Below, one piece after another: positions 1-64,000 of a DNA stretch of 64,000 bases. A program made the translations under genes and the position numbers. Positions within the stretch are counted from its first letter, which is position 1. Each line of letters opens with the position of its first letter. Under the pieces are notes generated by a model. It did not search any database. It was given only the letters and a program-made list of their open reading frames with translations, and was not told the DNA's origin. The DNA comes from a virus: positions 1 through 64,000 of IMG/VR virus record IMGVR_UViG_3300025099_003636; one strand, 5' to 3'.

Positions 1-266
1 AAATTAGTGAATTAGACTTTGATGTTGCTTTATTAGGTTGTGGTGGTTATGGAATGCCTTTAATGTCTCACATAAAAAATACGTTAAATAAATCCGCTAT
101 ATATGTAGGGGGTGGTTTACAAATATTATTTGGGGTTAAAGGACGGAGATGGGATGCTCACCCAGAAATAAGTAGTTTTTACAATGAACATTGGGTTAGG
201 CCTAATGATAATGAAAAACCAAAAGGGATGTCTCTTATGAATAACGAGCCTTCCACTTATTGGTAA
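1..266 (+). CDS. C-terminal part of a glycan-cluster protein of unknown activity (5' end outside window)
   Basis: The reading frame is open from base 3 to the stop at 264-266, so the gene starts before the window. The visible 87 residues include a Rossmann-like segment (DVALLGCGGYGMPL), then GGGLQILFGVKGRRWD and a final STYW. From memory, this ending is typical of uncharacterised proteins in bacterial surface-polysaccharide clusters. The next gene begins about 18 bases after the stop, as expected for one operon. The catalytic part is not visible, so no activity is assigned. Confidence 0.6.
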   Translation, partial: ISELDFDVALLGCGGYGMPLMSHIKNTLNKSAIYVGGGLQILFGVKGRRWDAHPEISSFYNEHWVRPNDNEKPKGMSLMNNEPSTYW

Positions 267-283
267 ATAATTTAATAGTTTTT

Positions 284-1096
284 ATGATACCAGTAATTTT
301 AATACATAAAGGATACCAAGACTATCTTGGTTGTGCGATTAATCAAGCACTTAAAAATAATCCGGTACATCTAATAGGTGATACTATCCCACCTATAACA
401 CACGAAAACTTTAAGTTTGAAAACTTAAATGAGTATTGTTTAGAATGCGATGAATTTAGGTCTATTTACGAACATTTAAATACCACTCCTGTTGAGTATG
501 AGATTTTTTGTTATCAAAGATGGTTTATATTAAAAAATTACATGGAAAAACAAAATTTAGATAAAATATTTTATATTGACTCTGACGTTTTGCTTTTTGT
601 AAATATAACAGAAGAGTGGAAACATTTTGACCAATATATTTTAACTTTAGCACATAGAAGTGCTGGGACAAATTCATTTATCACACTAGAAGGGGTTACT
701 AGTTTTTGTAATTTTTTAATGGACACTTATAAAAATAAAAACTCTTATAATTACAAAAAAATTGCTTCACACTATAATATAAGAAGGGAATTTGGTTTAC
801 CTGGTGGTGTGTGTGATATGACATTTCTAGAATTTTTCCATTATTGTGCTGATTGTGGTGGTGGACCTGGTAGGGTAGGTGAAATGATGCAAATAGTTAA
901 TGGTTCAACCTACGACCATAATATTAATACTCCTGACCAAGGATTTTCTTTTAAAAATGGGAAAAAAGATTTTATATTAAAAGAGGGTATTCCTTATATT
1001 TTTAATAATACTTTAAATAAAGAAATAAAATTTAACTCATTACACTTCCAAGGAGGAGCCAAAAATTTAATAAGAAGTGTGTATGATAGATGTTAA
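284..1096 (+). CDS. GT-A type glycosyltransferase
   Basis: Protein of about 270 aa beginning MIPVILIHKGYQDYL. This matches the first strand and nucleotide-binding loop of GT-A nucleotide-diphospho-sugar transferases. A metal-binding DxD-type motif is visible in FYIDSDVLLF near residue 99. A TTG at 260 in the same frame overlaps the previous gene. I chose the ATG at 284 because the hydrophobic strand begins right after it. The donor sugar cannot be read from the sequence. The next gene overlaps its 3' end by 14 bases, indicating translational coupling in the glycan operon. Confidence 0.7.
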   Translation: MIPVILIHKGYQDYLGCAINQALKNNPVHLIGDTIPPITHENFKFENLNEYCLECDEFRSIYEHLNTTPVEYEIFCYQRWFILKNYMEKQNLDKIFYIDSDVLLFVNITEEWKHFDQYILTLAHRSAGTNSFITLEGVTSFCNFLMDTYKNKNSYNYKKIASHYNIRREFGLPGGVCDMTFLEFFHYCADCGGGPGRVGEMMQIVNGSTYDHNINTPDQGFSFKNGKKDFILKEGIPYIFNNTLNKEIKFNSLHFQGGAKNLIRSVYDRC

Positions 1097-1682
1097 CGAA
1101 TCTTGGAAAAATGAAGTTGTTTTTAAAAAACAATTAGAGTTAAACTTAAAAGAATTATCTTCTAAATCTAGTTATCCTAGTCATTGGATTGATTTTATTA
1201 ATTTAATAAATCTTTTTAATCCAAAATCTGTTTTGGATGTGGGTTGTGGTTGTGGTGCTATATATGAATTATGTAGAAAAGAACTACCTGACTTATCTTA
1301 TTTTGGTATAGACTACGCTCCTGAAGCAATAAATGTAGCCAAAGAAAAATGGGGAGACTCTTACTTTGATGTGCTTGATTACAAACAATTAACTAATTCT
1401 TATCTATCTAATTTTGACCTTATACATATGGGAGCTTTACTTGATGTGTTGGATAATGGTGATGAGGCATTGGAGTATATTTTATCTTTATCACCTAAAA
1501 ATATATTAGTAGGTAGGATGAAAATAACAAATGAAGAGAGTTATTACACAACTTATAAAGCTTATGATGAAATAACTACCTGTGCCTATTACCATAGTAA
1601 AAATAATTTCTTACATTTATGTGAAAAGTATGATTATGGTATACATAACATAAATGATAATTTTTATTTAGTAAAAAAATGA
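1083..1682 (+). CDS. SAM-dependent methyltransferase (class I)
   Basis: About 199 aa. The SAM-binding motif I is clear as VLDVGCGCGA near residue 51, followed by YFGIDYAPEAINVAKEKW, the motif II acidic strand and helix. It probably methylates a sugar, a glycan or a small molecule made by this cluster, but the acceptor is unknown. A GTG at 1077 lies in frame; the ATG at 1083 gives the more usual start (MIDVNESW). It overlaps the upstream glycosyltransferase by 14 bases, and its stop overlaps the next start (ATGA-type overlap). Confidence 0.75.
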   Translation: MIDVNESWKNEVVFKKQLELNLKELSSKSSYPSHWIDFINLINLFNPKSVLDVGCGCGAIYELCRKELPDLSYFGIDYAPEAINVAKEKWGDSYFDVLDYKQLTNSYLSNFDLIHMGALLDVLDNGDEALEYILSLSPKNILVGRMKITNEESYYTTYKAYDEITTCAYYHSKNNFLHLCEKYDYGIHNINDNFYLVKK

Positions 1683-2338
1683 GTGACATAAAACAATTAA
1701 GTGAGTCTTTAGTACAACCTATATTAACTATAGGTAGAAAAGTTGCTATAGTGGGTTCCAGTGCAGTATTGTTAAAAAAAGAATACGGTGATATAATAGA
1801 TAGTTATGATACTGTAATTAGATTTAATAGAGCTCCTGTTGTTGGTTACGAAAACTTTGTTGGTTCTAAAACTGATATAAGGGTGGTTAACGCTCACGTA
1901 TTTACTAACACTTCTTGTGAGGGTGATGAAAGATTTAAAACAGCAAAACTAACACAACCTAAGAATTTTATTAAAGAATTAGAAAATACCACTATATTAC
2001 ACGTAGGTACTGCTGGGGCAGGTTCTGTTGACCCAGATGAAATGGGTTGGTCCGATAGGTCTACCCACATTCACCCAACATCAAAAGCTTTTATTATGAA
2101 TTACAATGGAATTCCGATTAGTGACCTAGGTAAGGCTCCTACGGTAGGTATTAAAACAATTAAATTAATGATACTAAATAATTTAACCCCCCACTTATTT
2201 GGTTTTGGCTTAGACGAGTCTGGTGTATCTCACTACTGGGAGGATAGGGACCCAGTTAGTCAGTGTCATGCTTATAGTGATGAAAGAAATAAATTAAAAC
2301 AGTGGGAAAAACAAGTACAAATTAAAATCTTTAGATAA
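1679..2338 (+). CDS. GT29 sialyltransferase-like glycosyltransferase
   Basis: 219 aa. The N-terminal third has a clear sialylmotif-L pattern: VAIVGSSAVLLKKEYGD, then IDSYDTVIRFNRAP and GYENFVGSKTDIR. The C-terminal half has a sialylmotif-S-like stretch, APTVGIKTIKLMI, followed by GFGLDESGVSHYW. These are the signatures of CAZy family GT29, which uses CMP-activated sugars. The cluster encodes KdsA and a CMP-sugar synthetase but no visible NeuB, so the donor may be CMP-Kdo rather than CMP-sialic acid; that is inference. GT29 is mostly a eukaryotic family, so its presence in a phage is notable. Confidence 0.8.
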   Translation: MSDIKQLSESLVQPILTIGRKVAIVGSSAVLLKKEYGDIIDSYDTVIRFNRAPVVGYENFVGSKTDIRVVNAHVFTNTSCEGDERFKTAKLTQPKNFIKELENTTILHVGTAGAGSVDPDEMGWSDRSTHIHPTSKAFIMNYNGIPISDLGKAPTVGIKTIKLMILNNLTPHLFGFGLDESGVSHYWEDRDPVSQCHAYSDERNKLKQWEKQVQIKIFR

Positions 2339-2649
2339 TGAAAATTTTTATAGATATAGACAATACTATAGCTTACGAAACTGAAGACTTAGACTATTCC
2401 AAAGCTAAACCTATAATGGCTAACATAGAGAGGGCTAATAAATTATATGACGAAGGAAATTATATTGTTTATTGGACGGCAAGAGGAGCTGAAAGTGGTA
2501 TAGATTGGAGAGAAGTAACACAATTACAATTAAATTCGTGGGGTGTTAAACATCACGAATTAAGATTAGATAAACCGTCATTTGATGTTTTTATCGATGA
2601 CAAAAATTTAAATAGTAGAGAATGGGAACAAGAAAAATGGATAGTGTAG
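2338..2649 (+). CDS. Small HAD-superfamily phosphatase
   Basis: 103 aa. It begins MKIFIDIDNTIAYETEDLDY, the DxDxT nucleophile motif of HAD phosphatases, and has a TARG motif II and FDVFIDDKN as the acidic motif IV region. It is minimal, with no large cap domain, like KdsC-type capless enzymes. Its position beside kdsA and a cytidylyltransferase suggests it removes the phosphate from Kdo-8-phosphate or a similar intermediate; this is inference from context. Start and stop overlap both neighbours. Confidence 0.7.
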   Translation: MKIFIDIDNTIAYETEDLDYSKAKPIMANIERANKLYDEGNYIVYWTARGAESGIDWREVTQLQLNSWGVKHHELRLDKPSFDVFIDDKNLNSREWEQEKWIV

Positions 2650-3554
2650 TTATGCCACCGGTATTTCCAATACCACCGGCTTATGATAAAGATGGTAATT
2701 TAGATTTAAATGCTATAAGAAAATATATTAAATATCTAGAAAAAAATGGAGTAGAGGTTATTATGACTACAGCTGGTACTTCACAATTTAATTTATTAAC
2801 ACTAAATGATATAATTTTATTAAATAAAGTTTGTGCTGAATTTAATGGAAAATCAATATTAGGTATTCCAGCTTTATCAAAAGATGAAGCTTATGAATTT
2901 ATAATAGAAATGAATAAATTAGAACTTAAAAATAGTTCTTTAATGTTGTTATACCCAGATAGATATTATGATGATGAATCTATAGTTGATTATTTTAATT
3001 TTTTAGCTGATGTATCAAATTATACCTGTTTTATTCATGGTATGTTTATGAGAAAAGGTACTGGTGGAACTTATAACTTCACGGCTGAATTAATAAATAA
3101 AATCTCACAACATAGTAATATAGTTGGTATGAAAGAAGAGACTAACGACTTTGGTTTGGCTTACAATACTTGTAAAGATATTAACAAGAATGATTTTATT
3201 GTTATTGTGGCTGGAGGAAGTATGAAAAGATTCTTATCTTTACATTCAACAGGTGTACAAACTTTTTTAACTGGGATAGGTAATATACTACCTGAGGTAG
3301 ATATAGAGTTCCATAATAAGTTAACAAATGGTGATTTATATGAAGCATACAAAATTGTAAATGAGTTTGAGAATTTATTCTTTGATGTTTTTATGAAGTA
3401 TGGTTGGCATTTAAGTTTAAGGGAAGGTCTTTATTGTGAAAATCACTATGAACCAAATACTAAGCATCCTTTTCCAAGAGCAACTAAAGAAGTTGTAAAA
3501 GATATAAAAAAGATAATAGAAGAAATGAAATTAAAATTAAGTAATAATGAGTAA
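2637..3554 (+). CDS. DapA / N-acetylneuraminate lyase family aldolase, atypical
   Basis: About 305 aa with a TIM-barrel DapA/NAL pattern: PPVFPIPPAYDKDGNLDL at the N-terminus, TTAGTSQFNLLT in place of the usual GTTGE loop, and a Schiff-base lysine candidate in IVGMKEETND. The YNxP segment that normally carries the catalytic tyrosine is replaced by FIHGMFMRKGTGG, so the chemistry may differ. Possible roles are making or cleaving a 2-keto sugar acid for the neighbouring Kdo or nonulosonate branch. Alternative ATGs lie at 2622 and 2652; 2637 gives a 13-base overlap with the upstream gene. Confidence 0.7.
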   Translation: MDSVVMPPVFPIPPAYDKDGNLDLNAIRKYIKYLEKNGVEVIMTTAGTSQFNLLTLNDIILLNKVCAEFNGKSILGIPALSKDEAYEFIIEMNKLELKNSSLMLLYPDRYYDDESIVDYFNFLADVSNYTCFIHGMFMRKGTGGTYNFTAELINKISQHSNIVGMKEETNDFGLAYNTCKDINKNDFIVIVAGGSMKRFLSLHSTGVQTFLTGIGNILPEVDIEFHNKLTNGDLYEAYKIVNEFENLFFDVFMKYGWHLSLREGLYCENHYEPNTKHPFPRATKEVVKDIKKIIEEMKLKLSNNE

Positions 3555-4296
3555 AACATATATTTTAGGTCCTTGTTCGATAGAAACAGAAGGGTTGTAC
3601 GATGAGATAGGGTCATCATTAGTTCCTGTTATGGAAGGTAAAGACTGGATTTATAAGGCCTCGTTTGATAAGGCTAATAGAAGTTCTATAGATGGTAAGA
3701 GAGGGCCTGGTATAGATGAATCTATTGCGATGTTTAAAAACTTTAAAAAGAAGTACCCTAATATTAGGTTAACTACCGACGTTCACGAGGTATGGCAAGT
3801 AGAACGTCTATCGGAAGTGATAGACATTATTCAAATACCAGCATTTTTGTGTAGGCAAACAGATTTAGTAGTTGAGTGTGCTAAATACTTTCCTGTGGTT
3901 AATATTAAAAAGGGTCAATGGATGAGTCCTCAAAATATGTCCAAAGGGGTGGATAAAATAAAAAACGTCAATCCTGATTGTGAAGCTTGGGTAACTGAAA
4001 GAGGCACACAATTTGGTTATGGCCAATTAATTGTAGACTTTGCTGCTGTTGATATACTAAACAAGGTGTACGATAAAGTAATCTTGGATTGTACTCATTC
4101 TACACAAAGACTTAAACCAAATGGAAGAACTGGGGGTAGTGGAGAAATGGCTGTTAAGTATTTTAAAGTGGCAGACACTTTTGGGTATGATGGAGTTTTT
4201 GCTGAATGTCATCCAAACCCACCTATGGCATATTCAGATGCTGATTGTCAAATACAGTTAGATGACATGATAAATTTATTAAAAGAAGAAAAATGA
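3547..4296 (+). CDS. kdsA: 3-deoxy-8-phosphooctulonate synthase (KdsA)
   Basis: 249 aa. KdsA condenses phosphoenolpyruvate with arabinose-5-phosphate to Kdo-8-phosphate. Conserved blocks are all present: ILGPCSIET, KASFDKANRSS, GKRGPG, TDVHE, QIPAFLCRQTDL, NIKKGQWMSPQN, TERGTQFGYGQL and DCTHS. It is somewhat shorter than typical cellular KdsA (about 275-285 aa), mainly at the N-terminus. It overlaps both neighbours by 4-8 bases. With the HAD phosphatase and the cytidylyltransferase it forms a plausible three-step route to CMP-Kdo. Confidence 0.9.
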   Translation: MSKTYILGPCSIETEGLYDEIGSSLVPVMEGKDWIYKASFDKANRSSIDGKRGPGIDESIAMFKNFKKKYPNIRLTTDVHEVWQVERLSEVIDIIQIPAFLCRQTDLVVECAKYFPVVNIKKGQWMSPQNMSKGVDKIKNVNPDCEAWVTERGTQFGYGQLIVDFAAVDILNKVYDKVILDCTHSTQRLKPNGRTGGSGEMAVKYFKVADTFGYDGVFAECHPNPPMAYSDADCQIQLDDMINLLKEEK

Positions 4297-5000
4297 ATAT
4301 AAAATATGATTTTGATTTTGCGAACATACGTAAAACACTAGACATTGTTAACACTGTTAAAGAATATGGTATTTGTAGAGTACCTAATTATTTAAATGAT
4401 GATACAGTGTCAAAATTAAAAAATGAGGCTTTAGAATTAGTTACAAATGAACCTAGTGATGATTATGAGTTTGGTAAGGCTACTAGGTTACAAAGATTAT
4501 TTCATGACCAAAACGGTAGTCTAATTCCAAATCCAAATTTAAAACCAACAATAGGTGAGGTTTTTTCTAATGTAGAAATGTCTAAAATATCTGAATTATA
4601 TATGGGTAACCACACACTAAATTCCGATATTTTTATAACTCATGACTATAAACATGATAATGGTTTAGCTAGAAATGGTTTTTTGCATTTTGATAGAATT
4701 TATACGTTTAAGTTTTTTATATACTTAACTGATGTAAATGAAAATTGTGGTCCTTTTTCTGTAGTACCTAAAAGTCATATTAAAGGTAAAGAATTAAGAT
4801 TGCAAACTAGGGGTGAATATGAAGAACTTAAAAATAGAATTTTATTAGATTATCCTGACTTAGGCTATACCTCAGATGAGGTAGTACAAGTATTAGGTAA
4901 TGCAGGTGATTTAATAATTTTTGACACTGATTTATTCCATTTAGGTGGTGTGGTAAAAGAAAATAATGAAAGATTAATAATTAGAGGACATACAAGATGA
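4293..5000 (+). CDS. Phytanoyl-CoA dioxygenase (PhyH)-like Fe(II)/2OG oxygenase
   Basis: 235 aa. The iron-binding pattern of PhyH oxygenases is visible: HFD in NGFLHFDRIYTFKFF, then GPFSVVPKSH, and a distal His in IIFDTDLFHLGG followed by an Arg in ERLIIRGHTR that would bind 2-oxoglutarate. These enzymes hydroxylate small molecules or sugars. The substrate is unknown. Placed between kdsA and the cytidylyltransferase, it may hydroxylate the keto-sugar or an acceptor. It overlaps both flanking genes by four bases. Confidence 0.75.
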   Translation: MNIKYDFDFANIRKTLDIVNTVKEYGICRVPNYLNDDTVSKLKNEALELVTNEPSDDYEFGKATRLQRLFHDQNGSLIPNPNLKPTIGEVFSNVEMSKISELYMGNHTLNSDIFITHDYKHDNGLARNGFLHFDRIYTFKFFIYLTDVNENCGPFSVVPKSHIKGKELRLQTRGEYEELKNRILLDYPDLGYTSDEVVQVLGNAGDLIIFDTDLFHLGGVVKENNERLIIRGHTR

Positions 5001-5713
5001 AAAATAAAATAAAAAAATTATGTATTATACCAGCTAGAGGTGGGTCAAAAAGACTTCTAGGAAAAAATGTAAAAGTACTGGGGGATAAACCATTAATATA
5101 TCACACTATAGACACAGCATTAGGTTTATTTGATAAGGTTATTGTAACTTCAGATTCAGAAAATATTTTACAAGTGGTTAAAAATGGGTATAAAAACTAT
5201 AGTTATGAAAATAATACTATATTAGAAATATCTAAAAGACCTAATGAATTAGCAACAGACACATCAAAGGTTATTGATACTGTTGTTTACTATCAACAAC
5301 AAAATAAAGATTTTGAACAGGTTTGGTTATTTTTACCTACCTGCCCTTTAAGAAATAAAAAGGACGTTATAAACGCTCAGAATTTATTATCAAATGATGT
5401 CGATTCTGTAATATCAATAACAGATTATGATTTCCCACCTAGTTTAGGTTTATTAAAAGGAACTCAAGGTTACTTAGTAGCTTATGACCATTCAGACCCT
5501 TGGAGAAGTGGTAATTCTAGAAGTCAGGACCACCCTATTGTTAATAGACCTAATGGTGCTATATATGGTAGTTGGGTGAGTTCTTTTGAGGTGAATAAGA
5601 ATTTCTATAAGGGTAAGGTTTTAGGTTCTTATATGGAAAGGGAACGTTCCATAGACATAGACACGGAATTAGATTTTCAGTTAGCTGAATTAATTTATAA
5701 AAATAATAAATAA
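4997..5713 (+). CDS. CMP-sugar synthetase (NeuA/KdsB-like cytidylyltransferase)
   Basis: 238 aa. It begins with the CTP-binding signature LCIIPARGGSKRLLGKNVK and continues with KPLIYHTIDTA and KVIVTSDSENI. It activates an acidic keto-sugar as its CMP derivative. The PARGGSKR loop is closer to NeuA than to classical KdsB, yet the cluster's synthase is KdsA, so the product could be CMP-Kdo or a CMP-nonulosonate. It probably supplies the GT29 enzyme at 1679. Sequence alone cannot settle the substrate. It overlaps the next ORF by one base. Confidence 0.8.
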   Translation: MKNKIKKLCIIPARGGSKRLLGKNVKVLGDKPLIYHTIDTALGLFDKVIVTSDSENILQVVKNGYKNYSYENNTILEISKRPNELATDTSKVIDTVVYYQQQNKDFEQVWLFLPTCPLRNKKDVINAQNLLSNDVDSVISITDYDFPPSLGLLKGTQGYLVAYDHSDPWRSGNSRSQDHPIVNRPNGAIYGSWVSSFEVNKNFYKGKVLGSYMERERSIDIDTELDFQLAELIYKNNK

Positions 5714-6897
5714 TGTTAAAGAAATTTTTAGATTTAGGTAGACAACCTATAGCAAATGGTTTCTTATACCAGGACCAGATAAAAGATGAGTACTTTTTTA
5801 ATTTAGGTGTTGCTTTTGATGAAGAGACTAAATTAGTTACTCAAACAGAGTATGTGGACCCACCATTAATGTTTAATGATGAATATGTCTATAGAGGTTC
5901 AATGTCTCAAACAATGAGGGAACATTTTGCAGAATTTAGTGACATTTTAGTGGGTGGTGCTTTTGATAGTCCAATACCTAAGATGTTAGAGATTGGTAGT
6001 AATGATGGTGTGTTTCTTAAAAATTGGCCTACTGATTCTACTGTAGCTGTAGAGCCTTGTGGGAACTTTGCTAAAGAGACTACTGATATGGGATACAAAA
6101 CATATAACAAATTTTGGGATGTTAAATTAGCTGAACAAATTATGATGGTTGACGGTAAAAGAGATATAATTTTTGCTGCTAACTGTATTTGTCATATCCC
6201 TGATTTGGATGAGGCCTTTAAAGCTGTAAATTTATTGTTAAATGATAATGGTGTCTTTATCTTTGAGGACCCTTCATTAGCTGAGGTTATAAATAATAAT
6301 TCTTATGACCAAATATATGATGAACATCCTCATGTATTTTCTGTTATAGCTTTAGATAACTTACTTAATAAACAAGGTTTAGAGATAGTGAAAGTAGATA
6401 ATTTGCCTGTTCACGGTGGTTCTAATAGAATATATGCTATGAAAAAAGGTGTAGCTTTAATTGACCAATCTGTAGAAGAAAATAAATCTTATGAAAGAGT
6501 TTTGGGGTTAGACGATTTTCAGACTTTTTTAAGATTTGCTAAAAGAGTTGAACAATCTAAAGAAGATTTGGTTAAATTATTAACTAAATGTAAAGAGCAA
6601 GGTAAAAAAGTAATATCTTATGGTGCTAGTTCTAAGTCTACAACAATTTTTAATTATTGTGGTATAGGACCAGAACTATTAAGTTATATAACTGATACCA
6701 CCCCAGAAAAACAGGGTAAATTATCACCTGGTGTTCACATACCAGTTATATCCCCAGAACAGGGATTTAATGAAACAGTAAATTTTGCTTACCTAGGTGC
6801 GTGGAATTTTATAAAAGAAATAAAAAATAAAGAAAAAGAATTTGTATTAAATGGTGGTAAGTTTATAACTCACGTACCAACAATACAAGTAGTTTAA
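5713..6897 (+). CDS. Sugar C-methyltransferase (NovU/TylC3 type) lacking the zinc domain cysteines
   Basis: 394 aa. It starts directly at FLDLGRQPIANGFL, the beginning of the usual N-terminal domain, but the CxxC pairs that normally bind zinc are missing. The middle has the SAM motif MLEIGSNDGVFL, and the C-terminal half has ISYGASSKSTTIFNYC, typical of Methyltransf_14 domains. Such enzymes C-methylate dTDP-4-keto-deoxysugars. Together with the cupins and SDR enzymes downstream it suggests a branched or modified deoxysugar. It is followed by a 16-base gap, one of the few real gaps in this operon. Confidence 0.75.
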   Translation: MLKKFLDLGRQPIANGFLYQDQIKDEYFFNLGVAFDEETKLVTQTEYVDPPLMFNDEYVYRGSMSQTMREHFAEFSDILVGGAFDSPIPKMLEIGSNDGVFLKNWPTDSTVAVEPCGNFAKETTDMGYKTYNKFWDVKLAEQIMMVDGKRDIIFAANCICHIPDLDEAFKAVNLLLNDNGVFIFEDPSLAEVINNNSYDQIYDEHPHVFSVIALDNLLNKQGLEIVKVDNLPVHGGSNRIYAMKKGVALIDQSVEENKSYERVLGLDDFQTFLRFAKRVEQSKEDLVKLLTKCKEQGKKVISYGASSKSTTIFNYCGIGPELLSYITDTTPEKQGKLSPGVHIPVISPEQGFNETVNFAYLGAWNFIKEIKNKEKEFVLNGGKFITHVPTIQVV

Positions 6898-6913
6898 TAA
6901 ATAAAATTTAAAT

Positions 6914-7321
6914 ATGGATTATTCATTTAAAAATATACAATATCATGAAGATGATAGAGCTCAAAGATACTTAAATGTTTTTGAGGAGTTAGGTCCTGGA
7001 CAACTTAATGTTTCTTATGTTAACTCTACAGAACATATAGTAGCTTGGCATAAACACAATATACAAACGGATTACTGGGTATGTGTTAAAGGTTCATTCA
7101 AGGTTGGTTTGGCCACTGAAGATGAGGGCACTGAATTTGTCTACCTATCTGATAGAAACCCACAAGTATTAAAGATACCACCTGGCATATATCATGGTTA
7201 TAAAGCTATAGAACCTGGTTCAATATTAATGTACTACTTAACTGAAAAATATAACCCAAAAGATGAGTTTAGAGCTAAGGTTGGTGATTTTGGGGATATT
7301 TGGGAGGCTGAAAATAAATAA
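6914..7321 (+). CDS. Cupin protein, RmlC-like
   Basis: 135 aa. A single cupin fold is suggested by AWHKHNIQTDYWVCVKGSFKVGL, LKIPPGIYHGYKAIEP and ILMYYLTEKYNPKDEFR. The last pattern resembles dTDP-4-dehydrorhamnose 3,5-epimerases, although the protein is shorter than RmlC (about 180 aa). It probably isomerises a nucleotide-linked keto-sugar. It lies just upstream of a FdtA-like cupin and two SDR genes, which fits a dTDP-deoxysugar branch. No RmlA or RmlB is visible in the window. Confidence 0.65.
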   Translation: MDYSFKNIQYHEDDRAQRYLNVFEELGPGQLNVSYVNSTEHIVAWHKHNIQTDYWVCVKGSFKVGLATEDEGTEFVYLSDRNPQVLKIPPGIYHGYKAIEPGSILMYYLTEKYNPKDEFRAKVGDFGDIWEAENK

Positions 7322-7324
7322 CTT

Positions 7325-7741
7325 ATGAAGACAGTCGCTGACGATGTAATTTCTATAAACCTTAGGTCCTTTAATGAGGACAAAGGTAGTTTAATACCAA
7401 TAGAATCTGGTATTGATTGTTTAATTGATATAGAAAGAATTTTTTATGTGTACAAGGTACCTAAAGGTGAAATTAGAGGTAAGCACGCTCATATAGAAAC
7501 AGTACAAGTTTTAATTTGTTTAAAAGGTGTATGTGAAGTAACTTGTGATGATGGAAAAGATAGGAGAACTTTCACACTTGATGACCCATCAAAAGCCTTG
7601 TACTTACCGAAAGGAATATGGGGAGAACAAAAATACGTTACTGACGACACTCTTTTAATGGTGATGTGTAATACAAAATATGACTATGAAGATTATATTT
7701 TTAACTATGATAAATTTTTAAAATTTAGGGACGTTGAGTAA
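7325..7741 (+). CDS. FdtA/QdtA-like sugar 3,4-ketoisomerase (WxcM-like cupin)
   Basis: 138 aa. Family hallmarks are RIFYVYKVPKGEIRGKHAH, the RGxHAH block, followed by VLICLKGVCEV, LYLPKGIWGEQ and MVMCNTKYDYEDYI. Characterised members convert dTDP-4-keto-6-deoxyglucose to the 3-keto form before amination by a DegT-type aminotransferase, and such an aminotransferase lies at 11884. Function is therefore inferred as a step toward a 3-amino or 3-modified deoxysugar. Its stop overlaps the next start. Confidence 0.75.
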   Translation: MKTVADDVISINLRSFNEDKGSLIPIESGIDCLIDIERIFYVYKVPKGEIRGKHAHIETVQVLICLKGVCEVTCDDGKDRRTFTLDDPSKALYLPKGIWGEQKYVTDDTLLMVMCNTKYDYEDYIFNYDKFLKFRDVE

Positions 7742-8639
7742 GAGTGTGTTAATAACTGGTGGTCTAGGCCATATAGGTTCTAAACTTATAAAAGAGTTAC
7801 CTTTAGAATACGACCTTATTGTGGTAGATAATTTACTAACCCAGAGATTTTGTTCTTTGTTTGACATCGGTAGACCTATTAAATTTATGGATAAGTGTAT
7901 AAGTGATTTGACCTTTGATGACTTAGATTCGGTGGACATTGTTATTCACTTAGCTGCTATAACTGATGCTGCTAATAGTTTTAATAACGTTAAACAAACG
8001 GAAAACATTAATTTCACTCTAACAAGCACTTTTATTGATTTGTGTGATGAAGCTAAATGTAAATTTATTTTCCCATCATCTACAAGTGTTTATGGTGCAG
8101 CTGTAGATGTTGTTCATGAAGATAATGATGATTTTCTTAACCCTCAAAGTCCTTATGCTACAACGAAAATAGGCATAGAAAAAAAATTAAAAAAATATAA
8201 AAATAATTACCTAATATTAAGATTTGGTACTATATTTGGGCTAAGTGTTGGTATGCGATTTCACACAGCAATAAATAGATTCTGTTACGATGCCTCTTTG
8301 GGTAAACCGTTAAAAGTGTGGAAAGAAAATTATAATCAATATAGACCTTATTTAGGGTTAAATGATGCGATAAATAGTATTTTATTTTTTATTGAGGATG
8401 ACCATTGGAACGCAACATACAATATTTTAAGTGGGAATTATATGTTATCTGACATTGTCGATAATATAAGTTCTTTAGTGGACATTGACATTTCTATGGT
8501 CACTACACCACTTTTAAATCAATTTTCTTATGAGGTAAGTGATGATAAAATAAGGTCTTTAGGTTGGAAACCTAAGGATGACTTGGTGTTTGAAATAACT
8601 AATACATTAAAACAATTTAAAGATTTATATAATGAATAG
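7734..8639 (+). CDS. NAD-dependent sugar epimerase/dehydratase (extended SDR)
   Basis: 301 aa starting at TTG 7734 with an 8-base overlap; a GTG at 7746 is an alternative. The Rossmann motif GGLGHIGSKL is followed by IVIHLAAITDA, the serine in FPSSTSVYGAA and the YxxxK catalytic pair in SPYATTKIGIEK. It belongs to the NAD(P)-dependent epimerase/dehydratase family that acts on nucleotide sugars. The exact substrate is unclear. It sits in the dTDP-deoxysugar part of the operon. Confidence 0.75.
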   Translation: MSKSVLITGGLGHIGSKLIKELPLEYDLIVVDNLLTQRFCSLFDIGRPIKFMDKCISDLTFDDLDSVDIVIHLAAITDAANSFNNVKQTENINFTLTSTFIDLCDEAKCKFIFPSSTSVYGAAVDVVHEDNDDFLNPQSPYATTKIGIEKKLKKYKNNYLILRFGTIFGLSVGMRFHTAINRFCYDASLGKPLKVWKENYNQYRPYLGLNDAINSILFFIEDDHWNATYNILSGNYMLSDIVDNISSLVDIDISMVTTPLLNQFSYEVSDDKIRSLGWKPKDDLVFEITNTLKQFKDLYNE

Positions 8640-9348
8640 AAGAATATTGATATCTGGTGGGGAAGGTAATTTAAATAAACAATTACGTAATTATAATCAA
8701 ACTGATATACTCCATATACCAACCCAATTAGAAATGGATATAACCAAAATAGATGAGGTTGAGCGAGTTATAAAAGAGTTTTCACCAACTCATATTATCC
8801 ATACAGCTGCTATAACAAGACCTATGTCAATACATGAACAAAATCCAACTATAAGCATACAAACTAATATAGTGGGTACCGCTAATATAGCTTTAATGTG
8901 TTTAAAATATAAAATTAAGTTAATTTACACTTCTACTGATTATGTTTATAATGGTGTTAAAGGTGATTATAAAGAAACTGATGGTGTTAACCCATTTACT
9001 AGTTATGGGTGGTCTAAGTTGGGTGGTGAGTGTTCTGTTAAAATGTGTCCAAATCATTTAATACTTAGATTGGCTATGTGTGAAAGACCCTTTCCACACC
9101 CAAAAGCTTTAGTAGATATGGTTAAAAGTCCTATATATGTAGACCAAGTAGCTAATATAATATTAAAACTTATTGATGAAGTAGGTGTGATAAATATAGG
9201 GGGTAAAGCTCAATCAGTTTTTGATTTTGTTAAAAAAGATAACCCTAATATAGATAAAATAACATTGAGCGAAATCGGTGATGTCAGTATGGCCACAAAT
9301 TGTTCAATGAATATAGATAAATTAAAAACTTTGATGACTAATGATTAA
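8632..9348 (+). CDS. RmlD-like nucleotide-sugar reductase (SDR)
   Basis: 238 aa. The N-terminus RILISGGEGNLNKQL is a glycine-rich nucleotide-binding loop. PTHIIHTAAITRP, IYTSTDYVYNG and TSYGWSKLGGE match dTDP-4-dehydrorhamnose reductases (YxxxK catalytic pair). It would reduce a 4-keto-sugar as the last step of a dTDP-deoxysugar pathway. It is shorter than RmlD (about 290 aa) and the C-terminal substrate domain looks reduced. Overlaps at both ends indicate coupled translation. Confidence 0.7.
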   Translation: MNRRILISGGEGNLNKQLRNYNQTDILHIPTQLEMDITKIDEVERVIKEFSPTHIIHTAAITRPMSIHEQNPTISIQTNIVGTANIALMCLKYKIKLIYTSTDYVYNGVKGDYKETDGVNPFTSYGWSKLGGECSVKMCPNHLILRLAMCERPFPHPKALVDMVKSPIYVDQVANIILKLIDEVGVINIGGKAQSVFDFVKKDNPNIDKITLSEIGDVSMATNCSMNIDKLKTLMTND

Positions 9349-9952
9349 AATTAATTTAGGTTGTGGTAATAATCCTTTAAAAGATTATATAAATGTGGAT
9401 ATGGACACCATAGAAGATTTAAGAGAAAGGTATCCAGATAAAGAGTTTCCTGACACTACTATTATAAAAAACTGGGACATTTTTAATTTACCTGTTCCAG
9501 ATAATTCTGTGGATGAAGTTAGAGCTGATTGTTTATTTGAACATTTGACGTTTAAAGAAGAGAAGAGGGCTTTTCATGAAGTTAAAAGAGTTTTAAAACC
9601 TGGGGGTACATTTAACTTATCTGTACCGGATTTAGAGCACATAATCAAATCTTGGTTAGAGGCTGAAGATGACTGGAAGGATTGGTATAGGGATGATGAT
9701 GAAGCTATATCACAAAAACACTGGTTTGGAACTTATGAGTATTCCTATAAAAATAGGTGGGGTTATGCTATGGCTGTATTATACGGTAGTCAAAATGGTG
9801 ATGGTCAACATCATAAAAATGGGTATACTATTGGTAAATTAAAGAATATCGCTAAGGTTATGTCTTTTGATGTTGTTTCTTATGAAATATATCCGTGGCA
9901 TAATGATAATGGTGTGTCAAAAATAATAAGATTTATAAGTAAAAAACAATAG
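9341..9952 (+). CDS. SAM-dependent methyltransferase (type 11-like)
   Basis: 203 aa. It begins MIKINLGCGNNPLKDYINVD, the SAM motif I right at the N-terminus, followed by VRADCLFEHLTF and KRVLKPGGTFNLSVPD, which are the later conserved strands of class I methyltransferases. This type is frequent in polysaccharide clusters. The acceptor is unknown. The start overlaps the preceding reductase by eight bases. Confidence 0.75.
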   Translation: MIKINLGCGNNPLKDYINVDMDTIEDLRERYPDKEFPDTTIIKNWDIFNLPVPDNSVDEVRADCLFEHLTFKEEKRAFHEVKRVLKPGGTFNLSVPDLEHIIKSWLEAEDDWKDWYRDDDEAISQKHWFGTYEYSYKNRWGYAMAVLYGSQNGDGQHHKNGYTIGKLKNIAKVMSFDVVSYEIYPWHNDNGVSKIIRFISKKQ

Positions 9953-9954
9953 AT

Positions 9955-10851
9955 ATGAAAATACCAGATTATTCAGATGTGTGGGAAAATTTTATAAAAG
10001 ATAATTATTTTCCAACAAGCCTAAGAAATCCAAGAACTTTAGATTTTAAAGAATTTAAAGATATGGTTTACAATAAACCGGAAAAAACAAAACAATTAAT
10101 TTTAGATATGTTATCCGGTGATGTACTAGTTTTAAAAAATGCGTTAAGTAGAGAAGAAGCCATCAAAATAAAAAAAGAATTATATGATTATGGTAATGAT
10201 ACACCAGAACAAGATTTAAGAGAAGATAGTAAAATACCAAATTATCACATAAAAAATCAATTAAGGTATAAAATTAAAGATGGTTATAATGAATTAGCTC
10301 ATTCATATTATTTTTATCGTTGGAATGAAGATACACTTAAATTATTTAGTCGTATTGATGAGGTGTGGGACACTGTTAAAATTTTTAATGGTTTAGACAT
10401 TAACGAATATAAAAATAATCTTCCTGAAGATAAAATAATAGATAGGGTACAAGTACTTCATTATCCACTAAATAGTGGAGAAATAACATGTCATTGTGAT
10501 AAAGCGAGATGGCAAAAAACAAATATAGGTTTTAATCTAACTGAGATTGGTGAGGATTATGATGTGGGTGGTGCGTATTTTTTAAACTCTGATGATGATG
10601 AAGTTCATATGGAACCTTATATAGAAATTGGAGATGCTCCTATATTTCTACCTAGCATATTTCATGGTGTTAGAACCCCTAAATCTGATAATCACGATAT
10701 TGATTGGGGTGCATCAAGAGGTAGGTGGTTATTATTGGCTCAAACAGTACAATCACAATGTTTAGAGAATAGAGAAAAATCTGTGAGTTTAGAAAATTAC
10801 AAAAAAGACCCTACAAAAATTTTAGAAAATTTTAAAAAAGATTATAAATAA
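9955..10851 (+). CDS. Putative Fe(II)/2-oxoglutarate oxygenase
   Basis: 298 aa. A double-stranded beta-helix oxygenase core is suggested by GEITCHCDKARWQKTNIGFNL (HxD-like iron site), DVGGAYFLN and DAPIFLPSIFHGVRTP (distal His followed by Arg-Thr-Pro). The N-terminal 90 residues are helical and charged and not recognised. It is probably a hydroxylase acting on a sugar, lipid or protein in the glycan pathway. This is a second, distinct oxygenase besides the PhyH-like one at 4293. Confidence 0.55.
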   Translation: MKIPDYSDVWENFIKDNYFPTSLRNPRTLDFKEFKDMVYNKPEKTKQLILDMLSGDVLVLKNALSREEAIKIKKELYDYGNDTPEQDLREDSKIPNYHIKNQLRYKIKDGYNELAHSYYFYRWNEDTLKLFSRIDEVWDTVKIFNGLDINEYKNNLPEDKIIDRVQVLHYPLNSGEITCHCDKARWQKTNIGFNLTEIGEDYDVGGAYFLNSDDDEVHMEPYIEIGDAPIFLPSIFHGVRTPKSDNHDIDWGASRGRWLLLAQTVQSQCLENREKSVSLENYKKDPTKILENFKKDYK

Positions 10852-10852
10852 T

Positions 10853-11887
10853 ATGGATTATAAAGATAGTTTAACCATATTAGTACCTTTATGGGGGAGA
10901 TTTCCTGAAACACTTAGAATGCTTAAACATATGTCAGATGTTAAAATGCCTTTTAAAATTTTACTTGCTGATGGTGGTGGGAATGACCATAAAGAAAAAT
11001 TTAATAAAAAAAATTACCCTGATTTAAATTTAGAATATATTTCTTTTGGTCGTGATAATAATATTCATGATTTTATGGTTAAAATGAATAAATCCTGCCA
11101 AAAAATAGATACACCATTAACTATTATGGTAGATAATGATGATTTATTGTCTGTAGATGGGTTAATAAAAGGAATTAAATTTTTAAATAATAACCACGAC
11201 TACACCAGCTATAGAGGTGATGTACATTGTGTTTTCGGTGAAAAATCTATATACAAACAACCAACTAGAAGCGCTTCAACAGCTTTAGATAGATTTATAT
11301 TTCCTAAAGATGGGATAAACTCAGGTTGGCATGATATTGTTAGGACCTATACCCTCAAAACTTTTTTTGAAATTATGGATAACACTAAAACTAATGACTT
11401 ACAGTTAGTTTTTTCTATTAATAGGTATTGGCATACATTATATGGTAAATCCTACAAAGATAATACTAGTCCTTTTTATTATCACATAGCTGGTAATAGT
11501 TTAGTTTGGGATAAGGGTCTTTATTCACCAACCAGAAAATGGTTTGTTGATGGGGCTTTTGTAGACTCTATGGGTATTAATATTAGTATGGTTTACAATT
11601 TATTAAATAAGAAAAATGAATTGTCTGGTTTAGATGGTAGAGTTATCATAGCTAAAAGAATTTTGAGTCATTTGGCTGAATTAAATGGTATAGAATCAAA
11701 GGATTTTAATATTGTAGATAAAAAAATTGTCGAGTCCCTTGTGTCTTCGTATAATTATGATGAATTAGTTTTATCAACACTAGATAAACCAAATAAAAAT
11801 ACTACCTTTGTATTAAGTGGAACATTACCAGAAATTTCATTAGATTATGGTAGAGATAAAATAAAAATATTAGAACTATTAGGGTGA
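10853..11887 (+). CDS. Family 2-like glycosyltransferase (TIGR00180 type)
   Basis: 344 aa. The N-terminal GT-A domain shows LTILVPLWGRFPETLRMLKH, KILLADGGGND and a metal-binding DxD-like motif in IMVDNDDLL. The pattern fits the TIGR00180 glycosyltransferase family often found in marine phages and bacteria. The C-terminal 200 residues would hold the acceptor site. Donor and acceptor are not predictable. The next gene starts with a GTG overlapping this stop. Confidence 0.7.
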   Translation: MDYKDSLTILVPLWGRFPETLRMLKHMSDVKMPFKILLADGGGNDHKEKFNKKNYPDLNLEYISFGRDNNIHDFMVKMNKSCQKIDTPLTIMVDNDDLLSVDGLIKGIKFLNNNHDYTSYRGDVHCVFGEKSIYKQPTRSASTALDRFIFPKDGINSGWHDIVRTYTLKTFFEIMDNTKTNDLQLVFSINRYWHTLYGKSYKDNTSPFYYHIAGNSLVWDKGLYSPTRKWFVDGAFVDSMGINISMVYNLLNKKNELSGLDGRVIIAKRILSHLAELNGIESKDFNIVDKKIVESLVSSYNYDELVLSTLDKPNKNTTFVLSGTLPEISLDYGRDKIKILELLG

Positions 11888-12831
11888 TAAATTTATTTAA
11901 TATAGAAAATTATAATATAGATACCTCAAAATTTAGTCACTATTTACATGGCTCAATAGTTAGTGAATTTGAGTCTAACTTTTGTGAGTATGTTGGGGCA
12001 AAATATGCGTGTTCTGTTAATAGTGCTACGAACGCAATATTTTTAGCTTTATTAAATAAAAATCAACACGTAATAGTTCCTAGTATGATACCCCCAGTAG
12101 TGTGTAATGCTATATTAACTTCTGGAAATAAGTTAGATTTTAATGATAATACTGATTGGGTCGGTGATTCTTACATTCTTCATGAATTTGATGATTACAA
12201 GATTATTGATTCTGCACAAAAAGTAGATTGTAATCAATTTAAAAACGAAGCAAATGACGAAGATTTAATGATATTTAGTTTTTACCCTACTAAACCTATA
12301 GGTAGTTCTGATGGGGGTATAATTGTATCAAATGATTATGATAAGATACGGTGGTTTAAAGAAGCTACTATGAATGGTATGACATATGCACATAATAACT
12401 GGGATAGGACTATCAAATTTCCAGGTTATAAAATGTACATGAATTCTATTCAATGTCATATAGCAAATGAAAATTTAAAATTATTGGATTTTAAAAAAAT
12501 GAAACTTAGTTCTATTAGAAAAAAATATAATAAGGCTTTTGGTTATGATAATACTTCTGACCATTTATATAGGATTGAGGTGGATAATCGTGATGAGTTT
12601 ATTGATAACATGAAATCTAGTGGTATTATTTGTGGTGTACACTATGACGCTTTACACGAGGTAAAAGCCTACCGTGAATCTACTAGTAGGCCGTATAATG
12701 TTACAGATAAAATATGTAAAAATACTTCAACTGTAGCTAAAAAAACAGTTAGTATACCTTTTCATGAAAAATTAGATTATGATGATAGTGTGAATTACAT
12801 TATAGAAAAGGTAAATAGATATAGGAAATGA
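11884..12831 (+). CDS. DegT/DnrJ/EryC1-family sugar aminotransferase
   Basis: 315 aa, GTG start. PLP-enzyme features are CSVNSATNAIFLALL, HVIVPSMIPP, KIIDSAQKVD (the Asp-x-Ala-Gln PLP-anchoring motif, here DSAQ) and MIFSFYPTKPIGSSDGG with the Schiff-base lysine. It transfers an amino group from glutamate to a nucleotide-linked keto-sugar. With the FdtA-like isomerase at 7325 it suggests a 3-amino-deoxysugar. It is slightly shorter than the usual 360-400 aa, mostly in the C-terminal domain. Confidence 0.8.
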   Translation: MINLFNIENYNIDTSKFSHYLHGSIVSEFESNFCEYVGAKYACSVNSATNAIFLALLNKNQHVIVPSMIPPVVCNAILTSGNKLDFNDNTDWVGDSYILHEFDDYKIIDSAQKVDCNQFKNEANDEDLMIFSFYPTKPIGSSDGGIIVSNDYDKIRWFKEATMNGMTYAHNNWDRTIKFPGYKMYMNSIQCHIANENLKLLDFKKMKLSSIRKKYNKAFGYDNTSDHLYRIEVDNRDEFIDNMKSSGIICGVHYDALHEVKAYRESTSRPYNVTDKICKNTSTVAKKTVSIPFHEKLDYDDSVNYIIEKVNRYRK

Positions 12832-13802
12832 AAACAGCTTTAATTACGGGAATTAACGGGCAAGATGGCTCTTATTTAGCTGAATTACTACTAGATAAAG
12901 GGTATGAGGTTTGGGGTATACTAAAGCGTAATTCTGTTTCTGAAAATCAAACAGCTAGAATTCCTGACAACGTATTTAAAAGATTAAACTTGGTTTATGG
13001 TGACTTACTAGATATGTCATCTTTATTACAAGTCTTACAAAAATCTAATCCTGATGAGGTATATAATTTAGCTGCTCAGTCTCATGTTAGAATTAGTTTT
13101 GACCAACCGGTTTACACGTCACAAGTTACTGGGTTAGGAACTCTTAACCTATTAGAAGCTATTAGATTAACCAACCAAAACATAAAAGTTTATCAAGCAA
13201 GTAGTTCAGAGATGTTTGGAAATAATGTAGATAGTGATGGTTACCAGAGAGAAACCACATCTATGAATCCAGTGTCCCCGTATGGGTGTGCAAAAGTATT
13301 TTCCTACAACATATGTAGAAATTATAGAAATTCTTATGGTATGTTTATTTCTAATGGCATATTATTTAATCACGAATCTCCTAGAAGAGGTACTAATTTT
13401 GTTACCAATAAAGTGGCAAAAGAAGCTGTTAAAATAAAATTAGGTTTATCGAATGAATTAAAACTTGGTAATTTAAATGCTAGTAGGGATTGGGGTCATG
13501 CAAAAGACTATGTTGAGGCTATGTGGTTAATTTTACAACATAACAAATCTGATGATTTTGTATGTTCTACAGGTGTATCACATACAGTTAAGGATTTAGT
13601 AGAGTACGTATTTCAATCCTTGGAGTTGGACTGGAAAGATTATGTCGTTCAAGATAAAAAATATTTAAGACCTGAGGAACTTGAGCATCTTAAAGGTGAC
13701 TGTTCAAAAATAAAAACTGAATTAGGTTGGTCACATAATTATAATTTTCAGTCTATGATGGATGAAATGATTGAGTATTGGTTAGAATATTATGAACAAT
13801 AA
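12828..13802 (+). CDS. gmd: GDP-mannose 4,6-dehydratase
   Basis: 324 aa. It converts GDP-mannose to GDP-4-keto-6-deoxymannose. Gmd signatures include LITGINGQDGSYLAELLL, the NADP-binding loop, then VYNLAAQSHVRISFDQP, QASSSEMFGN, MNPVSPYGCAKVFSY with YxxxK, and LFNHESPRRGTNFVT. It is slightly shorter than bacterial Gmd (about 345-370 aa). The adjacent gene is the Fcl partner, so the pair makes GDP-L-fucose. The two genes overlap by 11 bases. Confidence 0.88.
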   Translation: MKTALITGINGQDGSYLAELLLDKGYEVWGILKRNSVSENQTARIPDNVFKRLNLVYGDLLDMSSLLQVLQKSNPDEVYNLAAQSHVRISFDQPVYTSQVTGLGTLNLLEAIRLTNQNIKVYQASSSEMFGNNVDSDGYQRETTSMNPVSPYGCAKVFSYNICRNYRNSYGMFISNGILFNHESPRRGTNFVTNKVAKEAVKIKLGLSNELKLGNLNASRDWGHAKDYVEAMWLILQHNKSDDFVCSTGVSHTVKDLVEYVFQSLELDWKDYVVQDKKYLRPEELEHLKGDCSKIKTELGWSHNYNFQSMMDEMIEYWLEYYEQ

Positions 13803-14706
13803 ACCTAAAACTTTAATTACTGGGGGTAGTGGTTTAGTTGGGTCCGCTATTGGTGGTGTGAAAATGAAAGTTAGTAGTAACTTTGATTTACGAAATTCGA
13901 CTATTACTGATAAATTATTTAAAGATATTGAGCCTAAAAATGTTATTCATTGTGCGGCTAAAGTAGGTGGATTAGGAGGGAACATGAATATGAAAGGTGA
14001 ATTTTTTTATGATAACATAATGATTAATACAAATGTTATAGAATCTTGTAGAAAATACAACATAGAAAAACTAGTGTGTTTTTTATCTACTTGTGTATTT
14101 CCCGACAATGTCGAATACCCATTAACTGAAAAAAAGATTCATTTGGGTGAACCCCACCATTCTAATTATCCGTATGCTTACGCTAAAAGAATGGCGGAAA
14201 TACAAATTAGAGCTTATAGAGAACAATATGACTTAAATTACGTATGTGTTATTCCAACTAATATATATGGACCAAATGACAATTTTAATTTAGATAATGG
14301 GCATGTTATACCTTCACTTATCCATAAATGTTATTTAGCAAAACAAAGTAACAAACCATTTAACGTTTGGGGTAGTGGGAAACCTTTAAGAGAATTTATA
14401 TATTCTAAAGATGTTGCTAAATTAACTGAGTGGGTATTAGATAATTATGATGAAAAAGAACCTATAATTTTATCTACCTCAGAAGAAGTTTCAATTAAGG
14501 AAGTGGTTAATATGATTGTAAAACATATGTCTTTCGAAGGGGATGTTATATGGGAAGATGATAAACCAGATGGTCAATTTAGAAAACCTAGTGACAATAG
14601 TAAATTATTATCTTATTTACCAGATTTTAAATTTACTAGTTTAGATGATGGTCTAAAAGAAACTATAGAGTGGTTTGTTGATAATTATGAAAGCTGTAGA
14701 AAATAA
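13792..14706 (+). CDS. fcl: GDP-L-fucose synthase
   Basis: 304 aa. It epimerises and reduces GDP-4-keto-6-deoxymannose to GDP-L-fucose. Hallmarks are LITGGSGLVGSAI, HCAAKVGGLGGN, LSTCVFPD, YPYAYAKRMAE with the catalytic YxxxK, TNIYGPNDNF and VWGSGKPLREFIY. It is the last gene of the glycan operon and is followed by an 18-base gap before phoH. Paired with gmd, it is strong evidence that fucose (or a derivative) is part of the phage-specified glycan. Confidence 0.88.
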   Translation: MNNKPKTLITGGSGLVGSAIGGVKMKVSSNFDLRNSTITDKLFKDIEPKNVIHCAAKVGGLGGNMNMKGEFFYDNIMINTNVIESCRKYNIEKLVCFLSTCVFPDNVEYPLTEKKIHLGEPHHSNYPYAYAKRMAEIQIRAYREQYDLNYVCVIPTNIYGPNDNFNLDNGHVIPSLIHKCYLAKQSNKPFNVWGSGKPLREFIYSKDVAKLTEWVLDNYDEKEPIILSTSEEVSIKEVVNMIVKHMSFEGDVIWEDDKPDGQFRKPSDNSKLLSYLPDFKFTSLDDGLKETIEWFVDNYESCRK

Positions 14707-14724
14707 AGATTTTAAATATTAATA

Positions 14725-15468
14725 ATGGGAAGAAGAAGTAAAAAATTAAGTAGGGAAGAACAAATGGAGGTAGAAGAATGGATTTACCAAAATAATACCG
14801 AAGAAAAAAGACTTTCGGACACTATGACTATTAGTGTTAAGTGTAAAACTGAAAATCAAAAAGCCCTAGTCAATGCTATAAAAGAAAAAGAAGTTGTTAT
14901 TTGTTCTGGTCCGGCTGGTACAGGTAAAACTTATTTAGCGTGTGCGGAAGCACTAAAACTAATCAAACGTTATGCTAAATATAAAAAAATTGTAATTGTA
15001 AAATCTGTAACCACATTAAAGAATGAGGAAATTGGGTTTCTTAAAGGTGGTTTAAGAGAAAAAATGGAACCCTTTATGTTTTCATTTGTACATAATTTTG
15101 AGAAGTTGGTGGGACAAACTATCACCTCTAGACTTAGGGAATTAAAAACTATAGAAGAATTACCTATTGCTTATATGAGAGGTATTAATTTAGATAGGTC
15201 TATTATTATTATTGATGAAGCTCAAAATATATCACAAGAAAATATAAGGACTATTATGACAAGATTAGGTAAAGATTCAAAAATGATATTCTTAGGTGAT
15301 GAGAGACAACAAGATTCTAAAGGTGGTAATGGTTTAACCTTTTTAATGGACCATTTTCAACATATCGAAGAAATTGGGTGTGTCCAATTTAATAAATCTG
15401 ACGTTGTTAGAAATCCTTTAATAGCAAAAATAGAAAGGGTTTTTGATTCTTTACAAAAGAATAAATAA
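14725..15468 (+). CDS. phoH: PhoH-family ATPase
   Basis: 247 aa. The P-loop VICSGPAGTGKTYLA is near residue 60, the Walker B segment is SIIIIDEAQNIS, and ILKGG-like and GDERQQDSKGGNGL segments match the PhoH domain, related to superfamily 1 helicases. PhoH is a common auxiliary gene in marine T4-like phages; its molecular role is still uncertain, with RNA helicase or nucleotide-dependent functions proposed. The gene follows the glycan operon and precedes unknown phage genes. Confidence 0.85.
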   Translation: MGRRSKKLSREEQMEVEEWIYQNNTEEKRLSDTMTISVKCKTENQKALVNAIKEKEVVICSGPAGTGKTYLACAEALKLIKRYAKYKKIVIVKSVTTLKNEEIGFLKGGLREKMEPFMFSFVHNFEKLVGQTITSRLRELKTIEELPIAYMRGINLDRSIIIIDEAQNISQENIRTIMTRLGKDSKMIFLGDERQQDSKGGNGLTFLMDHFQHIEEIGCVQFNKSDVVRNPLIAKIERVFDSLQKNK

Positions 15469-15483
15469 TAGTTAGTTTTGAGT

Positions 15484-16062
15484 ATGATAATTAGTGTTAC
15501 TATAAATGATGTTTTAAGAGATATTTTATCTAGGTTTGAGGATGTTTACAACAAATATCACGAAGAAGGGGTAAAATCTAGTGTTTTAACACCGGATTTA
15601 TTAGAGTACACACATTTTAAAACTTCTGATGAATTATATGAATTTATGTATGAAGAATCACCTATGGAAATATTTGGTCAGGCTAAGGAGGTAGCTAGTA
15701 ATGTTATGACTCACTTGAAGTCCTTGTATAAGGAGATGCCTAAAAACTATAAATTAAGAATTGTGGGGGATGATTTAGGTAGAGCTAAGTCTTCTACTTT
15801 GTGGTTTTTAGCTAAATATGGGTGTTCTTGTGATGAGATATCTTTTTACAATACAGAAACAGTAGAAGAAATGTGGGTAAAAACAGATTTATTTATAACT
15901 GCTGATGTTGACTTAATAGAGTCTAAACCGGAAAATAAAGAATTAATAATCGTAGATAAAGTTTACAATAAAGATTTAGTTTGTAATCTACGTATAAAAA
16001 CAATAAAAGAAATTGAGTCGTTTGAAAACATATATGGAGAACATAAGCAAATTGAGGCTTAG
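15484..16062 (+). CDS. Uncharacterised phage protein with HAD-like features
   Basis: About 192 aa; the ATG at 15484 is preferred over an in-frame TTG at 15478. Not firmly recognised. The stretch YKLRIVGDDLGRAKSSTLWFLAKYGC followed by WVKTDLFITADVDLI resembles the later half of small HAD-like or 5'-nucleotidase-type phage proteins (a strand, a conserved Asp, then a W-x-x-x-D signature). The N-terminal DxD nucleophile typical of active HADs is not obvious. It lies between phoH and a small unknown gene. Confidence 0.5.
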   Translation: MIISVTINDVLRDILSRFEDVYNKYHEEGVKSSVLTPDLLEYTHFKTSDELYEFMYEESPMEIFGQAKEVASNVMTHLKSLYKEMPKNYKLRIVGDDLGRAKSSTLWFLAKYGCSCDEISFYNTETVEEMWVKTDLFITADVDLIESKPENKELIIVDKVYNKDLVCNLRIKTIKEIESFENIYGEHKQIEA

Positions 16063-16348
16063 AGTTGGTGACGAAGTTTTATACTATGATGTGGATGAAT
16101 TCATGTCTAATATAACTTACACACCAATAGAAAAGATGACCGGTGACACCTCAATAGAATATCAAAATACCGATATAATGTTGCCTAAGTTTGAATTTTT
16201 TAAGGTTATGATTGACACCACTTGTAATGTTATAGAGGATGTCGATGATAATCTGGGGGTATTGTCATTAAATAAGATGTCGGTATCCTATAAGTTGGCC
16301 TTAAACACTTTAATAAAATATAAAATAATTAAAAAAAACAATAAATAA
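16034..16348 (+). CDS. Small hypothetical protein
   Basis: 104 aa from ATG 16034; an upstream TTG at 16013 in the same frame would lie deeper inside the preceding gene. It is mixed alpha/beta with no recognised domain; it begins MENISKLRLRVGDEVLYYD and ends in a lysine-rich tail (IIKKNNK). It overlaps the preceding gene by 29 bases and its stop overlaps the following start, so it is probably co-translated with them. No function proposed. Confidence 0.5.
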   Translation: MENISKLRLRVGDEVLYYDVDEFMSNITYTPIEKMTGDTSIEYQNTDIMLPKFEFFKVMIDTTCNVIEDVDDNLGVLSLNKMSVSYKLALNTLIKYKIIKKNNK

Positions 16349-17406
16349 TGGAACAATTACAACAATTAGAAAATGCCTTGACCAAGCTAAAGAATAAAGA
16401 GTCAAAAATCTATTTTTTAACACAAGATACCAATGGTAATGCTGCAGCATCAGTCAATACGAATTATCAATATGTTAAACATCTTAATGAAGCTGGGTAT
16501 AACGCTTACATATTACATGAAAAAAGTGACTATAAAGGTGTTAGTTCTTGGTTAGATGAAGAGTATGTGAATTTACCTCACGCAAATATAGAGGGTGGTG
16601 AATTAAAAGTAGGTCCACAAGATTTTGTGGTTATACCTGAAATCTTTGGTCATGTGTTAGAACAATTAATGAACATGCCTTGTACGAAAATAATTTTATC
16701 ACAATGTTATGACTACACACTAGAAACTCTAAATCCTGGTTTTGGTTGGGCTAACTATAATGTAACTAAATGCATAACAACAAGTGAGACTCAGGCTGAA
16801 TACCTTAAAAAGTTATTCCCTTCTGTTGAGTATAGTGTGATTACACCAACTATTCCAGAATATTTTAAAGACTCTGAAAAACCTAAACGACCTGTTATAG
16901 GTGTCCATACTAGGGACCAACGAGAAACAATGAAACTAATTAAAGGATTTTATTTAGCACACCCACAATTTAAATGGGTAACCTTTAAAGATTTAAGGGG
17001 ATTATCTAGAAAAGATTTTGCTGTGGCTTTAAGTGAATGTTGTGTTAGTGTGTGGGTAGATAGAATTAGTAGTTATGGTACCTTCCCTCTTGAGTCTATG
17101 ATGTGTAAAACCCCTGTTATTGGTGTACTCCCTATGATGAAACCAGAGTGGTTAACCAATGATAATGGTATTTGGGCTTTTGATGAGTCTAAGTTGATTG
17201 AGGTGTTAAGTACTTATATGAAAAACTGGTTGGAGGATTCTCTCCCTAATACCTTATATGAAAAAATGGAAGAAACAGTTAAATCATTACCTAAAAATTC
17301 TGAACGTGATGGGATTGTTAGTTACTTTGATAAATTACTTGCTGATAAAGCAGTTGAGTTGGAGACTTCCCTAAATAAAGTTAAACCTGTAGAGGCAAAT
17401 ATTTAA
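16348..17406 (+). CDS. GT-B (family 4-like) glycosyltransferase
   Basis: 352 aa. After a short coiled N-terminus, the protein shows the two-Rossmann GT-B layout: IYFLTQDTNGNAAASVNTNYQ and DFVVIPEIFGHVLEQL, then a second domain from PVIGVHTRDQRETMKLIKGF through SVWVDRISSYGTFPLESMMC, where the PLESM segment corresponds to the nucleotide-sugar binding Glu motif of GT4. Its position away from the main glycan operon, beside gp55, suggests a dedicated acceptor, possibly a virion protein; that is inference. Confidence 0.7.
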   Translation: MEQLQQLENALTKLKNKESKIYFLTQDTNGNAAASVNTNYQYVKHLNEAGYNAYILHEKSDYKGVSSWLDEEYVNLPHANIEGGELKVGPQDFVVIPEIFGHVLEQLMNMPCTKIILSQCYDYTLETLNPGFGWANYNVTKCITTSETQAEYLKKLFPSVEYSVITPTIPEYFKDSEKPKRPVIGVHTRDQRETMKLIKGFYLAHPQFKWVTFKDLRGLSRKDFAVALSECCVSVWVDRISSYGTFPLESMMCKTPVIGVLPMMKPEWLTNDNGIWAFDESKLIEVLSTYMKNWLEDSLPNTLYEKMEETVKSLPKNSERDGIVSYFDKLLADKAVELETSLNKVKPVEANI

Positions 17407-17410
17407 TATT

Positions 17411-18208
17411 ATGAAAAATGAAAATGTAAGTGTAATTTTACCAGTACATGACGTATCTGGTGATTTTGATATGTGGTTCAAAAAAGCCATAAGAAGTGTA
17501 GAACAATCTGTAGTTAAACCAACTACTTTACTTGTTGTTTGTGCGGATAATAAAGATGTTAAAAGTTATATGGAATCTTGGGAAAGGCCAACAGATTTAG
17601 ATGTATCTATAATTTATAATACTGATAAGACTGATTATTGTGGTCAAGTAAATTATGGTGTAGAGAATTGTGAGACTGAATATTTTTCTATTTTAGAGTT
17701 TGACGACGAGTATTCTAATATTTGGTTTAAAAACTTTCAAGAATATGTTAATCATTATCCTGATGTTGATATTTTCCTTCCTTTGGTAGTTGATACTGAC
17801 CAACAAGGGCAGTTTTTAGGGTTTACAAATGAAGCTTTATGGGCTATGGGATTCTCTGAAGAACAAGGATATCTTGATAATAATACGTTATTAAGATTCC
17901 AAAATTTTCAAGTTAGTGGGTTTATTATGAGAAAAGAAAAGTTCGATGAGATTGGTGGTATGAAACCTTCTATGAAATTAACGTTTAACTACGAATTTTT
18001 ACTTAGAGCAACATATAATGACACCACTATAATGACCATCCCTAAAGTAGGTTATAAACATACTAATCAAAGGGACAACTCTTTATTTTGGGGGTATAAA
18101 AACTCACAGGATTCCCTTTTGAGTCCTGAGGAAGCTAAATTTTGGGTGGATACAGCTAAAAAAGAATATTTCTTTACCACCGATAGAGAGGTTTCTTTTA
18201 ACTCATAA
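17411..18208 (+). CDS. Family 2-like glycosyltransferase
   Basis: 265 aa. The GT-A N-terminus VSVILPVHDVSGDFDMWFKKA, NYGVENCETEYFSILEFDDEY (acidic metal-binding cluster EFDDE) and GFIMRKEKFDEIGGMKPS match GT2 family enzymes. It forms a pair with the GT-B enzyme immediately upstream, separated by four bases. Together they could add successive sugars to the same acceptor. Donor specificity is unknown. Confidence 0.7.
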   Translation: MKNENVSVILPVHDVSGDFDMWFKKAIRSVEQSVVKPTTLLVVCADNKDVKSYMESWERPTDLDVSIIYNTDKTDYCGQVNYGVENCETEYFSILEFDDEYSNIWFKNFQEYVNHYPDVDIFLPLVVDTDQQGQFLGFTNEALWAMGFSEEQGYLDNNTLLRFQNFQVSGFIMRKEKFDEIGGMKPSMKLTFNYEFLLRATYNDTTIMTIPKVGYKHTNQRDNSLFWGYKNSQDSLLSPEEAKFWVDTAKKEYFFTTDREVSFNS

Positions 18209-18214
18209 AGTATA

Positions 18215-18916
18215 ATGGGACGAAAACCTTTAACTAAACAATATTTTGGACCACCTCAAGAGCAAGCTGTTAGAATATTTTTAACAGCTACTACTTGGGA
18301 TGAAAAGAATATGGTTTATAATGAATTCCTTAGGGACCCACTTATTAAAATGATAGATAGTATTATACGTAGGTATAAACTCTATAGACCTAATATGGAA
18401 TTTAGTGATATACACACCGATACACTATCCTTTTTGGTGACTAAAATGGAAAAATTTAAACCGGCTAAAGGAAAAAAAGCTTATTCTTATTTTGGTACTA
18501 TTTGTAAAAATTATTTGATGGGTCAAATAATGAAAGATAATCGAGATAAAAATAGAAAAATATCATATGAAGATATATCCTATAGTTTAGAACAAAAAGA
18601 AGAATATTCATACACAATTTTTGACGGTGACCTTGAGATAGATACGGTTATGAAAGCTTTAATAAGGGAATTGAAGACTTTTACTACTGAAAATAGATTA
18701 AATGTTAATGAAGAAAAAATAGGTTATTGTTTAATTGATGTTTTTGAGAATTATGAGACCATTTTTATTGCCGGAAAAGGAAATAAGTTTAACAAGAACA
18801 TAATACTTTACCAATTAAGAGAAATGAGCGGTTTAACTACTAAAGAGATTCGTTCCGCTCTAAAACCATTTAAAGCTTTATATAAAGAAATAGTTGAGAA
18901 GTTGGTGAACATATAA
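18215..18916 (+). CDS. 55: T4 gp55-like late transcription sigma factor
   Basis: 233 aa. The core resembles a sigma-70 region 2-like segment: FSDIHTDTLSFLVTKMEKFKP, then KAYSYFGTICKNYLMGQIMKDNRDKNRK, as in T4 gp55 homologues of marine phages. The C-terminal part (GLTTKEIRSALKPF) could be a short DNA- or clamp-interacting helix. In T4, gp55 redirects host RNA polymerase to late promoters. A conserved TATTTATA box upstream of structural genes in this window is its candidate target. Confidence 0.7.
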   Translation: MGRKPLTKQYFGPPQEQAVRIFLTATTWDEKNMVYNEFLRDPLIKMIDSIIRRYKLYRPNMEFSDIHTDTLSFLVTKMEKFKPAKGKKAYSYFGTICKNYLMGQIMKDNRDKNRKISYEDISYSLEQKEEYSYTIFDGDLEIDTVMKALIRELKTFTTENRLNVNEEKIGYCLIDVFENYETIFIAGKGNKFNKNIILYQLREMSGLTTKEIRSALKPFKALYKEIVEKLVNI

Positions 18917-18929
18917 ATAGATAATTAGA

Positions 18930-18937
18930 TATTTATT
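18930..18937 (+). promoter_or_regulatory. Candidate late promoter box (variant)
   Basis: TATTTATT, three bases before the ATG of the 127-aa gene at 18941. It is a one-base variant of the TATTTATA motif found upstream of many virion genes. A TATAAATA also occurs at 18912-18919, across the gp55 stop. Confidence 0.4.
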
Positions 18938-18940
18938 ATT

Positions 18941-19324
18941 ATGCCAAGACCTAAAAGAAAACAAATAAATTTAACCAACGAAAGTGCTTTAAGTTTAATG
19001 CAAGAAATTTATAATGAATGTGTTGAGCAACGTAGTACCGCGATACGTATTCAAAATAAGATGATTGGGTTTATGAAAGAAGCTGGTGATATGGCTTTGA
19101 TTGGACCCGTATTAAAAGAACAACAAAAGATTATAGATTCTGCTATAGACAAAAAATTACAATTATCTAAACTAATGGCAACTATTATGAGTAAGAATAA
19201 TGAAGGTAAAAATATAAATTCTGTTCTTGATGGTGATGTTAGAGAAACTCTAACTGAATTACTTAGTGATATAAATAAAGACACTAAGAATGATGGCGAT
19301 AATAGTTTAGAATATAAAATGTAA
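18941..19324 (+). CDS. Hypothetical helical protein at the head of the structural block
   Basis: 127 aa, beginning MPRPKRKQINLTN and then predicted mostly helical (LMQEIYNECVEQRSTAIRIQ, KEQQKIIDSAIDKKLQLSKL). A basic N-terminus with a helical bundle would be compatible with a small terminase subunit or a virion protein, but no family is recognised. It starts right after a late-type box and its stop overlaps the start of the 715-aa protein, so the two are probably co-translated. Confidence 0.5.
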   Translation: MPRPKRKQINLTNESALSLMQEIYNECVEQRSTAIRIQNKMIGFMKEAGDMALIGPVLKEQQKIIDSAIDKKLQLSKLMATIMSKNNEGKNINSVLDGDVRETLTELLSDINKDTKNDGDNSLEYKM

Positions 19325-21471
19325 TGCCAGATACTCAAGATACCCAAAAAGACATATTTGCAAAAGTAGAAGGTCTAATAGCTTTTTTGGATACTACGGA
19401 CGAAAAAAAAGTTCGTGAAAATGCTCAAGAATGGCAAGACACACTTGAGGCTTTAAGAGATGCAACAAACAATCCACTAGCATTTTTACTAAACTTATTA
19501 AAGGTTCTTAAAGAAACAAAAAAGGGACAAGAAATAACTCAGGCGATAAAACTTAAATTTAGAGCTGCTAAGGAAAAAAATAGAAAAAGTAAAAAGGGGG
19601 ACGCGGACTTCAAACCAACTAAAAAATCATTTAAAGAAAAACATTTAACTAACTCTTATGCTAATGTATGGTTAGCCACATTAAACAAACTAATTAGACA
19701 GTCTGTAATGAAGGTTATGCCTAGGGTTAAAGATATATTGTTAGAAGAAATAATAAAAGCTTTTAATTGTGACTTAACAACTTTAGTGCCTGTGGTTGGT
19801 GATGGTTTAAGTGGTCCGGTAGTTATCGAAATGGGTGAAGTAGACCTACTTAAACAATTATTTAACGACCCAAATACACAGGTAGGTCAATACATGTATG
19901 AACAAGATGGTCTTAACCCTGGAGCTTATCCTGTCGGTGTTAGTCCTTACCCTGTTAATCGTTTTTTAAGGGATATGATGTTTAATAATTCTGCTGGTAT
20001 TGGTAATGGTATTCCTGCCGCCCCAAATAACATTAGAACAATATATGGTAAAAGTGGTAGAGCTTTGTTCGATATTGAAATGATTTCTGTTTTAGGTAAT
20101 CCAACAATAATGAATATTTACCCTTATTATAAAACCGAGTCTGGTAATCCACAATTTGCTAGTGCTCCCGGATGTCCGGCGATACCTACAGCTCCTGCTG
20201 CTCCAGGACAAGGAGCTAAATTTACTTTTATAGATTTCTTAAAAGATTATTTTGGGAATATTAGATTAATAGAATTACAAAATTTAATAGGTAACTTATT
20301 AGAAATTTTAACTGGATTCATAAGTGTTCGAAATCAGACTTTTTCTGTCCAAGATTTAAAACAACTACAATGGTTTGTCAATTTCATGGAAAATGTATTA
20401 AAAGCTTGTGATGGGGATGACCTAATAGGTCCTGATAGTGAGTCTATAGCTCATCACGCAGAACTAACAGATGAAGACAATTATTTTAATTTTACTGTAG
20501 AAGAAGAACGTGCAATGATGTTGGAGGTAACTAGAAAGTTAAATAATGTATTAACTTTGGAGAGTTGTGGTTCTTTGGATATTCCTATAGATAATTCTAT
20601 GGTGGATGAGGCGGTTGGTGAAATTCTTGCTACAGAGGTAACTGAGGAAAAATTACAGATTTTTGATTTATTACTGCAAAAACTGGCTAAGTCATCCGCT
20701 AAAAAAGCCGGGTATGATTTAGGTTTAGGAAATATTACTCTACCGGTAGAAATAGACTTTAAAGAAAATTTAATTAAAAAATTGCCACAAGTACTAATGT
20801 ACAGTATTATGAACCCTAAGGGTATACTACCAATAGTTTTAACCGGTAAAATGTTAAACCAAAACGGTCAATTATGTACTTCCATAGAACTGTTTGCAAA
20901 AATATTTAGAAGAGTTATTATTCGTGTTATTAAAGAAATACTACAAGAAGTTACTAAAGAGATTATGAAAATGGTTAAACAATACTTATTACAAAAAATA
21001 AGAGAATTAATCAGGAGAAAATTAAGTGAACAAGCTAAGAAAAAAATTAGAATGATTCGTAATTTATTAGACTTATTATTACCTTTAATAGCTGCTTTAA
21101 ATAATGCTAAAAATTGTCAAGAAATATATAACATCTTGTTAGGTTTATTAATGGCTAATATGCCTGATATACCATTTAAAGTACCACCATTCTTAGTTGC
21201 TGTAGCAGACATTAGACCTGGAACAACAGCTTTAGGTACTTTCGAAAGATTTCTAACCAAATGTCAACAAGATGGTGTCCCTATTGGTGATTTACCTGAT
21301 GGTAGTTCTAATCAATTTATACCGATATTTTTTAGGGCTATGCAAGCTAAGGAAGAAGAGGACGGTCAAAATAAAAAAATTCTAGGTACTATACCTGGAG
21401 GACAAGTAATTACCCCTATGGGACCTGGACAAATAGTTCCATTTACAAAGGTGAGTGGTACTGTAGCTTAA
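19324..21471 (+). CDS. Large uncharacterised, probable virion protein
   Basis: 715 aa, not recognised. The N-terminal 120 residues are charged and helical, with a basic patch (KFRAAKEKNRKSKKG). The middle is Pro/Gly/Asn-rich (PGAYPVGVSPYPVNRF, GCPAIPTAPAAPGQG). The region around residues 530-590 is an amphipathic, basic helical stretch (EIMKMVKQYLLQKIRELIRR). The C-terminus is again Gly/Pro-rich. Size, position before a gp5-like baseplate gene, and composition suggest a baseplate or tail component. No enzyme motif is visible. Confidence 0.5.
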   Translation: MPDTQDTQKDIFAKVEGLIAFLDTTDEKKVRENAQEWQDTLEALRDATNNPLAFLLNLLKVLKETKKGQEITQAIKLKFRAAKEKNRKSKKGDADFKPTKKSFKEKHLTNSYANVWLATLNKLIRQSVMKVMPRVKDILLEEIIKAFNCDLTTLVPVVGDGLSGPVVIEMGEVDLLKQLFNDPNTQVGQYMYEQDGLNPGAYPVGVSPYPVNRFLRDMMFNNSAGIGNGIPAAPNNIRTIYGKSGRALFDIEMISVLGNPTIMNIYPYYKTESGNPQFASAPGCPAIPTAPAAPGQGAKFTFIDFLKDYFGNIRLIELQNLIGNLLEILTGFISVRNQTFSVQDLKQLQWFVNFMENVLKACDGDDLIGPDSESIAHHAELTDEDNYFNFTVEEERAMMLEVTRKLNNVLTLESCGSLDIPIDNSMVDEAVGEILATEVTEEKLQIFDLLLQKLAKSSAKKAGYDLGLGNITLPVEIDFKENLIKKLPQVLMYSIMNPKGILPIVLTGKMLNQNGQLCTSIELFAKIFRRVIIRVIKEILQEVTKEIMKMVKQYLLQKIRELIRRKLSEQAKKKIRMIRNLLDLLLPLIAALNNAKNCQEIYNILLGLLMANMPDIPFKVPPFLVAVADIRPGTTALGTFERFLTKCQQDGVPIGDLPDGSSNQFIPIFFRAMQAKEEEDGQNKKILGTIPGGQVITPMGPGQIVPFTKVSGTVA

Positions 21472-21482
21472 AATAAAAAAAT

Positions 21483-21665
21483 ATGGAATTTTTTAAAACA
21501 TATAAAGATAAACCGAATAAAGAGCTTTTTGAGATGATGTCTAATTTAAAAACTGAATTCGATAAGACTAAATCTTTGTTGATTGGTTTGACCCATCACT
21601 TAGATGATATAGAAAAAAAATTTAAACTTATAGAGTCTGAATTAAAAAAACGTAAAGTTACTTAA
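21483..21665 (+). CDS. Small coiled-coil protein
   Basis: 60 aa, nearly all helical and charged: ELFEMMSNLKTEFDKTKSLL and HHLDDIEKKFKLIESELKKR show heptad-like spacing of hydrophobics. It lies in an 11-base gap context between two large virion genes and probably assists or joins the same assembly. No known family. Confidence 0.5.
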   Translation: MEFFKTYKDKPNKELFEMMSNLKTEFDKTKSLLIGLTHHLDDIEKKFKLIESELKKRKVT

Positions 21666-21667
21666 TT

Positions 21668-23464
21668 ATGAAATATTATTTTCAAAAATCTGATGACAGT
21701 ATGTTCTCTAAAGGTCAAAATAGAGGAGCTTATGATGTAAGTCATAAATCTTTTGGTTTTATTGTTTGTGTAGATAATGCTGACCCTTTACGACTAGGTA
21801 GAATTAGGGGTGTATCCCCTTTTGGTGGTGGTACTACTGGTAGTAAAAAGAATGACCCGACTATAGAGGATGCTTCTAGAGATGAAAATGGAAATAAGGT
21901 ATCTCCTTGGTCTAAAGATGACCCTTATTTATATAATTCTTTATTACCTTATAATGTTAACGTAGTTCCTATGAAAAAAGAACTTTTTACAGCGTTTTCA
22001 CAACAATCCCCAAAAGATAGTTTAAATAAATTTTATATAGGTCCATTAATATCACACCCTTCTAATGTTAAAATGGATAGATGGACTAATGCGTTAAGTG
22101 TTACTGCAGCACAAAAACAAAATAGTTCATTAGGTGAACCTTATTTACAAGGAACTCCTAGTGCTTCAGGTGACACTACTTTACTACCACAAATTAGTAA
22201 AAAAGGTGTTTTTCCTAATCCAGAAGATGTGTCTATTATTGGTAGATATAATACTGATTTAGTTTTAGGTATGAGAGAATATTCATTACCTGACGATAAT
22301 GAAGATTCTGAAGTCCAAAGCTGGTATCCTCAAATACTTATTCGTTCTGGTAAATTTAAACAGGTCACCGGTAGTCAAGTTCCTGACACAAATCCAAAAT
22401 CAACATTTATACAATTAAATACATTTCCAACAACTCTGGAAAGGGTGGAAATTGAAAAACCTATACCTACTAGTAATGACGATTATCTGAGAACAATGAT
22501 TGTATATCATCTGGATACACCAAATCTAGTTGATGGTACTGGTGCTGAACATAAGAACATAAGTGGGTGGGTTGCAGCATATAACATGATAAATAGTGTT
22601 AGTGGTACAAGTACAGGTTATAATACAGCATCTGTTAAATCATATATGGCTGGGACCTATGACTTATCTAATGATGTACCTGGCATTACATTACCCCCTG
22701 TAGTACCTAATACAGATAACTACTGGGTAAAGTATTCTTTTAATTCTATGAATAAGAAAAAAGTTGCTAAACAAATTACTAAATTTATATCATATATAGA
22801 TGAAGGTGATTGGGATAAGTTAAGAAAAATGTTGGATGGTGCTACTATTCCACCTGAAAAGATAATGACCCCAATACCAAAAATATTCCCAATGTATTTT
22901 AGGCCTGATAGAACTACATTAGATATTATGGATAAAAATGACTCAACTATTCCCACACCATTTTTTCAACAAAAAAAAGATGTAGCTAATTTTATAAAAT
23001 CTAAAATAGAATTAGATGGGGTTACTACTGAAGGTTATGGTTTGGCTATGACTGAAAATGCTGGTAAAAGAGATGTTGCGGTTGAGGATGTTATGACAAA
23101 GGTTAGTTCTATTAATACTATGGAAGGTCAACAAGGAATAGTTTCGGTTGGTTCTGAAAAAATATATTTATTATCTCATGAAATTAATTATCTGGGTACT
23201 CTTAACCTTAAGGATAATCACTATGGTATAACACAAAAAACCTATATAGACAATATAGACCCACATACCAACTCTCTTGTTAGGGGTGAAGAATTACTAA
23301 AGTTGTTAGAAAAGATGGCAGATTTTATGCAAAATCATTGTCATGCCTTACCTGGTCTAGCTCCTGTACCTCAAGCTCATGGTGGTACTAGGACTGAGGA
23401 TATTGGTAGATTATTGGCTGATGCTCATAAAACCATCCTAAATAAAAATATTAGGATTAACTAG
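21668..23464 (+). CDS. 5: T4 gp5-like baseplate hub protein (OB-fold region)
   Basis: 598 aa. Residues about 25-130 match the N-terminal OB domain of gp5/VgrG-type hub proteins: SFGFIVCVDNADPLRLGRIR, then DDPYLYNSLLPYNVNVVP and NKFYIGPLISHPSN. The C-terminal part contains a His-rich stretch (MQNHCHALPGLAPVPQAHGG) that could bind metal or form part of a spike. No lysozyme motif like that in T4 gp5 is visible. It probably forms the central baseplate hub. The start ATG lies three bases after the previous stop. Confidence 0.6.
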   Translation: MKYYFQKSDDSMFSKGQNRGAYDVSHKSFGFIVCVDNADPLRLGRIRGVSPFGGGTTGSKKNDPTIEDASRDENGNKVSPWSKDDPYLYNSLLPYNVNVVPMKKELFTAFSQQSPKDSLNKFYIGPLISHPSNVKMDRWTNALSVTAAQKQNSSLGEPYLQGTPSASGDTTLLPQISKKGVFPNPEDVSIIGRYNTDLVLGMREYSLPDDNEDSEVQSWYPQILIRSGKFKQVTGSQVPDTNPKSTFIQLNTFPTTLERVEIEKPIPTSNDDYLRTMIVYHLDTPNLVDGTGAEHKNISGWVAAYNMINSVSGTSTGYNTASVKSYMAGTYDLSNDVPGITLPPVVPNTDNYWVKYSFNSMNKKKVAKQITKFISYIDEGDWDKLRKMLDGATIPPEKIMTPIPKIFPMYFRPDRTTLDIMDKNDSTIPTPFFQQKKDVANFIKSKIELDGVTTEGYGLAMTENAGKRDVAVEDVMTKVSSINTMEGQQGIVSVGSEKIYLLSHEINYLGTLNLKDNHYGITQKTYIDNIDPHTNSLVRGEELLKLLEKMADFMQNHCHALPGLAPVPQAHGGTRTEDIGRLLADAHKTILNKNIRIN

Positions 23465-23465
23465 A

Positions 23466-23473
23466 TATTTATA
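23466..23473 (+). promoter_or_regulatory. Candidate late promoter box
   Basis: Exact TATTTATA, 15 bases before the ATG at 23489 and just after the stop of the gp5-like gene. Same motif and orientation as upstream of the other virion genes. Confidence 0.45.
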
Positions 23474-23488
23474 TATAAAGATAATTTA

Positions 23489-25492
23489 ATGTCAACACAC
23501 AGGTCATATTTTAGTAAAAATAATACAATAATAGCTGACAGCAGCACCAACACAGGTAGAAATCCCGTAACACAACTATTTTATGGTAGAAATAGTACTA
23601 GATGTAAATTTACCGGTTTAACTGGTGATACTTGTAATGATAAAACTGGATTCACACCAACCGCCGCACACGGTTATAGTAGGTTTATTTTTGACCTGGA
23701 TTTAACAGACTTAAGAGAAAAATATAACAACTGTTGTATGCCTTTAACATCTTGTACTTACACAGGTCTGTATGATGTTGCTGCAACTTTTAGTTTTGAC
23801 TTTACGTCATCAGGTTCTCAATTTACGTTTATGACTATAGAAAACTCAGCTGGTTCAGCTGTTACGTATATAAACATGCTTACTAATACGTTTCCTGGTG
23901 ATAATGGGTCAGTTATAACTGATGGTACTAATTTTTACACCCAATTTCTATATACTAGTGCTAGTACTGTAGAAACACAAGCACAAAATTTTTGTTTAGC
24001 TGTAAATGGTGTTAGTGGACATAATGGTACTATTTTATGTACTTCAAGTGGGGCTACTGTAACATTAACACAGGTTGGTCTTGGTTCTTCTGGAAATACA
24101 CTGGTGGGGCCTGGTACTGTAATTGCTCCAACAGTTAATATTGGTGGGTTTGATACTATCAGTAATATTGTGTTTAGTGGTGGACCAGTATCTTTTAGTG
24201 GTGGAGGTCAATCTTATGATACTTGTGATGGACAAACTGGTTACACTATAACTTACAACCCAGATGTTAAACACACATTACGTATGACGAATACTTCTAG
24301 TTTTGATGACCGATTAATTAATCAAAAAGTTTTAATTAACGACACTAGAAGAGCCACTTCATTTACTCTTATGTTGTATAAAGTTCCTAGTTCCAAAGCG
24401 TCTTTATGGGATGAGGGTGTTGGGTATGATTATGAAGTTCCTAGTGTAGCTTTAGAACCTGAGTATAATAGGTCTCAATCTAATAGACCCAGTAACTGGA
24501 TTAATTCTACAACATTAACTACGTGGCCTAATCAAGGAACATACAATAATTTAATTCCATCTTCATATACTGTTTTAGATACACAAAGTTTTGACGCTGG
24601 AAATGAAGATATAGCGTTTAATAGTGTAGCTTTAAATAATGAAATTGGTAGTCAATTAGTATCACCACAAACTGGTGTTACATATGGAATAGCTTTTCTA
24701 CCACAGTTTGAATTATTAACTGGTTTAACAGAGGCTTATTCAGTTGGTTTCTTTTCTCGTCACACACAAACATTTTTTGAACCTTTCTTAGAAACTTCTT
24801 TTGATGATTATATAAATGATAGTAGAAATCATTTTGAACTTAATTGTGAAAATAGATTATTTTTATACGCTTATGATTGTAATGGTGAACCTATGTGTTT
24901 TGATATGGCTCCTGTGGTAAAGATTAGGGACTGTAACGATTTAGTTACTACCACAATAACCGCTACCACATTAACTTGTGGGGCTTACTACATCGATTAT
25001 ACCATACTACCACCTTTACCACAAACACCACCGGTACAATATACTGATGAATGGACTAATCTTTTTGTGGGTGGAATATCTCAACCAAATATAACCAACG
25101 AATTTATAATACATACTAATGGTTATAGTATTGGGACTACTGTTATGAAACCAAAAATATATGGTTATTCTGTTTCAGGAATTAAAGATGATGAAAAGAT
25201 TAAAGCTGGTGATACAAGAAAAATATTTGTTTCTGCTAGGGTACCTTACACTGTAAGTCAAGAAGCTTTAGTAGACAACATACAATACAGGTTATACGTT
25301 AGACAAGGTAACACTCAAGTAGGGGTTATTCCTTGGACTAAAATAAATAAAACTTTTACTGATAATTATTTCTTATTGGATACCTCTTGGATGATACCTA
25401 ACGAGTATTACCTGGATATAAAAGCAACTTCTAACCAACAAGTAGATACTTATAGTAAAGTAATAAAGTTTCAAATAACTAACCAATTATGA
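23489..25492 (+). CDS. Large beta-rich virion protein (possible baseplate or fibre)
   Basis: 667 aa, rich in Thr, Ser, Gly and Asn. The first 75 residues (SKNNTIIADSSTNTGRNP, then YSRFIFDLDLTDLREKY) resemble DNRLRE/CBM96-like beta domains of extracellular and virion proteins. Several Cys occur in regularly spaced strands (NNCCMPLTSCTY). There is no signal peptide. The C-terminus (residues 500-667) looks like an immunoglobulin-like domain. A late-type box lies directly upstream. Likely a surface-exposed tail or baseplate protein; exact role unknown. Confidence 0.5.
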   Translation: MSTHRSYFSKNNTIIADSSTNTGRNPVTQLFYGRNSTRCKFTGLTGDTCNDKTGFTPTAAHGYSRFIFDLDLTDLREKYNNCCMPLTSCTYTGLYDVAATFSFDFTSSGSQFTFMTIENSAGSAVTYINMLTNTFPGDNGSVITDGTNFYTQFLYTSASTVETQAQNFCLAVNGVSGHNGTILCTSSGATVTLTQVGLGSSGNTLVGPGTVIAPTVNIGGFDTISNIVFSGGPVSFSGGGQSYDTCDGQTGYTITYNPDVKHTLRMTNTSSFDDRLINQKVLINDTRRATSFTLMLYKVPSSKASLWDEGVGYDYEVPSVALEPEYNRSQSNRPSNWINSTTLTTWPNQGTYNNLIPSSYTVLDTQSFDAGNEDIAFNSVALNNEIGSQLVSPQTGVTYGIAFLPQFELLTGLTEAYSVGFFSRHTQTFFEPFLETSFDDYINDSRNHFELNCENRLFLYAYDCNGEPMCFDMAPVVKIRDCNDLVTTTITATTLTCGAYYIDYTILPPLPQTPPVQYTDEWTNLFVGGISQPNITNEFIIHTNGYSIGTTVMKPKIYGYSVSGIKDDEKIKAGDTRKIFVSARVPYTVSQEALVDNIQYRLYVRQGNTQVGVIPWTKINKTFTDNYFLLDTSWMIPNEYYLDIKATSNQQVDTYSKVIKFQITNQL

Positions 25493-26043
25493 AAAAAATA
25501 AGAATTTCAGAAAGTGAATTAATTTCTCTTATAGAGAAAGCTGTTAATGAGAATTTAGGTGCTACACCATCATTAACTGCTCATGGAGGTGGTTTCTCAA
25601 ACTTAGGTATGGGAAAACCAACTGATAAATATAAAGACCTATATGAGGATGATGATATAGAAGAAGAGATGGTGGAGGACCAGGACCCTGGAATTGAAAA
25701 ATCAAGTGCCGTTGCTATAGACCAAGAAAAAGATGTTGAGGATGACTGGACCGGTGGTTCAGGTAGAAATCCAAGTATGAATATAGAAAGTATTGTTGAG
25801 AGGTTGAAACGAAAGTTAAACGAGGCTGATACCATTCCTGAAATTACTCCTGATGTAAAAATTCCAGAAGGTTTATTTACGAAAAAGGCTTCGGAGATAG
25901 TTGCTGGATTAAAAAAATTAAAAGATGGGGCAAAGGAAGCTTTAACAAGAATTACTTATTACATAAATAGAGCTGGTAAAAACTTATCTAACAAAACTGA
26001 AGTTTTAAAAGCTAAAGAAATATTAAAAAAAGAAAATAAATAA
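25489..26043 (+). CDS. Small acidic protein with candidate capsid-targeting N-terminus
   Basis: 184 aa. It starts MKKIRISESELISLIEKA, a short helix ending VNE followed by N, one of several such N-termini in this window. The rest is acidic and helical (YEDDDIEEEMVEDQDPGIEK) with a lysine-rich C-terminal third. No domain is recognised. If the N-terminus is cut by the prohead protease, the remainder would be an internal head protein like T4 IPs; this is inference. Its start overlaps the end of the preceding virion gene. Confidence 0.5.
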   Translation: MKKIRISESELISLIEKAVNENLGATPSLTAHGGGFSNLGMGKPTDKYKDLYEDDDIEEEMVEDQDPGIEKSSAVAIDQEKDVEDDWTGGSGRNPSMNIESIVERLKRKLNEADTIPEITPDVKIPEGLFTKKASEIVAGLKKLKDGAKEALTRITYYINRAGKNLSNKTEVLKAKEILKKENK

Positions 26044-26067
26044 ATAAAACCTAAAAAATTAAAAATT

Positions 26068-26133
26068 ATGAAATGTGATTGTCAAGTATGTAAATGTGGT
26101 ACAAAATGTGAATGTACCTGTTGTGACTGTTAG
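26068..26133 (+). CDS. 21-aa Cys-rich metallothionein-like microprotein
   Basis: An ATG at 26068 opens 21 codons ending at TAG 26131-26133. Nine of the 21 residues are Cys, arranged in CxC, CxxC and CC patterns (positions 3, 5, 8, 10, 14, 16, 18, 19, 21) and interspersed with Lys, Asp, Glu and Thr. This is the composition of a metal-thiolate peptide. An A-rich leader precedes the ATG, and a strong terminator follows 35 bases later, so it is the last gene of the + strand structural operon. Coding status is inferred from composition and context; it could be chance, but nine Cys in 21 codons is unlikely in DNA this AT-rich. Confidence 0.6.
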   Translation: MKCDCQVCKCGTKCECTCCDC

Positions 26134-26162
26134 ATAACAGTTAATAAAAAAAATAAAGATAT

Positions 26163-26197
26163 AAAAAAACCACTCAAAAGAGTGGTTTTTGTTTTTT
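26163..26197. terminator. Rho-independent terminator between convergent genes
   Basis: Stem ACCACTC (26169-26175), loop AAAA, stem GAGTGGT (26180-26186), flanked by A-rich and T-rich runs. It can act in both directions and separates the + strand virion operon from the convergent membrane-protein gene ending at 26196. Confidence 0.85.
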
Positions 26198-26486
26198 AGA
26201 TATCTTCCTCATCATAATCATATTCATGAGTTACAACTGTTCTACTAGGTTCCGGTTCTTCTTCTACAATAACCTCATCTTTCGGTGAGAAATTCTCTGC
26301 AGCTGTAAAACCAAGTCCTGCCATTACAATCCATTGTAAAGACTCGAATAAATTATTGTCAATTGTGAAATCCCAAAAAAGATTTGCTGTGTAACCAATT
26401 AACATAAATAGAAGACATACGAAAGTAACAAATCTCTTACTAGAAACTTTACCTTCACTACTTAACATGTTTTTAAAGAAGTTCAT
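26196..26486 (-). CDS. Small two-TM membrane protein, holin candidate
   Basis: 96 aa. Two hydrophobic segments are visible: FVTFVCLLFMLIGYTANLFW and SLQWIVMAGLGFTAAENF. They are separated by a short loop and followed by an acidic tail (EVIVEEEPEP). Size and topology resemble phage holins or small inner-membrane proteins, but there is no lysin beside it to support the holin call. It is the last gene of the - strand head operon, with its own TATTTATA box and terminators on both sides. Confidence 0.5.
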   Translation of the reverse strand: MNFFKNMLSSEGKVSSKRFVTFVCLLFMLIGYTANLFWDFTIDNNLFESLQWIVMAGLGFTAAENFSPKDEVIVEEEPEPSRTVVTHEYDYDEEDI

Positions 26487-26499
26487 AAGCTTTTTTTAT

Positions 26500-26507
26500 T
26501 ATAAATA
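26500..26507 (-). promoter_or_regulatory. Candidate late promoter box
   Basis: On the - strand this reads TATTTATA, 13 bases before the start codon at 26486. It lies between the capsid-gene terminator and the membrane-protein gene, so it can give that gene its own transcript. Confidence 0.45.
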
Positions 26508-26515
26508 TCCCGACA

Positions 26516-26548
26516 TAAAAAAAAGCCCTCATAAAGAGGGCTTCTTTT
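26516..26548 (-). terminator. Terminator after the major capsid gene
   Basis: Stem AGCCCTC (26524-26530), loop ATAAA, stem GAGGGCT (26536-26542). Read on the - strand the hairpin is followed by a U-run from the A-tract at 26516-26524. It ends the transcript of the capsid gene, whose stop is at 26567. Confidence 0.8.
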
Positions 26549-26566
26549 CATATATTAGATTATTAA

Positions 26567-28369
26567 TTATCTAAGTTCTCTAACATCAAATGTTCTAACA
26601 CCGTCAACAGTGATTCTTCCGTAGAATCTATTGTTCACCATTTTCTTAGCGTATCTAGTCATGATACCTTTGATTGGTGTAAAGTTGAATGGGTTATACA
26701 TTGTAGGAGTTAACTGTAATGGTACATATGGTGCGTAAACGTACCCAGTATCCAATAAAGATGTTCCTTTATGTCCAATTAACACTTGGTTAGCTGGGAA
26801 GTAAGGGTCTCTATATACAGTAAATCTTCCTGATAATGTTCCAATTTTCTCAATACCCATATTGTATTGGTCTTGGTCAGCTGCTGCGTTTGATACGTGG
26901 AAGTACTCCAAGTCATCAAATATAGCAGAAACTTCAGAAGAACAAACAATCCAGTTAGCCCCACCTCTTAAAGTAGACTTGTGGATTTGAGCTGAAATTT
27001 GGTTAATCGCTGTGATTAAAGTTTGGTTCCAGTCTTTTTGAGTATATGGAGCTTGACCAGCTGAGAATCTCTTCCAACCGTTGTAGTCCCATCTTAAATC
27101 CCAAGCTGCACCTTTTCTAAGGTCTCTTAAGATTTCTCTATCAATCTCTGCTGCAACTTCTTCAGATAATAAAGCTGTTAATTCAGCTTCAGCATCGATG
27201 TTGTGGAATGCAGAAACGTCTTGTGCAAGTTCTGGTGACCATTGAGCTCTTAATTTTCTTTCACTTACAGAAACTGTAACACCTTGAAGGTCGAAAGAAA
27301 CTTCTCCCATATCCTCTTCAAATTCTAGTGTAGCGTATTGTCTCCATTCTGCACGGAAATCATATTTTGTCTCTGCACCCGTACCACTCATACCAACGTA
27401 ACCATCAACTGATGTACAAGATATACAAGCTGGACAAGATAAATCTACTTCAATGTAGATATCACCGTTAGCGTCACAAGTGTCAGCTCTATCAACAATA
27501 CCAAAACCATATTTCTGTGTAACAACACGGAATAAGATTGGTGTTTGTGTTCCAAGCCCTACTGTTGAAGTTGCGATATTATTACCCGTAGTTGCAGTAA
27601 CACTGTCACAACAAGCTAAAGGTACTGAAGTAGTCATTTGTAATGAAGATAAGAAAGTTTCTGAGTCTTGCTCATTTCCATCAGGACCAGTTAAAGTACC
27701 AACTCCAGTTTGTGAGAAACCAGATAACTTAACAATAACCCCTCTAGTACAAACTGATGTATCTCTTTGACCGTCAGTTAATGCTGGTGGTAAAGCTCCA
27801 TTCCAAGTAACCTCAACAGTACCCGCCGTAACGTTAGTGTACTTACCTCTAGAATAGTCATACGTACCATCACTCATTAACTGTGGTGAATTAGAAGCGT
27901 AGTAGTCGTCATATAAGTTACCAGTTGCAGCTGATACTGGATTAGCGTTAGCTGGATTTCCTGGTGCTCCCATTGGTGCGTAGTGACTACCTGAACCAGC
28001 TCCATTGACAGCAGAACCAGCTACTAAACTTCTAGGTGTAATTTTAGGTACGAAGTAGAACAATTTACCAATTGGTAAGTTCATAGCTTGTACAGAAACG
28101 ATATCGTTAGCTAATAATTTCGAGAATACTCTTCTAATGATTGGAAATACAACCGTTTCGAAGGACCCTGAATCACCAGCAGTCGTTGCTTCGTTTATTA
28201 AATTTGTTGCTTGGTTTTCATATAACTGTGCAACATTTTCTTTGATGTGTCCCTTAAGTCCGTCTAAGAACCCAAGACCATCCCATTTTTTCAAGGTATC
28301 TTCTTTGATAACTTTAAGGTGTTTTAACCCTATGTTACCAACCATACCTGATTCTAATAATGCTCCCAT
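26567..28369 (-). CDS. 23: Major capsid protein (T4 gp23-like)
   Basis: 600 aa. The N-terminal 60 residues are a charged helical propeptide ending NLINE followed by ATTAGDSGSFETVVFPIIRR. This mirrors T4 gp23, which is cut after Glu65 at an (L/I)xE site by gp21. The mature part shows VFSKLLANDIVSVQAMNLP, the start of the HK97-like fold as in gp23. A Cys-rich insert (SCPACISCTS) may be a host- or lineage-specific loop. It lies directly downstream of scaffold and protease genes, as in T4. No exact TATTTATA box was found just upstream. Confidence 0.85.
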   Translation of the reverse strand: MGALLESGMVGNIGLKHLKVIKEDTLKKWDGLGFLDGLKGHIKENVAQLYENQATNLINEATTAGDSGSFETVVFPIIRRVFSKLLANDIVSVQAMNLPIGKLFYFVPKITPRSLVAGSAVNGAGSGSHYAPMGAPGNPANANPVSAATGNLYDDYYASNSPQLMSDGTYDYSRGKYTNVTAGTVEVTWNGALPPALTDGQRDTSVCTRGVIVKLSGFSQTGVGTLTGPDGNEQDSETFLSSLQMTTSVPLACCDSVTATTGNNIATSTVGLGTQTPILFRVVTQKYGFGIVDRADTCDANGDIYIEVDLSCPACISCTSVDGYVGMSGTGAETKYDFRAEWRQYATLEFEEDMGEVSFDLQGVTVSVSERKLRAQWSPELAQDVSAFHNIDAEAELTALLSEEVAAEIDREILRDLRKGAAWDLRWDYNGWKRFSAGQAPYTQKDWNQTLITAINQISAQIHKSTLRGGANWIVCSSEVSAIFDDLEYFHVSNAAADQDQYNMGIEKIGTLSGRFTVYRDPYFPANQVLIGHKGTSLLDTGYVYAPYVPLQLTPTMYNPFNFTPIKGIMTRYAKKMVNNRFYGRITVDGVRTFDVRELR

Positions 28370-28403
28370 AATTTTTTTATTTTTTTTAAGCGTTTATTTA
28401 TTA

Positions 28404-29867
28404 TTATAATTTAGACATTAAGTCTTTCATTCTACTAAATTGAGGGTTTTCATATACTTTTGATTCCAAAAGTTTTCCACCACTCCCACTAGTAGATGAT
28501 TTAGTAATTTTTCTTTCAACAGCTTCCGAAATAGTTTTAGATTTATCTTCAACGTCTTGCGAAAACTCTTCTTTGATTACCTTATACAACACTTTAGATT
28601 CCTTTAATGTTTTAACATTATCGAAACGTTTTAATATGTTGATTTTTTCCTGTTTAGTAGTTGAATGTTCAGTGAATAGTCTAGTAACGTAAGCAAGATT
28701 AGAATTAAATACACCCACTTCATTCAATTTATCTTTAAAAGTAACTAATGCAGTTTTATACTCTTCATTCTTTGTTTTTAAAGATTCTACTTCTTCTTTA
28801 AGAAGATTATAGGACTTTCTTATACGACTTTCTCCTAAATTAGCTTTTCTTGGTCTACGAGATTCTTTATTTTTCCCCCAGATTTTTTGTCCAGCCATTC
28901 TAGAAAATGAACTATTTGGACCGGCTTTCAGTCTACTAGTTTCATCCACTTCTTCTTTATTCTCAACATCTTCAGCATCATTTATATGCCCCCAATCCTT
29001 TTCATGGTCTTTTTTTCTATTACCCCATTTACCATAAGAGTCACCTTGAGTGTCATGCCCTTTACCTAGTCTCATTCCCATAGATTCATGTTCTCTATCG
29101 TAAATTCCTTGGTCTTCGTGCATTTCTTCTTCCATGTCGTCTTCATGCATTTCTTCGTGCATTTCTTCTTCCACTTCAGAATCATCTTTCTCCTCAATAT
29201 TGGTACGGTCTAAATATGAATCGTAACTTTTTTGAGCTCTTTTAGATTCAGGAGCGTAAACTCCTTCAACATCACCTTCATACATTTCTTCATCAAGTTC
29301 GATTTCATAAACTACCTCGTCCATTTCTTTGTTATCAGTAGTTTCTTCTACTTCGTCATTTTTCATGGATTTCTCTTCTTTCATAGTTTTTGATTTTTTA
29401 GATTGCTCCAATTTAATTAGGTATTCAGTATCCGTATTGGTATCGGTTAATTCAATTTCCTCATCATCCTGTTGAATGATAATTCCATCTTCATCTCCCA
29501 TAGCTTTGAATACTTTCAGTACTTCAGCATCTGATGCTAATGTTAAGTCTAGAGGTGGCAACTCTAGTGATACTTCGTCGTCTTCAGTATCGTCCTCCAT
29601 GCCAAGTTCTAAATCGATATCCATTTCAGGTTCTTCTGAATCCACTTCATCAGCTTCATCTTCTAAATCTTCAACATCTAAATCGACAGCAACTTCTTCT
29701 TCGTCTTCTTGCTCTTCCAGGTAATCATTTTCACTTAATGACTCTTTTACTAACTCATGAATTTCTTCCTTCATAGTTGAAGAAAGTATTTCTTTTGCAT
29801 TAGACTTCATAGTTTCTTCTAACTGTTCAGCCTCGAGCAACGCTTTTTCTAAGATTGTTTTACTCAC
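28404..29867 (-). CDS. 22: Prohead core scaffolding protein (gp22-like)
   Basis: 487 aa, extremely acidic and helical, with long Glu/Asp runs (YLEEQEDEEEVAVDLDVEDL) and Met/His/Glu repeats (HEEMHEDDMEEEMHED). It has many LxE/IxE sites, consistent with complete digestion during head maturation. A more basic coiled-coil C-terminal third (SYNLLKEEVESLKTKNEEY) probably contacts the shell. Position between protease and capsid genes matches T4 gp22. Call rests on composition and synteny rather than sequence identity. Confidence 0.75.
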   Translation of the reverse strand: MSKTILEKALLEAEQLEETMKSNAKEILSSTMKEEIHELVKESLSENDYLEEQEDEEEVAVDLDVEDLEDEADEVDSEEPEMDIDLELGMEDDTEDDEVSLELPPLDLTLASDAEVLKVFKAMGDEDGIIIQQDDEEIELTDTNTDTEYLIKLEQSKKSKTMKEEKSMKNDEVEETTDNKEMDEVVYEIELDEEMYEGDVEGVYAPESKRAQKSYDSYLDRTNIEEKDDSEVEEEMHEEMHEDDMEEEMHEDQGIYDREHESMGMRLGKGHDTQGDSYGKWGNRKKDHEKDWGHINDAEDVENKEEVDETSRLKAGPNSSFSRMAGQKIWGKNKESRRPRKANLGESRIRKSYNLLKEEVESLKTKNEEYKTALVTFKDKLNEVGVFNSNLAYVTRLFTEHSTTKQEKINILKRFDNVKTLKESKVLYKVIKEEFSQDVEDKSKTISEAVERKITKSSTSGSGGKLLESKVYENPQFSRMKDLMSKL

Positions 29868-29976
29868 GTTTTTTTATTTTAAAGTATTATTATGCGCATA
29901 CATAATATATGCACGGTTTTATTAATAAATATAAGATTATTGTAAAAAATCCTTGTTATACGTTAATTAACGTAAA
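29868..29976. other. Intergenic with 16-bp perfect palindrome
   Basis: The 109-base gap between protease and scaffold genes contains TACGTTAATTAACGTA at 29959-29974, a perfect palindrome three bases beyond the protease stop. It has no loop, so a protein-binding site is more likely than a terminator. Confidence 0.45.
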
Positions 29977-30678
29977 TTACTTACTTAGAAAATTGTTTAA
30001 TCGGTTCATTAGATTAACCGACTTATCTACATTTATGGATTTTGTTGATTTTTTTGTTTCTACTACCGGTAATTCTTCATCTACACTATCAGCGTTTTCA
30101 CCTTCTTTAAATAGGTATGACCCTGGTGTTGATGGTGATGAAACTAAGTCAAAACATACTAATTCGAAGTCTTCTTGGACTTCGTTGTATTCACCGTTTT
30201 TTGCTAGTGACCCAACACCTCTAGAAGAAATTCCTAATGTAACACCTTGTCTTAATAAATTTGCGGCCATATCACCAACACAAGAAATCACACCTTCTTT
30301 AAGATACCCAGGTGATGTTAGTAATTTTAACTTACCTATTAATCTATTACCGTCCCACCAAGTTTCTGTTATTATATGTGAAGCTCTATCTAAATCAATT
30401 AAAGAAGATTCTGGATGATTTAATTCTGAAATAGCACCCCCCTTTTTAATAACTTCTTGATATCTATCATTTTCTCTTTTAAGAATATTTTCTGGATATA
30501 CTCTTCCGTTTCTATTTGGTACACCATATTTTTGTAATATAGCGTTCATATATATTTCGCCATCAAAATTATCTTTTGTCATTTCTTTGATTATGTTTTT
30601 ATTATCTTTTGGTGAAATGTACCCGTCACTTTCGACTAATATACCGTGACCAACCTCTCTAGCTTCTAAAATTTTCAT
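29977..30678 (-). CDS. 21: Prohead core protease (gp21-like, family S77)
   Basis: 233 aa. Family blocks include GVPNRNGRVYPENILKRE, a candidate catalytic His in ISELNHPESS, DLDRASHIITETWWDG, LKEGVISCVGDMAANLL and the serine region VTLGISSRGVGSL. It digests the scaffold and trims head proteins after (L/I)xE. Its own N-terminus reads MKILE followed by A, a possible self-cleavage site. It lies between the gp68-position gene and scaffold, as in T4. A TATTTATA box precedes the start. Confidence 0.85.
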   Translation of the reverse strand: MKILEAREVGHGILVESDGYISPKDNKNIIKEMTKDNFDGEIYMNAILQKYGVPNRNGRVYPENILKRENDRYQEVIKKGGAISELNHPESSLIDLDRASHIITETWWDGNRLIGKLKLLTSPGYLKEGVISCVGDMAANLLRQGVTLGISSRGVGSLAKNGEYNEVQEDFELVCFDLVSSPSTPGSYLFKEGENADSVDEELPVVETKKSTKSINVDKSVNLMNRLNNFLSK

Positions 30679-30691
30679 ATATATCTTTTTC

Positions 30692-30699
30692 TATAAATA
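30692..30699 (-). promoter_or_regulatory. Candidate late promoter box
   Basis: On the - strand this reads TATTTATA, 13 bases before the start codon of the prohead protease. It allows protease, scaffold and capsid to be transcribed separately from portal. Confidence 0.45.
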
Positions 30700-30744
30700 T
30701 TAAATTAGATAAAAAAAACTGCTTTTTTGGGTGTATTATGGTTT

Positions 30745-31182
30745 TTACTTTTTCTTTTGATGGAATTTAAATATTTTTGTGGTTGATAGTGGACCATTTA
30801 TTATTTTTCTTGTGATGTCATTAATGGATTCTGAGAGTATTCTAGATTTAATATTGTATTTATTTCTATTATTTAAAAACATTGTTATTTCACACCTCAT
30901 AAAACTACGTTTCCCTAGTTTCATACCACTAGCTCTAAGGTCTAAATCTACTATAGCAATACTTTTAAATTCTGTATTTTTAAGTTCTCTATGCACTAAA
31001 TTATCAATATTAAATTTAAACTTTTTAATGGGTCTATCCCAGTTTTCTACCTCTTCTAAAGGTTCTACCCAAGTGCTTAAATTTAAATATAGTGATTTTA
31101 ATGCACTAGAATCTACTGTACCATATGATGTTCTAAATACATCTGAAATTTTAGTTGTAACTTCTCTACCTTGTTTTGCCAT
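30745..31182 (-). CDS. Hypothetical protein in the T4 gp68 position
   Basis: 145 aa with basic C-terminus (STTKIFKFHQKKK). Not recognised by sequence. It is mixed alpha/beta; central residues FKSIAIVDLDLRASGMKLGK include a beta strand with acidic residues. In T4 the order is 20-67-68-21, and gp68 is a prohead core protein of about 141 aa. The matching place and size suggest an equivalent head-core role, but this is synteny only. Confidence 0.5.
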   Translation of the reverse strand: MAKQGREVTTKISDVFRTSYGTVDSSALKSLYLNLSTWVEPLEEVENWDRPIKKFKFNIDNLVHRELKNTEFKSIAIVDLDLRASGMKLGKRSFMRCEITMFLNNRNKYNIKSRILSESINDITRKIINGPLSTTKIFKFHQKKK

Positions 31183-31225
31183 AATATTAACTTCTTCTTA
31201 AGTTAATTATAACAATTGTTGAGTT

Positions 31226-31972
31226 TTAGTTCAAGTCCTCTAGTAGGCCCCTAACCCTAATATAACTGTGTTTGGAGCTTTTTAATGTGTTAATTTCATT
31301 CTTTACTTCCACTAGTTTAGCAGAAATATTCTCGTCGTTTGATTCGGATAGTAGTTTATTTAATGTTGTTAAAGCAACATTTTTTACATTATTAAATTCT
31401 TTTGTGACTGTGTCCTCAGTCATAAGTAAGGTATTTTGTAATATATCTTTCTCTGATTCAGTTAGTTTAGTGCCAAATTCTTTCTCGTAGTTTTTAGACA
31501 TTACGTGGGATAATACTTTAGGGTTAATAGGTTTATCTATACTTTTTTTAGTTTTTTTATTAACCATAGATTCCACTAAAACTTTATTTGATTGTATTTT
31601 ACTATCTATTGTTTTTATATTTGTATTAAAAACTATATTATCTATTTCTTCATATATCCTATTTGGTTCATTGGAACATGCGTCTTTCCTATCGTTTATA
31701 ATTTTATCTAATATATTTTTAACTTTATTTAATTCTTTTTTATTTTTTTTAAGGTATTGTGTAGCCTCAGTTATATAAAGTTTGCTATCTTCTAGTGAGT
31801 CAAATTTTTTGCTTTCTATTTCATTGTATAGTGTAAAAAATTCTTTAAGTGTCTTAGAAAATTTCATGGCCCCCATTATTACAGATAGATTTTTTTTAAA
31901 ATCTTTTTTATTTCCATAAGAATTTTCTAGAATAGTGTCTAAGTTTTGTTTGTATTTAGCGAATCCGTTCAT
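31226..31972 (-). CDS. Helical hypothetical protein in the T4 gp67 position
   Basis: 248 aa, almost entirely helical and Lys/Asn/Glu-rich with coiled-coil stretches (KKNKKELNKVKNILDKIIND). The N-terminus MNGFAKYKQNLDTILE followed by N ends in an IxE candidate cleavage site. It lies next to portal, where T4 has the internal core protein gp67. It could be a prohead core component digested at maturation; inference from place and composition only. Confidence 0.5.
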   Translation of the reverse strand: MNGFAKYKQNLDTILENSYGNKKDFKKNLSVIMGAMKFSKTLKEFFTLYNEIESKKFDSLEDSKLYITEATQYLKKNKKELNKVKNILDKIINDRKDACSNEPNRIYEEIDNIVFNTNIKTIDSKIQSNKVLVESMVNKKTKKSIDKPINPKVLSHVMSKNYEKEFGTKLTESEKDILQNTLLMTEDTVTKEFNNVKNVALTTLNKLLSESNDENISAKLVEVKNEINTLKSSKHSYIRVRGLLEDLN

Positions 31973-31986
31973 AAGTATATTTTATA

Positions 31987-31994
31987 TATAAATA
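31987..31994 (-). promoter_or_regulatory. Candidate late promoter box
   Basis: On the - strand this reads TATTTATA, 14 bases upstream of the 248-aa gene, in the 25-base gap after the portal gene. Confidence 0.45.
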
Positions 31995-31997
31995 TAA

Positions 31998-33833
31998 CTA
32001 ATCTTTTAATAAGGAGTCTACTTTGTTGTTAATAGTGTCTATGTTCTTACTAGTTTTATTTACTGCTTCCCTTAGACCTTTTAAATTCATACCCTTTCTT
32101 TCCATCAATAATGGTAAATCAGATTCTCTGTTATAACTTTCTGCTGCCGGTTCTGGTTCCTCTGTTCCAGTATCTTCTGTTCCTGTATCACCACCTGTGT
32201 CACCACCCATATCCATACCAAAATCCATACCAGTATCGTCACCAGCATCATCACCACCTTCTCCTTCTCCTTCTTCCCCATCTTTTTTAGGTGTTCCGTA
32301 TAAATTATCGATATTTGCAAAAATACCAGTTTTTTGTATAACTTCAGAAGTTTTTTCTAATTCACCAGCTAAAGCTTTTTCAAATCTTTGTTGTTGTAGG
32401 TCTAATTTAATTTCTTCATCACTCATACCTAAAATTTCTTTTTTAGCCCATGTTGTTGATACTGCTTGTAACCCATTTCCTGGGTCAGTAACAGCGTCTC
32501 TATATAAAGCAATCCTTTCTTTCCACTGTTCAATTTTTAGTAGGTCTGTTTGTGTTGATGGGTTTGATAAGGCTAATTTAAAGTTACTTAATTCGTCTTC
32601 AAAACCTAACACATATAAATGTATTATGGCTATTTTATTAAGTTCAGCAACTATCGCTTTTTGTATTCTATTTATTGTTCTTGCAAATCTAATGTCTAGT
32701 AAAGCTAAATTTTTACCTTCACCCACCACTTCTTCAAAACCTAAAAACGCTTTAGGTATTCTTAATGAAGCTAGTAACTTTTTTTGAATATATTCTATGT
32801 CTGCTATTTCACTTAAGTTTGTGGCTCCTGGTAAAGTATCTATAGGACTAGCCGCTGCTGGGTCCCTAACAGGAATAAAATAGTCTTGGTCTACAGCCAT
32901 TTGATTCATTCTTAAATCTACATTACCATTACTAGGGTCTACTACGGCATCTCTTTTAAATTTATTTGCCACTTTTTGTATATAAGCTTCGACATCTTTA
33001 TCATCCATATTACCAACAAAGACCTTGAATACTCTTCTTTCTGGTGCTCTAGACGTTCTATAAACTAACATAGCGTCTTCAGCTAATAATAATTGTTTCC
33101 AAATTCTTCTAGCTTTTTCTAACATAGAAGTTCCATATGGTAATCTTCGGTCATCACCTAAGATTCTAAAGTGAGCGATTTCCCAAGTATTGAATTCTAA
33201 TTCTTTTTCTCTCCATTTAAACTCAACTTTAGCTTCTTTATCGTCTTGTTTTTCACCATGTAATGTAAAGTAATTAAACTGGTCACCACGTTCCATTTCT
33301 ATGTTTGGTAATTGGTTACATCCCACTATACCTTTTTCTGGGTCTATTTTTAGATAAACAAAGTTATCACCGTATTTACAAGTATTTCTAATCCACATAG
33401 GTAGATTAGTATTTACATCTAAAATATTATTAAATAAATCTGCTAATATAGATTTTATTCTTGTGGATTCTGAATATATTGTCAATACATGACCTTTTTC
33501 GGATGGTGTTGTACATTCTTCAGCATATATATCCAATGCTGCTGATATTTCCGGCGTAAACTCCATTGATTCATAATCATAGTATGAAGCTAATCGTGTT
33601 GGTTCGTAATATATAGATTTAGTATATAATTCATTATCTACTTTTTGCCATTGATTGGCTAGGTATGCAGCTTGTTGAAATTCTAACTTTTTTTCTTCAA
33701 AATCTTTCTTATTTGTTGTTTTAAGAATTTCTTGTGAACCAACAGTAAATTGTTGGAATGTTGTTTTTGGTGCTGTTGGTCCTCCAGCTCCAAAAAGTTT
33801 TCCTAGTCTTTGATATATTGTGAATTTTGCCAT
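31998..33833 (-). CDS. 20: Portal protein (gp20-like)
   Basis: 611 aa. It forms the dodecameric head vertex through which DNA is packaged. gp20-type features are YYDYESMEFTPEISAALDIY, AEECTTPSEKGHVLTIYSES, the long central region with LPYGTSMLEKARRIWKQLLL and EDAMLVYRTSRAPERRVFKV. The acidic Gly/Asp-rich tail (GDDAGDDTGMDFGMDMGG) is followed by a helical C-terminus. It follows the terminase gene, and a late-type box lies in the gap. Confidence 0.85.
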   Translation of the reverse strand: MAKFTIYQRLGKLFGAGGPTAPKTTFQQFTVGSQEILKTTNKKDFEEKKLEFQQAAYLANQWQKVDNELYTKSIYYEPTRLASYYDYESMEFTPEISAALDIYAEECTTPSEKGHVLTIYSESTRIKSILADLFNNILDVNTNLPMWIRNTCKYGDNFVYLKIDPEKGIVGCNQLPNIEMERGDQFNYFTLHGEKQDDKEAKVEFKWREKELEFNTWEIAHFRILGDDRRLPYGTSMLEKARRIWKQLLLAEDAMLVYRTSRAPERRVFKVFVGNMDDKDVEAYIQKVANKFKRDAVVDPSNGNVDLRMNQMAVDQDYFIPVRDPAAASPIDTLPGATNLSEIADIEYIQKKLLASLRIPKAFLGFEEVVGEGKNLALLDIRFARTINRIQKAIVAELNKIAIIHLYVLGFEDELSNFKLALSNPSTQTDLLKIEQWKERIALYRDAVTDPGNGLQAVSTTWAKKEILGMSDEEIKLDLQQQRFEKALAGELEKTSEVIQKTGIFANIDNLYGTPKKDGEEGEGEGGDDAGDDTGMDFGMDMGGDTGGDTGTEDTGTEEPEPAAESYNRESDLPLLMERKGMNLKGLREAVNKTSKNIDTINNKVDSLLKD

Positions 33834-33857
33834 TACTTGTAATAATACATATTATAA

Positions 33858-33865
33858 TATAAATA
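33858..33865 (-). promoter_or_regulatory. Candidate late promoter box
   Basis: On the - strand this reads TATTTATA, about 24 bases upstream of the portal start codon at 33833. Confidence 0.4.
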
Positions 33866-33877
33866 GTATACCTTTCC

Positions 33878-35599
33878 CTAACGTCTTTTAGTGAATAACC
33901 AACTATTTTCCATATATTGTTTTTTTATCTCAGTATTACTACCACCCATAACGCCAAATACAGGTTCTGAGGAAGGTATGATGGTATTTTCATTAGATTC
34001 TGCTATCCACCCATTTAACATTGCCTTTGTTAAATCGTCAGCTTTTTTTAACTGAGAAAATGAACTTTCACCAACATATAAAGCCATAGCTAAAGCCATT
34101 ATTAAATCATCGTGTTTGCCTTTCATGTGATTTGGTTTTCCATTTATGTAGACAAAAGTATATAACTCGTTTAACAACCTTTTTGACCTGACAATAAATT
34201 TATGTCTTAAAGCCTCTTCAAATGAAGAAACTATTTGTGTCCTTTTATTGTTGAAGGCTAGTCCTGGTGTTTTTGTTCCTTGGTTTGGATTGTACTTCCA
34301 CTTATCCGCTGTATTCATACCTTCAACATATAAATCCTTATAACCCAATTCTTGTAGTTTTCTAGATGTAGCTACACCCATCCCACCAGTTATATCAATG
34401 ACAACATAAGCGTTATACATGGTACCCCATTTGTACACTATATCTGCAGCTAAATCTGGTGGTATTTTACCTAAATATTCTGCTACCTGACATCTTTCAT
34501 CAAAATCTATTATTACTATAGATGTGAAATCCTCGGAATCTCCACGACTTACATCACAACCCAAAATATATTTATGGTCTTTTTTTGGTTTTTCCCAAAC
34601 CCACATTTGGTTACCTACAAACATTTCTTTTGGTTCCATTATGTATATATCTTTTATTTGTTCTATAGTTTCTACTGGAATGACATTATCACCAGAACCT
34701 AAAAAAGCACTTTCTAATTCTTGTGATACTTTTCTTTTGTCATACTTAAGTTTTTTTACCATACTTTCAAACCAACTAGAACATGGTTTGTACCCTTTTT
34801 TAATTATTTCATCAAACTTATCTAATTCTTTTTCATATAAAAATTCATCTTCATTATAGTCTTCTCTATTTAATAGAAAATGTACAATATCTTTTGTTTT
34901 TACCCAAAATAAATCTTTTGTAAATCTAGGGTCATTTTCCCAATGAAGTTCGGATATGTGAAAACTATTTAAACCTTTTATAGATTGTTCATATATTTCA
35001 TAATATATCTTATCGTAGCCATTTGGTGTTGATATTACTATTACTTTACCACCTGTGGATAGGGATGCCATACAAGCCGCCCAAAAATCATCTCCCGCTT
35101 CAATATACGCCGCCTCATCAAATATAAGGGTTGTTGGTGTATAACCTCTTAACGCATCTACTGATGTTGCGACCGCTTTAACCTCACAACCATTATTTAA
35201 TTTAAAATGTTTTTGTGAATCTTTTTCTTTAGAGAAACCAACATTAATCCAGTCTGGCCATTGATTTAAAAATCCTCTAACTTTATTTGCAAATTCTGAA
35301 GCTGTATCCAGTTTATTTGCTATAATTAATATTTTTTCTGGTTTATTTTTAGATGCAAATTGTATTTGTTTAGAGACCCAAGCTGCTGTTGCGGTGGATA
35401 CACCTGCTTGACGGTATTTTTTTGTTATGTTGTCATTATAGGTGTCGAAATTCCTTAACATCATTTCCTGTTCTGGAAATAATATAAATGGTACGTATCT
35501 AGATTGAGTGTTGTCGTATGTTTCTAAATAAGTCTTTATCGCATAAGGTGTGTCCTTATAACATTTAGCATATTCTTGTATTAATTCTTCTTGAGTCAT
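33878..35599 (-). CDS. 17: Large terminase subunit (gp17-like)
   Basis: 573 aa. The ATPase half shows an adenine-binding start (RYVPFILFPEQEMMLRNF), a Walker A variant KKYRQAGVSTATAAW in which the usual G-K-T is G-V-S-T, and Walker B TTLIFDEAAYIE. The RNase H-like nuclease half has ILGCDVSRGDSEDFTSIVII, YVVIDITGGMGV and KHDDLIMALAMAL, giving the three acidic metal-binding positions. It cuts and pumps phage DNA through portal. It overlaps nothing and begins four bases after a late-type box. Confidence 0.88.
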   Translation of the reverse strand: MTQEELIQEYAKCYKDTPYAIKTYLETYDNTQSRYVPFILFPEQEMMLRNFDTYNDNITKKYRQAGVSTATAAWVSKQIQFASKNKPEKILIIANKLDTASEFANKVRGFLNQWPDWINVGFSKEKDSQKHFKLNNGCEVKAVATSVDALRGYTPTTLIFDEAAYIEAGDDFWAACMASLSTGGKVIVISTPNGYDKIYYEIYEQSIKGLNSFHISELHWENDPRFTKDLFWVKTKDIVHFLLNREDYNEDEFLYEKELDKFDEIIKKGYKPCSSWFESMVKKLKYDKRKVSQELESAFLGSGDNVIPVETIEQIKDIYIMEPKEMFVGNQMWVWEKPKKDHKYILGCDVSRGDSEDFTSIVIIDFDERCQVAEYLGKIPPDLAADIVYKWGTMYNAYVVIDITGGMGVATSRKLQELGYKDLYVEGMNTADKWKYNPNQGTKTPGLAFNNKRTQIVSSFEEALRHKFIVRSKRLLNELYTFVYINGKPNHMKGKHDDLIMALAMALYVGESSFSQLKKADDLTKAMLNGWIAESNENTIIPSSEPVFGVMGGSNTEIKKQYMENSWLFTKRR

Positions 35600-35603
35600 A
35601 TTA

Positions 35604-35611
35604 TATAAATA
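35604..35611 (-). promoter_or_regulatory. Candidate late promoter box
   Basis: On the - strand this reads TATTTATA, only four bases before the terminase ATG at 35599. If it acts like T4 late boxes the transcript would be leaderless or start inside the gene. Confidence 0.4.
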
Positions 35612-35656
35612 TAATGTGAGAGTTAATAATAGAAAGGGGGTTAGTTAGTTGAAAGA

Positions 35657-36970
35657 CTATAGGTTATATAAAAAGTCTTTTTCTTCTTGTGACAATGAGT
35701 CCATACCACTTTTATTTATTTTATCTAGAATTGTGTCCATGTCAAATGACGTTTCATCTGTAGGTGGTAAATCTGGAGATGGTTCTACAATTTCACCTGT
35801 CGCATCTTCATAATCCTCATCTTTTAATTGTTTTTTTATATCCCCAACTATTTTTGCTACCATATCTTTACCTCTTTGTGAGCCAGATAAAATTTCTTTT
35901 GCCAAACCAATAAATGGTTCTGGTTCCAAAGAAACTATATTATAATATAGGTAGTTTTTTATCCTACCATAATCTTCACTAGTTAATAACTCTTCTGGAT
36001 AAGACTCTAAAAATTTTTCCCAAATAACCGGACCTAATCTTAAATCCCATACTTCTGCTGGTAAAGTATCTTCAGAACCAATAACCTCTTCTGCAAACTC
36101 TGGGTCAGAAGGAAGTCCATGCATTGATACGTATTCCATAACACCTTTCCATAGTTCATGCACTAGGATTGGAAACATAATTCCTTTGGCTCTAATTGTT
36201 GGTGGGTCGGTTTGTAAGTCAACCTCCTCTCTTCCTCCAGCCATTGAATCTGCCCCACTTCCAACAAGACCTTCCATATCCGGCATAATCCAATACATTA
36301 AATCGTTTACGGACATAATTAAAGAATATAGATTAACTAAATCCGGGTCAATTTCATTTAAAGTTTCATTAACTAAATGATACATATAGTGAGCTTTTTT
36401 AGCGGACCCCTGTATTAAAGAATTAATTAACCTTCTTTTTTGTTTTTCTAAATCTAACTTTGCTAACCTCTCAGCTGCTTCCTTATCCTCGACATCTGGT
36501 TGGTCGAATTTTAATTCTTTCTTTTTCTTTTCTTGTGGTTTTTTTTGCATCCCTTCTAGAGTTGGTTTTTCTAGTTTTGCATCAAATTGTAAATCACCCT
36601 CTGGTATTGCCATTTGGTCAACTACTAATGAAACCGCTAAATCCTCTAGTTTTTGTTTATTTTGTGCCTCTATTGCCATTGTTCTTTGTACTGCACTCAT
36701 TAACATGGGTTGTAAAGACATGGCTGTTTGTGGATTTATCTCTTCCAAACCAGTAGCTTCTTTAACTTTATCTATAACATCTTTAAATCTTTTAGATGCT
36801 ATTATTTCTTCAAAATTGTTTTGGTCATTTTCTTTTCCTGGGAAAGACTGGTGTGCACCTAATGGGTGTTTTCTAGACCTTAATTTACTTTCAATGTCAG
36901 GTGACATTCTTTCCGGTCTACCACTATAATCAATCGGTGGTGCTTCATTTAATTTAGTTTTTTTAGACAT
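35657..36970 (-). CDS. Uncharacterised probable virion protein
   Basis: 437 aa, acidic. The N-terminus MSKKTKLNE followed by APPIDYSGRPERMSP carries an LxE candidate protease site. Helical charged stretches (KKPQEKKKKELKFDQPDVED) surround a more ordered central domain (IMFPILVHELWKGVMEYVSM, EVWDLRLGPVIWEKFLESYP). The HELW segment is not an HExxH zinc motif. Not recognised. Its place directly upstream of terminase and portal suggests a head or packaging role. Four bases separate it from the next upstream gene. Confidence 0.5.
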   Translation of the reverse strand: MSKKTKLNEAPPIDYSGRPERMSPDIESKLRSRKHPLGAHQSFPGKENDQNNFEEIIASKRFKDVIDKVKEATGLEEINPQTAMSLQPMLMSAVQRTMAIEAQNKQKLEDLAVSLVVDQMAIPEGDLQFDAKLEKPTLEGMQKKPQEKKKKELKFDQPDVEDKEAAERLAKLDLEKQKRRLINSLIQGSAKKAHYMYHLVNETLNEIDPDLVNLYSLIMSVNDLMYWIMPDMEGLVGSGADSMAGGREEVDLQTDPPTIRAKGIMFPILVHELWKGVMEYVSMHGLPSDPEFAEEVIGSEDTLPAEVWDLRLGPVIWEKFLESYPEELLTSEDYGRIKNYLYYNIVSLEPEPFIGLAKEILSGSQRGKDMVAKIVGDIKKQLKDEDYEDATGEIVEPSPDLPPTDETSFDMDTILDKINKSGMDSLSQEEKDFLYNL

Positions 36971-36973
36971 ACC

Positions 36974-38035
36974 TTATTCTTCTGTTATGTTATCAAAAGT
37001 TAACCAATCAGGTAATTTGTTTTTTCTTGCCTTAGGTTTTGGTTTAGTGCTTGGATTAGGTACTTTGAAGGGTCCTCTTCTCTTTTTTTCACCTGGTTTT
37101 GTTGTTGGAGGTGCAATTGTTGGTGCTTCTAATGGTGAATTTTCATCCAAGTTTTCCTCACCAACGATATTCCCATCTAACTGCACTTCACCAGATTCTT
37201 TTATAATAAGTTCTATTACTTTATTTGGTGATTTTAAATACCCTTTGATGTCTCCTTTGATGTTTTCTACAACAATCTTCATCGGTGGGTTCATTTCCTT
37301 GGTTAATTCGTTAACCATATTAAAAGCCTTTTTCTGTTTGTCTAACTTATTTTTAGATGTTTTATTTTGTGTTTCTTTTACTGTTTTAATAAAATTAGCT
37401 TTTGTTATCTCCGCTGGTTGATTATTCTCAACTAGGGATATAATCCAATTTTCTAGAATTTCACCTTCAGTTAGTTTATTAGGTAAATCATCAACATTTT
37501 TTGTTGTTGTGTAATCCTCTATTTGTTTAAGTGTCATTTCTTTTGCGGCTTTTAGAACAGCGTTATCGTCTCTACCGTCACCACAATCTTTATAGTTACT
37601 TTTTTTACAAGCGTGAACTAATTTATAAAAATTGTATTGGGATTGGGATACCGCTTCTTCACTCATCTCCGTATCATCACCAGAATTTATTAAAGTTTTT
37701 TCTTCACCATCAGAATATTTAAATTTTGTTATAGGTTCGCCATCTTTTGTAACTTCTACCTCATCAGGTTTTTCTTCTTCATTAGTAGTTACGGTCACTG
37801 AACCATCGTCATTAGGTGTAACAGTACCATCAACAGTTAAACCACCAGATTCCTGTTTCATTTTATCTACTTCTGATTTGGTGTAGGTGGTCTTTTTTAC
37901 TGTGGCTGTTTCAGCTTCCTTTAATATTTTTTTACTTAATACTTGTAATTGTTTGTCTGAAAATAAAGATAGGGTTCTATGTGTGAACCCTTCGTTGATT
38001 AATTTTGTAATTAATTTTTTTCTATTTTTTGGCAT
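36974..38035 (-). CDS. Uncharacterised protein with candidate capsid-targeting N-terminus
   Basis: About 353 aa from the ATG at 38035; an ATG at 38053 would deepen the overlap with the upstream gene. It starts MPKNRKKLITKLINE followed by G, with a second site ILKE followed by A near residue 40. The middle is acidic and Thr/Lys-rich (GTVTPNDDGSVTVTTNEEEK). A small Cys cluster (LVHACKKSNYKDCGDGRDDN) occurs around residue 140. The C-terminus is Pro/Lys-rich (PFKVPNPSTKPKPKARKNKL). Function unknown; possibly internal head protein. Confidence 0.5.
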   Translation of the reverse strand: MPKNRKKLITKLINEGFTHRTLSLFSDKQLQVLSKKILKEAETATVKKTTYTKSEVDKMKQESGGLTVDGTVTPNDDGSVTVTTNEEEKPDEVEVTKDGEPITKFKYSDGEEKTLINSGDDTEMSEEAVSQSQYNFYKLVHACKKSNYKDCGDGRDDNAVLKAAKEMTLKQIEDYTTTKNVDDLPNKLTEGEILENWIISLVENNQPAEITKANFIKTVKETQNKTSKNKLDKQKKAFNMVNELTKEMNPPMKIVVENIKGDIKGYLKSPNKVIELIIKESGEVQLDGNIVGEENLDENSPLEAPTIAPPTTKPGEKKRRGPFKVPNPSTKPKPKARKNKLPDWLTFDNITEE

Positions 38036-38429
38036 GTTCAAAAAGTTTATCAAATTTTAATATTATATCTCTTGAATATAATTTATCTTTTACATTTTCT
38101 AGACTATCTCCATAATGAAAGACGAGTCTTTCTTCGTCGTCATCATACTCATCATCATAACTTTCCCAGCCTAAAGCTATTACGTTGTCTAAAGCATGCT
38201 CCATTCCAAAGTAGTCAGAGTTCTGAACCAAGTCTAATTTTACACTAGTTCCTTCTAAAATCCCAACTTTTTTTATATACTCCATTTCTGGGGGTCCTGG
38301 TTTTCCATGAGCTGGCGTAGAATCCCAATCCTCACCCCATAATTCGTCTGAGTCTTGACCAAATATAAATTCGTAAATATTTTCTTGTTTATAGTTAGGT
38401 CCTAATTCGTTAACGAATATAAGTTTCAT
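38022..38429 (-). CDS. Conserved phage-type hypothetical protein
   Basis: 135 aa. Starts MKLIFVNELGPNYKQENIYE and contains GKPGPPEMEYIKKVGIL, LDLVQNSDYFGMEHALDNV and IALGWESYDD. I believe similar proteins are frequent in uncultured marine T4-like phages but no function is known. It is acidic at the C-terminus. It overlaps both flanking genes slightly, so the three are likely co-translated. Confidence 0.5.
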   Translation of the reverse strand: MKLIFVNELGPNYKQENIYEFIFGQDSDELWGEDWDSTPAHGKPGPPEMEYIKKVGILEGTSVKLDLVQNSDYFGMEHALDNVIALGWESYDDEYDDDEERLVFHYGDSLENVKDKLYSRDIILKFDKLFEHAKK

Positions 38430-39550
38430 TATTTTATACTACCGTCTTTATTAATAAAAATATTTCTATCGTCTGATAATATAACTATTTCACCTTTTTT
38501 TGTTAAACCTTTAAGTTTAGAATATTTATTTTCATTCAAATATTTTTTAACACTTAATTCCTGTTCAATACTTCTAGATAATTTTTTTATACTTCCATTG
38601 ATTTTATTTTTACTAATCTTTTCTTGTATATATTCTTTTGGTGTTTGTTTTTTAACATAGGATTCTAATATTTGTGATACTCTACCTTTAAGTGATTCCA
38701 TAGCTAATTCTTCCTCTCCCTCCATTTCATCTTCATCAAAATCTAAATCTTCTGTACCCATATCAAGTTCCTCATCATCCATAGCTAATTCTTCATCACC
38801 AATTTCTTCATCACCATATACAGCTTCATCTTCCTCAAATCTAGATAGTACATCATCTCTATCTTCACCATCTAAATTATCTAAATCAACTGCTGAAATG
38901 ACTGAATTCAAAACATATTTTATATCTGCACTACCCAATTCTTCTCCAGCATCTCTTAATTTCTGACCTAATTTACCAGTTAACTTTTGGATTGGCTTCA
39001 TGAATCCTTCCATTTCCTCTTCAGTTTCTTCATCACCCATTTCAACTTCTTCGTCATCAAGGGCTAATTCCTCATCATCCATAGCTAATTCTTCATCTTC
39101 ACCGAAATCTAAATCTTCTTCATCACCCAGTTCATCAGCTGTAACATCAACTTCAGCTTCAGGTGTTTTTAAAACAAATTTATTTTCTGTATCAGCTTGT
39201 TCATATAGTGGTGTAGCTTCACCATTATTAAATTCTTCATTTAATGGTTTAAAAATTAGATTCATTCTTTTTAAAGCTGCTCCATAACTTTTAAACCTAT
39301 TTCTTTTTTTGTTGTGAATACCATCAATATAATCTAACTCTGATTCATTGATTCCTCTTTTTAAGTAATAACCGTCTTTTTCTTGTATTATAGCGTACGT
39401 ATTACCATCACTAGCTTTTTTACTAAATGATAATGTCTGGGTATGGTAAGCAGTGTTTTTTTCTGTTTCACCGTAAGTCGCGATTTCCATGATTCTATTA
39501 ATCTTGTCTTGACCTGTTAATTTTTCACTTCCGATTGGTTTTAATGCCAT
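38429..39550 (-). CDS. Acidic protein with DEELAMDD repeats, second scaffold-like candidate
   Basis: 373 aa. The N-terminal 110 residues look ordered (IIQEKDGYYLKRGINESELD). A central region of about 150 residues is built from acidic repeats: DEELAMDDEEL recurs, interrupted by a short helix (GFMKPIQKLTGKLGQKLRDA). The C-terminus is basic (KKLSRSIEQELSVKKYLNEN). Candidate LxE sites (PLNE, PLYE) occur before the acidic region. The composition resembles the gp22-like scaffold at 28404. Role unknown: core protein, internal protein or DNA mimic. Confidence 0.5.
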   Translation of the reverse strand: MALKPIGSEKLTGQDKINRIMEIATYGETEKNTAYHTQTLSFSKKASDGNTYAIIQEKDGYYLKRGINESELDYIDGIHNKKRNRFKSYGAALKRMNLIFKPLNEEFNNGEATPLYEQADTENKFVLKTPEAEVDVTADELGDEEDLDFGEDEELAMDDEELALDDEEVEMGDEETEEEMEGFMKPIQKLTGKLGQKLRDAGEELGSADIKYVLNSVISAVDLDNLDGEDRDDVLSRFEEDEAVYGDEEIGDEELAMDDEELDMGTEDLDFDEDEMEGEEELAMESLKGRVSQILESYVKKQTPKEYIQEKISKNKINGSIKKLSRSIEQELSVKKYLNENKYSKLKGLTKKGEIVILSDDRNIFINKDGSIK

Positions 39551-39578
39551 TTTAATTATTTTTTATAATTTATTATTT

Positions 39579-39938
39579 TTAACTATTTAATCCTTCACCT
39601 CCTATTATTGTCGGAGCGTACATTGGAGCTCCTTGGTATGTCTGTACTGATGGTGCGGTTGTACCTGTCATATGTGTGGAACAAGAACAATCGTAACATA
39701 AAAAATATACCCCAACAGGTAAAGCTGATATGTGTCTAGGTTCTATAACTAAATCAAGTTTTGCTCCTATAGCACCTAAAGTATATACCACACCTTTGTA
39801 CGTAAAATTACTAGTAGCCGCACTTGCGAATATAGCACTGCATTTATAGTTTACGTATGTGGTGTCTTTACCATTCCATAATGTATCTGCCCCTATAGGT
39901 GTCGTTGGTATCGAGTTTCCTCCGTAGTTTCCAGCCAT
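39579..39938 (-). CDS. Small beta-rich protein, possible head decoration or fibre subunit
   Basis: 119 aa, Gly/Thr/Ala/Tyr-rich with few charges: NYGGNSIPTTPIGADTLWNG, YKGVVYTLGAIGAKLDLVIE and a Cys trio in YFLCYDCSCSTHMTG. Predicted mostly beta. It has no signal peptide. With its own late-type box and place beside head genes it may be a small outer capsid or tail protein. Not recognised by family. Confidence 0.45.
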   Translation of the reverse strand: MAGNYGGNSIPTTPIGADTLWNGKDTTYVNYKCSAIFASAATSNFTYKGVVYTLGAIGAKLDLVIEPRHISALPVGVYFLCYDCSCSTHMTGTTAPSVQTYQGAPMYAPTIIGGEGLNS

Positions 39939-39956
39939 AACTAAATATTCTTTTTT

Positions 39957-39964
39957 TATAAATA
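39957..39964 (-). promoter_or_regulatory. Candidate late promoter box
   Basis: On the - strand this reads TATTTATA, 19 bases upstream of the 119-aa gene. Confidence 0.4.
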
Positions 39965-39967
39965 GTC

Positions 39968-40714
39968 CTAAGTATCAGAAACGGAAGTTTCTAATGTAAG
40001 ACTTTTATCTATTAATTTATTTTTTATATCGTTTAATTTCCCTAAGTAACCATTTCTTCTTAAAAATTTAAAACTTAGGTTCTCATATGAGTATTCTCCT
40101 TTATCTTTCAGTCCAGCTCCTCTATACTTTTTTAGTTTCTTTTTTATCTCATCAATCGCTGTTAATAATGATTCTTCTTCTGCTCTTTCTACGTTATCTT
40201 CTATGTGGTCTATAGTATCCATCCATTGTTTAGATTTACTTAAAATTTTATGAGAATCTAAAACAACTTCTTCTAACTCAGGTTCTACAATCCACTCATC
40301 AAACATAACTGAATAAACTCCACTAGCAAAATGTGGTTCATCTTTATCTTGCACATAAATTTCTACCTCAAACCCTTTAACTTCTATATCCCTTAAAGAA
40401 TTCCAAATAATTCTACGACTATCCAAATACTTTTTTAAGAGTGATTCTTTGTCACCACCAAAATCTAATAGTAAGTGTAAATCAACATCAGAAAACTCTG
40501 ACCAGTTAAAATTGGATAAGGAACCGGTTAAAGTTATATCTTCTATGTCCATGTCAACATCAACAAAATTACTAAAGTCTTCTACTATAGCTAATAAAGA
40601 ATCTCTAATTTCAGGTTTCATTTTGTAGGTATTTCCATCCCAAAACCAAATCTGCGAATTTAATTCGTCATTGACTTGAAAACTTTTAAGAATATTTTTT
40701 TGGTTGTTTGCCAT
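39968..40714 (-). CDS. Nucleotidyltransferase of the pol-beta superfamily
   Basis: 248 aa. Near residue 65 the sequence LTGSLSNFNWSEFSDVDLHL gives the GS...SDxD signature of minimal nucleotidyltransferases, and a third acidic strand follows in FEVEIYVQD. The C-terminal half is helical (EDNVERAEEESLLTAIDEIK). Similar genes occur in marine T4-like phages, where targets are unknown. It could modify a tRNA, a protein or a nucleotide. A TATTTATT variant precedes the gene. Confidence 0.65.
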   Translation of the reverse strand: MANNQKNILKSFQVNDELNSQIWFWDGNTYKMKPEIRDSLLAIVEDFSNFVDVDMDIEDITLTGSLSNFNWSEFSDVDLHLLLDFGGDKESLLKKYLDSRRIIWNSLRDIEVKGFEVEIYVQDKDEPHFASGVYSVMFDEWIVEPELEEVVLDSHKILSKSKQWMDTIDHIEDNVERAEEESLLTAIDEIKKKLKKYRGAGLKDKGEYSYENLSFKFLRRNGYLGKLNDIKNKLIDKSLTLETSVSDT

Positions 40715-40739
40715 ACTAATAAATATATGGACTTTATTA

Positions 40740-40985
40740 CTATGACAATTTTTTATATTTATAACTTCTAGATATATTTTTAGAAAAATAACTGCCTTGA
40801 CTTTCAGACATTCTCATTTTTGTAAAAATCTTAATCGGTACTTTTTCATATGAATATGCCCCACCTTTTGCAAACTCAACAATCAGTTCATTAGTTTCTG
40901 TATTGTATTTTGTTTTTCCTAGATTAGTGGAGTCATACTCATTTATGATAAACTTACCTTCTATTTTTTCAGATTTTATTGCCAT
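40740..40985 (-). CDS. KTSC-domain protein
   Basis: 81 aa. The pattern ELIVEFAKGGAYSYEKVPIK followed by SESQGSYFSKNISRSYKYKK matches the KTSC domain, a small domain fused or adjacent to lysyl-tRNA synthetase or phage proteins, of unproven function. It shares its start/stop overlap with the glutaredoxin gene upstream, so the two are likely co-expressed. Confidence 0.7.
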   Translation of the reverse strand: MAIKSEKIEGKFIINEYDSTNLGKTKYNTETNELIVEFAKGGAYSYEKVPIKIFTKMRMSESQGSYFSKNISRSYKYKKLS

Positions 40986-41428
40986 TATTGTTGTGGTACT
41001 GGTGCTGGTGTAGGTCTTGGGTGAGGAGGAGGTGTAACATTAGGTGTCGCTACACTATCTACTTTTTGTTGTAATGTCTGTAATGTTTGATTTGTTTGAT
41101 TAAGTAGTAATGTTATATTTTTAACAGCATTATTTACTTGTTCTATTTTTTCATCAATAGACAATCTTTTCATTGGGTTTTCCTTAAAGTGATTAATTCT
41201 AGCGATTAACTCTTCTGAAGTTCTAAAATCTCTGTTAGGTAACCAAGTCTCTTCTTGACACACGATTGTTGGTGTCATTCCAATCCCTGTAACTCTAATT
41301 ATTTCATTCCAGTCCCCGATATTTTCTGAAGTAATTATTTCTTCAAAACTAATCTCTGCTTTTTTTAAGTCATCTTTAATTTTATTACAATAATGACATG
41401 TTGGGTTTGTATATATTTTAATTTTCAT
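40985..41428 (-). CDS. Glutaredoxin-like protein with extended C-terminus
   Basis: 147 aa. The redox motif is IYTNPTCHYCNKIKDDLK (CHYC), with the cis-Pro segment GIGMTPTIV. The thioredoxin fold covers residues 1-80. The rest is a helical segment and a Pro-rich tail (PNVTPPPHPRPTPAPVPQQ), unusual for glutaredoxins. It probably reduces phage ribonucleotide reductase or other disulfides. It lies downstream of dnaK beyond a hairpin. Confidence 0.75.
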   Translation of the reverse strand: MKIKIYTNPTCHYCNKIKDDLKKAEISFEEIITSENIGDWNEIIRVTGIGMTPTIVCQEETWLPNRDFRTSEELIARINHFKENPMKRLSIDEKIEQVNNAVKNITLLLNQTNQTLQTLQQKVDSVATPNVTPPPHPRPTPAPVPQQ

Positions 41429-41460
41429 ATTATATTTTTTTTTAATACTAATAATTTATA

Positions 41461-41496
41461 TTGTGATTGGGAAGTATATTTTCCTCCCAATCACAA
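41461..41496 (-). terminator. Hairpin downstream of dnaK
   Basis: Perfect 12-bp inverted repeat: TTGTGATTGGGA (41461-41472) and TCCCAATCACAA (41485-41496), 12-base loop. It begins seven bases after the dnaK stop on the - strand. The following tract is AU-rich but not a clean U-run, so it could be a terminator or an mRNA-stabilising hairpin. Confidence 0.65.
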
Positions 41497-41502
41497 ATTA
41501 TT

Positions 41503-43368
41503 TTACTTAACTTCTTCGAATTCAACGTCTGTGGCATCAGCTTTTGTTGTGTTATCAGTTTCTGGTACTTCAGTTTCTTGGTAAAGTTTAGTGCTTATCT
41601 CTTGCCAAGTACTATTAAGTTTTTCTGTTAAATCCTCAACTCCTTCCATATCTTCAGACTCAATAACTTCTTTAAGTTCTTTAATATTATTTTCTAGTCT
41701 AGATTTGTCCGTATCATCTAATTTATCTCCAAACTCTTCTATTTGTTTTTCTGTTTGGAATATTAGTGCGTCGGCTTCATTTAACTTATTAATTTTTTCT
41801 AACTTTTCGTTATCATCTTTGGCGTTAAGTTCAGCTTCTTTTTTCATTCTATCAATTTCATCTTCGGATAAACTACTTCCAGACTCAATTTTAATATTTT
41901 GTTGTTTACCAGTTCCTTTGTCCACAGCTTTAACATCGATTATACCATTAGCATCAATGTCAAATGTAACCTCAATTTGTGGTATACCTCTTTGAGCTGG
42001 TGGGATATCTGTTAGTTGAAATCTACCTAGTGTTCTATTGTCGTTGGACATAGGTCTTTCGCCTTGTAGTACATGTATGTCAACAGCTGGTTGATTATTT
42101 ACCGCGGTTGAGAATACTTGACTTTTTGATGTTGGGATTGTTGTGTTGGCGTCTATTAATTTTGTCATAACTTGGCCCATGGTTTCAATACCTAAAGAAA
42201 GTGGTGTTACATCTAACAATAAAACGTCATTTACATCACCAGCTAAAACACCACCTTGTATTGCTGCACCCATCGCTACAACTTCATCTGGATTCACCCC
42301 TTTAGATGGTTTTTTATTAAATAATTTTTCTACAGCCTCTTGTACCGCTGGGATTCTAGTAGAACCACCTACTAATAAAATTTCATCAATATCAGATGCT
42401 TTTAATTTTGCGTCTTTTAAAGCTTTTCTACATGGTGTTAAACTTTTTTTAACTAAATCACTAACCATAGATTCAAATTTTGCTCTAGATAAATTACGTA
42501 CTAGATGTTTTGGTCCTGTATTGTCTGCGGTAATATAAGGTAGATTAATTTCTGTTGTATTTGAGTTTGATAGTTCTACTTTTGCTTTTTCTGCGGCCTC
42601 TCTTAGTCTTTGTAATGCTGCAGCATCTTTAGATAAATCCATATTATTTTCAGTTTTAAATTCGTCTACCAACCAATCTATAATTTTTTCATCAAAATTG
42701 TCACCACCTAAATGTGTGTCACCATTCGTAGATTTTACTTCAAATACCCCGTCACCAAGTTCTAATATAGAAACATCAAATGTACCACCACCAAGGTCGT
42801 ATACCGCAACAGTCATATCCTTATTTTGTTTATCCATACCGTAAGCAAGTGCTGCAGCTGTAGGTTCATTAATAATCCTTAACACATTTAATCCAGATAT
42901 TTCTCCAGCTTCTTTTGTTGCATTTCTTTGTTCATCATTAAAATAAGCTGGTACAGTAATTACCGCATCTGTAACTTTTTCCCCAAGATAGTCTTCCGCT
43001 GTTTTTTTCAAATTCTGTAATACTACAGCTGAAATTTCTTGTGGTACATATTTTTTATCATTTACAGTTATGTTTACTGTGTCTTTTACACCTTTAACTA
43101 CTGAATAAGGCATCTTTTTTGCCTCTTTACTAATTTCACTAAACTTACTACCAATAAATCTTTTTACTGAATAGATAGTATTTTCAGGATTTGTAACTGC
43201 TTGTCTTTTTGCGGGGTCACCTACACTTCTGTCCCCCTCTTTAAACGATACAATAGAAGGTGTGGTTCTTTTTCCTTCTGCATTTACAATTATTTCTGGG
43301 TTTCCACCCTCAACCACGGAAACACACGAATTTGTTGTTCCTAAATCGATTCCAATTACTTTTGCCAT
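41503..43368 (-). CDS. dnaK: Full-length chaperone DnaK (Hsp70)
   Basis: 621 aa, close to full bacterial length. The nucleotide-binding domain shows [71 protein letters not shown] and [13 protein letters not shown]. The interdomain linker [18 protein letters not shown] and the substrate domain follow, then the helical lid and a C-terminal VEFEEVK like Bacteroidota DnaK. All visible catalytic motifs are intact, so it should be active. No DnaJ or GrpE is visible, so host co-chaperones would be needed. It was likely acquired from a Bacteroidota host. Confidence 0.95.
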
Positions 43369-43456
43369 TTTTAATTTTGTTTTTAATTTATTGTCTTTTT
43401 AATTATAAGACATTTATTATTATTTGTCACCCCCAAAAAAGATTTTTTTATATTGT

Positions 43457-43487
43457 TTTGGTTGTTTATTTATTTTTATTACTTTTG
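43457..43487 (+). promoter_or_regulatory. Bacteroidota-type promoter for the Clp ATPase gene
   Basis: -33 box TTTG at 43457-43460 (extended as TTTGGTTG), 19-base spacer, -7 box TACTTTTG at 43480-43487. Matches the Bacteroidota consensus TTTG / TAnnTTTG. It would give a 5' leader of about 115 bases before the ATG at 43610. Confidence 0.65.
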
Positions 43488-43548
43488 TAGTACAAATACT
43501 ATACCATTAGTATGTTTTTAAATAATTTATGTCATAATGTCAATACCT

Positions 43549-43578
43549 ACTGACATACTGTCAGTTATTGATATTTAT
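43549..43578 (+). promoter_or_regulatory. Inverted repeat and late-box variant upstream of the Clp gene
   Basis: ACTGACA-TAC-TGTCAGT at 43549-43565 is a perfect 7-bp-arm inverted repeat, with further GTCA half-sites at 43531 and 43539. It may be an operator. A TATTTATG at 43571-43578 resembles the late box. The rest of the 241-base gap between dnaK and clp shows no gene, and no clear dnaK promoter was recognised. Confidence 0.4.
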
Positions 43579-43609
43579 GACTTTTTATATTAACTTTAAA
43601 TAAAAAAAT

Positions 43610-45652
43610 ATGATAGAATTTAGAGATTCAGATGCAGTTGAAGATGATTTCGGTGGTCCTAACCAACCGAATAAAGATATTCCTAATAGTAGTACCCCTA
43701 TATTAGATAACTTTTCTAGAGATTTAACCACTTTAGCTTCTGAAGGGAAGTTGGACCCGGTTATCGGTAGAACAGATGAAGTAAAACGTTTAGTACAAAT
43801 ATTATCTAGGAGAAAGAAAAATAACCCCGTGCTTATTGGGGAACCTGGAGTAGGTAAAACTTCGGTAGTTGAGATGTTAGCTACCATGATTAATTCTGGT
43901 AATTGTCCCCGTACTTTGGTGGGTAAAAGAATTGTGTTACTAGAATTGTCGTCTTTGGTGGCTGGAACTAAGTATCGTGGTCAGTTTGAGGAAAGGATGA
44001 AAGCCATAATAGATGAATTACGAGAAAATAAAGATGTTATTATTTTTATAGATGAAATACATACTGTTATAGGTACTGGTAATTCTTCTGGTAATTTGGA
44101 CGCTGCGAACATTTTTAAACCACCATTGGCTAGAGGAGAAGTTCAGTGTATTGGTGCTACAACACTAGATGAGTATAGAGAAAAAATAGAAAAAGACGGT
44201 GCACTAGAAAGAAGATTCCAAAAAGTTATAATAGAACCACCATCTGTTGCTGATACTGTAGAAATTTTAAATAACATAAAACATGTCTATGAAAATCACC
44301 ACAATGTACTTTATGATGATGAAATTGTTGATTTATGTGTTAAGTTAGCTGACAGGTATATAAGTGATAGGGCATTTCCAGATAAAGCTATAGACATTAT
44401 GGATGAAGTGGGTGCTACTGTACAGATTGATGTTAAAACACCTAAGTCAATCACTAAACTTAAATTAGATATAGAAGAAGTTAAGTTGGAAAAGATTAAT
44501 GTGGTAAAATCTCAAATGTACGAAAAAGCTGCTGACCTTAGGGACGTGGAACGTAAATTAAAAACTAAATTAGATACGGTAACAAATAAGTGGGAAGAAA
44601 AACAATCTAGTAATAAAATAACTATAACTAGTTCTGATGTTATGTCGGTAGTTTCTAGAATAACCAGAATACCTTTAAGTAGGATGAATCAAAACCAAAA
44701 AAAGAATTTATTAAATCTAGATAAACAACTCAAAAAATATGTTATTGGTCAGGATAAAGCAATAGAAACAATAGTTAAATCTATTAGAAGAAATTCTGTT
44801 GGTATTAAGGAGTTGAATAAGCCTGTTGGTTCTTTTATTTGTTTAGGTCCTACTGGTGTTGGTAAAACTCATATAGCCAAAAAATTAGCTGAACTAATGT
44901 TTGGGTCTGAAGAATCTTTAATTCGTGTGGATATGTCTGAATTCCAAGAAAAACATTCTTTATCTAGACTGATAGGTTCTCCTCCAGGTTATGTGGGGTA
45001 CAATGAAGGTGGCCAATTTACAGAAAAAGTAAGACAGAAACCTTATTCTTTAATTCTATTTGATGAAATAGAAAAAGGTCATAAAGACATTTTCAATGTA
45101 TTATTGCAGATATTAGATGATGGTTACGTTACAGACGCTTCTGGTAGAAAGATTAATTTTAGAAATACTTTAATAATGATGACTTCCAATATTGGAGTTA
45201 AGCAATCTCAGGACTTTGGTGGTGGTTTAGGTTTTGTTACCAAAGCAACCCAACAAACTGATAAAGAACGAGTTAGGAGTATTATATCTAAAACATTAAA
45301 AGACACTTTTAATCCAGAATTTTTAAATAGATTAGATGATATTATATTTTTTGAGTCTTTAGAGGGTGAGAGCATTAAAAAGATTGTACGACTGGAGCTG
45401 GCTCTTTTATTAGAAAGATTAAAAGAAAAAAAATACTTAGTTAAGTTTGGTCGTAGTGTTGTAGAACATATTAGTGAAATTGGTTATGATAGTAAGTTTG
45501 GTGCTAGACCATTAAAAAGAGCTATACAATCAGAGGTGGAAGATTATATATCAGAAGAAATTCTAAAAGGTTCAATACTAGAAGATATACCATATAGTAT
45601 TGCTTATAATAAAGTTACTGAGAAGTTTAAATTAACAGAAAAAGATAAATAG
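43610..45652 (+). CDS. clpC: ClpC/ClpA-type AAA+ unfoldase lacking the N-domain
   Basis: 680 aa. Both ATPase modules are present: D1 with IGEPGVGKTSVVEM (Walker A near residue 77) and IIFIDEIHT; D2 with LGPTGVGKTHIAKK (near residue 413) and ILFDEIEKGH. A short UVR-like helical insert (MYEKAADLRDVERKLKTKL) places it with ClpC. GGGLGF near residue 538 gives an LGF tripeptide where ClpP-docking loops have [IL]GF, so it may bind host ClpP. The adaptor-binding N-domain of about 140 aa is missing. Transcribed away from dnaK. Confidence 0.88.
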   Translation: MIEFRDSDAVEDDFGGPNQPNKDIPNSSTPILDNFSRDLTTLASEGKLDPVIGRTDEVKRLVQILSRRKKNNPVLIGEPGVGKTSVVEMLATMINSGNCPRTLVGKRIVLLELSSLVAGTKYRGQFEERMKAIIDELRENKDVIIFIDEIHTVIGTGNSSGNLDAANIFKPPLARGEVQCIGATTLDEYREKIEKDGALERRFQKVIIEPPSVADTVEILNNIKHVYENHHNVLYDDEIVDLCVKLADRYISDRAFPDKAIDIMDEVGATVQIDVKTPKSITKLKLDIEEVKLEKINVVKSQMYEKAADLRDVERKLKTKLDTVTNKWEEKQSSNKITITSSDVMSVVSRITRIPLSRMNQNQKKNLLNLDKQLKKYVIGQDKAIETIVKSIRRNSVGIKELNKPVGSFICLGPTGVGKTHIAKKLAELMFGSEESLIRVDMSEFQEKHSLSRLIGSPPGYVGYNEGGQFTEKVRQKPYSLILFDEIEKGHKDIFNVLLQILDDGYVTDASGRKINFRNTLIMMTSNIGVKQSQDFGGGLGFVTKATQQTDKERVRSIISKTLKDTFNPEFLNRLDDIIFFESLEGESIKKIVRLELALLLERLKEKKYLVKFGRSVVEHISEIGYDSKFGARPLKRAIQSEVEDYISEEILKGSILEDIPYSIAYNKVTEKFKLTEKDK

Positions 45653-45657
45653 TATGA

Positions 45658-45665
45658 TATTTATT
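45658..45665 (+). promoter_or_regulatory. Candidate late promoter box (variant)
   Basis: TATTTATT, four bases before the ATG of the HELTH peptidase gene at 45670 and after the Clp stop. Confidence 0.35.
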
Positions 45666-45669
45666 AACA

Positions 45670-46770
45670 ATGAAACTAATAATAACACAAAGACAATCTA
45701 ATCTTCTTATTAAAGAAGCCATGGGGGTACCCAAACCTATAGAGTTTTGGGTTGACTCTATGTCTTCCTTGGTTAGAGATGGTTTATTAATGTTAGTTTC
45801 TTCTGACGACACATCTATTGATTTTACCGGGGATGAGGTTCAAGAAAAAGTTACTTCTTTAGGGTGGAACACTTCTAATGAAAGTTTTACTAAGTTTCCA
45901 TTAGCTGAACCTAATTTAAAGTTAGACTTAGTTATTGTTCCTGATGAAGATGTTAAAATAGGTGATGACTATATAAATAACGCTTCTTTTGATACTGCTG
46001 ATATGGATATCAAAGAAGCTACTTTTGATGATGGTGTTACAAGACCTTTATTAGTTGGTGGTACTATTACTCTAGAACTAACTATACCGCAATCTTCATA
46101 TGATAATGTAAGTTTTGTTGAATTATTTGATTCAGAAATAAAACCTTATGTTGAGGCTGTTCTATTCCATGAATTAACTCATGTTTATGAATTTTATAAC
46201 AGATTACTGAATTCTTCCCTAGACCCTAGTTTCGAGAATATGAGTAGTACAACATCTATGTTAAATAAAATGGGGTTAGTTGATGATTGGGATGAATTAA
46301 TGTTTTTAGTTTACTTGCATTTATCTTTTGAATTAAATGCTCGTGTTTCTGAGGTTTATGGTTTAATTAGAAATAAAAATATAAAGTCTAAAGAAGAGTT
46401 TATAGAATTTTTAAAGACTTCCAGAGCTTTTTCTTACGCTAAAAGATTAAGAAATTTCAAAGCTGATAACTATTATAGTGATTTTGAAGTCCCTCAAGAA
46501 ACCATAGATAGAGTTAGAGAGTATGATGGAAAAGAAACACCAATAGATGAAATTAAAGAAATCGTTTTACAACAATTAATTGATAACTGGGTTGTATCTT
46601 ATAAGAATTTATTAAATGATTTTTCAGACGATGAAAATCTATCTATACCCACTTTACCACCAAAGGTAACTTCTTCACCTCAAAAATTTCTTAAGTTCTG
46701 GGAGAAAAGATTTAATTCAGCTGGTGAAGATTCTATCAGAAAAATATCCAAACTTTATTCCTTAATTTAA
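45670..46770 (+). CDS. Putative zinc metallopeptidase with candidate capsid-targeting N-terminus
   Basis: 366 aa. HELTH at residues 167-171 (VLFHELTHVYEFYN) is a zincin HExxH motif; a downstream Glu candidate lies in LSFELNARVSEVYG. The N-terminus MKLIITQRQSNLLIKE followed by A resembles other peptides here that end at a prohead-protease-like site. If cleaved, the enzyme would be packaged and injected, like some T4 internal proteins; inference. No signal peptide. Substrate unknown. It has a late-type box rather than a host-type promoter. Confidence 0.6.
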   Translation: MKLIITQRQSNLLIKEAMGVPKPIEFWVDSMSSLVRDGLLMLVSSDDTSIDFTGDEVQEKVTSLGWNTSNESFTKFPLAEPNLKLDLVIVPDEDVKIGDDYINNASFDTADMDIKEATFDDGVTRPLLVGGTITLELTIPQSSYDNVSFVELFDSEIKPYVEAVLFHELTHVYEFYNRLLNSSLDPSFENMSSTTSMLNKMGLVDDWDELMFLVYLHLSFELNARVSEVYGLIRNKNIKSKEEFIEFLKTSRAFSYAKRLRNFKADNYYSDFEVPQETIDRVREYDGKETPIDEIKEIVLQQLIDNWVVSYKNLLNDFSDDENLSIPTLPPKVTSSPQKFLKFWEKRFNSAGEDSIRKISKLYSLI

Positions 46771-46779
46771 TCACTTTCG

Positions 46780-46811
46780 TTTGGTTGCGTAATATTTTTT
46801 TCTTATCTTTG
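46780..46811 (+). promoter_or_regulatory. Bacteroidota-type promoter for the SprT-like operon
   Basis: -33 TTTG at 46780-46783 (extended TTTGGTTGCG), 20-base spacer, -7 TATCTTTG at 46804-46811. The ATG of the next gene starts only four bases after the -7 box, so the transcript is probably leaderless. Confidence 0.7.
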
Positions 46812-46815
46812 TAGT

Positions 46816-47316
46816 ATGAAATTAGAAAAAGCAAGAAATATAGCCCTTAGATTGATGAGAAAACACGGCCTCAATGATTACACTTTTAAGTGGGACAGAG
46901 CAGTTCGTAGATTTGGTTGTCATAATGGTAGATTAAAAACCCTCTCACTTTCTAGACCTATGACTCAACATGAAACTAACGAAAAAAGAGTAATCAATAC
47001 CATTCTTCATGAAATTGCACATGGATTAGATTATAAAAACAGAGGATATTCAAATCATGATGCCGAGTGGAAAAGAGTAGCTAGGTCTATAGGTTGTAGT
47101 GGTGAAAGATGTAGTAGTGGTTCTGGAGTAGACAAATCTCAATTTATGAAGTGGGTGGCTAGTTGTCCTAGTTGTGAAAAAGACGTTTATTACGCAAGAA
47201 AAACAAAAGTAGATAAAGCATGTGGTAGTTGTTGTAAAAAACATAACAACAACAAATACACATCAAAGTATAAATTTAACTGGGAATTAAATCCTAAAGT
47301 TGTAAAATATAGATAA
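46816..47316 (+). CDS. SprT-like zinc metalloprotease domain protein
   Basis: 166 aa. HEIAH at residues 65-69 in NTILHEIAHGLDYKNRG, followed by a third ligand region NHDAEWKRVARSIGC, matches SprT-like domains. The C-terminal zinc ribbon is visible as CPSCEKDVYYA and ACGSCCKKH. SprT/Spartan relatives degrade DNA-protein crosslinks or act in DNA repair. It could remove host proteins from DNA. First gene of an operon with host-type promoter; stop overlaps the next ATG (TAATG). Confidence 0.75.
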   Translation: MKLEKARNIALRLMRKHGLNDYTFKWDRAVRRFGCHNGRLKTLSLSRPMTQHETNEKRVINTILHEIAHGLDYKNRGYSNHDAEWKRVARSIGCSGERCSSGSGVDKSQFMKWVASCPSCEKDVYYARKTKVDKACGSCCKKHNNNKYTSKYKFNWELNPKVVKYR

Positions 47317-47846
47317 TGGAAAAATTAAAATACAAAATAAAAAATGGACCAAGGGTAGAATCGGTAAATGAGTTTACCCTTAGTGATAACACTAAAGTAG
47401 CCATGTTTCAGGGATTTAGAGGTTCTTACCCTGACTTAGACTTTATTGTAAAATATAAAGAACCAACAAATAGGTTAAGGACCCCTTCCCACACACATTG
47501 GATTGTAGACTTATTAGTTAAAGCAGAATTTAACAAAGAACTGGTTAGAGACTTCGTTCAGAAGTATTTGGACTTATACGATGTAATGACTCCTTTTGAA
47601 ACCCAGGAAAGTCGTAACAACTACGAACTACAGTATGTGGGAGAGTCTCTAACGGACTTTCAAGGCATAGATGGTTGTGGGTATCTAAGTGTGGAGTTTC
47701 TATCTAGTATCTTAGAGTTATTCATTTTATGTGAAAAAAGGTCGGACGATGCATTTATGTTTAAAGGTTTATTACAATTAGTAATTGACTTCTGTGATGG
47801 TAAAAGAGATTACTATCAAGTAGTAGGTTACTCTAAAAGAGTTTAA
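47316..47846 (+). CDS. Hypothetical protein of the SprT/peptidase operon
   Basis: 176 aa, no recognised family. Mixed alpha/beta: FQGFRGSYPDLDFIVKYKEP and RTPSHTHWIVDLLVKAE suggest a beta core with conserved aromatic and acidic residues, and the C-terminal half is helical. It is translationally coupled to the SprT-like gene (TAATG) and is followed by an M20-type peptidase after one base. A role with these proteins is likely, but none can be named. Confidence 0.5.
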   Translation: MEKLKYKIKNGPRVESVNEFTLSDNTKVAMFQGFRGSYPDLDFIVKYKEPTNRLRTPSHTHWIVDLLVKAEFNKELVRDFVQKYLDLYDVMTPFETQESRNNYELQYVGESLTDFQGIDGCGYLSVEFLSSILELFILCEKRSDDAFMFKGLLQLVIDFCDGKRDYYQVVGYSKRV

Positions 47847-47847
47847 T

Positions 47848-48654
47848 ATGAAAGAAAAATTAAAAGAATTATTATCAATACCAACTAAGACTTGGGAGGA
47901 GGAAAGATTAATCAAATATCTTATAGGTCATTTCGAAGAAAAGGGTTATAAATATGAAAAAGATGATTTAGGTAATCTGTATGTAACAAAAGGTATTTCC
48001 GATTATTTTCCTTTAGTTCTTGCACACACTGACAGTGTACACGACATTGAGGAGATGGAAGTCAGGGAAGAGTATTTGCCTAACTCACAAGGTGAAAGTA
48101 AATTAGCTCTTAAGGCTTACACAAAAGAAGATGGTTTACCTACAGGGATAGGTGGTGATGATAAAGCTGGAGTTTTTATATGTTTACAATTACTGGAAAA
48201 GTTTGATGTGATTAAAGCTTTTTTTCCAGTTGCTGAAGAGACTGGATGTCATGGAAGTAGAGGTGCTAATGAAGAGTTTTTTAAGGATGTTGGTTACGCG
48301 ATACAATTTGACTCTACTGAAAATGATACCATGTCTCTTTCCTTAATGGGCGTTAAATTATTCGAAGAGAAATCTGAATTTTTTAATAAAACTCGTAACG
48401 TAATTTTAGAGCATGGTTTTACTGAGTGGAGACATCACCCATATACTGACACTATGATTTTAAAAGAAAAGTTTAATTTTGCTTGTTTAAATTTTGCTGC
48501 GGGTTATTATAATTACCACACAAGTAATGAATATGTGGTTGTAGAAGACGTAATAAACTCTATAAAATTAGGAGAAAATGTCATAAAAAAATTAGGTAAT
48601 TATTTTTATGAATTTAAACCGGTTCAAGAAAAGTCTAGTTCTTGGTGGGGGTAA
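47848..48654 (+). CDS. M20-like metallopeptidase
   Basis: 268 aa. Metal ligands of the M20/M28 clan are visible in order: LAHTDSVHD (HxD), GIGGDDKAGVFI (bridging Asp), VAEETGCHGSRGA (Glu-Glu), IQFDSTEND (Asp) and YYNYHTSNEYV (final His). It resembles tripeptidase T-like enzymes but has no clear dimerisation domain, and is shorter than usual (about 400 aa). It may recycle peptides released by Clp proteolysis; that is inference. Its 3' end overlaps the convergent gene by 20 bases. Confidence 0.75.
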   Translation: MKEKLKELLSIPTKTWEEERLIKYLIGHFEEKGYKYEKDDLGNLYVTKGISDYFPLVLAHTDSVHDIEEMEVREEYLPNSQGESKLALKAYTKEDGLPTGIGGDDKAGVFICLQLLEKFDVIKAFFPVAEETGCHGSRGANEEFFKDVGYAIQFDSTENDTMSLSLMGVKLFEEKSEFFNKTRNVILEHGFTEWRHHPYTDTMILKEKFNFACLNFAAGYYNYHTSNEYVVVEDVINSIKLGENVIKKLGNYFYEFKPVQEKSSSWWG

Positions 48655-49207
48655 TAAGTGACTCCAACCAATCCGCAACAGGATTATAAATAAAAGTTTC
48701 TGAATTGTTAAATATTTGCCTAAAGTCTTCATACTCAGCATGATTCCTTCTTGGGTTTGATTTATACTCTATCGTAGGATATAAACCTATTTTTTCCACT
48801 TCCATAACCATATTTCTAATAGTATCTTCTAGTTGTCTTACTTGTAATTTTTTCCAAATACCATCATAATTAAGTTCTGGAGATGTTCTATGTATTTGGT
48901 CTAGTATTATTGTTTTCCAATTATTATCTAAATAATTTATTAAATAAAAATCTTTTTTTTCTTTTATTTTTTCTAAACTCAAAGTTAACTCTTGTTCTTT
49001 TATAGGTAATTTAATACTTATATTTTCTAACACATTTAGTGTTTTTGGGTTCCAACTGGAGTCTTTATTAACAAAATGTAACATTGTAGCTGTTTTCTTA
49101 TCAACCTCTAATATATTACTTATATTTGTTATTTGAATTAAAGTATCATCACTAGAATTTTCTATTATTCTATCTACCCTATCTAATATTTTAGTTAATT
49201 CACTCAC
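48635..49207 (-). CDS. Hypothetical protein, convergent with the peptidase gene
   Basis: 190 aa from a GTG at 49207. Charged, mostly helical; not recognised. The N-terminal segment MSELTKILDRVDRIIE followed by NSS has an IxE candidate cleavage site. Its TATTTATA box lies 13 bases upstream, so it is probably a late gene embedded beside host-takeover genes. The 3' end overlaps the M20-like gene by 20 bases on the other strand. Confidence 0.5.
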   Translation of the reverse strand: MSELTKILDRVDRIIENSSDDTLIQITNISNILEVDKKTATMLHFVNKDSSWNPKTLNVLENISIKLPIKEQELTLSLEKIKEKKDFYLINYLDNNWKTIILDQIHRTSPELNYDGIWKKLQVRQLEDTIRNMVMEVEKIGLYPTIEYKSNPRRNHAEYEDFRQIFNNSETFIYNPVADWLESLITPTKN

Positions 49208-49220
49208 TTTATCTTTTTAT

Positions 49221-49228
49221 TATAAATA
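49221..49228 (-). promoter_or_regulatory. Candidate late promoter box
   Basis: On the - strand this reads TATTTATA, 13 bases before the GTG at 49207. It lies next to a host-type promoter facing the other way (49230-49260). Confidence 0.4.
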
Positions 49229-49229
49229 T

Positions 49230-49260
49230 TTTGTTTTGTACAATAATTTACATATATTTG
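49230..49260 (+). promoter_or_regulatory. Bacteroidota-type promoter for the small basic gene and tmRNA
   Basis: -33 TTTG at 49230-49233, 19-base spacer, -7 TATATTTG at 49253-49260. The ATG at 49286 follows after a short leader; the tmRNA begins six bases after that gene's stop, so one transcript could carry both. Confidence 0.65.
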
Positions 49261-49285
49261 TACTATATATAAATAAATAAATATT

Positions 49286-49474
49286 ATGCCAAAATCGAGA
49301 AATAGAAAAAACCACAGTAAGAAAGTTGCTGCTAGAAATCAAAGACTTAAACAAGAACAAAATGCTCTTAGTAAACAAATGGAATTAATGAAAGAAGAGT
49401 ATATCAAAAAAATGGCTGAAGAAGCTAAAGAAAAAGAAGTCGATGCGGGTGAAGTACCTTTAACATTGGGTTAA
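49286..49474 (+). CDS. Small basic/helical protein upstream of the tmRNA
   Basis: 62 aa. It starts MPKSRNRKNHSKKVAARNQR, strongly basic, then a Glu/Lys helix. I recall similar short proteins as recurring hypothetical proteins in marine phages; function unknown. The basic end could bind RNA or ribosomes, and the six-base distance to the tmRNA 5' end suggests co-transcription, but neither proves a shared role. Confidence 0.55.
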   Translation: MPKSRNRKNHSKKVAARNQRLKQEQNALSKQMELMKEEYIKKMAEEAKEKEVDAGEVPLTLG

Positions 49475-49479
49475 CATAT

Positions 49480-49890
49480 GGGGGTGACTGGAATTGATTG
49501 GCATCAGTCGATTAGTGTCAGCACGTCAAGCCTGAATTAAGCTTGTAAAACTGATTCATTTTTTTAACTGGCAAAACAATTGCTAAGTTGGTGACTTTAG
49601 GACTTGTCCGTGAGGAGTCAACAGTGGCTGTAGCGTAACTAAGTTACGACATAGCTCCATCTCTTCTAAAGAATTTAAGATTTGTGTCTTTAGTTTTTGG
49701 GGTGTCAAATAGACAAATCGAACCCGGTAACGTTTTCCACCGGTATGATGTATAGGGGGACTTGGGACTGATTTGAAGGTTGTTTATTCTATAGAATTAA
49801 GTCCGACAACAAAAGAATAAACTAAACGTGTAGGATAGACGTTAGTAGAAGATGAACAAGACGTGGGTTCGAAACCCACCACCTCCACCA
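49480..49890 (+). ncRNA. ssrA: tmRNA (transfer-messenger RNA)
   Basis: One-piece tmRNA of 411 nt with encoded CCA. The 5' GGGGGTG (49480-49486) pairs with CACCTCC before the discriminator A and CCA (ends 49890). The T-arm is GTGGG TTCGAAA CCCAC (49863-49879). The tag frame probably resumes at GGC 49570 (preceded by TTAACT) and runs 22 codons to TAA 49636-49638. It begins G-K-T-I-A-K and ends E-S-T-V-A-V-A. Bacteroidota tags also start with Gly, but are shorter and end ALAA. It rescues stalled ribosomes and tags nascent proteins. A terminator follows. Confidence 0.92.
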
Positions 49891-49895
49891 AAAAG

Positions 49896-49920
49896 AAAAG
49901 GACCATTAGGTCCTTTTTTT
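49896..49920 (+). terminator. Terminator after tmRNA
   Basis: Stem AAAAGGACC (49896-49904), loop ATTA, stem GGTCCTTTT, then a T-run to 49920. Classic Rho-independent form just after the tmRNA CCA; also lies at the end of the convergent gene that stops at 49919. Confidence 0.9.
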
Positions 49921-51130
49921 ATTTTAATAATTTTGCTAACCCTATTGGTTCTTTTCTTAATACACTTATTAAACCTTCATTAATTGTATTAACTATTGTA
50001 CCTTCAGAATCAATATCAAAAGGTATGTTATTTATATATTTTTTGATACCATTTATATATTTTTTAGGTATACTACCTCCTAGGTTAGTTGAAATTCTCT
50101 TTCTTATGACGTTTGGACTAAATTGTATGTTGAAGTCGTCGAATAAAGGTGCTGACATTGATGCTCCACTAAAAAATCCTAAGTACTCACCACCTGGACT
50201 TTTCATTAACATATCACTTTTTTTCCTGTCACCTTTAGATGCGGAACTTAAAGAATAACCTCTATATTCTAATATTGTTAATGCTTTTGCTAAATCTTCA
50301 ATATAACTAGAATCAACGTCTTCACCATAAAAACCTTTTTCTGTACTTATTCTAAAATCTGGATATGTTTGGTTTAAACTGGCTATAACTTCTAAAGCTC
50401 TTTCGTATATTGCATCATATGTCCTATCAAATTTAGCTTTACTTGTAGCATACCCTTTTATTATCTGTGTACCTTTTATACATCTACCAATATCACCACA
50501 ATCGTCAGTCACACAAAAACAAAATTCATTTTCTAGTTCAACTTCTTTTTCAAATTCACATCTAGACTTTACTGTAGCTTCTGAATTATAGTTAACAGCA
50601 TCTGGGTCCATACAACCCTTTATTTCTTCAATTGGTGCGACAACACCTTTATCATCAGCAACACAACCACAGTTACTATCACTCCACCTTACAAGTTCAC
50701 CCCCACTTTTTCTTTCAGAACACTTTTTAACCTCATCATCATAATCTGAACCTAACTTTTTTTTACATTTTTCTTTAGCTGATTTTGGTTTTACTACGTT
50801 ATTATCACAAGCTGTTTTTAATTTTTCAACATAAGAACTAATGTCAGTATCGAACCAAACAGATTTTTTTATAATATCGACTAAAGTGTTGTAAATTTCA
50901 CATAGGTCTTCAGCTACTTTAGGTCCCTTAGAAGCTTCACCAATTTTTTTTATTGCCTTATTAATAGTATCTCCCTTAGAAAAATGATTACCTTTCTCAT
51001 TAAGTTTTAAATGTTTACCAATATTATTATATGGGGCATTTTTATTTACTCCCGCAATGTTTTCGGTTTTGGTTAATAAAAAATCTTTATTACCTTTACA
51101 ACATTCTAAATTTCCTAACTTTTCAGCCAT
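49919..51130 (-). CDS. Uncharacterised, probably virion protein with a marine GCxDPxAxNY motif
   Basis: 403 aa. It contains GCMDPDAVNYNSEATVKSRC, close to the short Cys-bounded repeat common in secreted proteins of marine Bacteroidota. Other Cys occur in pairs (CFCVTDDCGD). The C-terminal third is Ser/Gly/Asp-rich then basic (GGSIPKKYINGIKKYINNIP). No signal peptide. It lies one base after the 761-aa gene and probably works with it. Function unknown. Confidence 0.5.
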   Translation of the reverse strand: MAEKLGNLECCKGNKDFLLTKTENIAGVNKNAPYNNIGKHLKLNEKGNHFSKGDTINKAIKKIGEASKGPKVAEDLCEIYNTLVDIIKKSVWFDTDISSYVEKLKTACDNNVVKPKSAKEKCKKKLGSDYDDEVKKCSERKSGGELVRWSDSNCGCVADDKGVVAPIEEIKGCMDPDAVNYNSEATVKSRCEFEKEVELENEFCFCVTDDCGDIGRCIKGTQIIKGYATSKAKFDRTYDAIYERALEVIASLNQTYPDFRISTEKGFYGEDVDSSYIEDLAKALTILEYRGYSLSSASKGDRKKSDMLMKSPGGEYLGFFSGASMSAPLFDDFNIQFSPNVIRKRISTNLGGSIPKKYINGIKKYINNIPFDIDSEGTIVNTINEGLISVLRKEPIGLAKLLK

Positions 51131-51131
51131 T

Positions 51132-53417
51132 TTATTTGTTCTTTAAAATATTTATTAACCCTTCTGTTATATTTGGTAATGGATTTCTGCTAGTGTCACT
51201 TTCTTTATTCATTCCTTTTATTTTATTTTTTACACCTTCTATACCACCGTCTTGGAATGCTTCATATAATTCATTTACTATGTTTGTGAAGTCGTCTTTT
51301 AACTCTTGTACTTTTGCTCCACTTCTTTTACCTATATCTGGATTATTTTCATCTGTGGTAAAATAAGGTTTTTCACATTTATTAGAAGGAATCCCATAAC
51401 ATTGTCCTTTATTAAACTCTTCTGATGATAGACCATCTAACCAGGTTTGAAAATCCTCAGCAGCCCAGTCATTATCTTCGGTTCCGTATGGTGAATATGT
51501 TTTGTACTTAGTAATTCTTTCTAGATTATCAGCACTAATTAACGCGTTAGGTTTATATCTAGAGTAAACCAATTCTTCATTTTCATTATATCTTTTTGGT
51601 GCGTATTGTGGCCAAAATTCTACTAACGCATCTGTAACATCAAGTAAATCATCATCAGCTGCTTCAGAACCAATTAACCATTCTTTATCAGCAACAACAT
51701 CAAACACATCTTGTCTGGTGGTAAACACCCAATTAAGGAGTGTTGAAACACCTGGGAGAACTTTAGCGTTCATTAAACTTAAATTATCCATTAATTTTTC
51801 GTCACCAAGTCTATTATAAAAATAAGTTACTTGTGACATAGCAAGTACAGAAGGTACTTTTTTTATCACAGCTATAATAGAATTATCAGCTACACCTGTA
51901 AAAAGTTTTAATGCACCTACATCAGGTACGTTATCATAAGACATATCATCTATGACGGTTTGTAAAAATTCCTCTCGTTTATTATTTGGGATTTCGTCTA
52001 TACTTGTTGCTGCTTGACCGGACCCGTCTTTATTGTTGTACTTTCCAATGTAATCATTAAGGTTATTTAACTCATTTAAATCTCTAAATAACATCCACCC
52101 TTGTAGGTATCCATATAGTTTTTTTGCAAAAGCTTCTGCTTCCGTATCTGATAAACCACCTCTATCAAAAACAATTTGTTTATTTCCTTTAAATTTTTGA
52201 TAAAATTTTTCAGTTAAACCAGCTATAGATTTTTGACTAGCTGTTAGTTCTTGGAATTTTTGTACTATAAAATCTAATAGTAAACCTAAACTAACTGCAC
52301 CAATTGTATAATACCACCCTTTTGCGGTTTTTGGTATTATTTTAAGTAGTGTACCACCTACAGTTACAGATTTTAATTTTTGTCTCAACGCAGTAACTAA
52401 CTCATCCGTGGCATTTCTTTCTCCCCCTAACAAAAATTTAAGTTCCTTATCTGTTATTGTACCATTTTTAACTTGTCTACGTAATTGTCCTGTAGAATGC
52501 TTCTGGAGTAGTTCTATTATCTCCTTTTGTTGGTCTGACCTTAATAATATACCAATAATGTCATCCATCACTTGAGGCGGAATCACTCTTTGTCTTGCAA
52601 TTGACTGTGCTACTTGTGCTACCAAATCCTCCACACTCATCGGTAACCTGACTTGTGTTTGTTGGCTCGCTAATATTTTTAATTCATCTAATAATTTAGA
52701 TAATGAAGGGTTATCTAAATTATTCATCCAATCTCTTAGTGCTTTTTGTTTTACACCATTACTACCAGTAAAGGCTTTTTTAAATAAAAGGTCTTTTATT
52801 CCTTTTGTCCACTGCATTACTAATGTATCGTCGGTTATGCCTTGTAATGCATTAGTAGGTGTGGTTGGTCCAGTATCAGTTTTTGTTTTTACGTCATCAG
52901 TTTTTACATTTACGTCATCAGTTTTTACTTTTGTCTTCTCTGATGTTTCTTTTGCAACCTTTTTTTCCAGAGCTTTAAGTTCAGCTCCAAGTGATACTCT
53001 GAAAGATGAACCATCTGCTAATCTTTCCGGTAGTTTAGCTATAAGTTCGTCTAGTTTAGCACCTTTTAACTTACCCGAAGTAACACTCTCCAGTATTCTT
53101 TTTAATATGCTCGCATTAAAACTGACACCACTATCAGCTACAATCTTTTGAGTTCCTTTAATTGTTTGTGTGTTAACATCTTTAGCTAATCTTCTAAATA
53201 TGTTGTCTATTTTTTTACTGGATGTCCTACTCAATAATTGTGATATTCTATTAGATAGTTGTTCGGCCGCTTCTTTTGATAGGTTTTTACCAAAAATTTT
53301 GCTTAGATATTCGGTGAACTCTCTTGATAATTGTTCATTTAGTGGTGTGTCTATTCTTGGTTTAAGCCCCATTATTTGACGAGCTCTATCTATTTCTGTT
53401 ATAAGTGTATTAATCAT
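51132..53417 (-). CDS. Large uncharacterised protein, candidate internal/injected virion protein
   Basis: 761 aa. The N-terminus reads ITEIDRARQIMGLKPR and then TPLNE followed by Q, a likely prohead-protease-type site, and resembles two other N-termini here (53880 and 60083). A long helical N-terminal region is followed by a single TM-like segment (GWYYTIGAVSLGLLLDFIV) near residue 380 and a globular C-terminal half rich in Trp and Asp. Such a mix suits a protein stored in the head and sent into the membrane. No enzyme motif recognised. Confidence 0.5.
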   Translation of the reverse strand: MINTLITEIDRARQIMGLKPRIDTPLNEQLSREFTEYLSKIFGKNLSKEAAEQLSNRISQLLSRTSSKKIDNIFRRLAKDVNTQTIKGTQKIVADSGVSFNASILKRILESVTSGKLKGAKLDELIAKLPERLADGSSFRVSLGAELKALEKKVAKETSEKTKVKTDDVNVKTDDVKTKTDTGPTTPTNALQGITDDTLVMQWTKGIKDLLFKKAFTGSNGVKQKALRDWMNNLDNPSLSKLLDELKILASQQTQVRLPMSVEDLVAQVAQSIARQRVIPPQVMDDIIGILLRSDQQKEIIELLQKHSTGQLRRQVKNGTITDKELKFLLGGERNATDELVTALRQKLKSVTVGGTLLKIIPKTAKGWYYTIGAVSLGLLLDFIVQKFQELTASQKSIAGLTEKFYQKFKGNKQIVFDRGGLSDTEAEAFAKKLYGYLQGWMLFRDLNELNNLNDYIGKYNNKDGSGQAATSIDEIPNNKREEFLQTVIDDMSYDNVPDVGALKLFTGVADNSIIAVIKKVPSVLAMSQVTYFYNRLGDEKLMDNLSLMNAKVLPGVSTLLNWVFTTRQDVFDVVADKEWLIGSEAADDDLLDVTDALVEFWPQYAPKRYNENEELVYSRYKPNALISADNLERITKYKTYSPYGTEDNDWAAEDFQTWLDGLSSEEFNKGQCYGIPSNKCEKPYFTTDENNPDIGKRSGAKVQELKDDFTNIVNELYEAFQDGGIEGVKNKIKGMNKESDTSRNPLPNITEGLINILKNK

Positions 53418-53427
53418 AATTATTTTT

Positions 53428-53880
53428 TTACCACAAAGGGTTAGCTTTCCCTCTACTTGTTTGGTAGGAGTCTGCCCATTTACTATTTATTATTTGGTTT
53501 GCCATTCCTCTAGTTATTCCTGTTTCCCATACTCCAAGTGATGCTGTACCAGCTCCTGCACCATCATCTGATTCTCCAGACTCTGTTCCCGCATCTTGTT
53601 CCATAAATTCACCTGGTGCATAACTATCTTCTGGTCCGTCACTATAAAAGTCATACGCTGAATTTTCTTTAGAGTAGTTGGTTTCTGGTTCAGTAAATCC
53701 TTCCCCCTCTAATTCTGGTTCAGAACCTAAAGCTCCTTTACTTGTAAAACTATACTCACTTGCACCATCTGTATCGGCATAACCACCTTGTAGACCGGAC
53801 ATAATATCTTCATTTAATGGGTTACCATCAAACATTATTTCCTTAACTCTATCTATATTTTCTTGTAACGAATCACACAT
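53428..53880 (-). CDS. Acidic small protein with candidate capsid-targeting N-terminus
   Basis: 150 aa. The N-terminus LQENIDRVKEIMFDGNPLNE followed by D matches the class seen at 53417 and 60083 (IDR..xIM...LNE). The rest is disordered-looking: Gly/Ser/Glu/Asp-rich (EPELEGEGFTEPETNYSKE). Two overlapping TATTTATA boxes lie just upstream. It could be a small internal head protein; no family known. Confidence 0.5.
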   Translation of the reverse strand: MCDSLQENIDRVKEIMFDGNPLNEDIMSGLQGGYADTDGASEYSFTSKGALGSEPELEGEGFTEPETNYSKENSAYDFYSDGPEDSYAPGEFMEQDAGTESGESDDGAGAGTASLGVWETGITRGMANQIINSKWADSYQTSRGKANPLW

Positions 53881-53890
53881 ATGTATACTA

Positions 53891-53904
53891 TATAAATATA
53901 AATA
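53891..53904 (-). promoter_or_regulatory. Two overlapping candidate late promoter boxes
   Basis: On the - strand TATTTATA occurs at 53904-53897 and again at 53898-53891, ten bases before the ATG at 53880. Confidence 0.45.
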
Positions 53905-53907
53905 CCG

Positions 53908-53932
53908 AAAAAGGTGGAATAATCCACCTTTA
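53908..53932 (-). terminator. Terminator after the 93-aa gene
   Basis: Stem AAAGGTGGA (53910-53918), loop ATAA, stem TCCACCTTT (53923-53931). On the - strand it is followed by T-rich sequence and lies three bases after the stop at 53935. Confidence 0.8.
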
Positions 53933-53934
53933 AA

Positions 53935-54216
53935 TCAATAATTCAACACCTGTCTATTTTGGTTTACATATATAGATAAACCTTCTTTAAGTTGTGATTC
54001 ATCTATGTCGTTTTTTAATGTGATAATTTCCATTCCTTCATCACCCTCATCAAACCATTCTCTTTCGTTAAAAAGGTCACACACCACTTCTAACTCTTCC
54101 ATAGGTATTTCTAATTCATGTTCACCACACATGTCATCTTCACATAGTGTGAATTCCACAAATATTGTTGCTCTATCATTATATATAAAGTGGGAGTGTA
54201 TTTCTTCAATAACCAT
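53935..54216 (-). CDS. Small acidic hypothetical protein
   Basis: 93 aa, acidic with a Cys pair (FTLCEDDMCGEHELEIPMEE). Predicted alpha/beta; no recognised family and no targeting peptide. The start at 54216 gives MVIEEIHSHFIYND. It is followed by a strong terminator, so it is the end of a short transcription unit with the gene at 54259. Confidence 0.5.
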   Translation of the reverse strand: MVIEEIHSHFIYNDRATIFVEFTLCEDDMCGEHELEIPMEELEVVCDLFNEREWFDEGDEGMEIITLKNDIDESQLKEGLSIYVNQNRQVLNY

Positions 54217-54258
54217 AATATCTTTTTTAGATTAAATATATGGTATTAAAGAAAAGTC

Positions 54259-54672
54259 TTACAGTCTACGTGATTTTAACCAAAATATTTCTCTACCTGC
54301 TCTAGTTTCTAAGGCTCTTAATTTTTGTTTAGATTTTTTTAAATCTAATTCTGGGGATTTTTCTAAATCACCCATCAAAAATGATGTAAACTCTAAAACA
54401 TCAGCATTTAACTCTTCTACGTATTGTACTCTATCTTGTAATTGTTCTATTTGGTCTTGTTGTAAAGCAACAATTTCTTCAGGTGATAAAAGTTTTTCTA
54501 ACTCATCTTCAATGCCTTCAATATCATCTTCAGCATCATAAATGTCATTATCAGTATTAATCATATTAGCTTGGTCCAAAACTCTAAGAACCTCATCATC
54601 AGCAGTTTCTTGTTCAAGTATATTTTTAAGTACTTTGGTTAACTGTTCTTCAGAAATTTTAATTTTTTTCAT
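54259..54672 (-). CDS. Small helical protein with SExQL-type N-terminus
   Basis: 137 aa. It starts MKKIKISEEQLTKVLKNILE, then Q, the same N-terminal helix as at 25489, 60586 and 62483. The rest is acidic and helical (DAEDDIEGIEDELEKLLSPE), with a coiled-coil centre and a basic C-terminus. Candidate internal head protein cut by the prohead protease; inference. Late-type box 13 bases upstream. Confidence 0.5.
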   Translation of the reverse strand: MKKIKISEEQLTKVLKNILEQETADDEVLRVLDQANMINTDNDIYDAEDDIEGIEDELEKLLSPEEIVALQQDQIEQLQDRVQYVEELNADVLEFTSFLMGDLEKSPELDLKKSKQKLRALETRAGREIFWLKSRRL

Positions 54673-54685
54673 TTTTTGTTTTTAT

Positions 54686-54693
54686 TATAAATA
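54686..54693 (-). promoter_or_regulatory. Candidate late promoter box
   Basis: On the - strand this reads TATTTATA, 13 bases before the ATG at 54672. Confidence 0.45.
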
Positions 54694-54707
54694 TATCCTA
54701 ATATTTA

Positions 54708-54739
54708 TTTGGTTGAGTGGTAAAAATTTTTTATTTTTG
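54708..54739 (+). promoter_or_regulatory. Bacteroidota-type promoter for the 53-aa gene
   Basis: -33 TTTG at 54708-54711 (extended TTTGGTTG), 20-base spacer, -7 TATTTTTG at 54732-54739. The GTG start at 54744 follows after four bases, so the mRNA is probably leaderless. Confidence 0.65.
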
Positions 54740-54743
54740 TTGT

Positions 54744-54905
54744 GTGAAAGAAAAACTTAAAAAATACAAGTTAGTTGGTGTTAGTCTGTCGGACCACGAA
54801 AAATCTGTTAAAGTAGGCAAACTTAAACAGAAGGGTTTAGCAGAAGACGCTTACTGGAGTATGGGAAAATCATATTACTGGATAAAAAGAGGTAATAAAA
54901 TATAA
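54744..54905 (+). CDS. 53-aa basic hypothetical protein
   Basis: A GTG at 54717 in frame lies inside the promoter, so the GTG at 54744 is the likely start, giving 53 aa beginning MKEKLKKYKLVGVSLSDHEK. It is basic with a C-terminal YWSMGKSYYWIKRGNKI. No family is recognised. It has a host-type promoter, so it may be expressed early and act on the host. A second small gene follows after 13 bases. Confidence 0.5.
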   Translation: MKEKLKKYKLVGVSLSDHEKSVKVGKLKQKGLAEDAYWSMGKSYYWIKRGNKI

Positions 54906-54918
54906 AATAAATACTATT

Positions 54919-55113
54919 ATGGGACATTGGGAAGACTTTTGGTGGGAAACCAGCCAATCTATAAAAGAAAAAGGTTTAGAAAAAGAATTTGATGCTCAAT
55001 TAAAGAAAATGAGTAGTCAAGATAAACATAAATATAAAGATACACGTTCTAGGTGGTCTTATGCTTTAAATAAAGTACTTCAAAATAACGATAAAAAAAT
55101 AAAATCTAGTTAA
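54919..55113 (+). CDS. 64-aa hypothetical protein
   Basis: Begins MGHWEDFWWETSQSIKEKG, with three Trp near the start, then a charged helical body. Not recognised. It is cotranscribed with the 53-aa gene and ended by a strong terminator eight bases later. Small size and host-type promoter suit an early host-interaction protein, but this is only context. Confidence 0.5.
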   Translation: MGHWEDFWWETSQSIKEKGLEKEFDAQLKKMSSQDKHKYKDTRSRWSYALNKVLQNNDKKIKSS

Positions 55114-55120
55114 TAAAAAA

Positions 55121-55145
55121 ACCCTGACCGTCGTCAGGGTTTTTG
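55121..55145 (+). terminator. Terminator after the two small genes
   Basis: Stem ACCCTGAC (55121-55128), loop CGTC, stem GTCAGGGT (55133-55140), followed by T-run; A-run before it allows action on the other strand too. Confidence 0.9.
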
Positions 55146-55250
55146 CAACTCTTAAATAATTTAAACTCCGTAATTAGTTTCCATCTTTTGGTTGCGGGAA
55201 AAAACTTTCACTAATTTGCAACCGGTTTAATTATTTAACCTTTTGTCTTG

Positions 55251-55676
55251 TTAGAATTTGTACGATAAACCAAGATTGAAAGTGCCCTCTCTTTCTCCGT
55301 TTTCATCTTCTTTTAATCCCATACTATAGTTTGGTTCAACATTAAGACCTTTCCATACATTATAAGAATAACCAACACCAACAGTTAAGTTGTCCATTGT
55401 TTCTTCTGTAGGAGCTTGAACAGACACGTATGTGTTTGCGTTCCAGTTGTATCTCCCCCAAAGGTCATAGTTATCGTCACCTTCTGCATCTACACCATTT
55501 TTTAGTAAACCTACTGTCCAAGTATCATTTAACGCATAACCAAAACCAATGTTTTGTGTTATTTTGTCCATAGTTTCCTCTTGGTCACCATCGTAAGTTG
55601 TTACTACCATAAAATTTTGTGCTGAAGCAAGTAATGTTGATAATGCTATAGCGGATGTTAAAAATATTTTTTTCAT
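55251..55676 (-). CDS. Secreted outer-membrane beta-barrel protein
   Basis: 141 aa. Signal peptide MKKIFLTSAIALSTLLASAQ with cleavage after ASA or SAQ. The mature part alternates aromatic/hydrophobic residues in short strands (NIGFGYALNDTWTVGLL, LTVGVGYSYNVWKGLNVEP) and ends LGLSYKF with the terminal Phe typical of outer-membrane barrels. A small eight-strand barrel is likely. By analogy with phage Lom-type proteins it could block superinfection or alter the host surface; inference. Possible -7 box TATTTTTG at 55730-55737 upstream. Confidence 0.7.
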   Translation of the reverse strand: MKKIFLTSAIALSTLLASAQNFMVVTTYDGDQEETMDKITQNIGFGYALNDTWTVGLLKNGVDAEGDDNYDLWGRYNWNANTYVSVQAPTEETMDNLTVGVGYSYNVWKGLNVEPNYSMGLKEDENGEREGTFNLGLSYKF

Positions 55677-55757
55677 TTTTTAATTTTCTTTTTTAACTTT
55701 TATATTTTCGAATTGTTTATATAGATGCTCAAAAATACACATCCTTATTTTTACTTT

Positions 55758-55982
55758 TTATTTCTTAGTAAAAAATGATGCTAGTAATACCAATACTACT
55801 AAACCAACGAACCCACCATTTCCTAAAGAATTGATAAGGCTAGTCAAGTTAGCTACAACATCCATGTTGAAAATAGCACCACCTGTCAATACAAACCAAA
55901 GAATTGATACTGGAATAACGGCCATTAATATTGAGCCTAATCCACCAAAAAATCCTGTGATATATTTGATTACTGAATCCAT
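55758..55982 (-). CDS. Small two-TM membrane protein
   Basis: 74 aa with two hydrophobic segments (GSILMAVIPVSILWFVLTGG and GFVGLVVLVLLASFF) and a lysine tail. Holin-like by size and topology, but no endolysin is nearby, so the function is open. Its neighbour is the outer-membrane protein; together they may change the host envelope. Confidence 0.5.
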   Translation of the reverse strand: MDSVIKYITGFFGGLGSILMAVIPVSILWFVLTGGAIFNMDVVANLTSLINSLGNGGFVGLVVLVLLASFFTKK

Positions 55983-56177
55983 AATTTTTTTGTTTTTTTT
56001 TAAATGTTTATATCACATAAGTTCCGGTTAACTTAGTGATGATTATACCTTCTTTAACATATGTTTTTAAAGGTTCTTACAATACATACGTCTTTTAATT
56101 AAAAAGTCAATAAAAGTTATAAAATCCTGGTTTTTGGTGTAAAAATGGGTATTATTGGTGTCATTAGGTACACATCT

Positions 56178-56191
56178 TACGATATATCGTA
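56178..56191. promoter_or_regulatory. 14-bp perfect palindrome in a 254-base gap
   Basis: TACGATATATCGTA lies about 46 bases upstream of the ATG at 56237. It is a possible operator. The rest of the gap between 55983 and 56236 shows no gene or clear promoter. Confidence 0.4.
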
Positions 56192-56236
56192 CTTGATTTT
56201 TAAGGGTATTTAACATATTTTTATTAAAAATAGCTT

Positions 56237-57220
56237 ATGAAACTAAAAATATTAAAGGAACAGAATAAAAATTATAACTTAAGTGTCTTAGATTTTATAA
56301 GACTTTTAGACCCTAGTAAGACTGGCAAATTTCTCCAAATTTTATTAAACGAATTAAAGTCTTATGATAATTCTATTGCTGTTTCACAAGGTAATGTTTG
56401 GGAATTAAGTAATCAGGTTGAGGTGTCTACTGGTGTTAATGAGGAAATAATAAACTTATTGATTGAGTGTCTGGGTGGTGTGGATATTATTAATGACTTA
56501 GAAAAATTTGAGGTGTTGTGTGAGGAAAATTTAATCACTATTAAAGATATACAAGAATATAAATCTTTAGGTGAGATATCTTTGGCTGTAATAGATGCTG
56601 AAGAAAAAAGAAAGGGAACTTTGCCAAAAAAAAATATTATTTTAGATAATTCTGAATACCTAGTACTTAAACCTTTAAACATATTTGCTTCTAGAAAATA
56701 TGGTGCATCCACTAAATGGTGTACTTCCAGTAAAGAACCTAAAACTTTTTATGATTACTCTAATAAAGGGATACTACTTTATATATTATCAAAAGAAAAT
56801 AATAAAAAATGGGCTGTATATTATGATTTAAAAGATAAAGAACTGTCTTGGTGGAACTCTAGAGATATCTTAACTGATGGTTATCTGGTGGATTTACCTG
56901 AAAAACTAAAAAAGGATGTGTTAAATTACATTTTAAATGAATCCAACCCAAACAGTCATTATTTCGATAAAGAGACTAAATTACTGTCTGAACAAATTTT
57001 AATTGGTGTTGTGGATGAGGATGGTCAATATAATGAAGTTTTAGCTACCCCAGAACCATTTACTGGTATATGGCGTAATGGTGTTAATGGTCCTACCTGG
57101 AATCCAGGTGAATATGCGACCACAAGTACTGAAGATAGAATAGATGGTTTGGTTAATAAAACATTAGAGTGTCACTACACCATAAAAGCTTTAAATGAGG
57201 GTGGTAAAATTATTAACTAA
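56237..57220 (+). CDS. Phage protein with a YGxxTKWCT motif and candidate targeting N-terminus
   Basis: 327 aa. It starts MKLKILKE followed by Q, an [LI]xE-type site. Near the middle, ASRKYGASTKWCTSSKEPKT followed by WAVYYDLKDKEL resembles a motif repeated in proteins of T4-like marine phages of unknown function, where Trp-Cys and surrounding residues may form a catalytic or binding site. The C-terminal part is globular. Convergent with thioredoxin, overlapping its 3' end by eight bases. Confidence 0.5.
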   Translation: MKLKILKEQNKNYNLSVLDFIRLLDPSKTGKFLQILLNELKSYDNSIAVSQGNVWELSNQVEVSTGVNEEIINLLIECLGGVDIINDLEKFEVLCEENLITIKDIQEYKSLGEISLAVIDAEEKRKGTLPKKNIILDNSEYLVLKPLNIFASRKYGASTKWCTSSKEPKTFYDYSNKGILLYILSKENNKKWAVYYDLKDKELSWWNSRDILTDGYLVDLPEKLKKDVLNYILNESNPNSHYFDKETKLLSEQILIGVVDEDGQYNEVLATPEPFTGIWRNGVNGPTWNPGEYATTSTEDRIDGLVNKTLECHYTIKALNEGGKIIN

Positions 57221-57521
57221 TATAATACTTTAACTTTTCTTCGTATATATATCCTGGTTGAACTCCTTGCATAGATTCTTGTACTTCTCCGTTTTTAATA
57301 ATTGTTACGTTTGGTATCCCTCTAACTCCATATCTCGCAGCTAAAGATTTCATTTGGTCAACATTAACTTTTAATATATTATTAGGGTATTGCTCTTTTA
57401 ATTTATCAATCGTTGGTGTTAACATTCTACACGGTCCACACCACGGAGCCCAAAAATCCACCAAAATAACTTCTTCATTTTTTAGTTTTTCATTAAAAAC
57501 TTCTTCATTAATTATATCCAT
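57213..57521 (-). CDS. trxA: Thioredoxin
   Basis: 102 aa. Active site FWAPWCGPCRMLTPT, cis-Pro segment GIPNVTIIKNG and NVDQMKSLAARYGVRG are canonical. It reduces disulfides and can serve ribonucleotide reductase or act as a polymerase processivity factor in some phages. It complements the glutaredoxin at 40985. Start has no host-type promoter just upstream; a TATTTATT-like box lies about 40 bases away. Confidence 0.9.
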   Translation of the reverse strand: MDIINEEVFNEKLKNEEVILVDFWAPWCGPCRMLTPTIDKLKEQYPNNILKVNVDQMKSLAARYGVRGIPNVTIIKNGEVQESMQGVQPGYIYEEKLKYYIS

Positions 57522-57579
57522 TTGTTTTATTTTATATTAAGTATACTAGATTTATTCACATAATAAATAGTCAATAGGT

Positions 57580-57661
57580 TTTGTTATGTCAATAACTTTT
57601 ATTATCTTTGTAGTATGAAAAAACAATAAATAATTCACTTAATTTGTAACTACAAAGATAA
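57580..57661 (+). promoter_or_regulatory. Bacteroidota-type promoter and 13-bp inverted repeat
   Basis: -33 TTTG at 57580-57583, 19-base spacer, -7 TATCTTTG at 57603-57610. The segment TTATCTTTGTAGT (57602-57614) is repeated in inverse orientation as ACTACAAAGATAA (57649-57661). This could be a hairpin in the leader, an operator, or a second promoter facing thioredoxin. The 16 bases TTATCTTTGTAGTATG are identical to those at 46803. Confidence 0.6.
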
Positions 57662-57715
57662 ATTTTACGTATATAATAATACCAACCAAAAGTTTAACCT
57701 ACTAAATAAAATAAA

Positions 57716-58243
57716 ATGAAAAATCTACTAACAACACTACTTTTAATACTAACCATAACATCATATGGACAAACTAAATTAGATTCTCTTATATTTGATA
57801 TGGTGAACGAATATCGTGTTTCTAACGGATTAACTGCTTGGGTTTGGGACGATAATACTTTTTTAATCGCAGAAAAACACAATGAGTATCAAGTAAAAAT
57901 ATCTGATATTTCACATAAAGAATTGCAGGATGTTGAAAACCATAAAGAAGTTAGTAGGTTAGCTCATCGTTTTGATTATGTTTTTACAGATTGGATGCGT
58001 TGTGGTGAAAATATAGCTGTTGTTAATACATTAGATTTATCAGTAGAAGAAATTGCGACTACTACATTAGAAATGTGGATTGCTTCACCACCACATAACA
58101 GAACACTTTTACAACCAACTAAATATGAATATGGTGCTATTAGTTCACATAGTAGTACAAAATGGTCACGTTCTAAGTACTCTCACAGTAATAGTTGGGT
58201 TTATGTTACCTTAAATGTTTATGGGGGGTCTTTACCTAATTAG
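57716..58243 (+). CDS. Secreted CAP-domain (SCP/PR-1-like) protein
   Basis: 175 aa. Signal peptide MKNLLTTLLLILTITSYGQ. The CAP fold is supported by MVNEYRVSNGLTAWVWDD, LIAEKHNEYQ, a CGENIAV motif and MWIASPPHNRTLLQPTKYEY, with a final VYVTLNVYG. CAP proteins have many roles (lipid binding, proteolysis, adhesion). It may be exported to the host envelope to prevent reinfection or support lysis; unknown. Host-type promoter upstream with a leader of about 100 bases. Confidence 0.75.
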   Translation: MKNLLTTLLLILTITSYGQTKLDSLIFDMVNEYRVSNGLTAWVWDDNTFLIAEKHNEYQVKISDISHKELQDVENHKEVSRLAHRFDYVFTDWMRCGENIAVVNTLDLSVEEIATTTLEMWIASPPHNRTLLQPTKYEYGAISSHSSTKWSRSKYSHSNSWVYVTLNVYGGSLPN

Positions 58244-60083
58244 ACATCCAGTTTGTATTGTAACTTGCCATATTATTGTTTACTACATCGTCAATAAGTG
58301 GTCCAGTTGCAATACCTACAGCCCATCTTCCACCACCTCCACCACCAGAAAAGTCAGGACACTCCATACCCCCTAGTTTTTTCTTCTTTGGACTTTTATT
58401 AATCCGTCTAGTTGTAAATTTAAATGGGAATTTTAATCTTGTGGTATATTTCTTACTATATTTTTCTTTAGGTACAAACTTTATTTCCCATTGACGTGTA
58501 GGTGAAACAATTTTTACATCTTCGAAAGTTCCTGGTTCACCTGGCTTCTCATCAGAGTCACCTTCAGGTGGATAAACCTCAATTCCTAAATCTACCATAC
58601 AATATTTATACTTATCGTAGTTTGGACAGTTAAATCTACCTTCATCATCTGGTTTACAGTTTTCTAATGGGTCACCGTAATTATCTCTATCATCTTCATT
58701 TGTTGTTGCTGAAGGTCCACTTCCTTTTGCCATAGTAAAAGGTGATGGTGGGTTTGGTCCACTTGAACCGTCATTATTATAACCACTACTGTCTATCTGT
58801 GGTTCTGGTAATGTTACCCCTATTTTTGCAAATGCGTTATCAATATAAGTTTCTACTGATTTAGCTCTTGCGTCGGATAGTTTCTGGAATGACCAACTTT
58901 TAACCGCTCCTCCATTTCTAGCCCTACTTGCTGATGTCCAAATTTTGTATGATGTTATTTTATATTCGACTCCAGGATTTTCTTTTAAAGATTTTGCAAG
59001 AGTGGCAACCGCACCATTAATTTCATTTTTTAAGTCTTGGTGTAATTCTGTACTATTATTAACGAATGGTGTGAACTCTTTATCTTGTACACCCATTAAT
59101 TGTAACCCTAAATCTATAGAACAAGATTCGGTAGGTTCTTCTCCTTCTGTCTCTATAGGGTCTAGATTTATAATTTCATCTGGACCTTTAACATTTCTTA
59201 AGTTTATTTCAGAAAAGAATTTTTTAAGTAATTTAAGGTCTGATAATTTTGCTGCACGTTTTTTATTTCTTTTCATTTCTCTCCATTTCTGAAAATACTC
59301 TTTAAACAACAGAAATAAACCTCGTTTGTCCTCTTCTGTCATAACCCAACCTTTTTCATTATAAGCTTTATCTTCGTTTTTCCACCTTTTTTTAGATTTC
59401 CTATCTAACTTTTTATAAAAAGCTTTCATAAGTTTAGATGTGGAAGCTCTTAAATCATCAAAATCCTCATCTCTTTGTTCTGTATTTTTTAGTCTGTCAT
59501 TTTTCCATTTTTCCTCATATCTTTTATCACTAGCTATTTTTTGTACAGTCCACTTTTCTAAAGCTGTATCATATTCTTCTTTATTTCTTGCAAACATAAC
59601 TCGTTCACGCAAGTCTAAAGCTTCAAATTCCGCTACACCCAAGTCTAATATCCTTAACGCTTCACCCAACAAACTTTTATAATTACTCAAAGCACCATAA
59701 CCTCTTTGTTCAGGGTCTGCATTTACTTTTTCTTCAAATTTAGGAATGTAATCTTGTAATAACTTTATATAATCTTCTAGATACGGATTTTGTAATTCTT
59801 TTACTCCTGGCAAACCACGGTATTTATTTTTAATAGAAGGTGCTTGGTCAATACCATAACCATCTTTTAATTTTTGTAACAACTCACTGTCCTCTTTAGA
59901 CCACTCATCACAACAACCTGGTGCTGTACTACCGTCAGGCATACCGTTATCGTCTATACAAGGACATTCCTTTTCTCTTTCTATACCCATTACAAAATCG
60001 GACTCTTTTTGTTCGAATATTAAATGGTTTAGTCCCATTATTTCTCTGTTTCTATTTAATTCTTCTAAAAGCTGTTTTTCCAT
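58236..60083 (-). CDS. Large protein with OmpA-like domain and candidate targeting N-terminus
   Basis: 615 aa. N-terminus LLEELNRNREIMGLNHLIFE followed by Q belongs to the second class of candidate targeting peptides. Around residues 340-440, FTPFVNNSTELHQDLKNEIN and KLSDARAKSVETYIDNAFAK resemble an OmpA-like peptidoglycan-binding domain. The C-terminus is Gly-rich (CPDFSGGGGGGRWAVGIATG). It could anchor to peptidoglycan during DNA entry or act in the virion. Helical, basic middle region. Convergent overlap with the CAP gene end. Confidence 0.55.
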   Translation of the reverse strand: MEKQLLEELNRNREIMGLNHLIFEQKESDFVMGIEREKECPCIDDNGMPDGSTAPGCCDEWSKEDSELLQKLKDGYGIDQAPSIKNKYRGLPGVKELQNPYLEDYIKLLQDYIPKFEEKVNADPEQRGYGALSNYKSLLGEALRILDLGVAEFEALDLRERVMFARNKEEYDTALEKWTVQKIASDKRYEEKWKNDRLKNTEQRDEDFDDLRASTSKLMKAFYKKLDRKSKKRWKNEDKAYNEKGWVMTEEDKRGLFLLFKEYFQKWREMKRNKKRAAKLSDLKLLKKFFSEINLRNVKGPDEIINLDPIETEGEEPTESCSIDLGLQLMGVQDKEFTPFVNNSTELHQDLKNEINGAVATLAKSLKENPGVEYKITSYKIWTSASRARNGGAVKSWSFQKLSDARAKSVETYIDNAFAKIGVTLPEPQIDSSGYNNDGSSGPNPPSPFTMAKGSGPSATTNEDDRDNYGDPLENCKPDDEGRFNCPNYDKYKYCMVDLGIEVYPPEGDSDEKPGEPGTFEDVKIVSPTRQWEIKFVPKEKYSKKYTTRLKFPFKFTTRRINKSPKKKKLGGMECPDFSGGGGGGRWAVGIATGPLIDDVVNNNMASYNTNWMSN

Positions 60084-60094
60084 TTTTTATTTTT

Positions 60095-60586
60095 TTAATT
60101 CCAAAGTATTATTATATCTTTATCTGTTAGGTCTATTTGTACTGATGTAGGTAATATCGTGTGATACCTCATTTTGTCATCTTTTTCATCCATATAATAC
60201 CATTTATCTGGGTCATCACTCTTAAATCCACCCATATCATCCACTATTATTTCTATACGTTTCTCAGTTTCAACTTTTGTGTAGTCTTCATCGAAAATTT
60301 CAATAACCACTTCAAGTTTTACACTTGTTGTGTATATACTAATATCTTTGATACCCCAACTTCTAATATCCATATCATATCTCCAATTTACTTCACAGTC
60401 CATATATGATATATCAAAATCTCTACCTTTATATTCAGGGAAATAATCACCCACACCAAATAAGTCTACATCATCTATTTTGGTCGTAAATGAGTTTGGG
60501 TCATCAGAAAAATTTCTTTGTTCTTTTACAATGCTTTCGACAACTTGTGTAAGTTGTGATTCCGATAATTTTATTTTTTTAATCAT
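60095..60586 (-). CDS. Small protein with SExQL-type N-terminus
   Basis: 163 aa. It starts IKKIKLSESQLTQVVESIVK, then E and Q, a member of the recurring N-terminal helix class. The rest is beta-rich and acidic (FEYKGRDFD-like strands, VVIEIFDEDYTKVETEKRIE), unlike the purely helical relatives, so the shared part is only the N-terminus. It has a TATTTATT-like box about 50 bases upstream. Function unknown. Confidence 0.5.
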   Translation of the reverse strand: MIKKIKLSESQLTQVVESIVKEQRNFSDDPNSFTTKIDDVDLFGVGDYFPEYKGRDFDISYMDCEVNWRYDMDIRSWGIKDISIYTTSVKLEVVIEIFDEDYTKVETEKRIEIIVDDMGGFKSDDPDKWYYMDEKDDKMRYHTILPTSVQIDLTDKDIIILWN

Positions 60587-60602
60587 ATAATATATTTTAT
60601 TA

Positions 60603-60614
60603 GCTGCTAGCAGC
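60603..60614. repeat. 12-bp palindrome GCTGCTAGCAGC
   Basis: Perfect palindrome in the 94-base divergent gap between 60586 (-) and 60681 (+). It may be an operator or part of a hairpin; it is the only GC-rich element in the gap. Confidence 0.4.
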
Positions 60615-60680
60615 TTTGCTATATAATAAATATAAGCTATATGACTATAATTTATTATAATTTATTATTATAATTAATTT

Positions 60681-61022
60681 ATGAAAAATTTAATTACTTG
60701 CCTAATAATCTTTGTTATTGCTCAGACAATGGTTTGGTTACAATTAAATGGGCAATTTGTGTGGGATTCTTTTAGGAAATATGAGTGGGTCCTTATATTA
60801 TTTGGTTTACCGATTAGTTGGTTATTTTTGGAAGCTACTCGTTATGGGGTGGCTGCTTTTGACGGATTATTATGGCCTCAGAGATTCTTAGCCTTCGCGT
60901 GTGGGATTGTGATATTTAGTTTATGTACTTGGTTATTAAAAGGTGAAGGTATTAATACAAAAACACTCATCTCATTGTGTCTTGCGACATCTTTAGTTTT
61001 AATACAAATCTTCTGGAAATAA
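60681..61022 (+). CDS. Four-TM membrane protein
   Basis: 113 aa with four hydrophobic segments (LITCLIIFVIAQTMVWLQL, WVLILFGLPISWLFLEATRY, FLAFACGIVIFSLCTWLL, LISLCLATSLVLIQIFW). No recognised family; no signal peptide cleavage site. Could modify the host inner membrane. It precedes a late-type gene with a TATTTATA box. Confidence 0.55.
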   Translation: MKNLITCLIIFVIAQTMVWLQLNGQFVWDSFRKYEWVLILFGLPISWLFLEATRYGVAAFDGLLWPQRFLAFACGIVIFSLCTWLLKGEGINTKTLISLCLATSLVLIQIFWK

Positions 61023-61038
61023 ACTGTAAGTTACTCAC

Positions 61039-61046
61039 TATTTATA
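61039..61046 (+). promoter_or_regulatory. Candidate late promoter box
   Basis: Exact TATTTATA, four bases before the ATG at 61051. Confidence 0.4.
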
Positions 61047-61050
61047 TATT

Positions 61051-62244
61051 ATGGATACTAACTTTAAAGACATTATTTTAAGTGAAGGTTATGTAGGTAA
61101 TATGTTAACTAAAGAACTACCTAAAGAACTCGATAATACTTTATTTACACTAATGCATATGTTAGGAGGATTCAGTAGTTCAGATGTTATTTCTTTTGCA
61201 AGAAATGCAAACTATAGGGAACGTAGACTACTAAATAAGATGGTTAATGACCTTAATCTTTATGAAAAACCTTTTGATAAAGAAAAAATTAAAAACTCTT
61301 CTAGATATCGTGCTCTAACAGTATTTCTTAAGGTAATAGGTGATTCTTCTAATATTAATGAACAACACACTATTAGTCACGAATTACCCGAAGATTTAGA
61401 CAACCAATTATATTTTCTATCGTACTACATTGGTGGTTTTACAACCTCTGATGTTGGTCGTTTTGTTAAATCCTCTACTGATAAACAAATTAGAAAGTTA
61501 AGACGTTTACTTAACAGGATTCCTTCAGACCAATATGAATTAGTTTCATTAGCTGGTATGCACGACTCCATATATGAAAGTCCGGATTATCAAAAACTAA
61601 TATCTTTAATCTTGGGTAGATTAACTGAAGATGTACAGTATGACTGGGAGGGGTATCCCACTACAGACACTAACCCATATTTTACTAGATATGTGACACC
61701 TACCCTAAAAAAACAAATATTTACTTACTGGGACAAACATGGTATTTGTTATGATTGTTTAAAATATTTTGGTATTGACGTGGAAGACCCTGGTCCTTTT
61801 GACGATATTGCTGACATAATATACCCTGTGTTGTACATAGAGTATTTGGGTGGTGTGGAAAATACTGAATTTGGGAAACTGGGTTATTCTAGAACTAATG
61901 AAGGTGGTTGGGCATACTTAAAATTTAAAATAGAACCTATTAGATATGATTACCTGTTTGACGAAAGTGAAAGTTTTGGTGAACAAGGTTACTCTTGTTG
62001 GGACATTAGAATTCTTATAGATAAAGATAGTGACTTGGATTTGCCTGTTAACCCTGAATTTATTGACAACGACTATTCACCTTTTATACAAGACTTATTT
62101 CCAGAAAGTTCAAGAAATAAATTATCTTCTTTTAGGAATTACAATGAGGACCAACAGGAAACTATAGAACTATTATGGGAACATTATGTGGATAGTGTTG
62201 ATTTTACACATACATTCTGTCAGGTTGAGGTTATTTTAGTTTAA
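61051..62244 (+). CDS. Protein with two tandem N-terminal repeats and a T4-IP-like start
   Basis: 397 aa. The start MDTNFKDIILSE followed by G is similar in length and shape to the T4 internal-protein targeting peptide (MKTYQEFIAE). Two repeats of about 60 residues follow: KELPKELDNTLFTLMHMLGG and HELPEDLDNQLYFLSYYIGG, each continuing with FxxSDVxxF. The C-terminal 200 residues are globular and acidic. Function unknown; candidate packaged protein. Confidence 0.5.
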   Translation: MDTNFKDIILSEGYVGNMLTKELPKELDNTLFTLMHMLGGFSSSDVISFARNANYRERRLLNKMVNDLNLYEKPFDKEKIKNSSRYRALTVFLKVIGDSSNINEQHTISHELPEDLDNQLYFLSYYIGGFTTSDVGRFVKSSTDKQIRKLRRLLNRIPSDQYELVSLAGMHDSIYESPDYQKLISLILGRLTEDVQYDWEGYPTTDTNPYFTRYVTPTLKKQIFTYWDKHGICYDCLKYFGIDVEDPGPFDDIADIIYPVLYIEYLGGVENTEFGKLGYSRTNEGGWAYLKFKIEPIRYDYLFDESESFGEQGYSCWDIRILIDKDSDLDLPVNPEFIDNDYSPFIQDLFPESSRNKLSSFRNYNEDQQETIELLWEHYVDSVDFTHTFCQVEVILV

Positions 62245-62483
62245 CGACCTACTTTAGAAAACATTCCTTGAAAAATTTCTTCGATAGCCCCTATTACGGC
62301 ATATTGGTCTTCACCCCAGTTAGATTTATGTTTATCTATAATTTTATCTACAACAAATCTTAAATCTTTTTCTAGTAAATCCCATTTATCTGGGCCTTCA
62401 TTTTGCCACCAGTTATCATCTTCGTTAATTTTATTAACAATTTTTTTTAACTGTTCTTCTGATATGATTATTTTTTTTGCCAT
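62241..62483 (-). CDS. 80-aa protein with SExQL-type N-terminus
   Basis: Starts MAKKIIISEEQLKKIVNKIN, then E and D, followed by an acidic helical body (DNWWQNEGPDKWDLLEKDLR). It is one of the shortest carriers of the recurring N-terminal helix; after cleavage about 59 residues would remain, similar in scale to small T4 internal proteins. The four-base overlap with the convergent 397-aa gene and a 16-base overlap upstream suggest tight packing. Confidence 0.5.
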   Translation of the reverse strand: MAKKIIISEEQLKKIVNKINEDDNWWQNEGPDKWDLLEKDLRFVVDKIIDKHKSNWGEDQYAVIGAIEEIFQGMFSKVGR

Positions 62484-62740
62484 TTTTTATAAGGTCTAAT
62501 ATAGTAATGTTTAAAAAAGGTGTCTATCTTTTCCCACCCTAATTTTTTTCTTAATTTATTTTCCCATATTGTTAAGGGACAAACCAATACTGGTGAAAAT
62601 ATTAAATGTAGAATCCAAGTATTAACCGGTAACCATACCCAGAAAGGTTCCTTTAATATTAATAAAGGAGCTGAAACTAAAAATCCTATAATACCTAAAT
62701 GGTGGAATAGGACCAAAAAGTATAGCATAATTTTTAACAT
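62468..62740 (-). CDS. Small membrane protein, DUF2784-like
   Basis: 90 aa with two hydrophobic segments (MLYFLVLFHHLGIIGFLV-like and WLPVNTWILHLIFSPVLVC) and VCPLTIWENKLRKKLGW, reminiscent of DUF2784 proteins (CPLTxxEN motif). Its ATG overlaps the stop of a 37-aa gene (TAATG at 62742-62738), so the pair is translationally coupled. Function unknown. Confidence 0.5.
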   Translation of the reverse strand: MLKIMLYFLVLFHHLGIIGFLVSAPLLILKEPFWVWLPVNTWILHLIFSPVLVCPLTIWENKLRKKLGWEKIDTFFKHYYIRPYKKWQKK

Positions 62741-62853
62741 TATACCAATACTTTTTGTTTTTTACTCTTTTCTTTTTCCTTAGATAGAGATTTTACGGTT
62801 TTAATTAATTTTTCTAACCTATCATTAATTTCACTGTATGTCATCTTTTTCAT
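62740..62853 (-). CDS. 37-aa charged helical microgene
   Basis: ATG at 62853, TAA at 62742-62740. The peptide starts MKKMTYSEINDRLEKLIKTV and continues Lys/Ser/Glu-rich, all helical. It is coupled by TAATG to the DUF2784-like gene, which supports it being real. No family known. Confidence 0.5.
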   Translation of the reverse strand: MKKMTYSEINDRLEKLIKTVKSLSKEKEKSKKQKVLV

Positions 62854-62865
62854 ATTTTATTTTAT

Positions 62866-64000
62866 TTAGTAAGGATTTTTCTTAGTATATCCTAATCTCG
62901 TAAATGATGTATTAGTTCTTTCTGTAGTACATTGACCTACATTAACTTGTAATAACAATTCTCTAGTTAAATAAGCTAATGGACTATCCTTATATACGTT
63001 AGTTCCTGTAATATTATATAATGGATACCAAATTTCGTCAGCTGAACAATCTTGTTTACACACTTCTACAGTTAATGGTCCTGAAGTAGTGTACTCATAA
63101 GACCACTCACCTTTTTGTTTTGTTGTTATTACACTAGAACAACACATCGGTATTGGTGAATATTCTCTTCCTTCACCTTCAAACACAACACCATTTACTT
63201 GTTGTCCTGGTTCACACCACATAAATCCTGCACAACCACTATTTAAACAACCTTCTAAACTATCGTAGAATACTCCACTTGATGGTTTGGTGTCTTGTGG
63301 TATACAAGCTTGTTGAGTTGAACCGTCCACTGGGTTAACTGATGATGCACATGCATAATAAGTTATTTTACTATCTACATTACAATTCGAACTTGTGTAT
63401 ATACAATCATTAGCCGTGTAAAAATCTTCACTTTGTCCAGTTTCACATTGTACACAACCCGAATCACTTAATTTATATCTTATACTTTTGTCAACTGATT
63501 CACCAACCCCACGAGGTTTAGTAACCTCTTTTACAATCTCCTCCGATTTTTCAAATAAAGTTTTTGTGGTAGTTATAGCACTAGCTTCAACATCAAAATC
63601 ACCTCTTGCTAATGTTAGGTCTTCACCTTTTTTATCTATAAAATCTTCTGATGCTATATGAGCAACCATATGGTTAGGTGAACAATTACAATTTACTTCA
63701 TCCCAATGCCATCCCCAAGGACATGGTTGTGTATCACATACACATCTACATGCGGTATAACTCCAGTGATACCCTGGAATACATGATACGTTTGGTTGAC
63801 ATGGTCCATGTGGATTACATATAATTTCCGCCCATCCAAGTGGACATTTACATGGATTTGCTGTTGGTGACATTTGTATTTGATGTCCTTGTTTATTAAC
63901 ACAACATTTTTTACATGGACCTGGAGGGCAACAAATTGGGTCACAAGCTGCTTCTGTAGGATATTGACCGCTAGAACCTAATACTGGATAACAATGACAC
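62866..64000 (-). CDS. Cys-rich protein, N-terminus beyond the window
   Basis: The frame is open to the window end, so the true start lies outside; an internal ATG at 63873 is probably not the start. The visible 377 residues are rich in Cys with Pro/Gly (CKCPLGWAEIICNPHGPC, PCPWGWHWDEVNCNCSPN), continuing upstream as CHCYPVLGSSGQYP and CCPPGPCKKCC. A helical, charged stretch lies at about residues 120-160 (FEKSEEIVKEVTKPRG). Likely a virion surface or adhesion protein, in a phage with few disulfide-rich genes. No family firmly recognised. Confidence 0.5.
   Translation of the reverse strand, partial: CHCYPVLGSSGQYPTEAACDPICCPPGPCKKCCVNKQGHQIQMSPTANPCKCPLGWAEIICNPHGPCQPNVSCIPGYHWSYTACRCVCDTQPCPWGWHWDEVNCNCSPNHMVAHIASEDFIDKKGEDLTLARGDFDVEASAITTTKTLFEKSEEIVKEVTKPRGVGESVDKSIRYKLSDSGCVQCETGQSEDFYTANDCIYTSSNCNVDSKITYYACASSVNPVDGSTQQACIPQDTKPSSGVFYDSLEGCLNSGCAGFMWCEPGQQVNGVVFEGEGREYSPIPMCCSSVITTKQKGEWSYEYTTSGPLTVEVCKQDCSADEIWYPLYNITGTNVYKDSPLAYLTRELLLQVNVGQCTTERTNTSFTRLGYTKKNPY

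Follow-up and report, generated by a model that had tools for sequence, protein, structure and literature searches.

Why a phage should carry a tmRNA gene is an open question, and the locus analyzed here poses it in a specific form, i.e. whether the products of rescued ribosomes are redirected to the phage's own protease. Such genes have reportedly been seen in the huge phages of Al-Shayeb et al. 2020, in the OM43 phage Melnitz, and in Wildcat-type mycobacteriophages. Our window is a stretch of 64,000 nt from a 99,619-base virus record, in which a sequence-only reading had proposed a complete phage tmRNA gene, describing such genes as known but rare. That they are known is borne out by published work, with tmRNA in 402 of 18,146 phage genomes (PMC9004378), in mycobacteriophages and phage G (PMC4131195), and in Cellulophaga phage Calle (PMC8776804); huge phages with tmRNA also carry SmpB (PMC7162821). 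A phage tmRNA as such is already known, and the unusual part is the tag.

The only RNA gene that ARAGORN called in the window is a one-piece tmRNA, and cmscan matched the same interval to the Rfam model RF00023 over its full length (positions 1-374 of 374) with 106.3 bits (E 1.5e-40), the curated cut-off being 47 bits. There is no second tmRNA in the whole record. Direct reading recovered the acceptor stem (GGGGGUG/CACCUCC with G3-U70), the T-arm (GUGGG-UUCGAAA-CCCAC), the encoded CCA (49888-49890, preceded by an A discriminator), and the terminator. The G-U pair at G3-U70 is found in all 14 rows of an alignment with 14 relatives, and in 39/43 rows of a second alignment of 43 more distant phage tmRNAs, in which the rest are apparently out of register. 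G3-U70, T-arm, and CCA together give the tRNA-like domain the features of alanine identity, from which alanylation is predicted. At another phage locus, L283 (G043:17336-17733), the acceptor stem is changed to GGGCCCG/CGGGUCC with G3-U70 retained. The coordinates of all features are listed below.

Features of the tmRNA locus and its surroundings (positions in the window)
Feature	Position	Strand	Evidence
Head maturation protease	29977..30678	-	phrog_207, 158.7 bits
DnaK (Hsp70) chaperone adjoining ClpC	41503..43368	-	PF00012, 867.7 bits
ClpC-like AAA+ unfoldase without N-terminal domain	43610..45652	+	AAA, AAA_lid_9, AAA_2, ClpB_D2-small; LGF loop at ClpP-docking position
Bacteroidota-type promoter, TTTG-N19-TATATTTG	49230..49260	+	exact match to TTTGN{18,20}TANNTTTG; similar distance 5' of gene in close relatives
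Basic ORF, 62 aa (MPKSRNRKNHSKK...)	49286..49474	+	translation; between promoter and tmRNA
tmRNA (ssrA), one-piece, encoded CCA	49480..49890	+	ARAGORN; RF00023; covariation on 14 and 43 relatives
Acceptor stem, 5' strand	49480..49486	+	direct reading; G3 at 49482 pairs with U at 49884
PK1 (CAAGC/GCUUG and UGAAU/AUUCA)	49527..49558	+	14 relatives: zero unpaired cells, compensatory changes in both stems
Tag frame, resume codon GGC (probable), GKTIAKLVTLGLVREESTVAVA then UAA (49636-49638)	49570..49638	+	frame and length conserved in relatives; synonymous-change excess
Helix H5 around stop codon, CGUAAC/GUUACG	49634..49648	+	98.8% of cells paired; three pairs changed on both sides
PK2	49658..49719	+	stems 95-100% paired, with compensatory changes
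PK3	49724..49761	+	perfect stems in window; 63-69% of cells paired across relatives
PK4	49765..49822	+	S2 GUUUAUUC/GAAUAAAC 100% paired; S1 78%
T-arm	49863..49879	+	direct reading; five stem pairs intact in 14/14 relatives
Intrinsic terminator AGGACC-ATTA-GGTCCT (RNA: GGUCCU) and T-run	49899..49920	+	direct reading; similar hairpins 3' of gene in relatives

The whole fold (acceptor, T-arm, H2, PK1, H5, PK2, PK3, and PK4) could be drawn on the window RNA and is supported by covariation. In the 14-relative alignment, 93.1% of cells are paired and 35 pairs have changed at both positions; shuffles give 18.6 ± 2.5 such pairs (none of 500 reached the observed value), and slid structures or partners give 8-14. 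Support in this alignment is strongest for PK1, PK2, PK4-S2, and the tRNA-like domain; PK3 and PK4-S1, with 63-78% of cells paired, are weak in it and are drawn mainly from the window sequence. The tRNA-like domain and PK1 covary in the 43 more distant tmRNAs as well, and a permissive scan found PK1-like pairing in 65/65 phage tmRNAs. The sequence-only reading had staked the gene on a covariance match, pseudoknots, and a G3-U pair, all of which are there.

Upstream of the gene, the Bacteroidota-type promoter that had been proposed is in place. Its motif occurs eight times in the window, compared with 2.9 ± 1.5 in shuffles (0/100 reach eight), and recurs in a related lineage, named GNTFAK after its tag, where TTTG-N17-21-TAnnTTTG lies within 70 nt upstream of 29/44 tmRNA genes and 19-20 nt before the 5' end of the RNA in 27/44. 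Across all 65 phage tmRNA genes, 32 have an upstream motif, with 0.2 expected from mononucleotide shuffles. The 62-aa ORF that follows the promoter is probably co-transcribed with the tmRNA; homologous ORFs lie 3-15 nt 5' of the tmRNA at eight loci of close relatives (L089, L138, L088, L090, L112, L143, L150, and L190). The position of the motif in those 27 genes supports transcription in Bacteroidota. Judged by this motif and the resume region and its context, the host is probably a member of this phylum. The record itself is that of a T4-type tailed phage, with portal, major head protein, terminase, and head maturation protease, and the phage is large and probably Bacteroidota-infecting.

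The tag reported by ARAGORN is AKLVTLGLVREESTVAVA, starting with GCT at 49582, four codons after a GGC. This start is probably wrong as the resume codon. Because the frames of relatives start at GGC, we place the probable resume codon at GGC 49570, which predicts the tag GKTIAKLVTLGLVREESTVAVA followed by the stop codon. The relatives were first reached through their Clp protein, and their tmRNAs were then read; from GGC, their frames follow the pattern G-N/K-T-F/I/L-A-K-M/L-x-x-L-G-L and run to V-x-A or V-A-V-A. We gathered 65 distinct phage tmRNAs, 63 of which have tags that could be read automatically, 48 of 21 and 15 of 22 residues. These comprise 45 distinct sequences, and Gly-Leu stands at residues 11-12 in all 63. 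Synonymous changes exceed position shuffles in both groups (0/500 reach the observed value). A DNA pattern that fixes certain tag bases, but never constrained the C-terminal residues, had retrieved part of these tmRNAs; among the 32 found without it, Gly-Leu is present in 32/32. The excess of synonymous changes persists on subsets free of pattern bias (0-6 of 1000 shuffles reach the observed value). Because it persists outside the pattern-fixed codons, this excess argues that the frame, with its resume and stop codons, is under coding selection and that the tag is kept as a peptide.

This selection bears on a rival proposal, in which the RNA competes with host tmRNA or is a relic of it and titrates SmpB without tagging. 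A TLD-only RNA of mycobacteriophage DS6A has been proposed to act in this way (PMC4131195), phages do carry tRNA-like-domain decoys, and the window's 99,619-base record, a fragment, has no SmpB gene. Since the mRNA-like domain, the pseudoknots, and the reading frame are all maintained by selection, we consider such a role very improbable. In the 32 records searched for it, SmpB was found once, in a 309-kb relative (L212; G027:23555-23968) that also has tmRNA, ClpC, and ClpP.

In most respects the RNA resembles the one-piece tmRNA of Bacteroidota, with which it shares the full-length RF00023 match, G3-U70, PK1-PK4, the H5 helix with the stop codon, a GGC resume codon in an AACUGGC context, and the promoter type. 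It differs in being phage-borne, in a record without SmpB, and in its tag. A tmRNA scored above the cut-off in 189/198 Bacteroidota genomes, and the 68 tags that we compared, from a sample weighted toward high scorers, end with LAA (49), MAA (18), or YAA (1); 67/68 are 8-10 residues long. Ten residues is also the commonest tag length in the current tmRNA database (PMC11915505). The predicted window tag, in contrast, has 22 residues and ends with VAVA and not with the LAA or MAA of a canonical short ssrA degron. Its relatives (about 65 tmRNAs) end with VVxA or VAVA, never LAA, and none of the 45 distinct tags ends with LAA or MAA. Some lineages have Lys or Glu as penultimate residue (VVKA and VVEA).

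These C termini bear directly on which protease would read the tag. One alternative is that the tmRNA is functional and that its long tag is read by host ClpXP (or ClpAP/Lon), the phage boosting host rescue and the extra residues acting as a spacer. Like most ssrA tags, those of the phages usually have Ala as their last residue, and VAA ends occur among them; LVA and AAV variants of the E. coli tag are still degraded (PMC9382460); host ClpXP might accept tags ending with VAA or AVA; and no ClpP gene was found in the window's record (fragment). However, residue -3 is V, A, or T and never Leu or Met in the 45 distinct phage tags, compared with L or M in 67/68 Bacteroidota tags, and conservation of the inner motif (K-M/L, GL) throughout the group would be unnecessary in a mere spacer. 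We regard reading by host proteases as possible but doubtful.

The tag appears to be confined to phages. Its DNA pattern was found in 83 stretches of viral contigs, and those that were read are tmRNA tags. Among bacteria and archaea (84,980 species) there were five matches, none in a tmRNA; the pattern is exact and moderately different bacterial tags would escape it, and none of the 68 Bacteroidota tags resembles it. Among 50,697 phage records, blastn with the window tmRNA returned just T-arm matches of about 30 nt and with a second member of the tag family zero matches; tblastn with the consensus tag, a weak query of 21 residues, gave no match. Judged by these comparisons, the 22-residue tag is conserved, phage-specific, common to dozens of related giant phages, and unlike the short bacterial tags. 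In the openly accessible journal papers searched, we found no description of the long-tag group or of a link between phage tmRNA and ClpC.

Known phage tmRNAs (phage G, mycobacteriophages, Melnitz, Calle, and huge phages) are likewise phage-borne, but none of those checked has the window tag; the tags described here form one conserved family, common to a large group of uncultivated phages with an adjoining ClpC gene. Long or non-LAA tags occur in other phages, such as AKLNITNNELQVA in phage G and AVDTDVDFAMWEAELASDLVAA in EniyanLRS. A huge phage of 484 kb (L302:1501-1944; LR756508.1) encodes homologues of DnaK and ClpC, and its tmRNA frame, read by eye from GGC, gives a 36-codon tag unrelated to the window's family, GVNNADYESAGFTAEDFAQMDGESLYHGSERKPAAV. 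The tmRNA of Prevotella phage Lak-A1 (L304; MK250015.1) appears to end with ...DDEIDFRMAA, a host-like tag; private tags are therefore not universal among the tmRNAs of Bacteroidota phages. Two further observations concern the RNA genes themselves. A group I intron of ∼197 nt (RF00028, 72.5 bits) interrupts the T-loop of a long-tag tmRNA at L023:12508-13099, the exons of which, if joined, would give a perfect T-arm; the same is seen at L026, and also at L123 and L154. T-loop introns are known in bacterial tmRNAs, some of class Bacteroidia (PMC11915505), and the L023 case is phage-borne. In addition, related phages have GOLLD RNA (RF02032) close to the tmRNA, at a distance of a few hundred bases or less, at L105:941-1348 (319 bits) and L104:2044-2296 (198 bits).

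Upstream of the tmRNA, the window encodes DnaK, a ClpC-like unfoldase, a SprT-like protein, and a putative peptidase. The unfoldase shares with bacterial ClpC two AAA+ modules, a short middle domain, and a ClpP-docking loop. Both ATPase sites are present, with LGF where ClpC contacts ClpP, and both sites and an [LVI]GF loop are kept in 32/32 homologues (those of 80 loci that were parsed by motif search). Its best PDB match is Staphylococcus aureus ClpC (713.6 bits). Since this alignment starts at ClpC residue 142, the N-terminal domain of bacterial ClpC is missing, and there is no Clp_N match in the protein. The ClpC gene lies about 4 kb from the tmRNA in the window and usually about 3 kb in related records, and the protein was found in 41 of 42 records, most of which had been chosen through the tag pattern and not through Clp; the exception is a 48-kb fragment.

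A peptidase partner is also common in the group. ClpP (PF00574) was found in 30/49 records, including 9/10 of those of at least 200 kb, with scores of 172-203 bits, strong matches to bacterial ClpP structures, and the motifs of the catalytic site (GMAASMG and MLHQ or MIHQ). That these proteins are head maturation proteases was ruled out, as the window has a separate phrog_207 gene and they match bacterial ClpP. The tmRNA, the unfoldase, and the peptidase occur together in one genome in some relatives, G048 and G059 among them; the available part of the window's genome has the tmRNA and ClpC only. G059, which shares the 22-residue tag type of the window, encodes ClpP, and none was found in G055 (210 kb), which is closer to the window. 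A gene at 95505-96824 of the window's record, ∼3 kb from the record end, has an orthologue in G059, and the ClpP gene of G059 lies ∼8 kb from that orthologue. ClpP of the window lineage may lie just beyond that end, gene order being too poorly conserved to say.

The presence of a tmRNA beside an unfoldase gene suggests a tag-and-destroy system operated by the phages themselves. Two points temper this suggestion. The two genes share their descent within a single phage group, so that finding them linked adds no independent support for their acting together. ClpC and ClpP are also present in phages without detected tmRNA (G024 and the huge phages LR756502 and LR745206), and thus serve roles other than tagging. 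The linkage nevertheless bears on the idea that the tag is no degron, so that ribosomes are recycled, the products remain stable or are otherwise routed, and host proteases are spared. The VVKA and VVEA ends, which depart from the usual LAA, would fit, but a strongly conserved peptide of 21-22 residues and the association with a Clp unfoldase would be left unexplained, which makes this idea improbable.

The explanation that we favor, with about even confidence, is a functional tmRNA adding a phage-specific degron that is probably handed to a Clp machine, for which phage ClpC with ClpP is the best candidate. The tmRNA made by the phage would be charged with alanine through its G3-U70 acceptor stem, would bind SmpB (presumably the host's), and would enter and then release ribosomes that have stalled at broken mRNAs in the infected cell. 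The unfinished protein would gain Ala and then GKTIAKLVTLGLVREESTVAVA. Lacking the LAA/MAA end of the probable hosts, the product would probably pass to a Clp machine, and the phage unfoldase encoded nearby, working with ClpP (encoded by the phage in relatives and otherwise by the host), could recognize it. Of the two roles first suggested for the RNA, i.e. replacement of host tmRNA after RNA decay or retagging of nascent proteins, both are plausible; retagging is the more interesting because the tag is conserved, phage-specific, of double length, and linked to a Clp unfoldase gene. A broader reading, which we put forward tentatively and at somewhat less than even confidence, is that a widespread group of giant Bacteroidota phages has its own trans-translation and proteolysis, with a private degron of 21-22 residues, a phage ClpC without N-terminal domain, and a phage ClpP (in one case also SmpB), apart from the LAA/ClpXP route of the host.

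A phage-only tag and a linked Clp gene make the purpose of a phage tmRNA testable. There is a precedent in the Mollicutes, where a longer ssrA tag is tied to a different protease, Lon (PMC9382460). The tag of Mesoplasma florum is likewise longer with a changed C terminus, but its gene is chromosomal, its protease is Lon rather than ClpC, and it ends with YAFA (PMC9382460). If the proposed pathway is true, these phages would encode a viral equivalent of the switch of tag and protease seen in Mollicutes, and the tag and its protease would form a pair separate from that of the host, usable as a laboratory degron.
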